Assembly: GCA_947589605.1 (NCBI GenBank)
Contig: CANQBR010000009.1
Coordinates: 1-51,373, forward strand
Direction of reading: 5' to 3'
Source of the DNA: an uncultured Phascolarctobacterium sp.
Lineage (GTDB): Bacteria > Bacillota > Negativicutes > Acidaminococcales > Acidaminococcaceae
DNA length: 51,373 nucleotides
The position numbers and the translations under genes were made by a program. This document shows positions 1 through 51,373 of this stretch, piece by piece. The notes beneath the pieces are model-generated. The model saw nothing but the letters and a program-made list of their open reading frames with translations, was not told the DNA's origin and made no database searches. How positions within the stretch are numbered: position 1 is the first letter of the stretch; every line of letters begins with the position of its first letter.

Positions 1-565
1 CTCCCTCTTGATTTTTGATGGGAGTGACCACCGTCAAAACATCTTCGCCCAGCTCGTTATCGACTTCTTCCACCACGGAGTTCTCGCCGCGAAAAGCTTT
101 TTCCACCGCCTGCTTCACTTTCGGCGTCAGCTGCTCGTATGCTTCTTTGCGGTCGGCCGGCAGAGGGCGGGGCCGCAGGTGAGGTGGTTTGGGCCCGTGT
201 TTTTTTCTCTGCTCCGCGGCTTTCAAATTCAGCGACAGCTCTCTGTTGCTGTCCACCACCCAAACCAAACCGGGAGTGACATCGTCCAAAAAATTCAAAA
301 AAGGATTTTTCGCCAGATTATCGCCGTAATATTTCTCCATCACCGGCAAATTTCTGCGGATGGTGCGGCTGAGGCGGACAGACTGAGCCTGCATTTGATT
401 TTTCTTCAAGATGACGGTCTGTGCTCTGAGGAAATAGGCGAAGCACAGGCCCAAAAAAATGCAAAAAAGGACGATGATGAGGCTGAAGTACCCTAACTGC
501 CGCCTGGCGATACGGTTTTTTCTGAAGTTGCCCGGAGAAAAACAACCGAAGAAATTCACAGCCAT
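1..565 (-). CDS. Sensor histidine kinase, N-terminal part (cut by window edge)
   Basis: Reading the minus strand from an ATG at 565 gives an open frame that runs off the left edge with no stop (about 188 codons visible). The visible part has a basic N terminus (residues 1-24), one hydrophobic transmembrane helix (about 25-46), and then an extracytoplasmic region with an Arg/Pro/His-rich stretch. The start lies 6 bp after the response regulator stop, and AAGGA overlaps that stop codon, so the two genes are translated together. The kinase core (HisKA and ATPase) must lie outside the window. The assignment as sensor kinase is inference from topology and from its position directly after an OmpR-type regulator; its signal is unknown. 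Confidence 0.82.
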   Translation of the reverse strand, partial: MAVNFFGCFSPGNFRKNRIARRQLGYFSLIIVLFCIFLGLCFAYFLRAQTVILKKNQMQAQSVRLSRTIRRNLPVMEKYYGDNLAKNPFLNFLDDVTPGLVWVVDSNRELSLNLKAAEQRKKHGPKPPHLRPRPLPADRKEAYEQLTPKVKQAVEKAFRGENSVVEEVDNELGEDVLTVVTPIKNQEG

Positions 566-571
566 CCGTCC

Positions 572-1264
572 TTATTTCGTATATTCGAATTTGTAGCCCT
601 TGCCCCACACGGTCTTGATGTCCCACTCGGGATGGGGATAGGCGGCCAGTTTGGCCCGCAGCCTTTTGATGTGAGAATCTACCGTGCGGCTGTCGCCTTC
701 GTAATCGTAGCCCCAAATGCTGTCCAAAAGATTGTCGCGGGTGAAAGTTTTGGAGCTGTTGCGGGCCATCACGTCCAAAAGCTCGATCTCTTTTTTGGTG
801 AGGGGCACTTCCTCCAGACCGATGCGGACGCTGTATTTGTCCATATCGATGTAGAGATTGCCCACTTCGAAAATGTTGTGGGCGCTCTGCTCCTGCTGCC
901 GCACCCGCCGCAGCACGGCCTTCACTCTGGCCATCACTTCGCTGGCAGAAAAAGGTTTCAGCACATAATCGTCGGCCCCCAATTCCAGCCCCATGATCCG
1001 CTCGTAATCTTCTCCTTTGGCGGTGACCATGATGATGGGCACCATGGACTGCCGCCGCAAGCGGCGGCACACTTCGAAGCCGTCTGTTTTGGGCATCATG
1101 ACGTCCAAAAGACAAATGGCGATCTCGCGGCTGTAGGTGGCGAAGGCGGCCAAAGCTTCTTCGCCATCGTAGGCCACCACGGGCTCAAAGCCCGCCTGCT
1201 TCGCATAAGCGGCGAGGATGTCGGTTATCTGCCTGTTGTCATCGGCGATCAGCATTTTTTTCAT
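572..1264 (-). CDS. OmpR/PhoB-family response regulator
   Basis: Transcription factor of a two-component system. The N-terminal receiver domain (about 1-118) shows the acidic pair in IADDN, the phosphoacceptor Asp in LLDVMMP, the switch Thr in MVTAK and the conserved Lys in VLKPF. The C-terminal winged-helix DNA-binding domain (about 135-230) ends with the WGKGYKFE signature. Length (about 230) is normal. The first in-frame ATG is at 1273, but it abuts the ribosome site AAAGGA; the ATG at 1264 (MKKMLIADD) has an 8-nt spacing and is preferred. It is the first gene of the pair with the downstream sensor kinase. The regulon cannot be told from the sequence. Confidence 0.95.
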   Translation of the reverse strand: MKKMLIADDNRQITDILAAYAKQAGFEPVVAYDGEEALAAFATYSREIAICLLDVMMPKTDGFEVCRRLRRQSMVPIIMVTAKGEDYERIMGLELGADDYVLKPFSASEVMARVKAVLRRVRQQEQSAHNIFEVGNLYIDMDKYSVRIGLEEVPLTKKEIELLDVMARNSSKTFTRDNLLDSIWGYDYEGDSRTVDSHIKRLRAKLAAYPHPEWDIKTVWGKGYKFEYTK

Positions 1265-1299
1265 CTGCATCATCCTTTGAGCAGAGCGATATTTTTTTA

Positions 1300-1329
1300 A
1301 TTATACCACAGACTGCGGGGGAGGGGCAA
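1300..1329 (-). promoter_or_regulatory. Promoter of the two-component operon
   Basis: On the minus strand a perfect TATAAT (1300-1305) is preceded by TGG, an extended -10. A weak -35 (TTGCCC, 1324-1329) lies 18 bp upstream. It is about 35 bp before the regulator start. Confidence 0.6.
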
Positions 1330-1397
1330 CGCAAGGGCGGTCTGCGAAAAAAGAGCGCAGCCTAAAGATCCCCGCCTTTTTTCGCAAGCCTTCACGC

Positions 1398-1440
1398 AAA
1401 AAGCTCCCATCGCTCAGAAAAAGTCGAACGAAAGGAGCCT
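1398..1440 (-). terminator. Probable terminator after the membrane protein gene
   Basis: On the minus strand GGCTCC pairs with GGGAGC across a 24-nt loop and is followed by TTTTT. It lies about 30 bp beyond the stop of the gene at 1469. The long loop lowers confidence. Confidence 0.4.
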
Positions 1441-1468
1441 CGGTCTTTTTTAAGATGGTAAATTTTTT

Positions 1469-2122
1469 TCAATCGGCCTCCGGGGACTTCTGCTTTTTCT
1501 TTTGCGCCGCCCGCAGTTCCGAAAGGCAGCACACCGCAGCCGCCGCTATGATCATGAAGCCCACCGTCTCCATGCTCTCTTCCACAAAAGTTTTGACAGC
1601 ACCGGCCACCCGGCGCTCCACCACCAGCCGCCACAGCACGCCCATGCCGTAAACTCTTGATACCAGCAGCACCCACAGCAGCCCCACGGCCAAAACGAAA
1701 TAGCTCTTGCTTTGCATAAATGAGGCCAAACTGCGGCCCGCCTCCTCTCTGCCGTTCTTGCGCAGGGCCAACCAGATGCAGAAAAAAGCCAAAGGCAGGG
1801 CTATGTAGGTCCAAGCTCCGTGAAAAAGAGCGGCGTCGAAAAAGGCGTCCAATTCCCGCACGGCCATGCAGCCGACGAAGCCTCCCACCAAATAGAGCCC
1901 TCTTTCACGATAATGCCGGGCGGCCCACCAATAACAAAAAGCTGCGAACCAAAGAAGAAGGGCCTGAGTGTTTTCCGTCCAGCCGCCTTCTCTGAGGCCG
2001 CGGTTGATCTTGTAATCGTAATAGACCAAAAGGCCCGTCACGGCCAAGGCCGCCGTCACCAGCAAAGCGACGCCCAAAAATCGGGCGGCTCTCTTCAAAA
2101 TAAATCTTTCGTCTGTGCTCAC
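1469..2122 (-). CDS. Unknown polytopic membrane protein
   Basis: I do not recognise the family. The product (about 217 residues) has six hydrophobic segments, the first near residues 11-33, with Trp/Tyr-rich second and fourth segments, and a Lys-rich C-terminal tail (KKKQKSPEAD). An Arg/Glu/Asp-containing segment (MAVRELDAFFD) sits between helices three and four and could be functional. The longer frame to an ATG at 2200 is rejected because that codon lies inside a good promoter (TAAAAT at 2191-2196). The GTG at 2122 (VSTDERF) is the first plausible start downstream of it, though its ribosome site is weak. Monocistronic, between two unrelated units. Confidence 0.72.
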   Translation of the reverse strand: MSTDERFILKRAARFLGVALLVTAALAVTGLLVYYDYKINRGLREGGWTENTQALLLWFAAFCYWWAARHYRERGLYLVGGFVGCMAVRELDAFFDAALFHGAWTYIALPLAFFCIWLALRKNGREEAGRSLASFMQSKSYFVLAVGLLWVLLVSRVYGMGVLWRLVVERRVAGAVKTFVEESMETVGFMIIAAAAVCCLSELRAAQKKKQKSPEAD

Positions 2123-2190
2123 GTTTCTCTCAACACACCTTTGCGGATCTTTCTTCGGGCAATTTTGCCTTTGCTCTTCGGCACGAAAGT

Positions 2191-2219
2191 ATTTTATCAT
2201 AATTTTATTTTTTGTGCAA
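2191..2219 (-). promoter_or_regulatory. Promoter of the membrane protein gene
   Basis: Minus strand TTGCAC (2214-2219), a 17-bp spacer, then TAAAAT (2191-2196) preceded by TGA. This placement excludes the in-frame ATG at 2200 as start. The rest of the gap 2220-2334 shows nothing further that I can name. Confidence 0.6.
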
Positions 2220-2334
2220 AATGTTCCCGCAAAATTTTCCCGGCGCTCTCTGCCTGAAGCTTTTCTGCGAGAAGAGTTTGCTCACGGCAACGTCTTTTCG
2301 CAAAAGAGCTCCGCCGAAAACGCTGAGAGCAAAA

Positions 2335-2379
2335 GAAAAACAGGCGACGGCCCGCGGCAGTTTGCCGGCCCGTTGCCTG
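2335..2379. terminator. Bidirectional rho-independent terminator
   Basis: A GC-rich stem (CAGGCGACGG against CGTTGCCTG, with G-U pairs; inner CGGC/GCCG) is flanked by five A on the left and six T on the right. On the minus strand it ends the aldo/keto reductase transcript. Confidence 0.7.
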
Positions 2380-2429
2380 CTTTTTTAGTTTTACTTTTGT
2401 TTTTTCGCGAAGGCTTCGCCGAATTTTTT

Positions 2430-3530
2430 TCAGCAGCCGAAATAGGCGGCGATCTCTTTCATCCGCCGGCTCTGAGGAGCCTTGAAGGGACAGCGGCGGT
2501 CGCAGTGACCGCAGCCGATGCAGTCCCCCGCTTTTTTGCTCAGCTTGTCGTAATGACCGGCCGCCAATTTATCTCCGGCCAGAGCCAAGTCGTAATATTT
2601 GTTGATCAGGCCGATATAAAGGCCCTGGGGGCAAGGCCGGCAGTGATCGCAATAAACGCAGTTGCCCATGGCTGCGGCGGGAGTGAAACTGCCGATGAGA
2701 GAATAATCTCTTTCGGCCGGGGAAGCAAGGGGATATCGCAGCAAAGTGCGCAAGTCTTCTTGATCTCTCACGCCCGGCACCACCGTCAAAACTCCCGGCC
2801 GATCCAAAGCGTATTGGATGCATTGACTGTGGGTGAGAGCTGCGCCGAAGGGAGACGCCCCTTCATCCAGCAATTTGCCGGCGAAGAAAGGCTTCATCAC
2901 CGAGATGCCCACGCCCTGAGCCTGACACCTGCGGAAGAGGCGAGCCCTTTCCGCATTGCTGCCCACGGCCAATTCGTCTCCCTGCTCCAGATCGTAAGCG
3001 GGATTGACGGAGAACATCATCATATCCACTTCGACGTTGTCTAACACTTTCATCGCCACAGAGGGAGTGTGTGAAGAAAAGCCGATGTGCCGAAGTCTGC
3101 CCGCCTCTTTTTCTTTTCTCGCAAGATCCAAAAGGCCGGAGGCGGCGATCTCTTCAAAGTCTTCCTCTTCGTCCACGCAATGCAAGAAGCCGAAGTCGGC
3201 GTAGTCGGTGCCCAAAGTTTTCAACTCCCAGCGATAGGTCCTCTCTATCTCCCGGAAGTCCCGCGACCACCCGTACTCGCCCTTGGAGTTATAAACTGCT
3301 CCCAAGTGGAGTTGGAACAGCACCTTCTCTCTTTTTCGGGCGATGGCCCGGCCGAAGGGAGCGTAAACATTGGCGGCCCCGGCGCAAAGGTCGAAGAAAT
3401 TGATGCCCTCATCGATCGCCGTGCCGATGATCTTTTCGATGGCAGCATCCGTATTGGCCCAGATGCTGCCGGTGCCCAAGCCCAGCACTCCTATCTTTTC
3501 TCCGCCGTGAGGCAGGCTTCTGTATTCCAT
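2430..3530 (-). CDS. Aldo/keto reductase with C-terminal 4Fe-4S domain
   Basis: Cytosolic oxidoreductase of 366 residues. The N-terminal three quarters is an aldo/keto reductase barrel (LGLGTGSIW, then NFFDLCAGAANVY where the family has the catalytic Asp/Tyr region, and HIGFSSHTPSVA). The C-terminal part is a ferredoxin-like region: CVYCDHCRPCP (about 290-300) and CIGCGHCDRRCPF (about 338-350). This Fe-S subfamily is common in anaerobes and is mostly uncharacterised; its substrate is unknown. The start is well supported by GAGGAG 6-7 nt upstream. The consensus catalytic Tyr (usually in an A.xYG context) appears here as NVYAPFG, which is compatible. Single gene with its own terminator. Confidence 0.94.
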   Translation of the reverse strand: MEYRSLPHGGEKIGVLGLGTGSIWANTDAAIEKIIGTAIDEGINFFDLCAGAANVYAPFGRAIARKREKVLFQLHLGAVYNSKGEYGWSRDFREIERTYRWELKTLGTDYADFGFLHCVDEEEDFEEIAASGLLDLARKEKEAGRLRHIGFSSHTPSVAMKVLDNVEVDMMMFSVNPAYDLEQGDELAVGSNAERARLFRRCQAQGVGISVMKPFFAGKLLDEGASPFGAALTHSQCIQYALDRPGVLTVVPGVRDQEDLRTLLRYPLASPAERDYSLIGSFTPAAAMGNCVYCDHCRPCPQGLYIGLINKYYDLALAGDKLAAGHYDKLSKKAGDCIGCGHCDRRCPFKAPQSRRMKEIAAYFGC

Positions 3531-3571
3531 ATTTTTTCTCCTCGACTTTTTTTCACGATCTGCAATACGAG

Positions 3572-3599
3572 GGACGGCCGTATTTTTCGGCGACCGTCC
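3572..3599 (-). terminator. Hairpin between ecfT and the reductase gene
   Basis: GGACGG(CCG..CGG)CCGTCC forms a nested stem just downstream of ecfT on the minus strand. It lacks a clear T tract, so it may be an mRNA 3' stabiliser or a weak terminator. Confidence 0.35.
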
Positions 3600-3660
3600 T
3601 TCTCTTCGCGAAAATTCATAAAATTTTTGCTCGGCAAAACAGCCGCCGCCCCGTCAGCCT

Positions 3661-4338
3661 CTACGCTCCCAAAAAATATTTTTCCCAGAAGGGGAAGCTG
3701 CAGCCGGCCAGCACCAAAAGCAGGACCAGATAATCCAAAATATTCAGCTTCTCCGGCGGCATGTTCTTATAAGTGTTGTTGCCGAAACCTTTCAGCTCCA
3801 TGCTGAGGGCCAACGTCTCCGACTTGGCCACCGCCCGCATCACCAACGGCCTTATCACCACCAGATAAGCCAAAAAACGTTTGATGAAATTCTGTCGGTT
3901 AGAATAACCGCGGCAGCTCTGAGCGTCCAAAGTTATCTCGCTGTCCAGCAAAAAGTTGGGCACGAAACGAAGGGCCGTCGTCAGCATGAAGGCGTATTCG
4001 CAGGGCAGCCGGAATTTTTCCACGAGGGCTTTGGCGATGTCTTGGATGCGGCAGGCCGCCAACAAACAGAGAAAGGCCATGGTCATCACCAACATCCTGA
4101 GGCCGCCGATGAGAGACTGGATCAAAGGAGTGCCGAAGAGCAGCTGCAGCAGCACCATAAGACCGGTGAATACCGCCAGCCCGCCGATGGCCGCCAAAGT
4201 CATTTGATCGTGCTTGATATAAAGAAGCAGCGTCAATTCCAACACCAAGATAGTGGCCACTGCCTCTGTGGGCAAAATGAAGACCCAGGCCGTCACGGCC
4301 AGAGTAACGATGATCTGAGTAAAAGCCGCTAAGCGCAC
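3661..4338 (-). CDS. ecfT: ECF transporter T component (EcfT)
   Basis: Transmembrane scaffold that couples two ATPases to the substrate-binding S component in energy-coupling-factor importers. About 225 residues with several helices in the first half and a long amphipathic coupling region after residue 130. The two short coupling motifs are visible: SCRGY (about 148-152), and SMELKGFG (about 185-192) where the usual Arg is replaced by Lys. The GTG start at 4338 follows GGGAGG with 9-nt spacing and overlaps the end of the upstream ATPase gene by 10 bp, showing translational coupling. Last gene of the S-A-A'-T operon. Confidence 0.92.
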   Translation of the reverse strand: MRLAAFTQIIVTLAVTAWVFILPTEAVATILVLELTLLLYIKHDQMTLAAIGGLAVFTGLMVLLQLLFGTPLIQSLIGGLRMLVMTMAFLCLLAACRIQDIAKALVEKFRLPCEYAFMLTTALRFVPNFLLDSEITLDAQSCRGYSNRQNFIKRFLAYLVVIRPLVMRAVAKSETLALSMELKGFGNNTYKNMPPEKLNILDYLVLLLVLAGCSFPFWEKYFLGA

Positions 4339-5153
4339 GGGCCCGCACCTCCCTCTTTTTTATCGCAAGTGAGAAGCTCGCAGAGTTCTTCGACGGTGGC
4401 GGCTCTCACGCCCATGCCCGCCGCCACGGCACAAACGCCGGGCTGCCGCAGCCCCCACTGTTCAAGAGGCTGACTGCCGTCGAATAAGGCGGCGGGGCTG
4501 CCGTCGTAGACCAGCCGGCCCGAACTGAGCACCACGGCCCGGCGGGCAAAACGGCGCACCACATCCATATCGTGAGAGATGAGCACTATGGTCACGCCCT
4601 GCTCTCTGTTCAATTTGTCGAGATGAGCCATCATGCCTTCGATCTCCAAAGCATCTTGGCCGTTGGTGATCTCATCCAAGATCAAAGTGCGAGGGCAAAG
4701 AGCCATGGCCGCCGCCACGCCCAGCCTTCTTTTTTGTCCGAAAGAAAGGAGACGGGGATAGGAATCTTTCAGTTCCGTCAGCCCCATGGCCGCCAAAGCT
4801 CCTTCGACTTGCTCTTTCACTTGGGCCTCCGGCAATTTTTTCACCCGCGGCCCGTAGGCCACCTCTTCATAAACGCTGTCGGCCAAAATTTGCAGGTCGG
4901 GGTTTTGAAAAACATACCCGATCTTATCGGCTAAGTCGGCCGGCTCTTTTGAAGCTATATCTTCGCCGTCCACCAAGATCTCGCCGCTGCGGGGATGACA
5001 CAACGCCATGAAGAGACGGCTCAAGGTCGTTTTGCCGCTGCCGTTGTGTCCTAAGAGGGCGACGAATTCTCCGTCGCCTATGGCAAGGTCCATGTCGAAG
5101 ATCACCGGCCTGCCTCGAGTGTAAGCATAGTTCACTTTTCTAGCTTCCAACAT
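4329..5153 (-). CDS. ecfA: ECF transporter ATPase (EcfA-type)
   Basis: Cytosolic ABC ATPase of 274 residues. Walker A GHNGSGKTTL (about 35-44), Q-loop in YVFQNPDLQ, signature LSFGQKRRLG (variant of LSGGQ), Walker B TLILDEITNG, and switch His in LISHDMD. QNPDLQ and EVAYGP are typical of ECF ATPases. A C-terminal extension of about 55 residues follows the ABC domain. The start overlaps the stop of the preceding ATPase gene by 14 bp. It should form a heterodimer with the next-listed ATPase and dock on EcfT. Confidence 0.93.
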   Translation of the reverse strand: MLEARKVNYAYTRGRPVIFDMDLAIGDGEFVALLGHNGSGKTTLSRLFMALCHPRSGEILVDGEDIASKEPADLADKIGYVFQNPDLQILADSVYEEVAYGPRVKKLPEAQVKEQVEGALAAMGLTELKDSYPRLLSFGQKRRLGVAAAMALCPRTLILDEITNGQDALEIEGMMAHLDKLNREQGVTIVLISHDMDVVRRFARRAVVLSSGRLVYDGSPAALFDGSQPLEQWGLRQPGVCAVAAGMGVRAATVEELCELLTCDKKEGGAGPCA

Positions 5154-6027
5154 GGCCCGTGCCCTCCTTTGCTCTCACGCCCCGACGTTTGAGGTCTTCC
5201 ACGGCCTCTTCTTCGCTTCGCCAATTTCCCAATCTCAGGCCCAAACGCTCTTCAAGGCCCAATTTCATCTGCCACAGTGTGGGCAGCAGAGGCCGCAGTT
5301 CTGCATCTTGATAAACAACGGGAGCGGCGGCGTCGAAACTGTCGGCGACCAACAGTTCGCCCTCTTTCAAAGCGATCAGGTCCGTCACGTAGGGCAGCAG
5401 AAAATCCATACGGTGCTCCACTGCTAAGATAGTCGTGCCGAGGCGCCGATGGATGGAGGCCAGCAGACTGTATAAACTTTGCGCACCATCCGGGTCCATA
5501 GCCGAAACAGGCTCATCCAAAACGATGAGCTCGGGCTCCACCGCCAAAGTGGAAGCCAAAAGCAATCTTTGCCGTTGACCGCCGCTCAATTCGTCTAAAC
5601 GATAAGTTTCACGGCCGGGCAAGCCCACCGCTTCCAAAGCCCAGCTTACTCTCTTTTCGACTTCTTCCGGTTTGAAGCCGTGGTTCAAAAGACTGAAGGC
5701 CACTTCTTCACCGGCGGTGAGAGACACCAGCTGGCTCTCGTAATCTTCCATGATGAAGCCCACGTGCATGGCGATGTCGCTGACTCTCTGTCCTTTGGTG
5801 CTTTTTCCCAAAACTTTCACATCGCCGGCATAACGGCCGCCCATATAAAAGGGCACGATGCCGGTGATGGCTCGGCAAAGAGTGGTCTTGCCCGCGCCGC
5901 TGGGGCCTATCAAACAGGTGAAGCTCCCTTTGTCCACCTTCAAGTTGATGTCCCGCAGCACGACCTGCCCGGGCGGGGTAGCCTTGTAAGCAAAATAAAA
6001 TTTTTCGATGGCGATCTGTGCTGTCAC
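5140..6027 (-). CDS. ECF transporter ATPase (EcfA'-type)
   Basis: Second ABC ATPase of the same transporter, 295 residues. Walker A GPSGAGKTTL (about 42-51), signature LSGGQRQRLL, Walker B LIVLDEPVSAMD, and switch His in AVEHRMD. Starts with GTG at 6027 behind AGGAGGG; its start overlaps the stop of the S-component gene by 4 bp. About 65 C-terminal residues follow the ATPase core. With ecfA it supplies the ATP-driven motion that topples the S component. Confidence 0.93.
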   Translation of the reverse strand: MTAQIAIEKFYFAYKATPPGQVVLRDINLKVDKGSFTCLIGPSGAGKTTLCRAITGIVPFYMGGRYAGDVKVLGKSTKGQRVSDIAMHVGFIMEDYESQLVSLTAGEEVAFSLLNHGFKPEEVEKRVSWALEAVGLPGRETYRLDELSGGQRQRLLLASTLAVEPELIVLDEPVSAMDPDGAQSLYSLLASIHRRLGTTILAVEHRMDFLLPYVTDLIALKEGELLVADSFDAAAPVVYQDAELRPLLPTLWQMKLGLEERLGLRLGNWRSEEEAVEDLKRRGVRAKEGTGHVGS

Positions 6028-6593
6028 TTTCTACCCTCCTGCGCATAAAACAATCGTTTCACCGGAGCGAAAAGCAAAAAAGTGATCAGCCCGTTCAACA
6101 GGCCTATCACCGCCACTACCGGCAGCATGGCATAGACCCACACCGACAGAGGCAGCCCCAGCACGAGTTTGAGGATGAAAGTAAAAACGCTGCCGCTGGC
6201 CATGGTGGCCAAAAAGCCGGTGACCAAAGGGCGCAGCTTCCACTCGCCCAGCCCTGCGGCCAGCATCGCTTTCACCACCAGGCAGCAGAGGATGGCGCCG
6301 CTCAATTCGCTGGCGATGTTGCCCAAAGGGAAAGCCGATTTGGATGAAGGCACCAGCGTCAGACCGGCGATGAAACCGATCCCCACCGCCTGGCTCAATT
6401 TGGGATTGAACATACTGATGACGATGGAATACATGGCGATGGTCCAGTTGGGTGTCACGCCGCCCACGTTGGGGCTAACGGTGTGAAGGATGATCCCGAT
6501 GGCAAAGAGCATAGCAGTTATGGCCACCCAGCGATAGCCTTCCTGCAGCGGCTCTACTTCTTCCAAAGGGGGCAAAGACTTCGACTCGTCCAT
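6024..6593 (-). CDS. ECF transporter S component, TrpP-like
   Basis: Small integral membrane substrate-binding subunit with about five to six hydrophobic segments after a short acidic cytosolic N terminus. The first helix begins WVAITAMLFAIGIILH and is followed by a Pro/Asn/Gly-rich loop. That pattern, and the SAFPLGNIASEL loop, resemble TrpP tryptophan S components, but this is recognition by eye; specificity is not proven. The ATG at 6593 is preferred; a GTG at 6605 overlaps the GGGAGG ribosome site. As first gene of an operon with its own A, A' and T genes it probably belongs to a dedicated transporter. No T-box, TRAP or riboswitch signature was seen in the short leader. Confidence 0.82.
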   Translation of the reverse strand: MDESKSLPPLEEVEPLQEGYRWVAITAMLFAIGIILHTVSPNVGGVTPNWTIAMYSIVISMFNPKLSQAVGIGFIAGLTLVPSSKSAFPLGNIASELSGAILCCLVVKAMLAAGLGEWKLRPLVTGFLATMASGSVFTFILKLVLGLPLSVWVYAMLPVVAVIGLLNGLITFLLFAPVKRLFYAQEGRK

Positions 6594-6634
6594 CTGTTGC
6601 GACACCTCCCGAAAAATTTTCCCGTTTGTTTTTT

Positions 6635-6640
6635 ATTGTA
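6635..6640 (-). promoter_or_regulatory. Candidate -10 of the ECF operon
   Basis: Minus strand TACAAT about 40 bp before the S-component start; no convincing -35. The divergent DUF1847 gene must be transcribed from the same 190-bp gap, where a GCTCGAGC palindrome (6698-6706) also lies. Confidence 0.35.
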
Positions 6641-6787
6641 TCACACTTAAAAGAAAAGTAATAGAAAAAAGGCCGAGGCCTGTTCAAATAAGTGTCGCTG
6701 CTCGAGCGGCAGGATTTTTATTTTCATACATAGAATAAAATTTCACGGTCGAAGACAAGCAACGTTGCGAAAAGAGGAGGAACTTTT

Positions 6788-7384
6788 ATGAATTGCGCCT
6801 TTTGCCCTCATCATAATTGCTACACCAAAGGCCAAAATTGCAGCGGCCGCAGTCAGGAGGCTGCCTTGGCTCTCTACGACGAGCAAGATAAAAAGATCAT
6901 GCTGGCAGCGGCAGCCACCGAGAGCCGCAACTATTTGAAGATGACCCGCTTGGAAGAAGTGCTCTTCTTCGCTCAACAATTAAACGTGAAGAAGGTGGGC
7001 ATCGCCTTTTGCATCGGTCTGGCCGCCGAGGCTCGTTTTTGCGCTCAATATTTGCAAAACGCCGGGCTCAAAGTGGAGAGCGTCTGCTGCAAAAACTGCG
7101 GCATCGATAAAGATGAGCTCGCTTTGGAAAAGATCAAGCCCGGGCAGTTCGAGGCCATGTGCAATCCCCGCATGCAGGCAGAGCTCCTCAATAAGGCGGG
7201 CACCGAATACAATTTCATCGTCGGTCTCTGCGTAGGCCACGATATGGTCTTCACCAAAGCCAGCGAGGCCCCGGTCTCCACTCTCATCGCCAAAGACAGA
7301 GTGCTGGCCAATAATCCGGCCGGAGCTGTCTACTCCCGCTATTGGCGGCGCAAGCTGGGCATTTTGGAAAAAGGCACGGTCTGA
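6788..7384 (+). CDS. DUF1847 Cys-rich metal-binding protein
   Basis: Cytosolic protein of 198 residues of the uncharacterised DUF1847 family. Cys clusters: CAFCPHHNC and QNC at the N terminus (about 3-20), FCIGLAAEARFC (about 74-86), and CCKNCGID (about 99-106), plus CNPRM and the GLCVGHDM motif. The pattern suggests a bound metal or Fe-S cluster; no enzymatic activity is known to me. The start is certain (AGAGGAGG 8-9 nt upstream). Single gene ending at a bidirectional terminator. Confidence 0.9.
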   Translation: MNCAFCPHHNCYTKGQNCSGRSQEAALALYDEQDKKIMLAAAATESRNYLKMTRLEEVLFFAQQLNVKKVGIAFCIGLAAEARFCAQYLQNAGLKVESVCCKNCGIDKDELALEKIKPGQFEAMCNPRMQAELLNKAGTEYNFIVGLCVGHDMVFTKASEAPVSTLIAKDRVLANNPAGAVYSRYWRRKLGILEKGTV

Positions 7385-7415
7385 AGGCCCCGCTGCCCCT
7401 CGCCCCTTCTTGAAC

Positions 7416-7450
7416 AAAAAAGCACCCCTGCCCGAGGGGCTCTCCTTTTT
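7416..7450. terminator. Bidirectional terminator
   Basis: CCCCT-GCCCG-AGGGG stem, with T-rich sequence on the right and six A on the left. Serves DUF1847 on plus and the VOC operon on minus. A smaller GGCAC/GTGCC hairpin follows at about 7460-7476. Confidence 0.7.
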
Positions 7451-7524
7451 CGATCTGAGGCACGGCTTTGTGCCCCCCGCTTTTTGGAAAAAGCAAAGCT
7501 GCATGAGCAAGGGTGTTTTTATAT

Positions 7525-7911
7525 TTATCTTTTTCTGTAAACTGCCAGCTCCACCAAATTGCCGTCGGGATCCCGCACATAGATGCTGTCCATGGGGCCC
7601 AAAGCGCCGTTGCGGGGCACCGGCCCCGCTTCGAGAGGCCAGCCTTTGGCGCAGAGCTCTTCTTTTATTTTCTCTATATCATCATCTTCAACGATCAGGC
7701 AGAGGTCCTGACTGCCCAAAGTGGGTCGCAGGGCCGCCGGCAAAAATTCTCCCGGGCGGCAGTGGATGTTGATCTTTTGTTTGTCCAACAAAAAGGCGCG
7801 GCGGCCGTTTTTCTCCGTCACCTCTAACCCCAAAATGTCGTGATAAAAATGACGGCACTTAGAGTAATCTTCTGTGGTGATCACCAAATGATCCAAGCCT
7901 TTGATTTTCAT
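7525..7911 (-). CDS. VOC (glyoxalase/bleomycin-resistance) family protein
   Basis: Small metalloprotein fold of 128 residues. Begins KGLDHLVITTEDY (first metal-ligand His at about residue 7) and ends SIYVRDPDGNLVELA, the VOC signature with the C-terminal Glu ligand; a central HCRP supplies another candidate His. Resembles the glyoxalase-like 'virulence protein' subgroup. Substrate unknown. Ribosome site GAGGAG upstream; it begins 10 bp after the LCP1 stop and is the last gene of the NUDIX - LCP2 - LCP1 - VOC operon. Confidence 0.9.
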   Translation of the reverse strand: MKIKGLDHLVITTEDYSKCRHFYHDILGLEVTEKNGRRAFLLDKQKINIHCRPGEFLPAALRPTLGSQDLCLIVEDDDIEKIKEELCAKGWPLEAGPVPRNGALGPMDSIYVRDPDGNLVELAVYRKR

Positions 7912-7921
7912 GAAATGCTCC

Positions 7922-9511
7922 TCAATAACGATAGTCCTGTCCTAAAATGACGGTGCCGTCCCAGTTGCCCTCCGGTTTGGCGGCGATAAAGATCTTGTTT
8001 TTGAAAGGGATCTTGCTCAATTTGTAAACTACCGAGCTGCTGCTCGCTACCACACGAGTGTCCGGCAAAGGTGTGTCGCTGCCGCCGTCGATGACGAAGT
8101 AGCCCGCTTTGGCCAATTGAGCGGCGGCGTGAGGAGCAGCTGCCGGGTCGCCGGAGCGATCTATAAGGCGTAAAGTCGTCTGAGAGCGGCTCGCCGGTGA
8201 CTTTTTAGCAGGTGCGGCCAACACTTCTTCTTTGGCGATGGCCGTTTTATTGCTCTTATCGCCTGCCGCCGTCTCGCTTTTTGGGGCGGCCTTTTCTTTT
8301 TCGGCAGTCTCTTTTGCGGCCTTCGCCTCGGCTTTTTTCATTTTTTTGATGGCAGCCGACACTTCTTCCCTTTTGCTCTCTATCTCTTTCTTCTCTTTGC
8401 GCAGTTGTCGGCGGATATTTTTATCCTTAGCCTGTTTGATATCGTCTTCTAATTTTTTCTCTTGCAGCAAAAGCTGCCGCTCTCGCCGAGAAAGCTCTTC
8501 GATCGTCTCCGGGCCGGGCTGCCGCAGCTCTTTCTCTGTCGTTGGGCTGCTCTTTACCTCTTTGTTTTCGCTGCGCTTCGCTTCTCTTTCGTATTCTGCG
8601 GCTAAAAGTTTGGCGGCGGTCACATATTTATCGCTCATCTGCGCGCCCTGCATATCGGCCACCATACGCCGCAACTCGACGATATCCGGCAGCCAGTAGC
8701 TGATCCCTTCGATATATTCGGGAGTGCCCGGCACCGTCGCCATCACCAGCCCCTTTTCTTTCACCATGGCCCGCAGGGCTCGGCCTATCTCCAGCATATC
8801 GCCCATAGAAAGATCGGTCTCGATCATGGTGAACAATTGTTTGCTCAGCCCCGGCAGCCGCAGCAGCAGTTGAGCAGAGTTGATCTTTTCGTAAACGGCC
8901 ATCAAGAAATGCTGCTGACGGCGGATGCGTCCTATGTCCCCGTCTTCGTCTCGATAACGAACGTATTGGATAGCTGCGGCCCCGTTCAAATGCTGACGGC
9001 CCGCCTTCAAGTCGACGGTAAAACCGTCATAAGGGTCGTGGTACTGCATGTCCTTTTCCACGTCGATATCGATGCCGCCGATGGCGTCCACCAGACCGGA
9101 GAAACCTTTGAAGTCCACCGCCACATAATTGTGGATGTGCAGGCCCAGCAATTCTTCTGCCGTCGCCTGAGTGAGTTTTCTGCCGCCGTAAGCGTAAGCA
9201 TGATTGATCTTGTCCCAGCCGTGCTTTTGGATCTTCACCCGCGTGTCGCGAGGGACGCTGAGAAGGGCCACATCTTTTTTGTCGGAATCGAACATCACCA
9301 CGAAGAGAGTATCGCTCCGCCCCGGGTCGTTATCTTCCGGCCGCGGGTCCACCCCCAGCACGACTATATTGCGTTTTACGGCCAAACGTTCCGTCGGTCT
9401 CAGGGCGTCGAGGCTCTCTTGGCCCGAGGGTGCGAAAAAGTCGCTCAAAGCATAGCCCACTGCCAATACTGCCGCTAAGACGACGGCCAAAATACAGAGC
9501 TTATTCTTCAT
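7922..9511 (-). CDS. LCP family cell-wall glycopolymer ligase with LytR_C domain (LCP1)
   Basis: Membrane-anchored LytR-CpsA-Psr protein, 529 residues. N-terminal signal anchor (about 4-25), LCP catalytic domain (about 45-290) with the family motifs GRSDTLFVV, SVPRDTRV, NHAYAYGG, DIGRIRRQQHFL and VPGTPEYI, a long Lys/Glu-rich charged segment (about 310-420, coiled-coil-like), and a C-terminal LytR_C domain (about 440-529). LCP proteins attach undecaprenyl-linked polymers to peptidoglycan or related acceptors outside the membrane. The first 26 codons and 17 bp of leader are identical to the neighbouring paralogue LCP2. Codon use is GC-rich, like the rest of the window. Confidence 0.95.
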   Translation of the reverse strand: MKNKLCILAVVLAAVLAVGYALSDFFAPSGQESLDALRPTERLAVKRNIVVLGVDPRPEDNDPGRSDTLFVVMFDSDKKDVALLSVPRDTRVKIQKHGWDKINHAYAYGGRKLTQATAEELLGLHIHNYVAVDFKGFSGLVDAIGGIDIDVEKDMQYHDPYDGFTVDLKAGRQHLNGAAAIQYVRYRDEDGDIGRIRRQQHFLMAVYEKINSAQLLLRLPGLSKQLFTMIETDLSMGDMLEIGRALRAMVKEKGLVMATVPGTPEYIEGISYWLPDIVELRRMVADMQGAQMSDKYVTAAKLLAAEYEREAKRSENKEVKSSPTTEKELRQPGPETIEELSRRERQLLLQEKKLEDDIKQAKDKNIRRQLRKEKKEIESKREEVSAAIKKMKKAEAKAAKETAEKEKAAPKSETAAGDKSNKTAIAKEEVLAAPAKKSPASRSQTTLRLIDRSGDPAAAPHAAAQLAKAGYFVIDGGSDTPLPDTRVVASSSSVVYKLSKIPFKNKIFIAAKPEGNWDGTVILGQDYRY

Positions 9512-9528
9512 GCTTCTCTCTCATTTCT
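9434..9528 (-). repeat. Direct repeat copy 1 (95 bp, exact)
   Basis: Perfectly identical to 10876-10970. It covers 17 bp of leader with the ribosome site, the start codon and codons 1-26 of LCP1. Identity stops abruptly at both ends. Confidence 0.97.
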
Positions 9529-9636
9529 TGCAAAAGCCACTAATAGGAGTTTATTTACTTAATGTACTGCAGACCTACTGTTTGCTTCCATCTCTGTATC
9601 CAGTAGAGGGAGATAGCTACATACAGTTCTCGATCC

Positions 9637-10953
9637 TTACCCTGCTTTGTCCAACTGAGCGGTTGTTGGTGGCTTGCCGTTCTGCTTTTTCTCATAGTCG
9701 TTTCCTTGCTTTTTTTGCATATCCATCTTACGTTTCTTCACTGCCTTCTTTGTCGTTTTTTCATTTGCCTTTTTGAACCCTTTATATTTAGAAGAGTGTG
9801 CTTTGTCTTTCTTCTCTGCTGTTTTTTCCTTTTTATGCAACTGCCGTATCACCTCCGCTTTTTTTGTCTTTTTTATATCTTCCTTTAGCTCTTTCTTTTG
9901 CTCAGGGGCCCGCTTTTCCCTATTAATTGAAGCTTTGATGCTTTTACTTTGGTAAGAAGTCAAAGGCTTCTTAGACTTTAAATCAGCATCTTCGATTGCA
10001 ACCTTTTTGCCCTGCTCCGTTCCGCTTTGGTACTTTGCAGTTAAAACCTTGTCGGCAGTTGCATATTCATCGCTCACCTGAGCGCCCTGCATATCATCAA
10101 CCAAGTGGCGCAAATCAGTAACATCCGGCAACCAATAACTAACACCCTCAATGTATTCAGGAGTACCCGGCACTGTGGCCAGCAACAACTTTTTCTCCTG
10201 CATCATAACCAGCAAAGTCCGGCCCAATTCCACCATATCGCTCAACGATAGGTCTGTCTCGATCATAGTGAACAGTTGCTTGCTTAGTCCCGGTAGTTGC
10301 AACAGAAGTTGGGGAGAGTTCATCTTTTCGTAGGCGGCCAGTAAAAAATGCTGCTGTCGACGAATACGTCCTATATCTCCGTCCCTGCCGCGGTATCGCA
10401 CATACCTAAGGGCAGCAGCTCCGTTAAGGTGTTGTATTCCTGGCTTCAATTTTAAATTAAAAGTAGCATAGGGGTCGCGGTAGAACAATTCCTTTTCTAT
10501 TTCTATATCTACCCCTCCGATGGCATCTACCAGTCCTGCGAAACCTTTGAAGTCCACTACCACATAATTATGGAGTTTTAACTTCAACAGTTCTTCCGCC
10601 GTCTTCTTGGTTAACGCCGCACCTCCAAGAGAGTAGGCATGGTTGATTTTGTCCCAACCGTGGTTGTCTATCCACACTCTGGTATCACGAGGTACGTTTA
10701 ATATGGGCACATTCTTTTTTTTAGGATCTAGCATTACTACAAAAATAGTGTCGCTCCGCCCTGCATCAAATTTTTTCGGTCGCAAGTCCACCCCTAAGAC
10801 TACGATATTTTGTTTTATTGACAGTTGCTCTATAGAGCTCGCATCGTCAGAGTGCTTCTCTGCAGCTTTTGGAAGGAAAAAGTCGCTCAAAGCATAGCCC
10901 ACTGCCAATACTGCCGCTAAGACGACGGCCAAAATACAGAGCTTATTCTTCAT
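9637..10953 (-). CDS. LCP family protein, paralogue lacking LytR_C (LCP2)
   Basis: 438 residues: the same signal anchor as LCP1 (26 identical residues), LCP domain with GRSDTIFVV, NVPRDTRV, DGDIGRIRRQQHFL and VPGTPEYI, all catalytic-region motifs retained, then a very Lys-rich tail. The tail ends in TTAQLDKAG followed at once by a stop, exactly where LCP1 continues (AAAQLAKAG) into its LytR_C domain, so the C-terminal domain has been lost. The body is clearly AT-richer and uses different codons from LCP1, yet the first 95 bp match perfectly. This suggests that the body was acquired or diverged separately. Probably functional as a ligase, since the LCP domain is intact. Followed by 125 bp before LCP1, in which I see no terminator. 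Confidence 0.93.
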   Translation of the reverse strand: MKNKLCILAVVLAAVLAVGYALSDFFLPKAAEKHSDDASSIEQLSIKQNIVVLGVDLRPKKFDAGRSDTIFVVMLDPKKKNVPILNVPRDTRVWIDNHGWDKINHAYSLGGAALTKKTAEELLKLKLHNYVVVDFKGFAGLVDAIGGVDIEIEKELFYRDPYATFNLKLKPGIQHLNGAAALRYVRYRGRDGDIGRIRRQQHFLLAAYEKMNSPQLLLQLPGLSKQLFTMIETDLSLSDMVELGRTLLVMMQEKKLLLATVPGTPEYIEGVSYWLPDVTDLRHLVDDMQGAQVSDEYATADKVLTAKYQSGTEQGKKVAIEDADLKSKKPLTSYQSKSIKASINREKRAPEQKKELKEDIKKTKKAEVIRQLHKKEKTAEKKDKAHSSKYKGFKKANEKTTKKAVKKRKMDMQKKQGNDYEKKQNGKPPTTAQLDKAG

Positions 10954-10970
10954 GCTTCTCTCTCATTTCT
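10876..10970 (-). repeat. Direct repeat copy 2 (95 bp, exact)
   Basis: Same 95 bp as 9434-9528, at the 5' end of LCP2, 1442 bp away. Recombination between the copies would delete LCP2 cleanly and leave NUDIX - LCP1. Confidence 0.97.
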
Positions 10971-10971
10971 C

Positions 10972-11619
10972 TTAAATATTCGCGAGCAGCTCGCGATGAG
11001 TGCGGAGAAAACTGCAGAGGATGCGGGCCGTCATGCCCCAGATCACTCGTTCTTCGTATAGGTAGAAATAAACCGTATAGTCTTTGCGACGGCGCCAGTT
11101 GCGCTGCCGCTCCGGCACCAAATGAAAGGGAAAGTCCGGTCTCGGTCTGTCGGCCAGCTCTGCCGTCGCCGTCAACGGCTCCGTCTTCAGGAAGAAACTC
11201 AGGGGCACGGTGAAGACTTCTTCCACCTCCGCCGCACTGAAACCGATCTTCTTCGGTTCTTCGATCGCTCCCAAAAAAGGATGGATGATGGGCCCGGAAT
11301 AGGTCACCAAAGTAGACAGCTCACCCAGCACGGTTATGTCCGTCGGTGTCAGCCCCAACTCTTCGCAGCACTCCCGCACCGCCGTCTGCCGAAAATCTTT
11401 GTCGGTGCACTCCGCCTTGCCGCCGGGGAAACAAATTTCTCCCGGCTGACGCTTCAATTTTTTAGAGCGCACTTCAAAAAGCAGGGCGACGCCCTCTTTT
11501 GTCGGCACCAGCGGCAGCAACACAGCCGCGTCCCACAGGCCGTCCGTTTTGTCTATCTCCGCCGGCTTGAGGCTCAAGCTCGCCGCAAGGCGAGAGCTCA
11601 ATTCTTCCAACTTTTTCAT
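10972..11619 (-). CDS. NUDIX hydrolase, CoA pyrophosphatase type
   Basis: 215 residues. The Nudix box is visible as GGKAECTDKDF..AVRECCEELGL (about 66-88; GxxxxxE and REccEELG). Upstream it has the additional CoA-pyrophosphatase signature LLPLVPT...LKRQPGEICFPGG. Such enzymes split CoA or its derivatives to phosphopantetheine and ADP. First gene of the operon with the two LCP genes and the VOC gene; the reason for that linkage is not evident. Start ATG has an AAGGGG ribosome site. Confidence 0.92.
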   Translation of the reverse strand: MKKLEELSSRLAASLSLKPAEIDKTDGLWDAAVLLPLVPTKEGVALLFEVRSKKLKRQPGEICFPGGKAECTDKDFRQTAVRECCEELGLTPTDITVLGELSTLVTYSGPIIHPFLGAIEEPKKIGFSAAEVEEVFTVPLSFFLKTEPLTATAELADRPRPDFPFHLVPERQRNWRRRKDYTVYFYLYEERVIWGMTARILCSFLRTHRELLANI

Positions 11620-11646
11620 GCCGCCGCTTCCCCTTCCGTTATTATC

Positions 11647-11674
11647 ATTATAACCTTTCTTCGCCGCCTGTGAA
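11647..11674 (-). promoter_or_regulatory. Promoter of the NUDIX-LCP2-LCP1-VOC operon
   Basis: Minus strand TTCACA (11669-11674), 16-bp spacer, perfect TATAAT (11647-11652), about 28 bp before the NUDIX start. Confidence 0.65.
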
Positions 11675-12132
11675 AAGAATTATTTGCCGCCGCACATAGT
11701 CCTCTTCGCGTAAAAAACTTGAATTTTTCAAATTTTTCATCAAAGATGAAAACCAGGCGCTCCTCTCTTGTGAGAATTTTTTTGAAATGATAGATCGAGA
11801 TGGCAGCTTATTTTCGTAGGAGCCGATGCGTATAAAAAAGAGCATGACGACTTGCAAAAAAATCGTCTGTTCTTTGGAGCAAAGAAAAAATATCGCCGCC
11901 TATACAAAAAAGATCGATTTTCTATTTAGTGCGGCACGACAGCAGCATCAATCTTCACGAACTGCTGCACAGTGGTGACTTCAAGCGCCTTGCCAATGAG
12001 CGCTTGCTTTATTGAAAATAAGATGCGAGGGAAAAGATCGTACATCGATAGCTGTATGTACGCGCTTAATGACCTGATAAAATTTGTGCCGATCGCTCGA
12101 ATTTTGCCCAAGCGTCGGCGAAAAAACAGCGG
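11675..12132. other. AT-rich stretch without a convincing gene
   Basis: No reading frame here has a ribosome site or a recognisable product. It contains small hairpins (TTTTCATC-AAA-GATGAAAA at 11734-11752). A minus-strand frame of 69 codons (11926-12135) has an internal peptide-like part (MYDLFPRILF...VPH) but nothing I recognise. Composition is poorer in GC than the flanks, so it may be a decayed remnant. Confidence 0.4.
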
Positions 12133-12168
12133 CAAAAAACGGCAGCTTCCTTTTTGGGGAGGCTGCCG
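12133..12168. terminator. Terminator of the small peptide gene
   Basis: CGGCAGC...GCTGCCG stem (12140-12168), with a run of six T after it on the minus strand (12134-12139). Lies 70 bp beyond the stop of the peptide gene and supports that this gene is transcribed. Confidence 0.65.
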
Positions 12169-12237
12169 CCTTTTGATATCCGGATCTTTTGTGCGTCGTT
12201 CAGTTGAAAAAGTTCGGAAATGCTCCTCTCTTTTCTT

Positions 12238-12417
12238 TTACTTACAGCCGCACCTGCATCTGCTCTCGATGACCCAGTCCGCCGCATCGCTGCCCAACGC
12301 GTTTTCCAGCGCATCTTCCACCCACATGGTCGGGCCGCTGTAGTAGGCCCGAGTAACTTGACTGGATACTATCCCGCACACTATCAGGAGCAGAAGTATC
12401 ATCCCCGTTCTTTTCAT
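12238..12417 (-). CDS. Small secreted peptide with Cys-rich C terminus (59 residues)
   Basis: A short gene, easily missed for its size. Minus strand ATG at 12417 preceded by AAGGAGG with 8-nt spacing; 59 codons to a TAA at 12238. The N terminus is a good signal peptide (MKRTG then a Leu/Ile/Val core, residues 6-19, and a likely cleavage after VTRA at 24). The mature part would be about 35 residues, acidic, with two Trp (32 and 48), and ends in RCRCGCK, three alternating Cys at 54, 56 and 58. It follows the exported TPR protein gene by 134 bp and has its own terminator. I do not recognise a family. The Cys tail could bind metal or form disulphides, but this is a guess. Confidence 0.72.
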   Translation of the reverse strand: MKRTGMILLLLIVCGIVSSQVTRAYYSGPTMWVEDALENALGSDAADWVIESRCRCGCK

Positions 12418-12551
12418 TTGCCTTACCTCCTTTTGCTTATCTTATCCTTAAGGCCGATAAAAAGCCCGGCTTTTATTTCCGACGGACAGTTGCTATGATG
12501 TCGTTATGCTATGTGTTCTGATTTTTTCGGCATCCCATCTGCCCGATCGTT

Positions 12552-14321
12552 TCATCTTCTGTGATGACCGCCGTGACTTCCTCTTATGCGATCGTTATCG
12601 AAGTTCGAAGGCTCGTGATGCCTGCTGATCGTCGAACTTCTCGCAGGAGCTCTCTGCACCGAAGGTCGGGGAGCGCCGGATCTTGACTGACTCACACGGG
12701 GCCTGCTCGTATTTTGGGCAGGGACGCTGACACGGGGAGCGCTGCCGCTTGCTGAACGGCGAAAAGTCGCACTGCTCTGTGTAGGCCGACTGACTGCCGG
12801 AGCCGATCTCTTCATCGTCGCCTGTCGTGTGCTCATCGTCGGCCGTTGGACCGAAGGCCGAGAGCTTGCGGCTGCGGGACGACGAAACGTTGAGCTCGTC
12901 GTGCCCGACGTCGGTCGTTGAGCCGAAGGCCGAGAGTTTGCGGCTGCGGGACGACGAAACGTTGAGCTTGTCGAGCTCGACGTCGGTCTCCTCACGATCG
13001 GTGTGGTCTTGTTGCCCGTCGATCGCTGTGCTGTAGGAGCAGAAGTCACTGCCGCCGGCTTAGAGGCTATCGCTGCAGAGTTGCCTCCCACAGGCAAAGG
13101 CATCGTGCTGACAGAGCCGTTGCTCTTAGGTGCGGCGGTTTTGTTTCCTCTTACGATCTCGGTGGCCGGTGCCTTTGCGCCCGGGCGTTTTGCTATCGCC
13201 GGTCCCTTCCAACCGTCGGGCAAAAGCACCTGAGGTGCAGAAGCACCTTTCTTCGCTTCGGGGGCAGGAGCGACGGTATTTTTCCCCGCCTTGGGCAACG
13301 ACGGCACATTGATCTTCGGTGCCGGTGCAGAACTTAAATGGGGAGCCCCTGCTGCCCCGCCCCGTGCCAAATTGGGCAACATCACCGCTCCCTTTGCATC
13401 GGGAGGTGGCTGTGCCGGCCCCGGCCCTACATCGCTGCCGGGAGGCGGAGGAGGAGCACCGCCGGGCACAGAGCCCGGATGATGGGCCGGCGGAGGAGGA
13501 GGCGGCATATGGCCGGGCCGCCAGCCGCCGGGAGGCGGCAAAGGAGCATGATGAAAATGATGAGGCCAGCAGAAATTCATATAGAACCAATACGGTCTCT
13601 CCCAATAGCAATAGCGATAATAATGATCGTGCCCGCTGTAATGAACAGTCCTCGTCTTATCGGCTTCGATGGCGGCGCTCAGTTCTTTATCCAAAGCCTT
13701 CAGCTCTTCGTTGCCCGAGTCGTATTGTAAGCCCTTAGTGGCATAAGCCTTGGCCTTATAGATCGAGCCCTTGTTTCTTTCGGCCAAAGCCAATTCCAAA
13801 CACATCAGGGCCCGCACAGAATTCAGGTCGCCGTCGGAATTGATGCCCGGGAAAAGTTTCAGGCCCGCTTCGTATTCCGAGGCCCAATAGTAAACGGAAG
13901 CGATCTCTGCCGGGGAGCCGGTGACCTGCTTTTTGTGGCTCTTGTAATATTTTACGCTCTCTTTGGCCGTGGCCCTGAGCTTGCCCATGTCCTCTTCTTC
14001 CGTATATATAGAGAGGAGCAGAGTTAAAGTGGGCCAGTCCTTGTCGTATTGCAGAGCTTTTTCCAAATAAAGGGCGGCTTGCTCGTTGTTTCCCTCTTGG
14101 TGTTCTAAATAACCGCGCCAATAATAGCCTTCGCCCTTTTTGGGATATTTGGCGATATAAGCATCGATCTTAGAGAGAGCGGCCCCCCTGTCTTCTTGGA
14201 TCAAAGCCGTCGCCGCAGCCCGATCTTTAAAAAGAGAGGGCGTTTTGGCCTCCGTCATTCCCGGCGCCTGCGCCAAGATGAACACGGCGACCGCCGCCGC
14301 TACCCATCTGCCTTTCAGCAT
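12552..14321 (-). CDS. Exported TPR protein with Pro/His-rich and Arg/Ser-repeat tail
   Basis: About 589 residues. Signal peptide (1-25, cleavage near MTEA), then a TPR-like helical region (about 35-225; YYWRGYLEHQEGNNEQAALYLEKAL is replaced here by its key Trp/Gly/Ala pattern near residues 65-90), then a Tyr/His/Trp-rich segment (about 230-260), a Pro/Gly/His-rich segment with runs of five to six Pro (about 260-310), and a basic low-complexity C-terminal 200 residues built of FRRPAA..SRPS.QRPT units of 24 codons. Start: the ATG at 14321 follows AAGGAAGGTGGGG and is better placed than the one at 14339. Location is probably periplasmic or surface; function unknown. Lies 64 bp after the SIMPL-domain gene. 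Confidence 0.85.
   Translation of the reverse strand: MLKGRWVAAAVAVFILAQAPGMTEAKTPSLFKDRAAATALIQEDRGAALSKIDAYIAKYPKKGEGYYWRGYLEHQEGNNEQAALYLEKALQYDKDWPTLTLLLSIYTEEEDMGKLRATAKESVKYYKSHKKQVTGSPAEIASVYYWASEYEAGLKLFPGINSDGDLNSVRALMCLELALAERNKGSIYKAKAYATKGLQYDSGNEELKALDKELSAAIEADKTRTVHYSGHDHYYRYCYWERPYWFYMNFCWPHHFHHAPLPPPGGWRPGHMPPPPPPAHHPGSVPGGAPPPPPGSDVGPGPAQPPPDAKGAVMLPNLARGGAAGAPHLSSAPAPKINVPSLPKAGKNTVAPAPEAKKGASAPQVLLPDGWKGPAIAKRPGAKAPATEIVRGNKTAAPKSNGSVSTMPLPVGGNSAAIASKPAAVTSAPTAQRSTGNKTTPIVRRPTSSSTSSTFRRPAAANSRPSAQRPTSGTTSSTFRRPAAASSRPSVQRPTMSTRQATMKRSAPAVSRPTQSSATFRRSASGSAPRVSVPAQNTSRPRVSQSRSGAPRPSVQRAPARSSTISRHHEPSNFDNDRIRGSHGGHHRR
12851..12994 (-). repeat. Two tandem 72-bp coding repeats
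   Basis: Near-identical 72-bp units begin at 12851 and 12923, each encoding a 24-residue Arg/Pro/Ser/Thr unit (..TSSTFRRPAA.SRPS.Q). They are in frame, so copy number could change without disrupting the protein. Confidence 0.75.
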
Positions 14322-14385
14322 AGCCCCACCTTCCTTCATTGCCGATCCTCATTCACATGCTTTGATATATTATGCCTTTTCTTTT

Positions 14386-15114
14386 TTACTCCAAGGCAAA
14401 AGTAACGTCCACGTTGGCGCTCACTTCCAATTGCACCGGTTGGATCACCGTCTGAGAGGCCAAATTTTTCGCCATGCTGCCGGATGCGACACCGTCCATG
14501 GCGCTCATCACGCCGCTGTAACTGTTGATGCGTGCAGAGAGCAGTCTCCCCACTTTGCGGCCGTCGCTTTGGGCCACCGCCTCGGCCTGTTGTCTGGCAG
14601 AGGCCACGGCCTTCGCCAGCAATTGGTTCCACACCTGCTCCCGCTTGCTCAGGCTGTATTCGATGTTGTTGATATTGTCAACCCCGCCGGCTGCCAATTT
14701 GTCGATGACGGTGCCGATCTTGCTCAGGTCTTCTACTTTCACCTTCATAGTATTGTCTGCCCGATAGCCGTTGATCTTGCCCTTGGCATCGTAGCGGGGA
14801 TTTACATAAAAGCGCACCTGATAATAATCGTCTCTGGTCAAATTACTGCCCAACAATGCGCGTTTGATCTGCGCTGTTTTGGCCGCCACCTGCTGCACCG
14901 CTTCTTCCGAAGTGGAACCCGAGCCTTGTATGGAGAAGTGGATGTAGGCCATATCGGGAGCCACTTGCCGCACCGCTCTCGTGTTGAGAGAGATGTCTTC
15001 CAGATCTCCCTTGTAAGCTTGGGCGGCGGGTGCGCCCGTCAAGCCCAAAAAAGTTCCGCCGATCAAGCAGATGCTCAAAGCCCTGCACAAAATTTTTTTC
15101 GCCTTTCTATCCAT
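14386..15114 (-). CDS. Exported SIMPL (DUF541) domain protein
   Basis: 242 residues with a signal peptide (1-33, cleavage near AAQA) and one SIMPL/DUF541 domain over the rest: alternating strands with the repeated V.A..A...I...L pattern, YRADNTMKVKV in the middle and a final LEVSANVDVTFALE strand. Family members are periplasmic or envelope proteins of unclear role, often linked to oxidative stress. Start has AAAGGATGG upstream. First of three consecutive genes for exported proteins on this strand. A TATACT box lies about 45 bp upstream on the minus strand but its -35 is poor. Confidence 0.9.
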   Translation of the reverse strand: MDRKAKKILCRALSICLIGGTFLGLTGAPAAQAYKGDLEDISLNTRAVRQVAPDMAYIHFSIQGSGSTSEEAVQQVAAKTAQIKRALLGSNLTRDDYYQVRFYVNPRYDAKGKINGYRADNTMKVKVEDLSKIGTVIDKLAAGGVDNINNIEYSLSKREQVWNQLLAKAVASARQQAEAVAQSDGRKVGRLLSARINSYSGVMSAMDGVASGSMAKNLASQTVIQPVQLEVSANVDVTFALE

Positions 15115-15270
15115 AGTCTTACCATCCTTTCATCGCCTATTTTCGGGGAAAGGACCTTTACGGCCCCTTTTGCCTTTAAGTATAGCGGCGAACTGTGGCA
15201 AAACTATGACGAAAATTTTTCTCGCAAAAAATTTTTTCTGCTTTTTCAAACGGCCGGCAAAATTTCAAAG

Positions 15271-15765
15271 TCAGTCTTTTTGCGGCCGCCGTTCTTTGAA
15301 AAAATCTTTCAGCACTGCCCGGCACTCTTCTTCCAAAACTCCCGCCCGCACCGCCGTACGATGATTCAGCGCGGCGTTGTTCACGATGTTGAAGATGGAC
15401 TCTGCTCCTCCAGCCTTGCTGTCCGGGCAGCCGTAGACGAGGCGCCCCACCCGGGCATTGACGACGGCGCCGCTGCACATGGGGCAAGGCTCCAAGGTGA
15501 CATAAAGAGAACAATCGCTCAAACGCCAGCGGCCCAATGCGGCGCAGGCTTCTTGCACGGCGATGAGCTCCGCGTGAGCGGTGGCATCGTGCAGTTCCTC
15601 TCTTTTGTTGCGGGCGGCGGCCACCACTCGCCCTTGCCCGTCCGCTATCACCGCTCCCACGGGGACTTCTCCTGCCTCTTTTGCCAGCCGTGCTTCCTCC
15701 AGCGCCAATCCCATATAAAATTCGTCGGACTGTCTGCCTTCGACGATCTTTGCTTTTTCTTTCAT
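15271..15765 (-). CDS. tadA: tRNA-specific adenosine deaminase TadA
   Basis: Converts A34 of tRNA-Arg(ACG) to inosine. Zinc-deaminase motifs are clear: HAELIAVQEA (His ligand and catalytic Glu) and LEPCPMCSGAVV (two Cys ligands). AGEVPVGAVI near the N terminus and RLVYGCPDSKAGG are typical of TadA. The ATG at 15765 shares ATGA with the stop of the upstream ABC-F gene; a longer in-frame start at 15801 lies inside that gene and is rejected. About 164 residues, normal for the family. Confidence 0.95.
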   Translation of the reverse strand: MKEKAKIVEGRQSDEFYMGLALEEARLAKEAGEVPVGAVIADGQGRVVAAARNKREELHDATAHAELIAVQEACAALGRWRLSDCSLYVTLEPCPMCSGAVVNARVGRLVYGCPDSKAGGAESIFNIVNNAALNHRTAVRAGVLEEECRAVLKDFFKERRPQKD

Positions 15766-17696
15766 GCGTCGGCCTCCGCCGCTTCCATCAATTCTTCCCA
15801 TTTTTTCATCAGCTTCTCTATCTCTTCGCCGTAGGCTGCGTGCCTAGCGGCCAGTTCTTCGCTTCTCTTTATGTCACGATGATTGGCGGGATCGTTCAGC
15901 TCTTTTTCCAAAACTTTTCGCAAAGCTTCCTGCTCTCTGACGGCCAGTTCTACCCCGGGCAAAAGTTTCAAAGCCTCTTCTCGGCTAAAGCGTCTTTTTT
16001 CGCCGCTTCCGGCTTTCTGCCCAGCCGTCGAAGCCCTCTCTTTTACCGTCGCCTTCTTATCGTTTTTTGCCGAGCCGACGTCAGTCGAGTTTCGTTGTTC
16101 TTCTTTGGCCTTGCACTCATTGTAATAGTCGTAGCCTCCGGCGTAAGTGCGGATGGTCTTGGCATCGGGGTCTATCTCCCAAATGCGATCGGCTATCCCT
16201 CGGATAAAATATCGATCGTGGCTCACTGCCAGCACTGTGCCGCCGTAACTTCGCAGCGCTTCCTCCACCGCTTCTCGGGCCGGGATATCCAAATGATTGG
16301 TGGGTTCGTCCAGCACCAGACAGTTGGCGCCGTCCAGCACCAGTTTCAACAGCATCAGCCGCGCTTTTTGACCGCCGCTCAAACTGTCGACTCTTTGAAA
16401 AACTTCTTCGCCTTGAAAAAGGAGACCGCCCAAAAGCGAGCGGGCCTCTGCTTCCTCCAGGCCGTGATCAAGCACGATATTTTCCAACACAGTCCGCTCT
16501 TGCCGCAAACGCTCGTAACTTTGAGAGAAGTAGCCGATCTGCACCCTGTTTCCGATCTGGGCGCTCCCCGTCAAAGGAGGCACTTCGCCCAGCAAAGTGC
16601 GGAGCAAACTGGTCTTACCGCTGCCGTTGGGACCGATGAGCGCTACCTTCTCGCCTCTGCGTAGGGTGAGGCTCAGCTCTTCGAGCAAAATTTTGCTACC
16701 ATAGCCGACCCCCAGCCTTTCTGTAAAAAGCACCCGCTGAGCGCATTCGCTCACCGCAGGCAACCGCAGTCGAAAATTTTTCGTCTGACTGGGCGCGGCG
16801 ATTCGTTCCAAGCGGGCCAGCTGCGCTTGACGGCCTCGGGCCATTTTCGCTTTGATCCCCGCTTTGTAGCGGCGAATGTAATCTTCCGTTTTTTCTATGT
16901 AGGCCTGCTGCGCTTTAAAAGCCGCTGCCTCGCTGGCTTGGCGCAGCCTTTTTTGTTCCAGATAACGAGTGTAGTTGCCCTTATAAGAAGTGAGACGGCC
17001 CCGCTCCAGCTCCAAAATGTTCTCCGCCACTTCGTCGAGGAAGGCTCTGTCGTGGCTCACCACCAGCAGCCCGCCTTTAAAATCGCGAAGATAGTTTTCC
17101 AGCCACTCGGTCATGTAAATATCAAGATGGTTAGTCGGCTCGTCTAAAAGCAAAAAGTCCGGGCCGTCCAAGAGAGCTGCTGCCAACATCAACCTGGTCT
17201 TCTCGCCGCCGCTCAATTTTTCCGCTTCGTCTTCCCATGTTTTCTCGGGAAAGCCCAAGCCGAGCAAAACTTTTTTGATGCGAAGCTCAAGGCCGTCCCC
17301 TTCCAGCTGATCGTAGCGCTTGCTCAACCGCTCGTATTCTTGCAAAAGGGGAGACTGTGCATCTTTTTGTGCGTCGGCCAAAGCAGCGGTCAAAGCTTCC
17401 ATACGCCGCCGCAAGGTCATGATCTGAGAGCAACCGGCCAGCATGAATTGCCAAATTTTTCCTTTCACCGCCGTAAAGCTCTGCTCTACGTGCCCCACCT
17501 TGGTGGCCGGCGCAAAGCGCACGGTGCCGCTGTCGGCGAAGCCCGGCTCCAGCAAACAACGCAGCAGCGTGGTCTTGCCGCTGCCGTTGGACCCTACCAG
17601 CCCTACATGCCGCCCTTTGGGCACGGCAAAACTGAGCGAGGAAAATATTTCCGCGCTCCCGTAGGCCTTGGCAAGTTTATCCACCGTTAATTGCAT
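15762..17696 (-). CDS. ABC-F family ribosomal ATPase
   Basis: Soluble tandem ATPase of 644 residues without membrane segments. Domain 1: Walker A GSNGSGKTTLL (about 35), signature LSGGEKTRLML, Walker B FLLLDEPTNHLD. Domain 2: GPNGSGKTSLL, LSGGQKARLML, CLVLDEPTNHLD. An inter-domain linker of basic helices (about 235-310) precedes domain 2 and a C-terminal charged coiled coil (about 550-640) follows it. ABC-F proteins act on the ribosome (translation rescue or antibiotic protection). The layout resembles YdiF/Uup-type housekeeping members; a resistance role is not indicated. Coupled to tadA, another translation gene. Confidence 0.94.
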   Translation of the reverse strand: MQLTVDKLAKAYGSAEIFSSLSFAVPKGRHVGLVGSNGSGKTTLLRCLLEPGFADSGTVRFAPATKVGHVEQSFTAVKGKIWQFMLAGCSQIMTLRRRMEALTAALADAQKDAQSPLLQEYERLSKRYDQLEGDGLELRIKKVLLGLGFPEKTWEDEAEKLSGGEKTRLMLAAALLDGPDFLLLDEPTNHLDIYMTEWLENYLRDFKGGLLVVSHDRAFLDEVAENILELERGRLTSYKGNYTRYLEQKRLRQASEAAAFKAQQAYIEKTEDYIRRYKAGIKAKMARGRQAQLARLERIAAPSQTKNFRLRLPAVSECAQRVLFTERLGVGYGSKILLEELSLTLRRGEKVALIGPNGSGKTSLLRTLLGEVPPLTGSAQIGNRVQIGYFSQSYERLRQERTVLENIVLDHGLEEAEARSLLGGLLFQGEEVFQRVDSLSGGQKARLMLLKLVLDGANCLVLDEPTNHLDIPAREAVEEALRSYGGTVLAVSHDRYFIRGIADRIWEIDPDAKTIRTYAGGYDYYNECKAKEEQRNSTDVGSAKNDKKATVKERASTAGQKAGSGEKRRFSREEALKLLPGVELAVREQEALRKVLEKELNDPANHRDIKRSEELAARHAAYGEEIEKLMKKWEELMEAAEADA

Positions 17697-17724
17697 GCGA
17701 CCGCTCCTGCTTTGTTATCGAACT

Positions 17725-18843
17725 TTATTTATTCCCCTCGCTGCCCTCATTCTCTTTTTTATCCAAAAGCAACGCCGCCCATTCTTCCAAACTGTGTTCG
17801 TTCAAATTTTCGAAGAACTGCCGTCTGGCGGGGTGAACGGGCATCGACGCTGCCACCGCCAAATTATATCGAGCTCCTTTGGCGAAGTCCGTGACTAAGA
17901 TCTCCGCGTTCTTTTCGATCGCATCGAAGAGGGCCTGCCCTTTTTCGGTGTTGATGATGGTGAGAGTCACTCCCTTATCGTCGTCAAAATCGGGGAACTG
18001 TTTATCTATGCCCCAGTAATCGGCGATGGTGAGATCTGCCAAACTGCGCCTGTCGTTAAAAGCGCAGTCGGAGCAGGAAGGCCTGGTGCAGACAGAATTC
18101 AAAAAAAGACGCATGTAAGGCTCCCGCCGCTTTGTGTCCCCGAAGCAATGATGGGCGGTGTAAAAAAGAGTGCGCCCGTTCTTCCAACCGTTCTCTTTGC
18201 TGCGGAAGCGGACGGCAGTGACCGGCTCTCCTGCCTTTGCCGCTATCTCCTTTAAATGTTTGCGGTAGACCGCCGGGCTGGGCACACCGTGGCACACCAC
18301 ATCAACAGTATAAAGACCGTCGTAAGGGCGGCGCAAAAAGCCTTTGAGCCCGGCGATCTGACAAGGGGTGCCGCTGAAGAGCACCGTCTTGCCCTCTTTC
18401 AGCAAAGCAGCCGTCTCTTTGAAGCAATCGCCCAGCAAACTTTGCACATATTTGGAGCCTCGCAGCCGCGGCAATTCATTTTCGCTGTCTATTCTGATGT
18501 GGCGCACGGTAAGCTCTTCATCCAAAACGGCGCCGTACACACAGCCGCCTCTTTTGAGCACGGCCTGCGCCAACAATGTGAAGCAACCGCCGCTGGATGA
18601 AGTGAGCCGCACCTCTTCATCTTTGTTCTTCAGACCGTAGACTCCCGCCACAGAATGTCTGGTCGGTCTATGCAGCAAAGGGCAAACTTTTTCGCAAAGC
18701 CCGCACTTGATACAACTTTTTTCATCAGCCCGCGGATAAAGAAAGCCCTCGTCGTCGGCTCTCAAATCGATGCATTTTTTCGGGCAAACGGAGGCGCAGG
18801 CGCCGCAGTCGCAGCAGGCCGACTTATCATCGATCAAGATCAT
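17725..18843 (-). CDS. FrhB-type F420 hydrogenase/dehydrogenase beta-subunit family Fe-S protein
   Basis: 372 residues. N terminus carries two 4Fe-4S motifs: CCDCGACASVCPKKC (about 10-24) and CIKCGLCEKVCP (about 44-55). The FrhB N and C domains follow, with SSSGGCFTLLA, FSGTPCQIAGLKGFL, VDVVCHGVPSP and ADLTIADYWGID. Members use flavin and Fe-S to move electrons; several lie in polysaccharide gene clusters as here, downstream of galU and galE. Its partner and substrate are unknown. AGAGGAG lies about 12 nt before the ATG. A terminator-like hairpin separates it from galE. Confidence 0.92.
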   Translation of the reverse strand: MILIDDKSACCDCGACASVCPKKCIDLRADDEGFLYPRADEKSCIKCGLCEKVCPLLHRPTRHSVAGVYGLKNKDEEVRLTSSSGGCFTLLAQAVLKRGGCVYGAVLDEELTVRHIRIDSENELPRLRGSKYVQSLLGDCFKETAALLKEGKTVLFSGTPCQIAGLKGFLRRPYDGLYTVDVVCHGVPSPAVYRKHLKEIAAKAGEPVTAVRFRSKENGWKNGRTLFYTAHHCFGDTKRREPYMRLFLNSVCTRPSCSDCAFNDRRSLADLTIADYWGIDKQFPDFDDDKGVTLTIINTEKGQALFDAIEKNAEILVTDFAKGARYNLAVAASMPVHPARRQFFENLNEHSLEEWAALLLDKKENEGSEGNK

Positions 18844-18869
18844 ATTTTATCTCAACTCCTCTTTGGGTG

Positions 18870-18893
18870 AAAAAGGCTGCCCGGGGCAGCCTT
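18870..18893 (-). terminator. Terminator or attenuator between galE and the FrhB-like gene
   Basis: AAGGCTGCC-CC-GGCAGCCTT palindromic stem followed by T5 on the minus strand, between the galE stop and the ribosome site of the next gene. Strong enough to reduce read-through into the FrhB-like gene. Confidence 0.7.
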
Positions 18894-18910
18894 AACGTTT
18901 TCCGAATGCA

Positions 18911-19909
18911 TCAATCGGCGAAGCCGTGTGGATGAGCCTTGTGCCAGCGCCAAGCGCTGGCGATGATGTCCGTCAGACGAGAGTGAGAAGGACGCCAGCC
19001 CAATTCCCCTTTTATCTTCTCCGAAGATGCCACCAGCCCGGCCGGGTCTCCCGGCCGTCTGCTGCCTATGATCACGGGAAAATCGATCTCTGTCACCGCC
19101 TTGGCCTCTTTGATCACTTCTCCCACACTGAAGCCCTGTTGGCTGCCCAGATTATAGATGCGGCTGCCGCCGCCCTGCAGCAAATGTTTGAGCGCCAGCA
19201 CGTGAGCCTCGGCCAAGTCGCACACGTGGATGTAGTCGCGGATGCAAGTCCCGTCCGGAGTGGGGTAATCATCCCCATACACCTGAATGTTTTGACGCAA
19301 GCCCAAGGCCGTCTTCAAGATCAAAGGAATGAGGTGGCTTTCGGGCCTGTGGTCTTCGCCGATAGCTCCGCCGGGAGAAGCCCCGGCTGCGTTGAAATAG
19401 CGCAAAGCCACATAATTAAGGCCGTAAGCGGCGGCATAATCCGCCAACATCCCTTCGATAGTAAGTTTGGTGCGTCCGTAAACATTGGTGGGGACCGTGG
19501 GGCTGTCCTCTTTGATGGGAAGAGCCTCCGGCTGACCGTATACGGCGGCGGTAGAACTGAAGACCAACCTCTCTACACCTTGGGCCCGCATGGCCTCCAA
19601 TAAGCAAAAACTGCCCACCACATTGTTGTGATAATATTTGGCCGGCTCTTCCATGGATTCGCCCACCAGGGAGGAAGCGGCAAAATGCATGACCCCTTCG
19701 ATGTCGTATTCTTCTAAAATATGGCGAAGGAATGCCGTGTCGCGGATATCTCCTTCGATCAACTGTACATCTTCGGGCACCGCGGCAGCGTGACCTGTAG
19801 ATAAATTGTCGTAGACTACGGGGCAGTAGCCCTGCTGTCGCAGAGCTTCCACCACATGCGAGCCTATGTAACCGGCGCCGCCGGTGACCAGAACGGCGGT
19901 CTTACTCAT
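18911..19909 (-). CDS. galE: UDP-glucose 4-epimerase
   Basis: Short-chain dehydrogenase-type epimerase, 332 residues, interconverting UDP-glucose and UDP-galactose with bound NAD. NAD motif VTGGAGYIGSH at residues 8-18, catalytic SSTAAVYG and YGRTK (Tyr/Lys pair near 145-149), then RYFNAAGA and RDYIHVCDLAEAH, all diagnostic of GalE. Ribosome site GGAGG before ATG; overlaps galU by 8 bp. Works with galU and the phosphohexomutase upstream to supply nucleotide sugars. Confidence 0.96.
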   Translation of the reverse strand: MSKTAVLVTGGAGYIGSHVVEALRQQGYCPVVYDNLSTGHAAAVPEDVQLIEGDIRDTAFLRHILEEYDIEGVMHFAASSLVGESMEEPAKYYHNNVVGSFCLLEAMRAQGVERLVFSSTAAVYGQPEALPIKEDSPTVPTNVYGRTKLTIEGMLADYAAAYGLNYVALRYFNAAGASPGGAIGEDHRPESHLIPLILKTALGLRQNIQVYGDDYPTPDGTCIRDYIHVCDLAEAHVLALKHLLQGGGSRIYNLGSQQGFSVGEVIKEAKAVTEIDFPVIIGSRRPGDPAGLVASSEKIKGELGWRPSHSRLTDIIASAWRWHKAHPHGFAD

Positions 19910-20792
19910 GCTGTACTTCCTCCTTAGCCAACAGAGCCTTTAAATAAGTCAAAAACCCTTCCCGCAACTCGGGCCGCTTCAGAGCCATCTCGACCGTGGC
20001 TTCCAAAAAGCCCTGCTTATCGCCCACATCATAGCGCCGTCCGGCAAAGTTATAAGCATAAACAGGCAGACTGCGGCCCAATTCTCGCAGGCCGTCGGTC
20101 AGTTGTATCTCCCCGCCTCTGCCTCTGGGAGTTTTTTCCAAAATAGGAAAGATAGCCGGGTCGATGATGTAACGCCCCAGCACCGCGAGCCGTGAAGGTG
20201 CATCCTCGGGCCGCGGTTTTTCTACCATGTCCGACACCTTGAAGGCCCGAGGATCGGCAGTAGGCTGAGCAGCCACGATGCCGTAGGCCGAAACTTTATC
20301 GGCCGCTACTTCCTGCACGCCCAAAACTGTGGCGCCGGTCTGCTCGTAGTAGTCCATCAACTGTTTGAGCACGGGCACCTGCGCATCCACCACATCGTCG
20401 CCCAACAGTACGGCAAAAGGCTCGTTGCCGATGAATTGCTTTGCACAGAGCACCGCATGGCCCAGCCCTTTGGGTTCTTTCTGGCGAATGTAATGGATGC
20501 TGATGTCGGAGATGCCCCTTATCATCTGCAGTTCGTCGGTCTTCCCCGTTTCCTGCAGGTGCAGTTCCAGTTCGATGCTGCGGTCGAAGTGATCCTCGAT
20601 GCTCCTCTTGTTGCGGCCGGTGATGATGAGGATCTCTTCTATGCCCGAGGCCAAAGCTTCTTCGATGATGTACTGGATGGTGGGCTTATCCACTATGGGC
20701 AGCATCTCTTTGGGCGAAGCCTTGGTCGCCGGCAAAAAACGGGTCCCCAACCCCGCTGCCGGAATGACGGCCTTACGTACTTTTTTGATCAT
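19902..20792 (-). CDS. galU: UTP-glucose-1-phosphate uridylyltransferase
   Basis: Makes UDP-glucose from glucose-1-phosphate and UTP. Nucleotide-binding motif AAGLGTRFLPATKASPKEML near residue 12, VDKPTIQYI, the VLLGDDVV metal site and EKPRPEDAPS are typical of GalU. About 296 residues. The ATG at 20792 lies 6 nt after GGGGAG; a TTG two codons earlier is less likely. Between the mutase (upstream) and galE (overlapping downstream). Confidence 0.96.
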   Translation of the reverse strand: MIKKVRKAVIPAAGLGTRFLPATKASPKEMLPIVDKPTIQYIIEEALASGIEEILIITGRNKRSIEDHFDRSIELELHLQETGKTDELQMIRGISDISIHYIRQKEPKGLGHAVLCAKQFIGNEPFAVLLGDDVVDAQVPVLKQLMDYYEQTGATVLGVQEVAADKVSAYGIVAAQPTADPRAFKVSDMVEKPRPEDAPSRLAVLGRYIIDPAIFPILEKTPRGRGGEIQLTDGLRELGRSLPVYAYNFAGRRYDVGDKQGFLEATVEMALKRPELREGFLTYLKALLAKEEVQHE

Positions 20793-20815
20793 ATGCAACT
20801 CCCCTTTATCCCTTT

Positions 20816-22183
20816 TTATGCCTCTTTTCCTCCTATCAGCTCCAACACTTCCCGTGTTTTTGCTTTTAAGAGTTCTTTATCGCCTTTGCTCTCCACGTTG
20901 AGCCGTAAGACCGGCTCCGTGTTGCTGGCCCGCACATTGAAGCGCCAGCGGTCGTAACTTACGGACAAACCGTCCAAACGGTCCTGCTCACCGTCGGCGT
21001 AGCGGGCAGCCAAAGCAGCCAGCACGGCGGCGCTGTCTTCTACCTGTCGATTGATCTCGCCGCTGCACGGATAAAGTTCCATCCGCTTTTGCACCATTTG
21101 GCTGAGACTTTTGCCGCTGCCGCTAAGCAATTCGGCCACCAAAAGCCAAGGTATCATACCGCTGTCGCAACAGGTGAAGTCGTGAAAATAATGGTGCGCG
21201 CTCATCTCGCCGCCGTACAATACGCCTTCGTCCCGCATGCATTGCTTCATAAAAGCATGCCCGCTTTGACAGCGTACCGGCACGCCCCCATGGGCGGCTA
21301 TAATATCTTCTGTGTTCCAAACCAAACGAGGATCGTACATGATCTTGGCCCCGGGCTGCTTTTGCAAAAAAGCTTCGGCCAAAAGCCCGACGATGTAATA
21401 GCCTTCGATGAACTCTCCCTTCTCATCGAAAAAGAAGCAGCGGTCGAAGTCTCCGTCCCAAGCTAAGCCCAAGTCGGCTTGCGAGGAACGGACCAAAGCC
21501 TCGGTAGCTCCCCTGTTGTTTGAAAGCAGGGGATTGGGCACACCGTTGGGAAAATTTCCGTCAGGTTCCATGTTGATAGATGAAAATTTAAAAGGCAAAC
21601 GCTGTGCAAGTTCTTCGACGATCGGGCCGGCCCCGCCGTTGCCCGGGTTGACTGCTATGTGCAGAGGGCTCAGCTTAGCCGCATCGATATAGGTGAGCAG
21701 GTGGTCGATGTAGTTGGGAACTATATCCACCTTCGTCACTTTACCTCTGCTCTTGCCGGCGACTGTTTGATGCCCGAAGTTCTTCCCCGTCACCATGGCC
21801 CCGATCTCTTTTAGCCCGGTGGCAGCGGAAATGGGCCGGGCCCCCTTGCGCACCAGCTTCATGCCGTTATAGTTCTTGGGATTGTGGCTGGCAGTGACCA
21901 TGATGCCGCCGTCGGCATTCAGATAAGAGGTGGCAAAATACACCAGCTCCGTCCCGCATAGCCCGATATCCAAAACATGGCTGCCCCCGTCCCGCAGTCC
22001 CTCGGAGAGAGCGGCAGTCAGAGCCGGCCCGCTGAGGCGGATATCATGCCCCACCACTACGGTCTCGGCTGCCAGCATGGCCGAAAAGATGCGGCCCAGA
22101 CGATAGGCCAATTCTTCGTTCACTTCTTCCGGATAAAGGCCGCGGATATCATAGGCCTTAAAAGCTTTATCGTTAACTTCCAT
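20816..22183 (-). CDS. Phosphomannomutase/phosphoglucomutase
   Basis: Alpha-D-phosphohexomutase of about 455 residues that interconverts hexose-6- and hexose-1-phosphates. Starts with KAYDIRGLYPEEV; catalytic phosphoserine loop TASHNP near residue 100; metal loop DGDFDR near 235; sugar-binding GGEMSAHHYF near 315; phosphate-binding RASNTEP near the C terminus. The ATG at 22183 is preferred to 22198 because GGGAGAG precedes it. Provides the glucose-1-phosphate (or mannose-1-phosphate) used by galU or related enzymes. Overall similarity is to the ManB/AlgC group. Confidence 0.94.
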   Translation of the reverse strand: MEVNDKAFKAYDIRGLYPEEVNEELAYRLGRIFSAMLAAETVVVGHDIRLSGPALTAALSEGLRDGGSHVLDIGLCGTELVYFATSYLNADGGIMVTASHNPKNYNGMKLVRKGARPISAATGLKEIGAMVTGKNFGHQTVAGKSRGKVTKVDIVPNYIDHLLTYIDAAKLSPLHIAVNPGNGGAGPIVEELAQRLPFKFSSINMEPDGNFPNGVPNPLLSNNRGATEALVRSSQADLGLAWDGDFDRCFFFDEKGEFIEGYYIVGLLAEAFLQKQPGAKIMYDPRLVWNTEDIIAAHGGVPVRCQSGHAFMKQCMRDEGVLYGGEMSAHHYFHDFTCCDSGMIPWLLVAELLSGSGKSLSQMVQKRMELYPCSGEINRQVEDSAAVLAALAARYADGEQDRLDGLSVSYDRWRFNVRASNTEPVLRLNVESKGDKELLKAKTREVLELIGGKEA

Positions 22184-22291
22184 GATTTTCTCTCCCATTT
22201 CTTCATCCCCGATTTCAACAGCTTTGGATCGAACTGTTTTTAGTTAAACACCGTTATTCTATACGATCGGAGCAAAGTCCTGCTCTGCCGT

Positions 22292-23068
22292 TCACAGCTT
22301 ATAGTCTCTGCGGGCCAGCACCTCTTCGGCGGCATCCCCCAAATAAAAACGCATGACGCTGAAAAAGGGCAGACAATTCCCTTCTTCATCCGGCTGCAGC
22401 CATTCTTCCGCTAACAAGCGGTGAACTTCTTCCGGGTCCATGCCCTGATCGATGTAGTGCACTTCATCGTCGAAGAGAGTGCGTATCACCTCCAAGCGCA
22501 TCCTTTTCAGGCGGGAACAATTCAAGTTCAGCTCGGCGATGGTGTTTTGCGCCGGCCGTATCAGCTCCGGCGGGCAGGTCTTTTCATCTACGGCCATGGC
22601 CCCGTCATAAAAATTGTAGCGGAAGATGCGGGCTCTGGCAGGCAAGAGCAACGGGTCGAGGATGCGCCCGTCTATCTCTTTGTTGCCTTTTAAAACATCG
22701 CAGCTCCTATCTCTCTGTTCGGGGCTGAAGCGCCAGTCTGCATCTCCCACATTGGGCTGACTGCCGCCGTGGCACACCCCCAGCATGTTGCGCCAGTCTA
22801 AATGAAAGTTGTGGCCTCCGGGCCGGCTGGCAGACTTGGGATAAAAATGTTCCACGCGAAAATCGTCTACCTGTCCCGGCCGCAGTGCCTCTTGAATGGC
22901 GATCTCGCAATAAGCGCAAAGGCCGTGCTGATCTTCCAAGATGGCCCGCTTCACCGCCTGATAATTGGCGCGGCTGTGACGAAACGCTTCCCAAGTCCCG
23001 TCCGGGAAACGCTGCCGATAAGTTTTCAGTCTCTCCGGCTCCTGTGCCCGCTTCTCTACGTGTTTCAT
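22292..23068 (-). CDS. ptuB: PtuB-like HNH endonuclease (Septu defence, TIGR02646-type)
   Basis: About 258 residues. The HNH core is visible: CAYCEIAI (about 50), then VEHFYPKS (His) and WRNMLGVCHGG (Asn and a second Cys/His), followed by CDVLKGNKEID, the pattern of the TIGR02646/PtuB family. In Septu systems PtuB is the nuclease that works with the PtuA ATPase to stop phage; the related pair also serves as effector of some retrons. The start at 23068 shares ATGA with the ptuA stop, so the pair is translationally coupled. No reverse transcriptase or retron RNA was found near it. Defence function is inferred from family and gene pairing. Confidence 0.87.
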   Translation of the reverse strand: MKHVEKRAQEPERLKTYRQRFPDGTWEAFRHSRANYQAVKRAILEDQHGLCAYCEIAIQEALRPGQVDDFRVEHFYPKSASRPGGHNFHLDWRNMLGVCHGGSQPNVGDADWRFSPEQRDRSCDVLKGNKEIDGRILDPLLLPARARIFRYNFYDGAMAVDEKTCPPELIRPAQNTIAELNLNCSRLKRMRLEVIRTLFDDEVHYIDQGMDPEEVHRLLAEEWLQPDEEGNCLPFFSVMRFYLGDAAEEVLARRDYKL

Positions 23069-24351
23069 CTGCTTCTTCTCCCGGCCCGCCGCAGACGTAT
23101 GTCCATATCGGCCCGCAAAAGCGCCGGTTCTTTGCCCTGCGACCATTCATTCAAAATTTTTCGCAGGCTTTGAGCTTCTTCGCTGTCCCAGCGGTCTTGG
23201 GCGACCAGCTCGAGATAACGATGCAGTTGCTGCACTATGGGCAGATTGGCGGCTCTCGTCTCCACATGCTGGATATCTTTCAGCAGTTGATAGCTTTCCG
23301 CTCCCAAAGAGAAACCGGGCCGGCGGACCCACACTTTGCTCCGTTCTTCTTTATCCCATTCCAAAATACGGATGGAAGACGCAGGCACAGTGCTCAGCAC
23401 CTGAGGCGAGTGGGTGGTGAGGATGAACTGCACTTGCGGGAAGATAGCCGTAAGATCGCCGACGATGGTCTGCTGCCAAGCGGGGTACAAATGCATGTCC
23501 ACTTCGTCGATGAGGACGATGCCGGGAGTGAGCCGCGGTGCTTTTCGCCCCAGTTGAGGGTTGAGACGCACCATGCGGTAGGCTATGTCCGTCACCATGG
23601 ATATGATGGCTCGCGACCCGTCGCTCAATGCATCGGTGATGGGCAATTCGCCGTGATCCGCATGGCTCACCACTATCTTGCCTATGGCTTCATTGTAGCG
23701 CGGGCTGCTCCAACCGGTATGAGCCAGGCAAATATTCAAAGCTTCGTCCACTGCCGCCAAAAGTTCTTCGTCCCGGCAATCCCTCAGCCAGCCTAAAAAA
23801 GTGTTGTATGAACTGCTGGGCTCCAAACATTCTATATAACCGCACGATCTGCCGGAGACCGACTGATATTTTTGCAAAAGGCTGCTGTCCTGCCATATCC
23901 TCTGGGTGCCGTAATAGCCCAGCACCGGCAGCACCAGCGCTTCGTTGGTCTGCCAAGTTTTGAGATCTTCCGCGAGGGCGGCGCCCCGGCCGTCATCGAC
24001 GACACTATAGCTGAGCTCGTCTTCCCCATCCAAACGGCAACTCCAACTGAAAGTGTTCCCTTCGTCCAGGCAGCCCTCGGCATGGATGAGCACAGGGTAG
24101 CGGGCCTCCATGCCTTTGATGCGCCGTTCTTGATCGTAAAAAAGGATGTTGCGGGCATCGCCGGAGGAAATTTTGCCGGCCTGCAAACCGAAAATGGTCA
24201 GATAAGGAGCGAAGGCCTTGGCCAAAGCATCGAAGATCGCCGTCTTGCCCCGGCCGTTATCTCCCACTATCACCGTCAGCTTCGGCTCGAAATCTATATC
24301 CAGTTTCTCATAACAGCGAAAATTTTCCAGATGCAGACTTTTGATATACAT
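23065..24351 (-). CDS. ptuA: PtuA-like AAA/ABC ATPase (Septu defence)
   Basis: 428 residues, SMC/ABC-like ATPase. Starts YIKSLHLENFRCYEKLDI, the usual N-terminal strand of OLD/RecF/PtuA ATPases; Walker A GDNGRGKTAIFDAL (about 30-43); ABC signature-like LSDGSRAIISM; Walker B GIVLIDEVDMHLYP; D-loop and His switch in FILTTHSPQVL. Arrangement with the following HNH gene identifies a Septu-type pair. It begins only 37 bp after the M48 protease gene with AAGGTG as ribosome site and no visible promoter, so it probably depends on an upstream promoter. GC content and codon use match the neighbours, so no sign of recent transfer. Confidence 0.87.
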   Translation of the reverse strand: MYIKSLHLENFRCYEKLDIDFEPKLTVIVGDNGRGKTAIFDALAKAFAPYLTIFGLQAGKISSGDARNILFYDQERRIKGMEARYPVLIHAEGCLDEGNTFSWSCRLDGEDELSYSVVDDGRGAALAEDLKTWQTNEALVLPVLGYYGTQRIWQDSSLLQKYQSVSGRSCGYIECLEPSSSYNTFLGWLRDCRDEELLAAVDEALNICLAHTGWSSPRYNEAIGKIVVSHADHGELPITDALSDGSRAIISMVTDIAYRMVRLNPQLGRKAPRLTPGIVLIDEVDMHLYPAWQQTIVGDLTAIFPQVQFILTTHSPQVLSTVPASSIRILEWDKEERSKVWVRRPGFSLGAESYQLLKDIQHVETRAANLPIVQQLHRYLELVAQDRWDSEEAQSLRKILNEWSQGKEPALLRADMDIRLRRAGRRSR

Positions 24352-24388
24352 GGGACACCTTCTTCGCTTTTAAAATTTCTGCCGCCGC

Positions 24389-25483
24389 TCACTTTTTCTT
24401 CTTGTCTTTTTTGTTTTTATCGTCGGATCTGACAGCGCCGGCATTGGCTATCTCGGCCCACTCTTTCAACATAGAGGTGCAGGCTGCGGCGTAACTGCCG
24501 GCATCGGGGCTGATCCCCTGCGCATCCTGAGCGTAGACCCGCAGCAGTTGGATATCGTCGTAATAGAGATCGGCGCTGGCTCCCCGATCGTAGACCAAGA
24601 AGCGGTTGGGATCGATGGGTCCCCGCTGCCTGGCCACCCAGAGGCCGCCGGCCAGCATATACGCCCGATAGGCTGCCTTGGTGTTGCCGATGCTGCGGGA
24701 GATGTTGAAGGTCCAGTCGCCCTCTTGCACGGCGGCGCTGTCTTCATGCACCACCACTTCCGGCTTGATCTTCATTTTTTTCAGCAGCTTCCACTGCCGC
24801 TCCACCCGTTCTTCCGGCTCGGGATGGCTGGAGAAGAGGCCGTAGTTGCTGCCTCCTCCCTGTTTCGCCAGATCTTCCAATTTGGAAGCGGTGATCAGCA
24901 TCGAATATGGGTTGTAGCCGGCCTTCACCGTGTTGTAAAAACCTTCTTTGTCGGCGCCTCTCTCGTCGGTGCGGCTGTAGCCCGCGAAAAGAGCTTGTTG
25001 GGCCACGGACACCAAGCCCAAGCCCTCGCCTCTGGTAGCGACGGCCAGCAGCACCGTAGTCAAAAGTTGTTTCTCGATAGCGTTGACCGTGTGCCTCTTG
25101 GCCACATGACCGATCTCATGGCCCAATACGCCCGCCAGTTCGGTGTCGGTGGGCATGTAATCCAATAGCCCCTTGAAAACATAGATGAAGCCGCCGGGAC
25201 AGGCCAGCGCGTTCACTTCGTTCACGTTGAGCACTTTGAAAGTGTAATCCAAGTCGGTGCGGCCGCACACCGGCACCAAACTTTGGCCGATGCGCTGCAC
25301 TCTTTCGTTGGCTTCATAGCCTTGATAGAGGCCGTACTGAGCTTCCAGTTTTTGCGCCGTGGCCTTCCCCATCTCGATCTCCTGCTGCTTGCTGATGAGG
25401 AAGCCGGCCTCAGCGGGCAAAGCAGAGACGAGATTCACCGTCAGCACCAGCGCCGCCAAAAAAATGCCGAGATATTTTTTCAT
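24389..25483 (-). CDS. Exported M48-family metallopeptidase
   Basis: 364 residues with an N-terminal signal or anchor (about 4-26). Zinc site LGHEIGHVAKRH (about 141-152) and third ligand Glu/Asp region in DERGADKEGFYN. The segment ALACPGGFIYVFKGLL before the zinc site is the typical M48 substrate strand. C-terminal about 90 residues are not conserved and end in KKDKKKK. Similar to the BepA/YfgC-like periplasmic group, which processes or degrades envelope proteins. Ribosome site GAGGTG, 9-10 nt spacing. Followed closely by ptuA. Confidence 0.92.
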   Translation of the reverse strand: MKKYLGIFLAALVLTVNLVSALPAEAGFLISKQQEIEMGKATAQKLEAQYGLYQGYEANERVQRIGQSLVPVCGRTDLDYTFKVLNVNEVNALACPGGFIYVFKGLLDYMPTDTELAGVLGHEIGHVAKRHTVNAIEKQLLTTVLLAVATRGEGLGLVSVAQQALFAGYSRTDERGADKEGFYNTVKAGYNPYSMLITASKLEDLAKQGGGSNYGLFSSHPEPEERVERQWKLLKKMKIKPEVVVHEDSAAVQEGDWTFNISRSIGNTKAAYRAYMLAGGLWVARQRGPIDPNRFLVYDRGASADLYYDDIQLLRVYAQDAQGISPDAGSYAAACTSMLKEWAEIANAGAVRSDDKNKKDKKKK

Positions 25484-25573
25484 CAGATCTTTTTCACCTC
25501 GATAGACCTTGTCGATCTTTGCGAGAGCTTTTTACAGCTTCCGCTTTTTGAGAGTTGCCTTTTGACAGTCGAT

Positions 25574-26716
25574 CTATATTGCTCCCATTTGCCGCAATTT
25601 TATGATCTCGTCTACGCTGTAGCCTAAGTTCGTCAAAATATTGGCGCTGTGTTCTCCAAGCCGCGGCGCTCGCCGCCTGATGCTGCCGCCTTGGCCGTCG
25701 AATTTTAGCGGGGCGCCCAGATAACGGACCGTCCCCAGCTCGCTCTCTTGTTCGATGAGCATGCCTTCCTGCTCCGTCAGAGGATCGGCCAAAGCTTCTT
25801 TCAACGTGTGAACGGGGGTGACGCAGATCTCTTCGTCGCCCAAAAGTTCCAGCCATTCTTTTAAAGTCTTTTCCGAAATTTTAGCGGCGATGAGGCGGCC
25901 GATCTCTTCTGTGTGAGCGAAGTCGAATTGACGCTCTTGCAATTCGGGTAACTGCAAAAGTTTACAGAGGCTGCCCCAAAATTTCGGCTCGATGGTGCCC
26001 ACGGTCAAATAGCGGCCGTCGCGGCAGCGGTAAACGTTGTAATAGTGGCCGGCCCGGCCGAAGCTGCGGCCTCCCTGCTCTTCGCAGCCCCACAAGCTCG
26101 ATGCGGCGGTAGACTGCAAACTTAAAGCCGTGGCGTAAAGATTCACGTCGATGTGGCGGCCAGGCCCGCCTCTTTCTCGCTCGAGCAGATTCATGCAGAC
26201 GGCGCTCAAAGCATTGAGGGCGCTGCCCAAGGCGCTTTCCTGCACATTGCTCACCCAAGGCGTCCCTTCTTCGCCGCAGTCGTTGAGACCGGCGAGACCG
26301 GTGACGTTGAGATCGTGGGCCGGTTTGTGGCAGCGCTGCCCGAAACCGGTGATGGAACAATAAACGAGCCCGGGGTTGAAGCTGTGCACCTCTTCGAAGC
26401 TCAGCCCGTAGCGGGCGAGGTAGCCCGGGCGAAACCCTTCCAAAAAAACATCGGCCTTGCTCAAAAGTTCCCGCAGGATCTGCGCGCCCTCGGGCTTTTT
26501 GATGTCCAGCGCCAAGCCGAACTTGTTGCGGTTCAGCATCAGGTGCCAATAGCTCATGTTCTCTTCTTTGGCCGGGAAGAAACGGCGGGTGCCGTCTCCG
26601 GCCAAGTCTTCTACTTTGATGACCGTGGCGCCGTAATCGGCCAGCAGCATGCCGCAGTATTGGCCCGGCAGCCATTTGGAAAAATCAACGACGGTGATGC
26701 CCTCTAAGATGCCCAT
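25574..26716 (-). CDS. Class III (CaiB/BaiF) CoA-transferase
   Basis: 380 residues. N-terminal ITVVDFSKWLPGQYCGMLLADYGATVIKVE pattern (given here in part: ADYGATVIKVE), NRNKFGLALDIKKPEG, and RPGYLARYGL are hallmarks of the family; the Asp of AHDLNVTGLAG (about residue 150) is at the position of the catalytic aspartate. C-terminal GAPLKF is also typical. Transfers CoA between acids through an aspartyl-CoA anhydride. Substrate unknown; related enzymes act on carnitine, formyl/oxalyl, bile acids or 2-hydroxy acids in anaerobes. Monocistronic or leading the unit that continues with the M48 protease 90 bp downstream. Confidence 0.93.
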   Translation of the reverse strand: MGILEGITVVDFSKWLPGQYCGMLLADYGATVIKVEDLAGDGTRRFFPAKEENMSYWHLMLNRNKFGLALDIKKPEGAQILRELLSKADVFLEGFRPGYLARYGLSFEEVHSFNPGLVYCSITGFGQRCHKPAHDLNVTGLAGLNDCGEEGTPWVSNVQESALGSALNALSAVCMNLLERERGGPGRHIDVNLYATALSLQSTAASSLWGCEEQGGRSFGRAGHYYNVYRCRDGRYLTVGTIEPKFWGSLCKLLQLPELQERQFDFAHTEEIGRLIAAKISEKTLKEWLELLGDEEICVTPVHTLKEALADPLTEQEGMLIEQESELGTVRYLGAPLKFDGQGGSIRRRAPRLGEHSANILTNLGYSVDEIIKLRQMGAI

Positions 26717-26810
26717 TTTTCTTTGTCTCCTGCTTGCTGCATCGCTCTCTTTTATTTTTAAAAACTTCTACGCGTTCCCCTTTTTCCCTGCCTTCGCCTT
26801 CCCTGCGCCC

Positions 26811-26840
26811 TTGATTTTGCGATGGCGGCGATGATATAAT
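26811..26840 (+). promoter_or_regulatory. Promoter of thiW operon
   Basis: TTGATT (26811-26816), 18-bp spacer, perfect TATAAT (26835-26840). Transcription should start near 26847, giving a leader of about 58 nt, too short for a TPP riboswitch; no THI-box sequence is present. Confidence 0.72.
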
Positions 26841-26904
26841 GAAGTTGCGTTTTCGTCTGTTGCTTTACGCAAAATTTTTCGACGCAAAGAGTGAGGCTCA
26901 AGCG

Positions 26905-27393
26905 ATGGAACTTCGCAAATTTACTTCGGCGGCGCTTTTGGTGGCCATAGGCACCTTGAGCGCTCATCTCGTCTACATCCCCGTGGGCGTCTCCAAGTGC
27001 TTCCCCGTGCAGCACGCCATCAACGTCATGGCCGGCGTTTTGCTGGGGCCCGATTACGCTTTGGCGGTGGCCTTCGTCATCTCCTGCCTGCGCAATATTT
27101 TGGGCACCGGCTCGCTTTTGGCCTTCCCCGGCAGCATGTGCGGCGCTCTTTTGGCCGGCTTGGCCTATGCCCGTTGGCAAAATCTGTCTTTAGCCATGAG
27201 CGGAGAGATCTTCGGCACCGGCATCGTGGGCGGCCTGCTGGCTTGGGCAGTGGCCTATTTTCTGCTGGGCAGTCAGGCGGCGGCGTGGACCTTCGTGCCT
27301 CCCTTTTTGCTGAGCACCGCGGGGGGCAGCCTCATCGCCGGTCTCGTGCTGAAGAGCGGCGTGCTGCAGCAGCGTTTGAAAGAAGGAAAATAA
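26905..27393 (+). CDS. thiW: ECF transporter S component ThiW
   Basis: Membrane S component for thiamine precursor (hydroxyethylthiazole) uptake. About 162 residues with five to six helices; GVSKCFPVQHAINVMAGVLLG and LRNILGTGSLLAFPGSM patterns (shown in part: FPVQHAINVMAG, GTGSLLAFPGSM) are the ThiW signature. A longer in-frame ATG at 26839 overlaps the -10 box, so the start is at 26905 (MELRKFTS). No ATPase or EcfT gene adjoins it; it may use the ECF module at 3.7-6.6 kb or another one. First of three tightly spaced genes ending with an ArsR repressor. Confidence 0.93.
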   Translation: MELRKFTSAALLVAIGTLSAHLVYIPVGVSKCFPVQHAINVMAGVLLGPDYALAVAFVISCLRNILGTGSLLAFPGSMCGALLAGLAYARWQNLSLAMSGEIFGTGIVGGLLAWAVAYFLLGSQAAAWTFVPPFLLSTAGGSLIAGLVLKSGVLQQRLKEGK

Positions 27394-27394
27394 A

Positions 27395-27688
27395 ATGGAT
27401 CTTGAGCGGGCTGTCAACTTGATGCTCTATGCCCTCAGCGGCTTTTTCTTCGGCATCTTCGCTGCCCGTTGGTGTGTTTACAGCGCCGCCAAGATCGCCG
27501 ATAAATGGCGGACGGAAGGGGTGACCGGCCTCTTTTCCTGTCTGCCCTTCTTTCTGCTTTTGTCGGTGGGCTTCTTCTTTTTCCCCATGTGGTTCGTCAC
27601 CAAGACCGAGTTAGGCAGCTTCGTTTACTATCTGGTGCTGATCTTTTTCTTCAACCGAGGCTACAGGGCCTTGAACAAAAACAGGTGA
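27395..27688 (+). CDS. Small membrane protein of unknown function
   Basis: 97 residues, three hydrophobic segments (about 8-30, 44-66, 70-88) with aromatic-rich FFFFPMWFVTK in the middle. Family not recognised. Begins one base after the thiW stop with GAAGGA as ribosome site, and ends 4 bp before the ArsR gene, so the three form one transcript. Could be an accessory of the transporter or unrelated. Confidence 0.8.
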   Translation: MDLERAVNLMLYALSGFFFGIFAARWCVYSAAKIADKWRTEGVTGLFSCLPFFLLLSVGFFFFPMWFVTKTELGSFVYYLVLIFFFNRGYRALNKNR

Positions 27689-27692
27689 AGCG

Positions 27693-28028
27693 ATGAGCGG
27701 CGGCGCTAAAAATTTCGAAAACATCCCGGCCGGTGCGGTGGAAGCTAAATATGTCCAGCCTATGGCCGCCATCTTCAAAATGATCGGCGACCCCACCCGC
27801 ATCCGCATCTTGGCCCTCTTGGCGCAGCAGGAATTGTGCGTGAACTGCATCGCCTCTTCGCTGGCCATGACCCACTCGGCCATTTCTCATCAGCTGCGGC
27901 TGCTGCGAGAAGCGGGGCTGGTGAAATTCACCAAAGACGGCAAAGAAGTGATCTATTCTTTGGACGATGAGCACGTCCTCACCCTCTTCGACCAGGCGCT
28001 GGATCATGTGAAGCATAAAACGCCCTGA
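27693..28028 (+). CDS. ArsR/SmtB-family metal-sensing repressor
   Basis: 111-residue winged-helix repressor. Core MIGDPTRIRILALLAQQELCV, recognition helix in AMTHSAISHQLRLLREAGLV (given as SHQLRLLREAGLV), then the wing TKDGKEVIYSLDDEHV. Two metal motifs are visible: ELCVNC (alpha3 region, thiolate) and, at the C terminus, DEHVLTLFDQALDHVKH, which fits the alpha5 zinc/cobalt site DxHx10HxxH exactly. Proteins with this site (CzrA, SmtB, ZiaR) derepress efflux or sequestration genes with Zn or Co. Here it is co-transcribed with thiW and no metal efflux gene is nearby, so the target is unknown; autoregulation is likely. Confidence 0.94.
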   Translation: MSGGAKNFENIPAGAVEAKYVQPMAAIFKMIGDPTRIRILALLAQQELCVNCIASSLAMTHSAISHQLRLLREAGLVKFTKDGKEVIYSLDDEHVLTLFDQALDHVKHKTP

Positions 28029-28045
28029 AAATTTTTTCAAAAAGC

Positions 28046-28093
28046 AAAAAACACACGGCTTCGTCCCTTAAAAGGACAGGCGCGTGTGTTTTT
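28046..28093. terminator. Strong bidirectional terminator
   Basis: AAAAAACACACG pairs with CGTGTGTTTTT around an inner GTCC/GGAC hairpin. Ends the ArsR transcript on plus and the binding-protein gene on minus. Confidence 0.8.
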
Positions 28094-28106
28094 CTTTTGC
28101 CTGTGT

Positions 28107-29135
28107 TCAGCGGGCTTCCTTCCACTTGCGGATGACTTCGCTTTTATAGATGCTGGTCCACCCCAGATCGTCCACCGGCACCTGCACCTTGCCGATGAAT
28201 TCTTTGCGGCCCACGTTGTCGGGATAATTTTTCACATGCCAGAGGAAGTAGTAGCCGTTTTCCCTGAGCAGCTCCACGCTCTCGTCGCTCATCAAATAAT
28301 CCAAAAAAGCGCGGGCTCCCTCTTTGTTGCCGGCGTTGGCCAAAAGAGCCGCCCCGGTGAGCAGGTTGCGGTTGGCGTCTTTGATGATGGTGGCAAAAAG
28401 ATGGGGGTGCTTGCCCTCTAAGATCATCGCGTAAGAGAGGGGCACCACGGCCACCGTCTTTTCGCCGCTGTAGACCAGCCAGCCTGCCTCTGCCAGACCG
28501 GCGGTGAGCTGCGGCCTTTGGGCATTGAAGCGGGCGGCGTAGGCCAAAGCTTTGTCTTTGCCCCGCAGCTGCCAGATGCTGGTGAGCATGCTGTAGCTGG
28601 CGCCGCCGTGATCGTAATCGGGCACGGCGATCTCGTCTTGCAGTTTTTCATCCAGCAGTTCGTCCCAAACGGTGGGAGCGTAAAGGCCGAAGCGCCGCAA
28701 TTTTTCTTTGTTGCTGATCAGCCCGATGTAACCTAAATAGAGACTGGTCCAATGGCCGTCTTTGTTGCGCAAAGTGACGGGCACTTTATAGGCTTCCCGA
28801 GTGAGGTAGGGCTCCAGCGCCGCTTCTCTATGCGCTAAATAATATTCTTCCGCCGTGCCGCCCAGCCACACATCGAAGCGGCCGTTTTTCAAATAAGCCA
28901 AGCGCTCTTGAAAAGTGCCTGCCGGCAAATAGGCGACTTCCGCTCTCGCTTGCTGCCTTTGGACGAAGTCGCGGATCAAAAGGCCGGTGAGGTCTTCGCC
29001 CAGACTGCTGCAGACCCGCAGCACCTGCCGCTCCTCTCCCTCGCGGCTCGCGGCCTTCTCGCCGCAGCCGACAGCTGCTGCCGCCAGCAGGAGGAGCCCG
29101 ATGATCATCGCCGTTTTGCCTAACTTTTTGAACAT
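28107..29135 (-). CDS. ABC transporter substrate-binding lipoprotein, iron(III)/AfuA-like
   Basis: 342 residues. Signal peptide with lipobox AAAVGC (Cys at about 24). The fold pattern is of periplasmic binding proteins of the Fe3+/thiamine/polyamine class: FDVWLGGTAEEYY, VTLRNKDGHWTSLYLGYIGLISN (in part), TVWDELLDEKLQDEIAVPDY, and ENGYYFLWHVKN near the end. No permease or ATPase gene follows, so it is an orphan binding protein. The ligand is not certain. Ribosome site GGAGG. Confidence 0.88.
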   Translation of the reverse strand: MFKKLGKTAMIIGLLLLAAAAVGCGEKAASREGEERQVLRVCSSLGEDLTGLLIRDFVQRQQARAEVAYLPAGTFQERLAYLKNGRFDVWLGGTAEEYYLAHREAALEPYLTREAYKVPVTLRNKDGHWTSLYLGYIGLISNKEKLRRFGLYAPTVWDELLDEKLQDEIAVPDYDHGGASYSMLTSIWQLRGKDKALAYAARFNAQRPQLTAGLAEAGWLVYSGEKTVAVVPLSYAMILEGKHPHLFATIIKDANRNLLTGAALLANAGNKEGARAFLDYLMSDESVELLRENGYYFLWHVKNYPDNVGRKEFIGKVQVPVDDLGWTSIYKSEVIRKWKEAR

Positions 29136-29479
29136 GACCGCCGCCTCCCCCTATCGCTAACTAATTATACAACTTGCCGGCGAAAAATGCCACCGCCGGC
29201 TCTGTTAAAGAGACGGCTGCGCTCTGTGCGCCGAAAATTTTCTCCATGAGCCCCATGAGCCCCCTGCGCACCGAAAGAGCAACAGCGCCGCGGCCCTTCG
29301 GCTTTTGCAAAACGGCGCGACTTTTTTCAGCGCAGGCTTTTTCAGGTCATCTATCTTTTTTTGACAAGAGAAAAAGCAGCGTCGACTTTTGCAGATCATC
29401 CCGATCTTTTCGTCGAGCGAATGAAGAGCGCAGACTTTTGCAAATTTCACCGCCCCTTCCTCTCAAAGCCGCAGGCCTG
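29136..29479. other. Intergenic region with imperfect repeats, no supported gene
   Basis: About 400 bp separate the two divergent genes. The motif GACTTTTGCA occurs twice (in 29389-29400 and 29434-29446), within longer similar surroundings (GCGTCGACTTTTGCAGAT and GCGCAGACTTTTGCAAAT), and a looser version GCGCGACTTTTTTCAG lies at about 29318. A minus-strand frame of 81 codons here repeats CKSRR but has no ribosome site. See findings. Confidence 0.4.
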
Positions 29480-29488
29480 TGGTAAAAT
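29480..29488 (+). promoter_or_regulatory. Extended -10 promoter of the radical SAM gene
   Basis: TGG followed by TAAAAT (29483-29488), about 54 bp before the ATG; no clear -35, as is usual for extended -10 promoters. Confidence 0.45.
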
Positions 29489-29541
29489 AAAAATAAGCGC
29501 GACCCACGGCGCAACTTTTCTCGAAACGAGGAGGTCCTCTC

Positions 29542-30480
29542 ATGCCCTACTGTTATATCTGTCCCCATCGCTGCGGCATAGACCGCCCTTTGACTCTCGA
29601 AGATACTGCAGAAGGCCGCTGCTTCGGCAGCTGCGGCTGCGGCCTCGCCCCCATAGTGGCCCGGGCCGCCCTCCATCGCTGGGAAGAGCCCTGCATCAGC
29701 GGCACCCGCGGCAGCGGCGCCGTCTTCTTCGCCGGCTGCAACCTGCACTGCGTTTTCTGTCAAAATTTTTCTATCAGCAGCAAAAACGGCTGCGGCGACG
29801 GCTTCGGCATCGAGATCGATGTGCCCCGTCTGCGGCAGATCTACCGCGAATTGATCGAAGAAGGCGCCCACAACATCGATCTGGTGACTCCCACTCATTT
29901 CGCTCAGGCGGTGGCGGAAAGTTTGGACGAACCTTTGGGCGTGCCGGTGATCTATAACTGCGGCGGCTTCGAGACCTTGGACACTTTGGCTAAATTGCGG
30001 GGCAAGATCGACATCTATCTGCCCGACCTGAAGTGGTACGACGATGTGGCGGCCGTCAAATACAGCAACGCTCCTTCCTATTTCCGCGTGGCCACCGCCG
30101 CCATAAAAGCCATTTACGAACAAGTGGGGGCTTATAAAACGGATGAAGACGGTCTTTTGCAAAAAGGCGTGCTGATCCGCCATTTGGTGATGCCGGGCTT
30201 TATAGAAGACACGAAAAAGATCATCGACTGGGTGGCGCACACTTTCAAGCCCGGCCAAGTGCTCTTCAGCCTCATGCGTCAATATGTGCCCTGCGGCAGA
30301 GCGAAAGAGTATCCTGAGATCGACCGCACCCTGACTGACGAAGAATATCAAGAGGCAGAGGCTTATCTTTTGAACAGTTCCATCGAAGACGGTTTCGTGC
30401 AGGAAGAAGCAGCCTGCGCATCCGAGGACTTCATCCCCGCCTTCGACGGCACCGGCGTGCTGAAGAAAGCAGAGAGCTGA
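29542..30480 (+). CDS. PflA/PflX-like radical SAM protein
   Basis: 312 residues. An N-terminal Cys cluster (CYICPHRCGIDRP and CFGSCGCG, about 4-40) precedes the radical SAM cluster motif CNLHCVFCQN (about 71-80; CxxxCxxC). GGFETLDTL (GGE-like SAM site region), IDIYLPDLKWYD and VLIRHLVMPG are typical of the COG1313 PflX-like group. Such proteins resemble pyruvate formate-lyase activase but the substrate is unknown. Start is certain (GAGGAGG, 8-nt spacing). Single gene with promoter and terminator of its own. Confidence 0.93.
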   Translation: MPYCYICPHRCGIDRPLTLEDTAEGRCFGSCGCGLAPIVARAALHRWEEPCISGTRGSGAVFFAGCNLHCVFCQNFSISSKNGCGDGFGIEIDVPRLRQIYRELIEEGAHNIDLVTPTHFAQAVAESLDEPLGVPVIYNCGGFETLDTLAKLRGKIDIYLPDLKWYDDVAAVKYSNAPSYFRVATAAIKAIYEQVGAYKTDEDGLLQKGVLIRHLVMPGFIEDTKKIIDWVAHTFKPGQVLFSLMRQYVPCGRAKEYPEIDRTLTDEEYQEAEAYLLNSSIEDGFVQEEAACASEDFIPAFDGTGVLKKAES

Positions 30481-30550
30481 GAGGCGAAGAGCGCAGAACA
30501 AAACGAATATCGCTGAAGAAGCAGACGAAGAACAAAATAAAAAAGCAAAA

Positions 30551-30586
30551 GGGCCTCGGCGGGGGATCGGTCGTCGAGGTCCTTTT
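30551..30586. terminator. Terminator between convergent genes
   Basis: GGGCCTCG pairs with CGAGGTCC (one G-U) and is followed by TTTTC on plus and, on the minus strand, by TTTTGCTTTT. Confidence 0.7.
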
Positions 30587-30614
30587 CTTCTGAATTTTTT
30601 TGCGAGGCTCCCTT

Positions 30615-31430
30615 TTATTTCTTTTTGCTCTTTTGCTCTTCCGCCAAACGGGCGATGTCGCCCACGCCGTCTAAGACCAGCGAAGGACGATAGGCAAAAG
30701 TTTGGATCTCTGCCCGAGTGGTGACGCCGCTCAGCACCAGCACCGTGGTCATGCCGCTCTCTAAGCCCGAGATTACATCCGTGTCCATGCGGTCTCCTAT
30801 CATCACCGCTTCTGCGGAGTGACAATCTAAAAGTCTCAGCCCCGTGCGCATCATCAAAGGATTGGGCTTGCCGCAAAAATAGGCCTGCTTGCCGGTGGCC
30901 AGCTCTACGGGAGCGATCAAAGCCTTACAGCCGGGCATGATGCCGTTTTCCACCGGGCCCGACACGTCCGGGTTGGTGCCGATGAGCTTGGCTCCCGCCA
31001 GCACCAAGTTGGCCGCCTTGGTGAGGGTGTCCAAAGAATAGACTCTGCCCTCGCCGAAGACCACGTAATCGGGGTTCACGTCGTTCATGGTGAGGCCCGC
31101 ATCGTAAAGGGCATTCAAAAGCCCCGCCTCGCCGATGGCGTACACGGAGCAGACCGGCGCCTGTTCTTTGAGAAAAGCCGCCGTAGCCAAAGCGCTGGTA
31201 TAAAAATGTTCAACCGGCACATCCAGCCCCATGCGGTGCAATTTTTGCCGCAGGTCCATGGGAGTGTAGCCGCTGTTGTTGGTCAAAAAAAGATATTCTT
31301 TCTTTTCTTTTTGCAGCCAACGGACGAAGTCTTTGACACCGGGCAGCACCAAATTGCCGTGGTAGATGACGCCGTCCATATCGCACATGAAGCCCTGTTT
31401 CTTATTAAAGTCGATAGTATTTCCTTCCAT
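30615..31430 (-). CDS. HAD-IIA (NagD-type) sugar or nucleotide phosphatase
   Basis: About 271 residues. HAD motif I CDMDGVIYHGN, motif II LTNNSGYT, NagD-type cap with GTNPD, motif III Lys in CGKPNPLMM, motif IV MIGDRMDTDVISGLESGMTTVLVLSG (shown in part: IGDRMDTDV). Hydrolyses small phosphate esters; exact substrate unknown. The ATG at 31430 (MEGNTID) is more likely than the frame start at 31505, which is preceded by low-complexity sequence. Follows the exported lyase gene by 80 bp. Confidence 0.92.
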   Translation of the reverse strand: MEGNTIDFNKKQGFMCDMDGVIYHGNLVLPGVKDFVRWLQKEKKEYLFLTNNSGYTPMDLRQKLHRMGLDVPVEHFYTSALATAAFLKEQAPVCSVYAIGEAGLLNALYDAGLTMNDVNPDYVVFGEGRVYSLDTLTKAANLVLAGAKLIGTNPDVSGPVENGIMPGCKALIAPVELATGKQAYFCGKPNPLMMRTGLRLLDCHSAEAVMIGDRMDTDVISGLESGMTTVLVLSGVTTRAEIQTFAYRPSLVLDGVGDIARLAEEQKSKKK

Positions 31431-31510
31431 CTCTCGCTTCTCTCTTTCTTCCGCCGCCTGCCGTGCGCAGCCGGCGGTGTTTTTATTTTTGACGAACGGC
31501 CGCAAATATC

Positions 31511-33013
31511 TCAGCCGTTCAATAGACGTTCGAAGTCTTCGTTCAGCCGTTTTTCGGCGGCGCTCAGTTTGTTTTTTGCCTCAGCCTGCCACTTACGGTC
31601 CCTTGCGATCGCTTCTTTTTCTTTTTTCATCATCACATCGATCTCTTTAGGCTGAGGGCCTCCCTTCACTGCTCTGTGGCGGACGATGGCTGCAGGATCG
31701 AGAGCGTTGCGCCACTCTTCTTCGGTGAGAGGAAAAGTTTGAGGCAGACTGCTGTCTTCGCGAGCCAAACGAGCGTAAAGCTTCGCCGCTTCACTATAGG
31801 TGAAAGCGGAAGGAGGGATATTGTGATTGCGAGCGTAAGTCACGACTTCCGATGCGAAGTGATGGCCGGTGCGGAAGGGCACATCGTGTTTCAACATCAA
31901 AACATCGGCTATCTCCTGAGAGCAGGTCCAATCCAAATTCAATTCTTCCAGAGCACGCTCGGGCCTCACGTCTAAAACATGGAGGATGTGAGCGAAGTCG
32001 CTCAGCATTTTTGCGGTCTTCTCCGTTAAGGGATCGCCCCCCGCAAGACGGCCGTCGGCCATACCGGCCGGGATGTTGTGGCTGCGATAGGTTTCGGCCG
32101 CCGCCAGCCCCAGCAAGGTAGAGCAATCGGTGCGGCATTGATTCAAGATGCCCGGGTTGCGTTTTTGGGGCATGGCCGAAGACACATAGGTGTTGCCTCC
32201 TCCCTCTTGCAGCAGGATCCAAGGGCGGGGCTGAGCATATTGCTGCATGATCTCTTGGATGAAACTTGCGGTGTGGACGGCGATAGAGGCAACTATGCCT
32301 CCCAGTTCCAAGGGTGCTTCCATGGGATAGATCTGTCCGGCATCGTAGGTGTTATAGGCAAGGCCGTCAAAGCCCAAATAAGCCGCCATCTTGTCTCTGT
32401 CCAAAGGCCAGCCGGTGCCGTTCAAAACCGTGGCCCCCATGGGGGAACGGTTGAGCCGCACATAAAATTCTTTCAGACGCTCTTCATCGCGGCCGTAGGC
32501 TGCGGCATAAGCCAAAAGGTAATGAGCATAACTGTTGGGCTGAGCGGCCACGCCGTTCGTGTAATTGGGAAGCACCATATCGGGGTAACGCTCGGCCAAT
32601 TCTGCCAAAGACGAACGGACTTCGGCCAAAGCGTCCGCCAATTTCAAAGAAGCCTCTCTCTGCCGCACCAAGCTGCAGGTGGTGAGCATATCTTGGCTGG
32701 AGCGCCCGGCGTGGATACGGGTGATGTCCGCTCCCGCCGCTTGGATCAAAAGAGGCTCGAAGGTGATCACCAAGCCGGGCCGGGCTGCCCCGGGGGCCTC
32801 CCCCTCTTGCAGCACTTTTTGCAGCCCGGCGGCAAAAGTTTTCCCCTGTTCTTCGGAGAGCAGGCCCTGACGAGTGTTGATGACGATGCTGGCCTTATTG
32901 ATCTGTCCCAGCCAATAGAAATTGTCTTTCGCCTCTGCCTGAGCCGCAGAGCTGCCGGCACAGAGGCAGGCGAGAGCCAGGGGCGCTGCTTTTTTCATGA
33001 GAGATCTTTTCAT
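31511..33013 (-). CDS. Exported argininosuccinate-lyase-like enzyme (aspartase/fumarase superfamily)
   Basis: 500 residues. A Sec signal peptide (1-28; MKKAAPLALACLCAGSSAAQA, cleavage near AQAEA) precedes a full lyase fold. HAGRSSQD matches HTGRSRND of argininosuccinate lyase; SSAMPQKRNP is the superfamily flexible loop with the catalytic Ser; AQPNSYAHYLLAYAAAYG and LNRSPMGATVLNGTGWPLDR follow the ASL pattern. However, the ASL motif THLQ before AQP is here TNGV, so the conserved His is missing. An exported member of this normally cytosolic family with that change probably has a different substrate. The C-terminal 60 residues are charged and helical. AAGGAGAG precedes the ATG. Confidence 0.86.
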   Translation of the reverse strand: MKRSLMKKAAPLALACLCAGSSAAQAEAKDNFYWLGQINKASIVINTRQGLLSEEQGKTFAAGLQKVLQEGEAPGAARPGLVITFEPLLIQAAGADITRIHAGRSSQDMLTTCSLVRQREASLKLADALAEVRSSLAELAERYPDMVLPNYTNGVAAQPNSYAHYLLAYAAAYGRDEERLKEFYVRLNRSPMGATVLNGTGWPLDRDKMAAYLGFDGLAYNTYDAGQIYPMEAPLELGGIVASIAVHTASFIQEIMQQYAQPRPWILLQEGGGNTYVSSAMPQKRNPGILNQCRTDCSTLLGLAAAETYRSHNIPAGMADGRLAGGDPLTEKTAKMLSDFAHILHVLDVRPERALEELNLDWTCSQEIADVLMLKHDVPFRTGHHFASEVVTYARNHNIPPSAFTYSEAAKLYARLAREDSSLPQTFPLTEEEWRNALDPAAIVRHRAVKGGPQPKEIDVMMKKEKEAIARDRKWQAEAKNKLSAAEKRLNEDFERLLNG

Positions 33014-33042
33014 CTCGGGTCACTCTCCTTTTTTTACATTAC

Positions 33043-33051
33043 ATTATAACA
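33043..33051 (-). promoter_or_regulatory. Extended -10 promoter of the exported lyase
   Basis: Minus strand TGT then TATAAT (33043-33048), about 30 bp before the start; a TTGACC box lies 21 bp upstream, too far for an ideal -35. Confidence 0.5.
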
Positions 33052-33153
33052 CTCTGACCTTAGGCAAACGGTCAAGTTTTTGTAAATTGAGGGCCGCAAA
33101 ATTTTTCGCCGAAATTTTCCTCGAAACGACGAAAAAATTTAAAAGTTCAAAGG

Positions 33154-33200
33154 AAAAAGCCCGGGCTGAACGCCGGACTTTTGGGGGCGCCGAAGGCGCC
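33154..33200 (-). terminator. Terminator region after alr
   Basis: Just after the alr stop comes a GGCGCC-GAA-GGCGCC hairpin (33186-33200), then AAAAGTCCGG pairing with CCGGGCTTTTT and a T tract (33154-33182). Confidence 0.7.
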
Positions 33201-34318
33201 TAATTACCTCTTACATATTCTCTCGGCACCCGGGGGCTGATAGAGCAGGCCACTTCATAGCAGATAGTGTCGGCCCATTGGGCCACCAATTCCAAAGGCA
33301 GCTCGCTGCCGCCGAACACCAGCACTTCCGTGCCCACCTCTGCCCGAGGGATATCCGTAACGTCCAGCATCACCTGATCCATGCAGACTCTGCCGGCGAT
33401 GGGAGCCTTCTTGCCGTCGATGAGCATGTAGCCTTTATTGGAGAGGCGGCGGCTGATGCCGTCGGCGTAGCCCATGGGCACGGTGGCGATGCGGCTGTCT
33501 CTTTTAAGGATGCAGCTGCGGCCGTAACCCACGCTCTCCCCGGCCGGCAAATTTTTGACGAAAGATATTTTCGATTTTACTTTCATCACCGGCTCGAAGG
33601 CTTTATAACAATCGATCATGTGAGCCGGGTGGAGCCCGTAGAGAGTGATGCCCTGGCGCACCATGTCCAGCTGATATTCCTGCAGCTCCGTCAAAGCGGC
33701 GCTGTTGGCGATGTGACGGATGGGCACCTTCACGCCTTCGGCTTCGATGAGGGCCAAAGCCTCTTTGAAGCGGGCGAACTGCACAGCGGCGAAGCCTTTG
33801 TCGTCGGCGTCGGCGGTGGCGAAGTGAGAGAAAACTCCTTCGATGTAAATGCCGGGAAGAGAGGCTGCTCTGCGGGCGAAGGCCCCCGCGTCCGCCACAT
33901 GGACGCCGATGCGGTGCATGCCGGTATCGACTTTCAAATGCACTTTGGCCCGCGTGTGCTGCCGCAGAGCTGCCTCGTTGAGAGCAGAGAGGGCCTGCTC
34001 GTCGAAGACGGCGTGGCTCACATCATAGCGCACTGCCAAGTCGGCCACCTCGGGCTGCAAGGCCCCCAAGACGAGGATGGGAGCATCCAGCCCGGCGTCT
34101 CTTAAAGCCACTGCCTCTTGCAAAAGAGCCACGGCCAAAAATTCGGCGCCGTTTCTCACAGCCTCCATAGCGATACGCACAGCCCCGTGCCCGTAAGCGT
34201 CGGCCTTCACCACCGCACACAATTTGGTGGTGGGCCTAAGCTGAGCTTTGGCTGTTTGTACATTATGGGCCACAGCATCTAAATTTATTTCCGCCCAGGC
34301 GCCCCGCTGGATGTGCAA
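33200..34318 (-). CDS. alr: Alanine racemase
   Basis: PLP enzyme that makes D-alanine for peptidoglycan. About 372 residues. PLP-lysine motif AVVKADAYGHG (about 37-47), MHRIGV, and the second catalytic Tyr in GYADGISRRLSN, with VCMDQVMLDV at the C-terminal domain, all diagnostic of Alr. Start: a TTG at 34318 is best placed behind GAGGTGG; a GTG at 34327 overlaps that ribosome site. The neighbouring map gene lies 58 bp upstream. Confidence 0.95.
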   Translation of the reverse strand: MHIQRGAWAEINLDAVAHNVQTAKAQLRPTTKLCAVVKADAYGHGAVRIAMEAVRNGAEFLAVALLQEAVALRDAGLDAPILVLGALQPEVADLAVRYDVSHAVFDEQALSALNEAALRQHTRAKVHLKVDTGMHRIGVHVADAGAFARRAASLPGIYIEGVFSHFATADADDKGFAAVQFARFKEALALIEAEGVKVPIRHIANSAALTELQEYQLDMVRQGITLYGLHPAHMIDCYKAFEPVMKVKSKISFVKNLPAGESVGYGRSCILKRDSRIATVPMGYADGISRRLSNKGYMLIDGKKAPIAGRVCMDQVMLDVTDIPRAEVGTEVLVFGGSELPLELVAQWADTICYEVACSISPRVPREYVRGN

Positions 34319-34385
34319 GCCTACCACCTCATAAGATCTTCAAAAAATTCTTCTTCGCTTTTTCTTTCAGTATATACAAAAGCGC

Positions 34386-35243
34386 TCAATAAGTCAAAAC
34401 TTCCGGCCCGTTCTCGGTGATCAAGACGGTGTGCTCCCATTGAGCGCTGAGACTGCCGTCGGCGGTGTAGACGGTCCACCCGTTCGTTTCGTCCACGTAA
34501 ATTTCTTTTCGTCCCATGTTGATCATGGGCTCGACGGTGAGCACCATGCCCGGCACCAACAGCATGCCTGTCTTTTTTCTCCCCACGTGAGGCACGAAGG
34601 GATCTTCGTGAAATTCATTGCCCACGCCGTGGCCGCCGTATTCTTCCACTACGCTGTAGCCGTGCTTGCGGGCGAGGCCGGAGACTGCGGCCCCGATGTC
34701 CCCCAAAAAGCCCCAGGCTTGAGCGGCGGCGACGCCTCTTTTCAAACATTCTTTGGTGACGGCCACCAAGTCTTTGGCTTTTTTGTCCACCTTGCCGATC
34801 ATGAACATGCGGGAAGCGTCCCCGTAGTATCCTTTATATATAGTAGAAACATCTACGTTGACGATGTCGCCGCTCTTTAAGACGACTCTCTCGTCGGGGA
34901 TGCCGTGGCACACCTGATCGTTCACGGAGGTGCAAACGCTTTTGGGGAAACCGAAAAAGCCCAAAGGGGCGGGGGTGGCCCCGCATTTGAGAGTGAAATC
35001 GTACACGATGCGGTCGATCTCTCCCGTCGTCATGCCCGCTCTTATGTGTTTCGCCACTTCGTCCAGCACCATAGTGTTGATGCGGCAGGCTTCTCTGATC
35101 CCTGCCAATTGGGCAGGCGTCTTCAACAGCGATCGATCCGGCACTTCGCAGCCTCTCGTTTTGGCGGCGGCGATCTTGGCATCGATCATTTGATGGCAGT
35201 CTTCATATTTTTTCCCGCTGCCGCACCGGCACAGTTCTTCCAT
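34386..35243 (-). CDS. map: Type I methionine aminopeptidase with N-terminal SEC-C motif
   Basis: 285 residues. N terminus carries a SEC-C zinc motif (CRCGSGKKYEDCH, residues 5-17) as in several Firmicute MetAPs, which probably helps ribosome docking. The pita-bread catalytic domain follows with metal ligands visible in VNVDVSTIYKGYYGDASRMF (two Asp; shown in part: VNVDVS and YGDASR), GGHGVGNEFHEDP (His), TVEPMIN (Glu) and QWEHTVL (Glu). Ribosome site AAGGAG. Removes the initiator Met. Confidence 0.96.
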   Translation of the reverse strand: MEELCRCGSGKKYEDCHQMIDAKIAAAKTRGCEVPDRSLLKTPAQLAGIREACRINTMVLDEVAKHIRAGMTTGEIDRIVYDFTLKCGATPAPLGFFGFPKSVCTSVNDQVCHGIPDERVVLKSGDIVNVDVSTIYKGYYGDASRMFMIGKVDKKAKDLVAVTKECLKRGVAAAQAWGFLGDIGAAVSGLARKHGYSVVEEYGGHGVGNEFHEDPFVPHVGRKKTGMLLVPGMVLTVEPMINMGRKEIYVDETNGWTVYTADGSLSAQWEHTVLITENGPEVLTY

Positions 35244-35355
35244 TTACAACTCCTTCTCGCCTTTTTCAAGCTTCGTTTCTTTCCTCGCTCTTTTATCATG
35301 CCCCGAAGAAAAAACGAGCACTAAAAAACGACATCTCTCTTTTTTCCAGTACAGT

Positions 35356-35364
35356 ATTATAGCA
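35356..35364 (-). promoter_or_regulatory. Extended -10 promoter of map
   Basis: Minus strand TGC then TATAAT (35356-35361), about 115 bp before the start. It lies back to back with the DedA promoter. Confidence 0.5.
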
Positions 35365-35371
35365 CAGTCGG

Positions 35372-35401
35372 GTGACAAGCACATAGGACTTGTGATAAAA
35401 T
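35372..35401 (+). promoter_or_regulatory. Promoter of the DedA - threonine aldolase pair
   Basis: GTGACA (35372-35377), 18-bp spacer, TAAAAT (35396-35401); 34 bp before the ATG. Confidence 0.6.
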
Positions 35402-35434
35402 TAGCTTATCATTTCGAATAAAAAGAGGTTTTTT

Positions 35435-36082
35435 ATGGAAAGCGTCATCGCCGGCTTCATCGATCTTATTTTGCATTTGGACAAACACCTCCCCGAGATC
35501 ATGGCCGCCTACGGCTCCTTCATCTACGCCATTTTGTTTTTAGTCGTCTTCTGCGAGACGGGGCTGGTGGTCACGCCCTTTTTGCCGGGCGACTCTCTGC
35601 TTTTCGCCTGCGGAGCTTTGGCTGCGGCCTCGGAAAGTTTGAGCATCGGCTGGGTCACCGGCCTCTTTTTGGTGGCGGCGGTGCTGGGAGACGCCAGCAA
35701 TTATTTTATCGGCGAACGGCTGGGAGAAAGGCTGCTGGCTTCTCACAACCGGCTCATCAAACCGGAGCACGTGCAAAAAGCAGCTGATTTTTACGCCCGC
35801 CACGGTCATAAAGCGATCTTTCTCGCCCGCTTCGTGCCCATCGTCCGCACCTTCGCCCCCTTCGTGGCCGGCATCGGCAAGATGCACTATCTCACCTTCG
35901 CCCATTACAACGTGGTGGGGGCCGTCGTCTGGGTGGGCCTCTTCGTAGGCGGCGGTTATTTCTTCGGCAACATCCCCGTGATCAAACAAAATTTCACCTT
36001 CGTCACCTTGGGCATCGTCGTCGTTTCTCTTTTGCCCGTGCTGTACGAGGTGGCGGGCAAACGCCTTTTGGGAAAAGAGTAA
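35435..36082 (+). CDS. DedA family membrane protein
   Basis: 215 residues with five to six hydrophobic segments. The DedA/VTT core is visible: ETGLVVTPFLPGDSLLF (re-entrant loop, about 46-62), GDASNYFIGERLG, FLARFVPIVRTFAPFVAG (the conserved Arg pair) and GAVVWVGLFVGGGYFFG. Family members act as lipid (undecaprenyl phosphate, phosphatidylethanolamine) flippases or carriers and maintain membrane potential. AAGAGG precedes the ATG. The threonine aldolase gene follows by 12 bp. Confidence 0.94.
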   Translation: MESVIAGFIDLILHLDKHLPEIMAAYGSFIYAILFLVVFCETGLVVTPFLPGDSLLFACGALAAASESLSIGWVTGLFLVAAVLGDASNYFIGERLGERLLASHNRLIKPEHVQKAADFYARHGHKAIFLARFVPIVRTFAPFVAGIGKMHYLTFAHYNVVGAVVWVGLFVGGGYFFGNIPVIKQNFTFVTLGIVVVSLLPVLYEVAGKRLLGKE

Positions 36083-36094
36083 GGGAGAACGATC

Positions 36095-37135
36095 ATGAGC
36101 AAATATTTTTTCACCTGCGATTATAGCGAAGGCTGCCACCCTAAAGTGCTGGAGGCTTTGGCGGCCGCCAACATGGAGCAATGCACGGGCTACGGCATCG
36201 ATCCTTTTTGCGAAAAGGCCCGGGCCCTCATCAAAGACACTTTCGCCTGCCCTAAGGCCGACGTTCACTTCTTGGCCGGCGGCACTCAGGCCAACCTGAC
36301 GGTGGTCTGCGCCGCTCTGCGTCCTCATCAGGGCGTGTATGTGGCCGCCACCGGCCACCCCAACAATCACGAAGCCGGCGCTTTGGAGCATCAGGGCCAC
36401 CGGGTGCTGACCCTGCCCACCGCCGACGGCAAAATTTATGCAGAGCAGGTGGAGGCAGCCTATCTTCAATATGCTCAAGATCCTTTCAACGAACATTGGT
36501 GCCAGCCGAAGATGGTCTACATCTCTCAGCCTACGGAAGTGGGCAGCCTCTATTTGAAAAAAGAGTTGGAAGATCTATACGCTGTGTGCCGCCGCCGCGG
36601 CCTCTATCTTTTCGTAGACGGCGCCCGCTTGGGCTACGCCCTCACTTCCCCGGCCTGCGACTTCAGCCCCGCCGACTTGGCAGCCAACTGCGATGTGTTT
36701 TATGCCGGCGGCACCAAGTGCGGCCTCCTCTGCGGCGAAGCCGTGGTGATTTTGAACGACGCTCTTAAACCGGACTTTCGCACCATCGCCAAACAAAACG
36801 GCGCCATCCTCTCCAAGGGGCGCCTCTTGGGCGTGCAGTTCGCCGCCCTCTTCACCGACGGCCTTTACTTTAAAATTTGCGAGTTTGCCAATAAAGAAGC
36901 TCTGCGTATCAAAGCAGCTCTTAAGGCCAAAGGCATAAACTTCGTCACCGACTCTCCCACCAATCAGCAATTCGCCATCCTCACACCGGCTCAATATGCG
37001 GCTCTCAGCGAAAATTTCGAGCTGGGCCTCACCGAGTACCTGCCCGGCGGTCTCTTGAACGTCCGCTTCTGCACCAGTTGGGCCACCGACCCTGCCCAAA
37101 CGGACAAATTGATCGCGGCCATCGAAGCCCTGTAA
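36095..37135 (+). CDS. Low-specificity threonine aldolase family PLP enzyme
   Basis: 346 residues, beta-eliminating lyase fold. FLAGGTQANLTVVCAALRP (cofactor pocket; shown as GGTQANL), GHPNNHEAGALE, then LFVDGARLGYAL (Asp for the PLP nitrogen) and AGGTKCGLLCGE with the PLP lysine (about 203). This subgroup cleaves L-threonine or L-allo-threonine to glycine and acetaldehyde, or related beta-hydroxy amino acids. Ribosome site GGGAGA. Ends at a bidirectional terminator. Confidence 0.92.
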   Translation: MSKYFFTCDYSEGCHPKVLEALAAANMEQCTGYGIDPFCEKARALIKDTFACPKADVHFLAGGTQANLTVVCAALRPHQGVYVAATGHPNNHEAGALEHQGHRVLTLPTADGKIYAEQVEAAYLQYAQDPFNEHWCQPKMVYISQPTEVGSLYLKKELEDLYAVCRRRGLYLFVDGARLGYALTSPACDFSPADLAANCDVFYAGGTKCGLLCGEAVVILNDALKPDFRTIAKQNGAILSKGRLLGVQFAALFTDGLYFKICEFANKEALRIKAALKAKGINFVTDSPTNQQFAILTPAQYAALSENFELGLTEYLPGGLLNVRFCTSWATDPAQTDKLIAAIEAL

Positions 37136-37155
37136 AATTTTTCTCTCTTAAAAAA

Positions 37156-37196
37156 AGCGGCGCTGCCCCGGCTCTCACCGAGGCAGCGTTTATCTT
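37156..37196. terminator. Bidirectional terminator
   Basis: CGCTGCC-C-CGG...CCG-A-GGCAGCG stem, A6 on the left and TTTATCTTTT on the right, between convergent genes. Confidence 0.75.
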
Positions 37197-37225
37197 TTGC
37201 TTTTTTCGTTTTGTGAAGAGAAAAC

Positions 37226-38431
37226 TCAAAGGGCCAACATCTGCGGCTCGCAGGCGGCCAATTTTTTCTGCCACTCGCTCTGATAAGGAGCGCCGCCCTG
37301 AGCGCAGTCTTCTTTGCCGCCGCCCCGGCCTCCCAAAGCTTCGTTGATGAGCTTCATATAGGCTCGGCAATCGGCGCCGCTGCCGCTGCCTCTCACCACC
37401 GTATAATTGAGCCGCTCTCCCGCCGCTACGGCGACGATGCTGACGGTGTCGGGCAAAAGGCCCAATTTCGGCAGCAAAAGTTTTCCTTCTTTGCCGTCGC
37501 CCCGGTCCAAACAGAGGGTGAGCAGTTTGCTGCCGTCGGCTTTGCTCTTCGCCTTCTCTAAAGCTTCCGCCAATTTGAGATCGAGGAACAGGGCAGCCGC
37601 CGCTTTGTTCTGTTCGTGCAAAGCGGCCATGTCTTTTTTCAATTTCCCCAAACGCTCCGGCACCTGCTCCGGCTTGCAGGCCAAGTCCTGAGCCGCCGCC
37701 AAAAGCTGAGCGTTCTTGCGGTCCGCATCCAACAGGGCCCGCTTGCCGCACAAAAATTCTACCCGGCAGCCTTCTTTGTGTTTTTCGGAGCGGATGACCT
37801 TCACGCTGCCCAGCATGCCGGTGAAGGGAGGATGGAGGCCGCAGCAGGTGCACATGTCCGCATCTTCTACGGCCACGATGCGCAAAATGCCGGTGAGCTT
37901 GCTGTTGAATTTTCTCATTTTATCTTTTAAGAGAGCGGCTTCCTTGCTGTCCATATAGCTGACGTGCACGGGCCTGTTCTCCCAGATGATCTCGTTGGTT
38001 AAAAGCTCCGCCCGCAATAATTCTTCGCTCGTCAGATTTTTATCCAGATCGATGGTGACGAAGTCTTCGTTCATGTGAAAGCCGATGTTGTTGGCCTGAA
38101 AAAGTTTGAAGCAGGCATAGCTCAAAAGATGCTCGCCCAAATGCTGCTGCATCCTATCCAGACGAACGGGCCAATCGACTTCTGCCTGTACTTCGCTGCC
38201 CACCGCAAGAGGCCGATCGCATTCGTGCAAGATCTGCTCTCCTTTTTCGAAAACATACGAGCAGACCGCGTCCCCTATCTTGCCTTTATCGCTGAGCTGC
38301 CCGCCCCCTTCGGGATAGAGCACCGTCTTATCCAATTCGATGAGGAATTTTTTGCCTTGGGCCGCGCAGGAGAGCACCGTGGCTTTGCAGCTGCGGAGCA
38401 GGGAATCGTTCTCGTACAATTTTTCCGTCAT
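37226..38431 (-). CDS. Alanyl-tRNA editing protein (AlaX-L with DHHA1 domain)
   Basis: 401 residues. The N-terminal editing domain shows EGGGQLSDKG, then the zinc motifs HLGEHLLS (variant of HxxxH) and CTCCGLHPPFTG (Cys and His). The C terminus (about 260-400) matches the DHHA1 domain with GGRGGGKEDCAQGGA (typical GGGGGGRPDxAQ). Trans-edits Ser- or Gly-mischarged tRNA-Ala in the cytosol. Start ATG, with GAGGGGTGG upstream. Its promoter is back to back with that of the HAD gene. Confidence 0.94.
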   Translation of the reverse strand: MTEKLYENDSLLRSCKATVLSCAAQGKKFLIELDKTVLYPEGGGQLSDKGKIGDAVCSYVFEKGEQILHECDRPLAVGSEVQAEVDWPVRLDRMQQHLGEHLLSYACFKLFQANNIGFHMNEDFVTIDLDKNLTSEELLRAELLTNEIIWENRPVHVSYMDSKEAALLKDKMRKFNSKLTGILRIVAVEDADMCTCCGLHPPFTGMLGSVKVIRSEKHKEGCRVEFLCGKRALLDADRKNAQLLAAAQDLACKPEQVPERLGKLKKDMAALHEQNKAAAALFLDLKLAEALEKAKSKADGSKLLTLCLDRGDGKEGKLLLPKLGLLPDTVSIVAVAAGERLNYTVVRGSGSGADCRAYMKLINEALGGRGGGKEDCAQGGAPYQSEWQKKLAACEPQMLAL

Positions 38432-38454
38432 AATTTACCACCCCTCGTTTTACT

Positions 38455-38488
38455 ATTGTATCACTAAGGGCCCCTTTTATGATATAAT
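38455..38488. promoter_or_regulatory. Divergent promoters of alaX-like and HAD genes with shared palindrome
   Basis: Minus -10 TACAAT (38455-38460) and plus extended -10 TGATATAAT (38480-38488) flank the palindrome AAGGG-C-CCCTT (38466-38476), which could be an operator for both genes. Confidence 0.5.
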
Positions 38489-38517
38489 CAAAAAAGAATT
38501 TTCCGCAAGGAGCGCAC

Positions 38518-39186
38518 ATGTTTCATTATCTTCTTTTCGATCTGGACGGCACCCTCACCGATTCCGCCGAAGGCATCACCAAATGTATGCAGTACGGCCT
38601 CTCTTTCGTGGGCATCCATGAGCCCGATCGAAAAAAATTGGAAGTTTTCGTAGGCCCGCCTCTCAGGTCCACCAGCATGAAAGTGTACGGCCTCACAGCA
38701 GCGGAGGCGGAGCTCTGTCTGCAAAAATATCGGGAGCGTTACGGCAGCGTCGGCATGTACGAGAACCGAGCTTACGAAGGCATGGCAGAACTTTTGGCCG
38801 AGCTGCGGGCCGATCCTCGGCGGCCGGTGCTGGCCATCTGCACCGGCAAGCCGGAAGTTTACGCCCGCCCCATCGCCCGGCGTTACGGCCTCGCTCCCTA
38901 TCTCGACGACATCGTCGGCTGCGATCTGGAAGGAAAACTGGATCAAAAGCGGCTGGTGGTGGCAGAAACTTTTCGTCGTTTGGGCATCGACGATCAAGAG
39001 AAAAAACGCGCCGTCCTCATCGGCGACCGCAAAGAAGATGTGCTGGCCGCCCACGCCTGCGGCATCAAATGTTTGGGAGTGGGCTACGGCTTCGGCAGTT
39101 TCGAAGAATTGAGCGCCGCCGGCGCCGACTTTTACGTGCCCACGGTGGCCGAGCTGCGAAAGGAACTTTTCAAATGTCTGGAGTGA
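38518..39186 (+). CDS. HAD hydrolase, phosphoglycolate-phosphatase-like
   Basis: 222 residues. Motif I FDLDGTLTDSAEGI (residues 6-19) with the nucleophile Asp, motif II in ICTGKPEV (Thr), motif III Lys (LDQKRL), motif IV LIGDRKEDVLAA. The alpha-helical cap between residues 20 and 90 is of the Gph/PpaX type. Dephosphorylates small metabolites such as phosphoglycolate. AAGGAG precedes the ATG. The next gene starts inside its last five codons. Confidence 0.92.
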   Translation: MFHYLLFDLDGTLTDSAEGITKCMQYGLSFVGIHEPDRKKLEVFVGPPLRSTSMKVYGLTAAEAELCLQKYRERYGSVGMYENRAYEGMAELLAELRADPRRPVLAICTGKPEVYARPIARRYGLAPYLDDIVGCDLEGKLDQKRLVVAETFRRLGIDDQEKKRAVLIGDRKEDVLAAHACGIKCLGVGYGFGSFEELSAAGADFYVPTVAELRKELFKCLE

Positions 39187-39842
39187 TCTACAGTTGCCCC
39201 ACCCTGCGGGGGCCCCTCCTTACCGCTTTACAGGCTGCGGGCAATCCTTCTCCCGTTTATTTTTTGCCCCAAGCTTTACACAGCGACCCGCAAAAACTGC
39301 ACGCTTATCTGCAGGAACGCTTGGACAATCTTTTCAATGCAGAGCGTGTAGTGCTGTGTGTGTCCGGCTGCGGCGGCGCCGCCGTCGGTCTTGTGGCGAG
39401 AAATGCGGAGCTCATCGTCCCCCGCACCCGCGACTGCATCGATCTCCTTTTGTCCGGCGACGACTACCGCACCGTACCGAGGATCAGGCGGGTCTATATG
39501 ACCGAAGACTGGCTGCGCCACATGGAAAACAGCGATATCAGCCTCCCTAAGCTCACTGCCGCCAAAGGAGAAGAAGAAGCCAAAGCTTTTCTGCAAAAAC
39601 TTTATCGAGGTTTCGAAGAATTCATCGTCATCGATACCGGAACCAACGATGTGGCTGCCATCCTCGCCGGCCTCGCTCCCTATCTCGAAGCCATCGGCGG
39701 TCATGCCAAAGTGGTGAAAGGCGAGCATCGCATCATCAAAGAATTGGCGGAGGAAAAATACGGGCACAATTTTTTGCGCATCAAAAAAGGCGAAACTGTC
39801 CCCGCCGGTTTCTATCCCCCCAACCCAGGCCCGGAGGCATGA
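39174..39842 (+). CDS. DUF1638 protein
   Basis: About 222 residues of the uncharacterised DUF1638 family. CPTLRGPLL at the N terminus, CVSGCGGAAVGLVARNAELIVPRTRDC (shown in part: SGCGGAAVGL, VPRTRDCIDLL) and IVIDTGTND are the recognisable blocks. The family is often found near corrinoid methyltransferase genes; none is in this window. The ATG at 39174 has AAAGGA upstream and overlaps the HAD gene by 13 bp; an earlier frame start at 39069 lies deep inside that gene. Confidence 0.88.
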   Translation: MSGVIYSCPTLRGPLLTALQAAGNPSPVYFLPQALHSDPQKLHAYLQERLDNLFNAERVVLCVSGCGGAAVGLVARNAELIVPRTRDCIDLLLSGDDYRTVPRIRRVYMTEDWLRHMENSDISLPKLTAAKGEEEAKAFLQKLYRGFEEFIVIDTGTNDVAAILAGLAPYLEAIGGHAKVVKGEHRIIKELAEEKYGHNFLRIKKGETVPAGFYPPNPGPEA

Positions 39843-39891
39843 GCATGCTCTTTTCGGCGAAAACTTTTTTGCAAAAAACGGGAGGCCGCCA

Positions 39892-40704
39892 GTGAGCACC
39901 GTAGCCGTCACCATGCTGGCCAGCGGCAGCAAGGGCAACGCCGCCCTCATCAGGCTCGGCGCTTCCTTTTTTCTCATCGACTTGGGCCTCAGCTGCCGAG
40001 AATTGAACAAAAGGCTGAAGCAAGCGGGCCTCGCCATCGAGCGCTTGCAGGCAGTCTTCATCACCCATCATCACAACGATCACATCAAAGGCTTGGCCGC
40101 TTTTTTGAAAAATTACACGATCCCCGTCTACGCCACCAACGCCGCTTGGCGGGAGATCGCCTATCGGCTCAACATCCCCCTCACCGCCGCCTGCTCGCTT
40201 TTGACGGAAGAAGCGGAAGTGGCGGGAGTGAAGGTAGAAACTTTCTCCGTCCCTCACGATGCCCTGGATACCAAAGGCCTGCGCCTCAGCTTGGGGGACG
40301 AAGCCTGCGTTTATATCAGCGATGCCGGCTGCGTCACCTCCAAGATGGCTGCCGCCGCAGAAGGAGCCGCCGTCTTGGTCATCGAAGCCAATCACGATGT
40401 GGCTCTGTTGAAAGCCGGCAGCTATCCCGCCCAATTGAAGCGGCGCATCTTGGGGCGCCGAGGCCACTTGGCCAACAGCGCCGCCGCCGACTTCGTCGCC
40501 GCTTTGAAACGGCCGCCCCGCACCGTCATCCTCGCCCATTTGAGCGCCGAGAACAATCGGCCCGCTTTGGCTTTGCAAGCCATGCGAGACGCTCTCGCGA
40601 ACAAAGAAGGTGTTCCCTTGCCGAACATTTTGGTAGCCGCTCAGGATGAGATCGTCGGCACCGAGCTGCCGGAGCAGCCCTCTGTTTTTCCGACAGAGAT
40701 ATGA
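39892..40704 (+). CDS. walJ: MBL-fold hydrolase WalJ (YycJ)
   Basis: 270 residues, metallo-beta-lactamase fold. Opening ASGSKGNAALI, metal motif ITHHHNDHIKGL (HxHxDH, about 57-68), then SDAGCVTSKM and ANHDVALLKAGSYP with further ligands, ILAHLSAENN near the end. YycJ/WalJ is a 5'-3' exonuclease-like protein and the usual neighbour of htrA. GTG start at 39892 has GGGAGG upstream. Here the walRK genes that usually precede it are absent; a HAD and a DUF1638 gene take their place. Confidence 0.93.
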   Translation: MSTVAVTMLASGSKGNAALIRLGASFFLIDLGLSCRELNKRLKQAGLAIERLQAVFITHHHNDHIKGLAAFLKNYTIPVYATNAAWREIAYRLNIPLTAACSLLTEEAEVAGVKVETFSVPHDALDTKGLRLSLGDEACVYISDAGCVTSKMAAAAEGAAVLVIEANHDVALLKAGSYPAQLKRRILGRRGHLANSAAADFVAALKRPPRTVILAHLSAENNRPALALQAMRDALANKEGVPLPNILVAAQDEIVGTELPEQPSVFPTEI

Positions 40705-40999
40705 TACGATAGCGGCGGTCCATAGCGATCGCCTCCTATCAGCAGCTGGTGTTTGGTCACATTCATTCTGCCGCAGGGTATCTCTATGGACTTTCTATTT
40801 ATCATTTAAGTGTCCGATTTGATTTTACTATCGACCTTTTACCATCGACCTTTATTTTTCTCGCATAACTTTTTTGTCGTTGTTCTTCGTCCGAGCTGCG
40901 AGCTTTTAAAACTTGCCGGTTCAGACGAGCTTATGATAAAGATCACACGATACTTTTAGCGATCGTGCCCTCGCTAAAAGAAACAAAGGAGTGAAAAAC
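40705..40999 (+). promoter_or_regulatory. walJ-htrA intergenic region with inverted repeats
   Basis: No gene, but several signals: GTCCATAG (40718-40725) pairs with CTATGGAC (40784-40791); two AGGTCGA boxes (minus strand) 14 bp apart at 40832-40852; CTTTTAGCGA (40953-40962) is a perfect inverted repeat of TCGCTAAAAG (40971-40980), just before the htrA ribosome site. A plausible but weak promoter (TTGCCG ... TATGAT) lies at about 40913-40936. Confidence 0.45.
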
Positions 41000-42100
41000 A
41001 TGCTCAAAATGTGGAAGAAAAGCAGTCAATTCATCATCTGCGGCACGGTGCTGACCACCCTGCTGCTGGCCGGCTGCAACAATAACACCAACGCCGCCCC
41101 CGCCCAAAAAGAAGGGACCGTTGCCAAAAAAGAAGCGGCTCTCAGCGGCGCCCGCAACACCCCCATCGTAGCCGCAGCCAAAAAAGTCGGGCCGGCCGTG
41201 GTGGGCATCACCAACAAAGCCTACATCCGCGACTTTTTCAACCGCGTGCAGCTGCGGGAGAGAGGCACCGGCTCCGGCGTCATCTACGACAGCAAAAACG
41301 GTTACATCGCCACCAATAACCACGTAGTGGAAGGAGCCGGCGAGATCGTGGTCAGCCTCACCGACGGCCGCAGCGTCAAAGGCAAAGTGTTGGGCGCCGA
41401 TGCCGCCACCGATCTGGCCGTAGTGCAGATCGAGAGCAAAGATCTTCCTCAGGCCGTCTTCGGCGACAGCGACAGCCTGCAGGTGGGCGAGCCCGCCATC
41501 GCCATCGGCAATCCTCTGGGCTTGGAGTTTCGGGGCAGCGTCACCGCCGGTGTGATCAGCGCTTTGAACCGCACCATCAATTTAGGCGAGCGTAAGTTCA
41601 ATCTTATCCAGACCGATGCAGCCATCAACCCCGGCAACAGCGGCGGCGCTTTGGTCAACGCCGACGGCGAAGTAGTGGGCATCAACAGCGCCAAGATCGT
41701 AGTGGGCGGCGTGGAAGGCATCGGCTTCGCCATCCCCATCAACACCGCCAAACCCATTTTGGACGAACTGGCCGACAGGGGCCGCATCGCTCGGCCCTAT
41801 CTCGGCGTATCTTTGATGGATAAAGATGTAGCCGAACGCTACGGTTTCGACATCGATCTCCACGGCGGCATCTTTTTGGTGAAAGTGCTGGCCAACGGCC
41901 CCGCCTATAAAGCGGGCCTGCGCAGCGGCGACATCATCCTCAGCTTCGACGGCAAGAAGGTCAGCCGCAATCAAGAGCTCACCGAAGCCCTCGCTCAGCA
42001 CAAAGTAGGCGATCGGGTAGGCCTCACCGTTTGGCACGAAGGAGCCGAAGTGAGCCGCACCGTCGTTTTGGAAGAAGTGCCGAAAAATTACGGCAACTGA
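41000..42100 (+). CDS. htrA: S1C serine protease HtrA/DegP-like lipoprotein with one PDZ domain
   Basis: About 366 residues. N-terminal signal with lipobox LLAGC (Cys at 26), so probably membrane-tethered outside the cell. Trypsin-like domain with triad: His in TNNHVVEG, Asp in TDLAVVQI, Ser in NPGNSGGAL. One PDZ domain (about 270-360) with GPAYKAGLRSGDIILS. Degrades misfolded envelope proteins. The ATG at 41000 is 9 nt after AAAGGA; a GTG at 40991 is too close to it. Next to walJ and rlmH as in most Firmicutes. Confidence 0.95.
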   Translation: MLKMWKKSSQFIICGTVLTTLLLAGCNNNTNAAPAQKEGTVAKKEAALSGARNTPIVAAAKKVGPAVVGITNKAYIRDFFNRVQLRERGTGSGVIYDSKNGYIATNNHVVEGAGEIVVSLTDGRSVKGKVLGADAATDLAVVQIESKDLPQAVFGDSDSLQVGEPAIAIGNPLGLEFRGSVTAGVISALNRTINLGERKFNLIQTDAAINPGNSGGALVNADGEVVGINSAKIVVGGVEGIGFAIPINTAKPILDELADRGRIARPYLGVSLMDKDVAERYGFDIDLHGGIFLVKVLANGPAYKAGLRSGDIILSFDGKKVSRNQELTEALAQHKVGDRVGLTVWHEGAEVSRTVVLEEVPKNYGN

Positions 42101-42102
42101 TC

Positions 42103-42582
42103 TTGAAGATCACCATAGCCTGCGTAGGCAAGATCAAAGAAAAATATTTAGAGGCGGGCATCGCCGCTTATCTCAAACGGCTGGGCCCCTACGTGCGGGT
42201 GAACATCGTCTCCTGTCCGGAAGAAAAAATGCCCCTCTCCCCCGGCCCTGCGGAAAAAGCAGAAGTCTTAAAGAGAGAGGGACAGCGTTTGGGTGCTCTC
42301 ATCCCTAAAGATGACTACGTTATCTTGCTGGATCTTAAAGGCGAGCAGCTGACTTCGCCTCAGCTGGCGGCAAAGTTGGCGGACTTGGCCCTCTCCGGCT
42401 GCAAAGGTCTCTCTTTCGTCATCGGCGGCCCCTTCGGGCTGAGCGACGAATTGAGAGCAAGAGCGCAGCTGCGGCTGAGTTTTTCCGCTTTCACCTTCAC
42501 TCATCAAATGATCCGCCTTCTGTTGTTGGAGCAGCTCTATCGCGCTTATAAGATCAACAGAGGCGAAAAATATCATTGGTGA
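42103..42582 (+). CDS. rlmH: 23S rRNA pseudouridine-1915 N3-methyltransferase RlmH
   Basis: SPOUT methyltransferase of about 159 residues. KITIACVGKIKEKYLEAGI at the start and the knot motifs FVIGGPFGLSDELR, SFSAFTFTHQMIRLLLLEQLYRA (in part) and NRGEKYHW at the C terminus identify RlmH. The start is a TTG only 2 nt after the htrA stop with no clear ribosome site, so it is probably translated by termination-reinitiation. Length is normal. Confidence 0.95.
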   Translation: MKITIACVGKIKEKYLEAGIAAYLKRLGPYVRVNIVSCPEEKMPLSPGPAEKAEVLKREGQRLGALIPKDDYVILLDLKGEQLTSPQLAAKLADLALSGCKGLSFVIGGPFGLSDELRARAQLRLSFSAFTFTHQMIRLLLLEQLYRAYKINRGEKYHW

Positions 42583-42608
42583 AACGGTAAAATTTTGAAC
42601 GATGATGC

Positions 42609-42636
42609 AAAAGGGCTCAGGCCGTCGCCTGAGCCC
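42609..42636. terminator. Bidirectional terminator
   Basis: Perfect 10-bp stem GGGCTCAGGC / GCCTGAGCCC with a 4-nt loop, between rlmH and the convergent DUF951 gene. Confidence 0.8.
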
Positions 42637-42641
42637 TCATC

Positions 42642-42839
42642 TTATTTTTCTTCCGGTCTTTCGATGGCCTTGGCCGCCTTCAGGAACTTGCTCCTGGGCA
42701 GCAACACGTAGTGACCGCAGCCTTGGCACTTCAGCCCTATGTCCATGCCCACCCGTGTTATCAGCCACAGAGAACTGCCGCAGGGATGGCTTTTTTTCAA
42801 ACGAGCCACATCGCCCACGTTAAAAGCAGCCGACAGCAT
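42642..42839 (-). CDS. DUF951 family small zinc-ribbon-like protein
   Basis: 65 residues: FNVGDVARLKKSHPCGSSLW, then IGLKCQGCGHYVLLPRSKF (shown in part), the pattern of the DUF951 family, with a Cys pair CQGC and a single C in HPCGS that may bind zinc. Function unknown. Its ATG overlaps the stop of the CBS-ACT gene (TGATG), so the two are coupled. Confidence 0.88.
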   Translation of the reverse strand: MLSAAFNVGDVARLKKSHPCGSSLWLITRVGMDIGLKCQGCGHYVLLPRSKFLKAAKAIERPEEK

Positions 42840-43492
42840 CAGCTGACACCGTGCATCGTCATCACGTCGGAAACTTCATAGCCTGCTTCCCGCAGTTCTT
42901 CTATGATGTCCATGCCGTTCAGAGTAGCCCTGGCCACGATCTCCGCTTTGCCGTTGCCCAAAGGTTTGCACAGCAGGGAGAGGATGTTGGCCTTATTGTC
43001 TCTGAAAAGCCCGGCCACATCCGCCAGCACGCCCACTTCATCGGGCACGATGAGAGAGATGCGGGTGCAGGGACGATCCACGCTCATGCTCTGAGCAAAG
43101 GCCCTGAACATATCGTTTTGGGCGATGATGCCCACCAGCTTGAAGTTGTCGTCCACTACCGGCAGGGCATTCACCCTCATCTTGTAGAGGTTGAAGGCCA
43201 CGAACTCGATAGAATCGGAGGCATTGACGGCGGTGATGTTGCGGGTCATCAGATCTTTTACCCGCAGCCGGCCCAAAAGATAATTGGCTTCGTACTTGCT
43301 GAGGGTGCTGTCGAGAGAGGGCGAAGCCTGACCGATATCGGTGGCTGTTATCATGCCCCTTACCCGCATCAGATCGTCTACCACCGGCAGCGAGCGCAGA
43401 TTTTTGCCCCGCATGGCCTCTCTGGCCTCCAGGATGGTCTGATCCTCTTTGACGGTGATTACCTCTTTGGTCATAAAGTCTTTAACCAGCAT
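42839..43492 (-). CDS. CBS-pair and ACT domain protein (AcuB-like)
   Basis: 217 residues: two CBS domains (about 1-60 and 78-135; LRSLPVVDD and VNALPVVDDNF loops) and a C-terminal ACT domain (about 142-217; VLADVAGLFRDNKANILSLL). CBS pairs sense adenine nucleotides and ACT domains bind amino acids, so it may link energy state to amino-acid supply. Ribosome site AGGAGG is perfect. It follows livF by 20 bp and is likely part of the liv transcript. Confidence 0.93.
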   Translation of the reverse strand: MLVKDFMTKEVITVKEDQTILEAREAMRGKNLRSLPVVDDLMRVRGMITATDIGQASPSLDSTLSKYEANYLLGRLRVKDLMTRNITAVNASDSIEFVAFNLYKMRVNALPVVDDNFKLVGIIAQNDMFRAFAQSMSVDRPCTRISLIVPDEVGVLADVAGLFRDNKANILSLLCKPLGNGKAEIVARATLNGMDIIEELREAGYEVSDVMTMHGVS

Positions 43493-43512
43493 AGTTCCTC
43501 CTAACCGGCAGC

Positions 43513-44217
43513 TTAGCCGCCCAAATACGCCTTGCGCACCGCCTCGCTGCTGGCCAATTCTTTGGCCGTGCCGCTTAAAGTGATACGCCCCGTCTCCAGC
43601 ACATAAGCTTTGTCGGCGATGGACAGCGCCATGTTGGCATTTTGCTCCACCAAGAGAATGGTAGTGCCGGAGGCATTGATCTCTTTGATGATGTTGAAGA
43701 TCTCCTTGACCAAGAGCGGCGCCAAGCCCATGGACGGCTCGTCCATAAGCAATAGTTTGGGTTTGCTCATCAAAGCCCTGCCCATGGCCAGCATCTGCTG
43801 CTCGCCGCCGGAGAGAGTGCCGGCCAACTGTTCTTTCCTCTCCAACAATCTGGGGAAACTCTCGAAGACCTTCTTCATGTCTTGCGCGATCCCGTCTTTA
43901 TCCTTGCGGGTATAGGCGCCCATTTCCAGATTTTCCAAAACCGTCATATTGGCAAAGACCCGGCGGCCTTCGGGCACTTGGCAAAGGCCCATGCTGACGA
44001 TCTTATGAGCCGGTCTGCCGGTGATGTCTTGATCATCGTAGATGATGCGGCCGCTTTTCGGTTTCATCAAACCGGATATGGTGCGCAAAGTGGTAGACTT
44101 GCCGGCGCCGTTGGACCCGATCAAAGCCACTATCTCGCCGTCGGACACCTCTAAACTGATCCCCTTGATGGCGTGGATGGCTCCGTAATAGACGTTGATA
44201 TCTTTTACCTGCAGCAT
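43513..44217 (-). CDS. livF: Branched-chain amino-acid ABC transporter ATPase LivF
   Basis: About 234 residues. LQVKDINVYYGAIHAIKGIS, Walker A GSNGAGKST, LSGGEQQMLAMGRAL signature, Walker B LLLMDEPSMGLAP, and VEQNANMAL, which is LivF-specific. Start shares TGATG with the livG stop at 44217. Forms a cytosolic heterodimer with LivG that powers LivHM. Confidence 0.96.
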   Translation of the reverse strand: MLQVKDINVYYGAIHAIKGISLEVSDGEIVALIGSNGAGKSTTLRTISGLMKPKSGRIIYDDQDITGRPAHKIVSMGLCQVPEGRRVFANMTVLENLEMGAYTRKDKDGIAQDMKKVFESFPRLLERKEQLAGTLSGGEQQMLAMGRALMSKPKLLLMDEPSMGLAPLLVKEIFNIIKEINASGTTILLVEQNANMALSIADKAYVLETGRITLSGTAKELASSEAVRKAYLGG

Positions 44218-44993
44218 CAGTTGATCACCTCCTCGCCCAAGTAGGCCTCGATGACCCGCCGATTGTGCTTGATCTCTTCCGGCACGCCCTCGGCGATCTT
44301 CATGCCGTATTCCAGCACGTAAATGCGTTCGCACACGCCCATCACCAAACTCATATCGTGCTCTATCAGAAGGATGGACAGAGAGAACCGTTCTCTTATC
44401 CAGCGGATCAACTCCATCAGTTCGTGGGTCTCCTGAGGGTTCATACCGGCAGCGGGCTCATCCAAAAGCAGCAGTTTCGGCTCCGTGGCCAAAGCTCTGG
44501 CGATCTCCAGCCGCCGCTGCTGCCCGTAAGGAAGGTTCTTCGCCGTTTCCTGAGCAAAATCCTCTAAGTGGAAGATCTTCAGCAGCTCCATGGCCTTTTC
44601 GGTGATATAATGCTCTTCTTTCACATATTTGCCGTCCCTGACGATGGCATCGGCCAAATTGTAGGAAACGTGCATGTTGTAAGCGATCTTGACGTTGTCG
44701 ATAACGCTGAGCTCGCTGAAGAGACGGATATTCTGAAAGGTGCGGGCCATGCCCATCTGGGTGACCTGATAAGACTTATGGCCGCTGGACTTTTTCCCGT
44801 CGAAGTACACTTCGCCTTCGGTAGGAGTATAAACGCCGGTTATCATGTTGAAGACGGTGGTCTTACCTGCGCCGTTCGGCCCGATGAGGCCCACCAACTC
44901 GCCCTTGTCGATGTGCATGGTCAGGTTGGAGACAGCCCTAAGTCCTCCGAAGATCATAGAGATGTTGTCTATTTTCAGCAAGGTCTCAGCCAT
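44217..44993 (-). CDS. livG: Branched-chain amino-acid ABC transporter ATPase LivG
   Basis: 258 residues. Walker A GPNGAGKTT, ARTFQNIRLF (LivG hallmark), LPYGQQRRLEIARAL signature, LLLLDEPAAGMNPQET Walker B, and IEHDMSLVM. Begins behind AGGAGG and overlaps livM by 8 bp. The heterodimer partner of LivF. Confidence 0.96.
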   Translation of the reverse strand: MAETLLKIDNISMIFGGLRAVSNLTMHIDKGELVGLIGPNGAGKTTVFNMITGVYTPTEGEVYFDGKKSSGHKSYQVTQMGMARTFQNIRLFSELSVIDNVKIAYNMHVSYNLADAIVRDGKYVKEEHYITEKAMELLKIFHLEDFAQETAKNLPYGQQRRLEIARALATEPKLLLLDEPAAGMNPQETHELMELIRWIRERFSLSILLIEHDMSLVMGVCERIYVLEYGMKIAEGVPEEIKHNRRVIEAYLGEEVIN

Positions 44994-45927
44994 TTTGCCT
45001 GCCTCCTAACCTGAACATCTTGCGGCTCAGTTCCTCACTGCCGAAGAGGCCCTGCGGCCGCCGTAGCATCAGCACTATCATGGTGACGGAATAGATGACC
45101 ATGCGCCACTCGGGAAAATCCGACAGATAGGCGCTGATGAAGGTGAGCAAAGTGGCTCCGCAGATGGAGCCGGTCATGGACCCGAGGCCTCCCAGCACCA
45201 CCATAGTCAAAATGTCGAAGGATTTCATGAAAGTGAAGGTGGCGGGATGAGCCAGGAAAAAGTAATGACTGAAGAGGCAGCCGGCGGTACCGGCGAAAGA
45301 TGCGCCCAAAGTGAACGCCATCACTTTGTACTTGGTAGTGTTGATGCCCATGGTATCGGCAGCGATCTCGTTCTCTCTGATGGCCAAGCAGCAGCGGCCG
45401 GGAGCGCTGTTCTTGAAATTTTTGATGAAGAAGATGATCGCGATCATCAACCAAAAAGCTACAGTGAAGTTGGTGAAACGGGGGATGCCCATCAAGCCGG
45501 AAGCACCGCCCACATAGTCGATGTTGAGGATGCAGATGCGGATGATCTCGCCGAGGCCCAGCGTGGCGATGGCCAAATAGTCGCCGTCCAGGCGCAAAGT
45601 GGGCAGGCCGATCAAAAAGCCCAGCAGACCGGCGCTGATAGTGGCTACGACCAGACCGAGAGCGAAGGGCAGCCCCAGTTTGACGGTGATCACCGCCCCG
45701 GTGTAGGCCCCCACTGCCATGAAGCCGGCATGGCCGATGGAGAACTGGCCGGTATAGCCGTTGATGAGGTTCAGGCTCACCGCCAAAATGATATTGATGC
45801 AAATGAGGACGATGTTCAGTTCCCAGAAGGGGCCGATGACCTCGACGGCGATAAGGCCCTGCACCACGGCGTAGATCAGGATGCAGGCGATGATGGCCTT
45901 CAGATCGAACTTACGAATAGGATCCAT
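44986..45927 (-). CDS. livM: Branched-chain amino-acid ABC permease LivM
   Basis: 313 residues, about nine to ten hydrophobic segments. NLINGYTGQFSIGHAGFMAVGAY (shown in part: GYTGQFSIGHAGF) and RLDGDYLAIATLGLGEIIR (in part: GDYLAIATLGLGEI) are LivM signatures, plus SFAGTAGCLFSHYF and VVLGGLGSMTG. Inner-membrane channel with LivH. Ribosome site AAGGAGG. Confidence 0.95.
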   Translation of the reverse strand: MDPIRKFDLKAIIACILIYAVVQGLIAVEVIGPFWELNIVLICINIILAVSLNLINGYTGQFSIGHAGFMAVGAYTGAVITVKLGLPFALGLVVATISAGLLGFLIGLPTLRLDGDYLAIATLGLGEIIRICILNIDYVGGASGLMGIPRFTNFTVAFWLMIAIIFFIKNFKNSAPGRCCLAIRENEIAADTMGINTTKYKVMAFTLGASFAGTAGCLFSHYFFLAHPATFTFMKSFDILTMVVLGGLGSMTGSICGATLLTFISAYLSDFPEWRMVIYSVTMIVLMLRRPQGLFGSEELSRKMFRLGGRQNG

Positions 45928-45939
45928 AGCGCTGCCTCC

Positions 45940-46830
45940 TTACACTTTTTCCCGCACGTTCTTGCCCAACAGGCCGGTAGGCTTGTAGAGCAGGATGAGG
46001 ATGAGGATGGCGAAAGCAGCCGCATCTCGGAAGGTGGAAGAGATGAAGCCGCTGACCAAGGCCTCCACCACGCCCAAAATGATGCCGCCGATCATGGCGC
46101 CGGGGATGATGCCTATGCCTCCCAGCACTGCCGCCACGAAAGCTTTCAAGCCCGGCATCATGCCCATCAGGGGATCGATGGAGTTGTAATAAACGCCCAC
46201 CAGCACGCCGCCGGCTGCAGCCAACGCCGAACCCAAAGCGAACGTGGTGGAGATGACGCGGTCGATATCTATCCCCATGAGCCTGGCCGCATCGGCATCA
46301 AAAGACACGGCCCGCATGGCCTTGCCGGCTTTGGTCTTGTTGACGATGTAAGTGAGCACCGTCATGAGGATGATGGCGCTGATCAAAATGACCAACTGCT
46401 GACTGTTCATCACCAGCGGCCCCATATTGTACACCGTCGCCGCAAAGATAGAGGGGAAGGTGCGGGGCTGAGGGCTCACGAAAAGGATCATGGTGTATTC
46501 CAAAAAGAAGGATACGCCGATGGCGGTGATCAAAATGGCGATACGGGGAGCATTGCGCATCGGCCTATATGCCACTCTTTCGATGATGATGCCTGCCAAA
46601 GCCGCTCCCACCATCGCGAAAATAATGGCCGGAAAGAAGGACAGGCCCAAAGCGGTAGTGGCAAAAAAGCCCAAGTAGGCACCCAGCATATAGATATCAC
46701 CGTGGGCGAAGTTGATCAGTTTGATGATGCCGTAGATCATGGTATAGCCCAAAGCGATGAGCGCATAGATGCTGCCCAGGGATATGCCGTTGATCAGTTG
46801 CTGGCAAAGCTGACCGAAAAAAGTGTCCAT
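45940..46830 (-). CDS. livH: Branched-chain amino-acid ABC permease LivH
   Basis: 296 residues, about eight hydrophobic segments. QQLINGISLGSIYALIALGYTMIYGII (in part: GSIYALIALGYTMIYG), FAHGDIYMLGAY and LGGIGIIPGAMIGG are LivH signatures. Ribosome site GGAGG. Follows livJ after a 108-bp gap with a hairpin. Twelve bp precede livM. Confidence 0.95.
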   Translation of the reverse strand: MDTFFGQLCQQLINGISLGSIYALIALGYTMIYGIIKLINFAHGDIYMLGAYLGFFATTALGLSFFPAIIFAMVGAALAGIIIERVAYRPMRNAPRIAILITAIGVSFFLEYTMILFVSPQPRTFPSIFAATVYNMGPLVMNSQQLVILISAIILMTVLTYIVNKTKAGKAMRAVSFDADAARLMGIDIDRVISTTFALGSALAAAGGVLVGVYYNSIDPLMGMMPGLKAFVAAVLGGIGIIPGAMIGGIILGVVEALVSGFISSTFRDAAAFAILILILLYKPTGLLGKNVREKV

Positions 46831-46877
46831 AGCTGACCTCCGAAGCCGACGATGCCGGCTCTTTCTTAATTAAGAGA

Positions 46878-46903
46878 GAGGCTGTTGCCAAAACAACAGC
46901 CTC
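46878..46903 (-). other. Hairpin between livJ and livH
   Basis: GAGGCTGTTG pairs perfectly with CAACAGCCTC (10 bp, 6-nt loop), without a clear T tract on the minus strand. A plausible 3' stabiliser or partial terminator that lets the binding protein mRNA exceed the permease mRNA. Confidence 0.6.
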
Positions 46904-46938
46904 ATTGGTGAATCAAGCTGATAAAGGGGCCTTACCTA

Positions 46939-48114
46939 TCAGGGATTTACTTTGGATTTGAAAGTCTGGACGCCGTCTTTGTGCTCGATGATAACAGCGC
47001 TCTTGATGGGGTTGTGCTGCTCATTGAAGGTAACTTCGCCGGACACGCCCTTGAAGCCTTTGATCTTGGCCATGGCCGCAGAGATCTTAGCCGGTTCTGT
47101 GGACTGAGCGTCCTCGATAGCCTTGGCTACCAGCAGAGCGCAGTCGTAAGCAAGCGCTGCGAAAACATCCGGCTTGGTGTTGTAGGCCTTTTGATACTCG
47201 GCGACGAACTTCTTGTTCAGATCGGAGGTATCATCGGGAGAATAGAGATTGGTGAAGAAGGTGTTGTTCAGAGCAGCTTTGCCTGCGATCTCGGGCAACT
47301 TGGAGGAGTCCCAACCGTCGCCGCCGGCCATAGGCACGTTCAAGCCGATCTCTCTTGCCTGCTTAACGATGAGGCCTACTTCCTGGTAGTAACCGGGGAT
47401 GTAGATGAAGTCCGGATCGGCGGCCTTGATCTTGGTCAAAGTAGATTTGAAGTCGGTGTCCTTTTGCAGGTAAGCTTCTTCGGCTACCACGGAACCGCCG
47501 TTCTTCACGAAGTTTTCTTTGAAGAAGGCAGCCAAGCCCTTGGCGTAGTCGGAGGTGTTGTCGATGTAGATGGCGGCCTTCCTGATGCCCAGATCTTTAT
47601 AAACATAGTTGGCCATCACGGTGCCTTGGAACGGATCGATGAAGCAGGCGCGGAAGCTGTGCTCTCTGGTCTTGCCGGTCTTGGGGTCGACGGTAACGTC
47701 GGGGTTGGTGCCCATGGGAGTGATGTCCAACACTTTCATGCCGTTGTTGATGGCGCCGGAGGCGATAACGGCGGAAGACTGGTTGGGGCCGATGACTGCG
47801 ACTACTTTATCTTGGCTCAACAGTTTCTGCATGCCGTTGGTGGCTTCGGAAGCCTCGGACTTGGTGTCGGCTACGACCAGTTCCAGTTTTTTGCCGCCCA
47901 GCACGCCCTTGGTGTTGATCTCTTTGAAGACCAGATCGATGGCGTTCTTGGAAGAGATGCCGAAGGAGGCGCTGCCGCCGGTCATCTCCAGCAAGCCGCC
48001 CACTTTGATAACATTGGCGTCTTCGGATTTCTTCGAGCCGCCGCAACCGCTCAACGCGCCCATGACGCAGGCGCCTGCAGCCAATAGAGCCAAAGCTTTC
48101 AAACTTTTCTTCAT
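46939..48114 (-). CDS. livJ: Branched-chain amino-acid binding lipoprotein LivJ/LivK-like
   Basis: About 391 residues. Signal peptide with lipobox GALSGC (Cys near 24). Type I periplasmic binding fold: VIKVGGLLEMTGGSASFG, KLELVVADTKSEASEATNGMQKL (in part), VIGPNQSSAVIA, DITPMGTNPDVT, and DFIYIPGYYQEVGLIVKQARE (in part). Delivers Leu/Ile/Val or a related amino acid to LivHM. Start at 48114 has GAGGGGG upstream; a longer frame reaches 48231 but overlaps the structured leader. Has its own strong promoter. Confidence 0.95.
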   Translation of the reverse strand: MKKSLKALALLAAGACVMGALSGCGGSKKSEDANVIKVGGLLEMTGGSASFGISSKNAIDLVFKEINTKGVLGGKKLELVVADTKSEASEATNGMQKLLSQDKVVAVIGPNQSSAVIASGAINNGMKVLDITPMGTNPDVTVDPKTGKTREHSFRACFIDPFQGTVMANYVYKDLGIRKAAIYIDNTSDYAKGLAAFFKENFVKNGGSVVAEEAYLQKDTDFKSTLTKIKAADPDFIYIPGYYQEVGLIVKQAREIGLNVPMAGGDGWDSSKLPEIAGKAALNNTFFTNLYSPDDTSDLNKKFVAEYQKAYNTKPDVFAALAYDCALLVAKAIEDAQSTEPAKISAAMAKIKGFKGVSGEVTFNEQHNPIKSAVIIEHKDGVQTFKSKVNP

Positions 48115-48120
48115 AAACGA

Positions 48121-48224
48121 TTCCCCCTCACTGAAAATAATGAACGGAGCAAGCAGCCGGCAAAGCCCTGCTCCCGACAGCGAAAACTTCGGGCCGAAAC
48201 GGTTTTCGGCGCCGTTTTTTTCGC
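48121..48224 (-). promoter_or_regulatory. Structured 5' leader of livJ
   Basis: The first stem (48179-48186 with 48217-48224, AGCGAAAA/TTTTCGCT) encloses CCGAAA-ACCG-TTTCGG (48194-48209). A second hairpin GGAGCA/TGCTCC (48146-48151 with 48169-48174) follows, then the ribosome site. No known leader class was recognised; it is not a T-box. The rest of the 48264-48415 gap up to the thrC stop is AT-rich and unexplained. Confidence 0.5.
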
Positions 48225-48233
48225 TATGCACCT

Positions 48234-48263
48234 ATTATAGACATCGTTTCACATTTTTGTCAA
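48234..48263 (-). promoter_or_regulatory. Strong promoter of the liv operon
   Basis: Minus strand perfect TTGACA (48258-48263), 18-bp spacer, perfect TATAAT (48234-48239). Confidence 0.8.
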
Positions 48264-48415
48264 TGTTGCCGCTAAAAGGTGTTTCAGCTCTCCTCGCTGT
48301 CCTTTGTAACATTTGTTGCACAATTTTTCCGATAAAACTCTTTTAAAGACTTTTATTTCATTATGACCCGCGCAAGTATACAGTATTATTTCATCGCAAC
48401 CGCCGGCTAAAAAGT

Positions 48416-49909
48416 TTATCGCAAAACGTTCAGCACCGCTTCTTCCATGCTTTGAGCATCGATAACTTCTTTGTGGAGCACCGGCAGTTCCCGCAGCTTT
48501 GCGAGTTTTGCGGGGGCGGCGGTGCCGCTGGCTTCTTCCAACTTTTTAAGCAGAGCGAAAGGATCGGCCTGCGGCTCTGTTTCTTCGCCCAACGCCCGCA
48601 AAACGGAGTCGGGGAACTTATAAGGGCTGGCGGTGGAAAGCACGATGCTGTAGGTGGTGTCGTCGGTGAGGATGCGATACTTCTCCAAAGCCCGCCAGGC
48701 CACTGCCGTGTGGGTGTCCAAAAGATAAGCGTGCTCGCTCTTCACTTTGTCGATGGTCTCTTCGGTCTCCACTTCGTCGACCCAAGCGGCGAAGAAATAA
48801 CGGCGGATCTGCTGCAAGAGCTCCCGCTCGATCTGGTAGCTGCCGCCGGCCGCCAGTTTCTCCATGTATCCCGTCACCTGCTCTCCGTTGCGGCCGCAGG
48901 CATCGAAGAGCAGCCGCTCCAGATTGCTGGACACCAAAATATCCATGGAAGGAGACATGGTCCTGTAAAAATCTCTCTTCTTGTCGTAGATGCCCGTGTT
49001 GATGAAATCGGTGAGCACATTGTTGCTGTTGGAGGCGCACAACAGGCGGGCTATGGGCAAGCCCATCGATTTGGCATAATAGCCGGCCAAGATGTCGCCG
49101 AAATTACCCGTGGGGACCGCGAAGTTCACCGGCAGTCCCTGCTTTACCTGCCCGGCCAGCACAGCCTGAGCATAGGCGCTGAAATAATAAACTATCTGCG
49201 GCACCAGCCGTCCCCAGTTGATGGAATTGGCGGAAGAAAGAACATAGCCTCTGTCGTTCAAAGTTTCGGCCAAAGCCCGATCGCCGAAGAGCTGCTTCAC
49301 GCCCCTTTGGGCATCGTCGAAATTGCCGCGGATGCCGAAGACATGGACGTTGCTCCCTTTCTGAGTCTCCATCTGCCGCTTTTGCAAAAGGCTCACGCCC
49401 TCGGCGGGATAGAAGACGATGATCTCGGTGCCTTCCACATCGGCGAAACCTTCCAGAGCGGCCTTGCCGGTGTCGCCGCTGGTAGCCACCAAGATGGCCA
49501 CTTTCTGCTCCTGCCCCAGTTTTTTTCTCGCCATGTTCAGCAAATGAGGGAGCAGCTGCAGAGCCATGTCTTTAAAAGCGCAGGTGGGACCGTGCCACAG
49601 TTCCAGCACGCCGGTGTGAGGTGCGGCCTGCACCAGAGGGGCCGGCCGAGAGCCGCCGAATTTTTCCGGTCTATAGGCCGCGGTCACCGCAGAGCGCACT
49701 TCGTCTTTGCTGTAATCCGTAAGATAAAGGCTCAATATCTCCGTCGCCAGCTCCGTATAGGGCAGCCGAGAGAACTCCTCGATATCTTCCGGCCTGAGCG
49801 ACGGCAGCTGCTGGGGCACGAAGAGGCCGCCGTCGGCGGCCAGGCCTCTGCTGATGGCATAAGCCGAAGAAACTATATCTGCCTTACCTCTGGTACTTAC
49901 ATATAACAT
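48416..49909 (-). CDS. thrC: Threonine synthase
   Basis: 497 residues, PLP beta-family enzyme that turns O-phosphohomoserine into threonine. PLP lysine in HGPTCAFKDMALQLLPHLL (shown as GPTCAFKDMALQ), ATSGDTGKAALEGF, PTGNFGDILAGYYAKSMGLP (in part) and the substrate loop NSINWGRLVPQ. Opening YVSTRGKAD is typical of the longer (ThrC type 1) group. AGGCAGG lies 8 nt before the ATG. Single gene; its promoter was not clearly seen. Confidence 0.95.
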   Translation of the reverse strand: MLYVSTRGKADIVSSAYAISRGLAADGGLFVPQQLPSLRPEDIEEFSRLPYTELATEILSLYLTDYSKDEVRSAVTAAYRPEKFGGSRPAPLVQAAPHTGVLELWHGPTCAFKDMALQLLPHLLNMARKKLGQEQKVAILVATSGDTGKAALEGFADVEGTEIIVFYPAEGVSLLQKRQMETQKGSNVHVFGIRGNFDDAQRGVKQLFGDRALAETLNDRGYVLSSANSINWGRLVPQIVYYFSAYAQAVLAGQVKQGLPVNFAVPTGNFGDILAGYYAKSMGLPIARLLCASNSNNVLTDFINTGIYDKKRDFYRTMSPSMDILVSSNLERLLFDACGRNGEQVTGYMEKLAAGGSYQIERELLQQIRRYFFAAWVDEVETEETIDKVKSEHAYLLDTHTAVAWRALEKYRILTDDTTYSIVLSTASPYKFPDSVLRALGEETEPQADPFALLKKLEEASGTAAPAKLAKLRELPVLHKEVIDAQSMEEAVLNVLR

Positions 49910-50018
49910 TTGACTGACCTGCCTTTGCTGAAATATGGGATCTGCGACTGCATTTTAACGGGAGTTTTTTTGTTTTGCCCTGCCTCGGGGAATATTCGGG
50001 AGAATTTTGCATTTTCCC

Positions 50019-50048
50019 TTGACACGGGTCTGTTCTTCATAGTAGAAT
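50019..50048 (+). promoter_or_regulatory. Promoter of the tRNA-Leu gene
   Basis: Perfect TTGACA (50019-50024), 18-bp spacer, TAGAAT (50043-50048). The 105-bp leader before the tRNA contains CTTCAG/CTGAAG (about 50092-50125) and must be trimmed by RNases. Confidence 0.7.
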
Positions 50049-50153
50049 ATTCGGGTAGATTGGCGATGACTTGTAAGCATCCTGCTTGCGCCTTCAGTTT
50101 GACCGTTAACAGGCTGATCCTGAAGTAGGCCTAGCTGCCGCCAGTCTGCATGT

Positions 50154-50239
50154 GCGGTTGTGGTGGAACGGCAGACACGCTACTTTGAGGGGGTAGTGAG
50201 CGAAAGCTCGTGTGGGTTCAAATCCCATCGACCGCACCA
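50154..50239 (+). tRNA. tRNA-Leu (GAG)
   Basis: Class II cloverleaf of 86 nt including an encoded CCA. Acceptor GCGGTTG/CGACCGC, anticodon stem CTACT/GGTAG with loop TTGAGGG (anticodon GAG), long variable arm GAGC-GAAA-GCTC, and T-loop TTCAAAT. Confidence 0.95.
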
Positions 50240-50254
50240 TTTTTATTACAGGCA

Positions 50255-50284
50255 ACGCCTGCCGAGGGGCAGGCGTTTTTCTTT
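50255..50284 (+). terminator. Terminator of tRNA-Leu
   Basis: ACGCCTGCC-GAGG-GGCAGGCGT stem followed by TTTTTCTTTT. May also serve the convergent cyclase gene. Confidence 0.8.
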
Positions 50285-50322
50285 TGCTTTTTCGATCGGC
50301 CGGGCTCTGCCTGAGATCGGTC

Positions 50323-51087
50323 TTATTTTTTCGGGGTGACGGCGTAGACTCTGCAGGGCAGGCCCACAGCTCCTTCGATGCGGGGCCAGGCGGCGATGAG
50401 CAGAGCACCGGCGGGAGCGACTTTATCCAAATTGTCCAGCACTTCGATCTGCACTTTGCCCAAGCTCAGCACATAACGCTCACAGGCCAGGTCGCCTGCT
50501 TTGGCCGCCTCGCCGGAGGCATCGGTGTCCAAAGCTTCGTGGCCGTTGGCCGCAGCCTTGCGTTCTTCGTAGATATATTTGAGAGCGGGCAGCGACCAGC
50601 CCGGGAAGTTTTCGCTGCCGGCGGCATCCAAGCCGGACAGTGCGGCCATATCGGGCCATCTCTTGGACCAATCGGTGCGCAGAGCGACGAAGGCGCCCTC
50701 GGGGATGGGCCCGTATTTTTCTTCGTAAGCTTTGATATCTTCCACGGTGACGGCATAGGTCGGGCACTCTGCCACTTTGGCCGTTACGTCGATGACGCAA
50801 AGAGGAAAGATGCACTGCCCGGCGCCGAAGGCTTCGGCTGTGGCCCCGCCTTTGATGAAATGACCGGGGAAGTCTATATGGGTGCCGAACTGGCCGGGGA
50901 ATTTGAAAGTTTGGATGGTGCACTCCAACATGGGATCGCCCCAGTCGAAGCAGGTCTTGCCCAAGTCCACGGAGCCCTCGGGGATGCCGGCCCAATAGGG
51001 GCTGTCGTTATTCAAAGAGTGAGACAGTTCCACCCACTCGTAAGCCGGGCCTTGCAGTTCTTGCAAAAGCGACCACAATTTGTACAT
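50323..51087 (-). CDS. Cyclase-family (kynurenine-formamidase-like) metal hydrolase
   Basis: 254 residues. The family signature GTHIDFPGHF (HxDxPxH, about 67-76) supplies the zinc or manganese ligands. VELSHSLNNDSPYW at the start and the DVTAKVAECPTYAVTVEDI segment (shown in part: DVTAKVAE) fit the fold. Related enzymes hydrolyse N-formylkynurenine or isatin, or cyclise polyketides; the substrate here is unknown. Ribosome site GGAGG. Single gene between two tRNA genes. Confidence 0.92.
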   Translation of the reverse strand: MYKLWSLLQELQGPAYEWVELSHSLNNDSPYWAGIPEGSVDLGKTCFDWGDPMLECTIQTFKFPGQFGTHIDFPGHFIKGGATAEAFGAGQCIFPLCVIDVTAKVAECPTYAVTVEDIKAYEEKYGPIPEGAFVALRTDWSKRWPDMAALSGLDAAGSENFPGWSLPALKYIYEERKAAANGHEALDTDASGEAAKAGDLACERYVLSLGKVQIEVLDNLDKVAPAGALLIAAWPRIEGAVGLPCRVYAVTPKK

Positions 51088-51134
51088 AGCCTTCGCCTCC
51101 TCATGTCATCGGTGACTTTTCGCCATAAAAAATT

Positions 51135-51225
51135 TGGCGGAGATGGTGGGATTCGAACCCACGGGCCGCGCAGGCGGCCAACTGATTTCGAGTCAGCCTC
51201 GTTATGACCACTTCGATACATCTCC
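51135..51225 (-). tRNA. tRNA-Ser (CGA)
   Basis: Class II cloverleaf of 91 nt including encoded CCA. Acceptor GGAGATG/CATCTCC, anticodon loop CTCGAAA within CTGA/TCAG (anticodon CGA), long variable arm with GGCCGC/GCGGCC pairing, T-loop TTCGAAT. Confidence 0.95.
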
Positions 51226-51241
51226 GCATCCGACGAGATTC

Positions 51242-51270
51242 ATTATAGCATAAGGGCCTGCGCTTTGCAA
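51242..51270 (-). promoter_or_regulatory. Promoter of tRNA-Ser
   Basis: Minus strand TTGCAA (51265-51270), 17-bp spacer, perfect TATAAT (51242-51247), about 17 bp before the tRNA 5' end. From 51271 to the right edge no gene is seen. Confidence 0.7.
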
Positions 51271-51373
51271 AAATTTTCGGCGGCAAAGGACGGGGCCGAC
51301 AGTGTCAAGTAATCGTTGGCAAAATTCTCCGGCAAAATATCAAAGTCAGAACCCTACAAAGGGCAAAGCATTC

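Follow-up and report, generated by a model that had tools for sequence, protein, structure and literature searches.

Two adjoining genes for LytR-CpsA-Psr (LCP) family proteins in an uncultured Phascolarctobacterium sp. share a 95-bp stretch at their 5' ends that is identical within each of two species and differs between them. The pattern is very probably the product of local concerted evolution, in which gene conversion followed an old tandem duplication and the converted island was confined by divergence on both sides. The locus lies on a stretch of DNA of 51,373 nucleotides (contig CANQBR010000009.1 of assembly GCA_947589605.1), referred to here as the window. The host is presumably a diderm, a relative of Phascolarctobacterium.

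The 95-bp repeat and its locus

The run NUDIX-LCP2-LCP1-glyoxalase has the layout of an operon, with all four genes on the minus strand and separated by short gaps (Table 1). Because both LCP genes are read from the minus strand, LCP2 is the upstream copy. The genome has a third, distant LCP gene in a nadD-yqeK-LCP-rsfS run (gene names read from the translations); this gene is without the 95-bp repeat, and the search of the 1.76-Mb genome yielded the two copies of the repeat and no others.

Table 1 Features of the NUDIX-LCP2-LCP1 locus (window coordinates).
Feature	Position	Strand	Evidence or remark
Glyoxalase-family gene, 10 bp past LCP1	7525..7911	-	PF00903
LCP1, LytR-CpsA-Psr family, 529 aa, C-terminal LytR_C-like domain	7922..9511	-	PF03816 1e-45; orthologue of the family's single gene
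Repeat, LCP1 copy	9434..9528	-	17-bp leader with ribosome-binding site and LCP1 codons 1-26 (membrane anchor); identical to 10876-10970
Spacer of 108 bp past the LCP2 stop, probable decayed LytR_C coding remnant	9529..9636	-	Co-linear alignment to LCP1 3' end
LCP2, LCP paralogue, 438 aa, Lys-rich tail, without LytR_C	9637..10953	-	PF03816 2.3e-42
Repeat, LCP2 copy	10876..10970	-	Same leader and LCP2 codons 1-26; begins 1 base past the NUDIX stop codon
NUDIX hydrolase gene, CoA-pyrophosphatase-like, first of the run	10972..11619	-	PF00293; conserved neighbour on the upstream side of LCP
Sigma-70-like promoter, TTCACA-16-TATAAT, candidate operon promoter upstream of NUDIX	11647..11674	-	Consensus scan 11/12; count of such sites in the region not above chance

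The original prediction described a perfect 95-bp repeat made up of a 17-bp leader and codons 1-26, with abrupt ends. The measurements agree on every point: the copies match at 95/95 positions, lie 1,442 bp apart and contain 78 bp of coding sequence after the leader. On the coding (minus) strand each copy opens with 17 leader bases, among them a purine-rich ribosome-binding site, and continues with the 26 codons of the membrane anchor, MKNKLCILAVVLAAVLAVGYALSDFF. Inspection of the flanks shows both edges to be sharp. Upstream, the LCP2 copy is flanked by the NUDIX stop codon, one base off, and the LCP1 copy by the spacer past LCP2; downstream of both copies lie diverged linkers.

Aligned over 1,455 columns, repeat included, LCP1 and LCP2 are 64% identical, rising to 72-73% in the best-conserved block, and the protein identity that had been put by eye at roughly 70 percent measures 69% in the LCP core. 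The second-longest identical run in this alignment is 18 bp, as against 95, and the maxima reached on permuting its columns were 39 and 36 (10,000 permutations, none above 39). At the divergence measured beyond the repeat, 26 codons would be free of any difference with a probability of ~4e-16. The repeat is a real observation and not a product of chance. The pS between the two genes is 0.75 outside the repeat, near saturation, and 0 inside it. Codons 1-26 belong to the fast-evolving part of LCP1 across genera, with 15-38% identity to the orthologues of other genera compared with about 70% for the LCP core, so protein conservation cannot account for a 100% match of the DNA.

Selection on the DNA or RNA sequence itself, acting on a regulatory element, could in principle hold 95 bp identical without conversion, and the repeat does include the ribosome-binding leader. 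Such an explanation is hardly tenable, as the repeat changes between species and does so alike in both copies. Moreover, an Rfam search with the repeat returned no match, its predicted folding is not unusual (z = -1.2), and folding the repeat and the spacer as RNA gave no significant result.

Two further features of the window were recorded. In an ABC-transporter ATPase gene, a short block (window 5140-5539) is ~20% diverged from the sister species where its surroundings show roughly 5%, and is likely a recombination patch. Within the gene of a 595-aa Pro/Ser/Arg-rich protein, whose length is unlike that of its sister-species counterpart, two adjoining 72-nt direct repeats (window 12829-12972) are 89% identical.

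Comparison with the sister species

The genus has one other genome, a metagenome-assembled genome (MAG) from rabbit gut labelled uncultured Phascolarctobacterium, the rabbit origin being read from the isolate name Lapin. A contig search for further strains with the locus returned this sister species only, and viral contigs gave none. In the sister these four genes are arranged identically, with about 94-95% DNA identity at the locus. There, too, the two 5' ends match each other throughout the 95 bases, with unchanged boundaries. Relative to the present genome, both carry G in place of A at repeat position 15, in the leader, and C in place of A at position 84, which turns codon 23 from Ser to Arg. 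Copies within a genome differ at 0 sites and copies between genomes at 2, in both copies, which is the relationship expected of concerted evolution.

Site patterns among the four sequences separate the repeat from the rest of the genes. In the repeat, 2 sites group the copies by species and 0 by gene; in the body beyond it, 454 group by gene and 2 by species. The proportion of interspecies-variable sites that group by species is 2/2 in the repeat versus about 2/101 in the body (p of about 0.001). This empirical comparison was used in place of a naive probability of coincident changes, 2.5e-5, which was set aside because parallel sites do arise in the body. The original prediction had called for a look at another strain and for separate treatment of the LCP domain and the 5' end. 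The sister does carry both genes, and their divergence is not equal over the whole length, the body grouping by gene and the homogenised repeat by species; for the repeat, the grouping comes from site patterns.

Unique flanking sequence begins 14 bp from one informative site and 11 bp from the other, distances that even short reads or k-mers span, and both sites are thereby phased. Together, the paired species-specific changes and this phasing call for at least one conversion since the species split, on the basis of two informative sites in two genomes, both MAGs. The suggestion that the signal-anchor region underwent gene conversion is thereby supported, and, judged by sequence comparison, the 95-bp island has been homogenised at least once after the two species parted. 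We consider it very improbable that the assemblies merely collapsed two 5' ends into one sequence. Both genomes do seem to come from metagenome assembly (the sister being titled a MAG and the present genome consisting of 60 contigs at 89% completeness), and a 95-bp repeat exceeds common k-mer sizes. However, two separate assemblies contain the same pair with the same boundaries and different alleles, and short reads reach from the informative sites into the unique flanks.

The duplication itself predates the species split, as the core identity is 69% between paralogues versus 99% between orthologues and the gene order is the same in both species. The interspecies divergence of LCP2 is unexpectedly low for a fast-evolving paralogue. 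LCP2 has a core dS of 0.05, compared with 0.21 in LCP1 (Fisher p = 4e-5) and 0.27 in NUDIX, and the LCP2 body at window 10040-10639 has just 5 mismatches in 600 positions between the species. This counts against a simple conversion model, which omits interspecies exchange, and suggests that the LCP2 body was exchanged between the two species, or with a third, an event that would explain the low dS.

Origin and state of LCP2

An LCP match is present in 58/59 genomes of the family, in some as a distant paralogue only. The 28 loci examined in other genera have one LCP gene each, with NUDIX adjoining it in 26/28; the LCP gene that follows NUDIX in these genera usually carries a LytR_C tail. In an IQ-TREE phylogeny, which had been proposed for the LCP domain and included ten other genera, LCP2 attaches to the LCP1 branch, and the separation of LCP1 and LCP2 from the rest has 100% support. 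The LCP2 branch (0.45) is about six times longer than that of LCP1 (0.07). The stop codon of LCP2 (TAA) corresponds to a Tyr codon of LCP1 within its LytR_C-like domain, and the 108 bases past this stop align in register with the LCP1 domain; 0/2000 dinucleotide shuffles scored as high in either species, by a small margin. The spacer is thus probably a decayed LytR_C remnant. Given the single LCP gene of other genera, the branching of LCP2 with LCP1 and the probable LytR_C remnant past the LCP2 stop, an old tandem duplication followed by loss of LytR_C is the most likely origin of LCP2, rather than a foreign insertion.

The latter origin was one of the two readings in the original prediction: a foreign LCP2 body, coming from an AT-richer relative, would have been inserted beside LCP1 and joined to a copied LCP1 leader and anchor. 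The claim that LCP2 is AT-richer is borne out by a GC content of 44.3%, as against 54.6% in LCP1 and 54.8% across the window. Among the 42 ORFs of the window, which supplied the codon and GC background, only one has a lower GC3 (the ORF list is mechanical and may hold a few false ORFs). The interspecies dS of LCP2, far below that of LCP1, also suggests movement between lineages. Nevertheless, insertion of a foreign body is unlikely and not supported. LCP2 occupies the conserved NUDIX-LCP site and groups with LCP1, away from the ten other genera in the tree, the 63 genomes of the order contain no donor closer than LCP1, and the probable LytR_C remnant lies past its stop. Relaxed constraint also raises A+T and could underlie the base composition. 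Some exchange of LCP2 with an unsampled relative is possible, given the AT-richness and low interspecies dS.

LCP2 is intact in both species. In the core its omega is about 0.16 and that of LCP1 0.015; beyond codon 26 the values are 0.21 for LCP2 and 0.085 for LCP1. These values indicate a gene under purifying selection and less constrained than LCP1. The product is an LCP-domain protein by its TIGR00350 match (3.1e-40) as well as its Pfam match, and it keeps 95/106 near-invariant columns of the family. The Arg/Asp/Gln motifs GRSDT, PRDT, RYR and GRIRRQQ are retained, also in an alignment with TagV, and the departures comprise D167K together with D188G and E189R in the loop after RYR (LCP1 numbering). 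It is fair to regard LCP2 as a predicted active LCP enzyme with altered specificity, which may have taken on a changed substrate or a regulatory role.

The LytR_C-like domain of LCP1 scores 18.0 bits against PF13399, below the Pfam cut-off of 22.2; the g18 orthologue L012 passes it at 24.1. The LCP orthologues of g17 (L032, L034-L039) are about 300-318 aa long and lack LytR_C. Loss of this domain is therefore not unique to LCP2, since several g17 members are also without it.

Probable conversion within an island and related systems

In the sequence of events that we favor, the ancestral arrangement would have been a NUDIX-LCP(LytR_C) operon, in which the LCP gene was tandemly duplicated before the two known species of the genus split. 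The downstream copy, LCP1, would have stayed conserved. The upstream copy, LCP2, would have evolved fast, losing LytR_C to a premature stop and becoming richer in A+T. Homologous recombination presumably went on between the two genes, confined to the 95-bp 5' island, with unrelated sequence upstream and the diverged linker downstream as its edges. We infer both the recombination mechanism and a role of heterology in setting these boundaries: the left flank offers no homology and the right one has diverged too far, which would hold recombination to the island. Repeated gene conversion would transfer changes between the genes inside the island, so that LCP1 and LCP2 share a leader and membrane anchor despite their different outer domains. 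As duplicates diverge, conversion would be expected to retreat to such islands. Minimal RecA substrates are about 23-27 bp for RecBC and 44-90 bp for RecF, as cited in PMC12074656, and 95 bp satisfies these lengths.

The same repeats make a precise loss of LCP2 (1,442 bp) possible, in which the original prediction saw a possible on/off switch. In a fuller form of such a recombination switch, LCP2 would be precisely deleted and regained by exchange, varying surface-polymer attachment in the population. The perfect direct repeats exceed the minimal RecA substrate, the deletion would leave an intact NUDIX-LCP1 run, and there is a reported analogue: in Salmonella Typhimurium, wzy is reversibly excised between 113-bp direct repeats, and the deletion can rise in frequency under phage (PMC12074656). 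The two systems have in common perfect direct repeats of about 100 bp around an envelope-polymer gene. They differ in that deletion and recovery were observed for wzy and neither was observed here, where the repeats are parts of paralogous genes. An on/off switch is speculation because both genomes keep LCP2, and we judge it quite improbable: LCP2 is unbroken and subject to purifying selection, there is no known deletion junction, neither of the two assemblies shows its loss, and any such repeat permits deletion without selection for it. It is similarly doubtful that the island is maintained because recombination is useful, with LCP2 reversibly lost and regained via the two anchors to vary the wall-attached polymer.

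Conversion confined to an island finds its closest described case in mtrA-1/mtrA-2 of methanogens, with the pattern reversed here. These genes have undergone long-lasting concerted evolution and are likewise same-operon paralogues in which one segment is homogenised per species by recurrent conversion and another differs (PMC4632066). In methanogens, homogenisation affects the soluble MtrA domain and spares the membrane segment, whereas here it affects only the leader and anchor, and it is the catalytic domain that has diverged. At 95 bp, the present tract is also far shorter, and two sister species give it a shallower time depth. A genome survey found long-lasting concerted evolution in prokaryotes to be rare but recurrent (PMC6053082). 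The surveyed pairs are paralogues closer to each other than to their orthologues, a relation that holds here for 95 bp only and not for the whole gene. Literature searches on conversion confined to signal-peptide regions, and on LCP, including the LCP substrate, in Negativicutes, found no paper. The described LCP glycopolymer transferases TagT/U/V, Cps2A and LytR (PMC7831098) share with the present proteins an N-terminal anchor, an LCP domain with conserved Arg/Asp and several paralogues per genome; LCP2 differs from them in having lost LytR_C.

The locus adds a small new case to a known process, gene conversion and concerted evolution. It offers a compact natural example in which conversion would have shrunk to a short island as the duplicates diverged, with tract edges common to two species. 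An LCP gene that has gained a partner without LytR_C may also be useful for asking what LytR_C does.

Follow-up and report, generated by a model that had tools for sequence, protein, structure and literature searches.

A predicted periplasmic relative of argininosuccinate lyase from Phascolarctobacterium with a replaced histidine network

The locus described here raises the question of why an uncultured Phascolarctobacterium sp. should carry an argininosuccinate-lyase-like protein that appears to be exported and that has lost a key histidine of its active site, and what such a protein would cleave. The gene lies in a window of 51,373 nucleotides (the whole stretch of DNA analysed), which is contig C9 of a 1.76-Mb genome in 60 contigs that is 89% complete. 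Positions 31511-33013 hold a single 500-aa open reading frame (ORF) on the minus strand with its ATG at 33013, and the plus-strand frame across the same positions is broken by stops. An earlier sequence-only reading had placed an enzyme at 31511-33013; these bounds match the ORF exactly, and the gene runs on the minus strand, from 33013 to 31511. The gene and its two parts are as follows:

31511-33013 (stop codon included), minus strand: whole gene, a 500-aa exported lyase of the aspartase/fumarase superfamily (ORF with Pfam, NCBIfam and genome searches)
32936-33013, minus strand: predicted signal peptide, residues 1-26, cleavage after AQA (rule-based prediction)
31514-32935, minus strand: mature enzyme, residues 27-500 (AlphaFold2 model, mean pLDDT 92.3)

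Placement of the protein in an argininosuccinate-lyase-like family was borne out, given that Lyase_1 (PF00206; 89.1 bits against a cut-off of 27; 4.6e-25) and ASL_C2 (1.4e-9) both scored above their Pfam cut-offs, and the Ser-Ser loop of the superfamily (SSxxPxKxN) reads SSAMPQKRNP. The NCBIfam models for the argininosuccinate lyase ArgH (TIGR00838; 185.4-186.5 bits, cut-off 279.5) and the coenzyme M synthesis lyase XcbC (NF052535; 186.6 bits, cut-off 575) scored almost equally, each under its own cut-off.

The N-terminus (MKRSLMKKAAPLALACLCAGSSAAQA/EAK) combines a basic n-region and a hydrophobic core with an A-X-A site, consistent with the clear signal peptide claimed earlier. Using a simple home-made hydropathy and cleavage rule, not SignalP, and allowing any upstream start, we could read a signal peptide in 55 of the 63 distinct members of the family; with starts picked blind to the signal, from the ribosome-site score and the start codon alone, 49 of the 63 were positive, 13 negative, and one had no start. 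Among the eight negatives, L097 and L088 resemble signal peptides by eye and were missed by the rule, L112 is a truncated sequence, and the truly signal-less members are L064, L065, L071 and L073 (all from one Aphodousia genome) and L114. Orthologues had been proposed as a check, and apart from the four Aphodousia paralogues and this one distant relative they retain the signal; the predicted pattern is thus conserved in the lyase family. The four Aphodousia members also indicate that export is dispensable for the chemistry. Only two of 30 distant superfamily relatives, mainly ArgH-type, had a readable signal, and neither is an ArgH: L113 is a broken family member and L066 an exported, EDDS-lyase-like protein from Pandoraea. 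The cytosolic-type relatives at ~30% identity gave one positive in 18 (L121, via an upstream start). L066 itself (genome G066; 26% identical) appears to be a second, separate exported lyase; its place in the tree is with EDDS lyase (SH-aLRT 100), and it retains the histidine (YTHRK).

The Negativicutes are diderm, and since carriers of both phyla are diderm, the exported lyase would sit in the periplasm. Two other export routes were considered and set aside. By eye, the cysteines in the window signal peptide fit no standard lipobox pattern, and they are not conserved, which favours a signal-peptidase-I site over lipoprotein export. A twin-arginine (Tat) pattern could be read in a minority of members only and is absent from the window protein. 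Exported "argininosuccinate lyases" are already on record: three such proteins of Achromobacter xylosoxidans are described as carrying predicted Tat signals and as detected in the periplasmic fraction, in an account that notes cytosolic contamination and treats the three as arginine enzymes (PMC11533796). Likened by description only, these proteins resemble the lyase family of the window protein in their annotation and in the periplasmic location, predicted for the window protein, but differ in the predicted type of signal, which is Sec-like in the window protein.

The active site was read column by column in an alignment of 110 proteins (62 family members, 29 distant relatives, 18 C-group proteins and EDDS lyase), from which the truncated L112 and L115 and the frame-interrupted L113 were left out; the five signal-less members were tallied separately from the 57 exported ones. 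The relevant sites in the window protein, all placed by alignment, are as follows:

32690-32713, minus strand: HAGRSSQD, residues 101-108, standing for HxxRSRND of ArgH
32549-32560, minus strand: TNGV, residues 152-155, standing for THLQ, with N153 at the catalytic histidine
32153-32182, minus strand: Ser-Ser loop SSAMPQKRNP, residues 278-287, including the catalytic base serine
32141-32143, minus strand: N291, at the glutamate that pairs with the catalytic histidine (goose delta-crystallin E294; PMC2779060)
32054-32062, minus strand: M318-A319-D320, with M318 for the leaving-group-side tyrosine and D320 for the lysine partner (goose K323)

All 57 exported members carry S106, Q107, N153, G154, V155, R285, G288, M318 and D320, where the ArgH-type proteins have R, N, H, L/M, Q, K, D and Y (23/23 each) and K (22/23), respectively. 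Position 291 is asparagine in 53 of the exported members and isoleucine in the other four, against glutamate in 23/23 ArgH-type and 18/18 C-group proteins and in EDDS lyase. In goose delta-crystallin this glutamate is described as bonding the catalytic histidine and a lysine of other chains (PMC2779060); its assignment to column 291 is our own. Taken with D320 and N153, the change at 291 indicates that the entire His-Glu-Lys network is gone, beyond the histidine alone, a coordinated loss of the ArgH site: the THLQ histidine with Glu and Lys partners, as found in ArgH, is absent from the exported family. The sequence-only reading was thus right that THLQ had become TNGV with loss of the key histidine and that SSAMPQKRNP is kept, but not that the HAGRSSQD motif is conserved, given that RSRND occurs in 23/23 ArgH-type proteins and RSSQD in 57/57 exported members. 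The loop is intact, with T152, S278, S279, K284 and N286 invariant in all 57, as is H101. M318 occupies, by our mapping, the column of Tyr322 of Mycobacterium tuberculosis argininosuccinate lyase and Arg341 of the nitrosuccinate lyase CreD, both described as lying on the leaving-group side (PMC13411527). The most distant relative to group with the family, L114 (38% identity, no signal), reads THGV and SRQD and keeps the glutamate, which makes it look like an intermediate, with His and Glu present and GV and SRQD already there.

Could the protein nevertheless be a periplasmic argininosuccinate lyase that draws its acid from another residue? The overall fold is ArgH-like, TIGR00838 scores ~185 bits, H101 is invariant and might serve, and public records name several proteobacterial members "argininosuccinate lyase". 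Nonetheless, the His, Glu, Lys and Tyr partners are lost in 57/57 members, and the duck delta-2 crystallin with the same His-to-Asn change is deposited as "inactive mutant H162N" (PDB 1dcn). Furthermore, all 12 carriers in the family of the window species encode a separate, cytosolic ArgH scoring at least 618.8 bits on TIGR00838 (cut-off 279.5), against 185-210 bits for their exported lyases, so arginine synthesis would be independent of the exported lyase gene. We regard this explanation as highly improbable. The earlier proposal of a chemistry other than argininosuccinate cleavage is supported by N153, by the replaced Glu, Lys and Tyr partners and by the separate ArgH.

Comparing the window gene with its 96% identical counterpart in an uncultured Phascolarctobacterium, we counted 66.8 synonymous and 27.2 non-synonymous changes, for a dN/dS of 0.108 (0.102 for the mature part only); the gene is under purifying selection. 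Together with a signal kept across two phyla and absent in ArgH-type proteins, this value supports the earlier suggestion that the enzyme would act outside the cytoplasm. The invariant Ser-Ser loop and a dN/dS of ~0.11 further argue that the protein is very likely an active enzyme but not an argininosuccinate lyase, and a pseudogene or dead enzyme was rejected on the same two grounds. A related idea, that of a catalytically dead exported protein kept for a binding or structural role, could appeal to the lost histidine network and to delta-crystallin as the model of a former argininosuccinate lyase, but the invariance of the loop serines, T152, K284 and N286 in 57/57 members is hard to square with an absence of catalysis, and we hold it to be highly improbable.

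The predicted structure points to a different branch of the superfamily. Enzymes of the superfamily are characteristically homotetrameric, with three chains contributing to each active site; the mature protein was modelled as a monomer with AlphaFold2 (mean pLDDT 92.3, pTM 0.90), and in structure alignments of matches taken from among the first 1000 Foldseek chains listed, four entries of EDDS lyase from Chelativorans sp. BNC1 (PDB 6g3d-6g3i, 6rx8) ranked on top (Z 38.9-40.8 over 460 residues, rmsd 2.3-2.5), followed by delta-crystallins and argininosuccinate lyases (Z 32.3-36.0) and adenylosuccinate lyases (~29 and lower). Sequence searches gave the same order: the best solved match to the single sequence was EDDS lyase at 137 bits, then E. 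coli argininosuccinate lyase at 118 bits, and a profile of 14 members scored 187 and 159 bits, respectively. EDDS lyase was matched along almost all of the mature chain, through the C-terminal helix, whereas the argininosuccinate lyase matches stop earlier. With ArgH and the delta-crystallins, the exported lyase shares the fold (Z up to 36.0), the Ser loop and an ASL_C2 match above the Pfam cut-off, but it differs from them in the replaced His-Glu-Lys network, RSRND motif and leaving-group-side tyrosine and, unlike ArgH, it is predicted to be exported.

EDDS lyase, a C-N lyase, is therefore the nearest solved relative by both sequence and predicted fold, and it too lacks the THLQ histidine, reading YTQRK with a glutamine in its place. 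The two nevertheless share only 24% identity, the signal peptide is a feature of the exported lyase alone, and the partner glutamate of the histidine, retained in EDDS lyase, is Asn or Ile in the exported family. The residues of EDDS lyase near the substrate are R112, N113, Q159, N288, D290 and Y320 (PMC12363623); only N288 is kept (N286 here), while R112, N113, Q159, D290 and Y320 become S, Q, N, G and M. One EDDS lyase entry holds fumarate in an engineered D290M/Y320M variant, and the exported family naturally has G and M at these positions.

This relationship brings up chelator-type aminopolycarboxylates, which with succinated thiols are the leading named rival substrates. The exported enzyme would then split a chelator or metallophore derived from fumarate in the periplasm, leaving the metal and the amino acid to be taken up by an ABC transporter. 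Besides the kinship to EDDS lyase, two relatives (L048 and L051) lend this idea some weight: in both, the lyase start overlaps the stop of an upstream gene for an iron(III)/PLP-type solute-binding protein (TGATG, TAATG) in an ABC operon, and a homologous binding protein is encoded in the window. The neighbours of interest in the window are as follows:

30615-31505 (likely true start ATG 31430), minus strand: HAD-IIA family phosphatase ORF, possible operon partner (Pfam, NCBIfam)
28107-29135, minus strand: ABC solute-binding protein, 2.4 kb downstream of the lyase (Pfam)

The binding protein family also covers non-iron ligands, the transporter link is confined to one sub-clade and the window, and all five of the altered EDDS lyase residues above speak against such a substrate, so that we consider this explanation rather unlikely. 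A metal or chelator role based on scattered metal-transporter neighbours (e.g., L087, L088) was set aside as anecdotal. The phosphatase ORF, directly downstream on the same strand, is a neighbour in the window species pair only. Thirty proteobacterial loci displayed no convincingly recurrent neighbour family besides the lyase gene and overlapping shadow ORFs, and no consistent partner gene emerged across 28 loci, 10 plasmid records and 35 further stretches; the lyase thus behaves as a single-gene unit.

For the second rival, an exported C-S lyase yielding fumarate and a thiol from S-(2-succino) thiols (e.g., 2-succinocysteine and derivatives formed from fumarate and thiols), there is a precedent in the S-(2-succino) lyase 2SL, a lyase class I enzyme of yxe clusters that is described as acting preferentially on N-acetyl-2SC (PMC9706529). 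Compared by description only, 2SL resembles the exported lyase as proposed here in that the adduct which it splits to yield fumarate is not argininosuccinate, and departure of a thiolate would need less help from a general acid, consistent with the lost histidine. Against this, we found no recurrent thiol-related neighbour and noticed no yxe cluster in the neighbourhoods examined, and the known enzyme, as described, favours an N-acetylated substrate (PMC9706529). We consider a C-S lyase unlikely, slightly more so than a chelator lyase. Nitrosuccinate lyase was also considered, given that CreD is described as lacking the leaving-group histidine (Leu170) and as belonging to the enzymes with the SSxMPxKRNP loop (PMC13411527), both of which the exported lyase shares. 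It was rejected, as CreD Arg341 has no counterpart (M318 here, mapped through Tyr322 of the M. tuberculosis enzyme) and NF052556 scores only 26 bits against a cut-off of 650.

The explanation that we favour, and think probable, is a periplasmic, His-independent beta-elimination C-X lyase of the EDDS lyase branch, which releases fumarate from an N-, S- or O-succinyl compound. A loop serine (S278/S279) would take the C-beta proton of the succinyl compound, the aci-carboxylate intermediate would be held by T152, K284 and N286, and the amine, thiol or similar group, probably meeting a neutral pocket of M318, G288 and S106, would depart unaided by the usual histidine and leave fumarate, which the cell would import and fumarase would convert to malate. 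The superfamily tolerates loss of the histidine, as EDDS lyase (Gln) and CreD (Leu; PMC13411527) demonstrate; since the invariant H101 might donate a proton, we infer His independence rather than observe it. Fumarate as the product can be fairly inferred, although the N-to-Q change at 107, within the carboxylate-binding motif, counts against it and could mean a different product.

Several context clues, each from one or two lineages, fit fumarate as the product. Two class I fumarase hits were obtained in the window genome (G000), which, at 89% completeness, gave no SdhA/FrdA-type hit; a paper on P. faecium likewise reports no fumarate reductase (PMC7568257). Genes for malic enzyme and class I fumarase lie divergent from the lyase in one genome (L166/L033), and the signal-less paralogue in L160 (Aphodousia) has a DcuC-type carrier and a porin beside it, as well as a LysR regulator, which was identified through a homologue scanned in L056. 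In the earliest-branching Negativicutes carrier (L163:6912-12441), sucC-sucD (succinyl-CoA synthetase), the exported lyase and adenine deaminase follow on one strand. In view of these neighbours, succinyl-adenine type compounds are possible substrates.

The family is sharply bounded: carriers have matches at 50% identity or more, and other matches fall to ~30%. Close homologues (E <= 1e-190) occur in 12 of 37 genomes of the window species' own family and in none of 24 others of the same order or class, and among 299 genomes drawn from the phylum the window genome alone matched at E <= 1e-60. The genome collection yielded 28 confirmed loci, which belong to Phascolarctobacterium, Succiniclasticum, Dialister, other Negativicutes, Pandoraea and Candidatus Aphodousia. 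Within the family of one Pandoraea genome (the Burkholderiaceae group), 27 of 249 genomes matched at 50-53% identity, with three further matches weaker, broken or partial. Several members are plasmid-borne: among the best 40 of 271 plasmid records, 14 stood at 49.5-53% identity and none of the others exceeded 30.3%. Named carriers include Cupriavidus metallidurans CH34, Dialister succinatiphilus and Succiniclasticum ruminis. In a tree of 61 rows (L073 omitted), the Negativicutes members formed one clade (bootstrap 100, SH-aLRT 99). In a quick tree, Dialister was nested inside this clade, which points to transfer of the gene between families, and the 57 exported rows formed one group with a support of only 48. 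The deep branching of EDDS lyase, the C group and the exported family is weakly supported.

As a tentative extension of the favoured reading, the family may be an extracytoplasmic branch of the superfamily that has its His/Glu/Lys acid network replaced and works without it, a single family shared by Proteobacteria and succinate-using gut Negativicutes, through which gut and soil dicarboxylate specialists would gain fumarate, together with the leaving group, from the succinyl adducts of others. In the open-licence literature, we found no characterised function for any exported member. The public annotation "argininosuccinate lyase" is very probably wrong for these proteins and would lead models of arginine metabolism astray. 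If the favoured reading is true, succinate-using gut bacteria would have in this periplasmic lyase, through its release of fumarate, a new way to harvest nutrients. Whether the superfamily needs protonation of the leaving group is described as an unresolved question (PMC13411527), for which the natural replacement of His, Glu and Lys offers a ready test.

A number of further observations were made along the way. The 1.8-Mb genome of one Candidatus Aphodousia (G063) holds 11 superfamily matches, and several of its cytosolic lyases (22-26% identical; L159:2901-16664, L160:8687-13979) adjoin DcuA/DcuB C4-dicarboxylate carriers, one of them 12 bases downstream of the carrier; this arrangement suggests that several fumarate adducts are imported, cleaved and used for fumarate respiration. 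In the window, long ORFs overlap on opposite strands at 29542-30480 (plus) and 29347-30876 (minus); the former matches radical-SAM weakly and corresponds to an ORF of 312 aa in L031, and the latter, without matches, is probably a shadow ORF. A ThiW-type thiamine-precursor transporter component is encoded at 26839-27393 (plus), adjoined by a conserved 97-aa ORF without a Pfam match (27395-27688). Lastly, the 401-aa product of 37226-38431 (minus) has alanyl-tRNA editing (AlaX-like, tRNA_SAD) and DHHA1 matches, far under the alanyl-tRNA synthetase cut-offs, and reads as a stand-alone editing-type protein.
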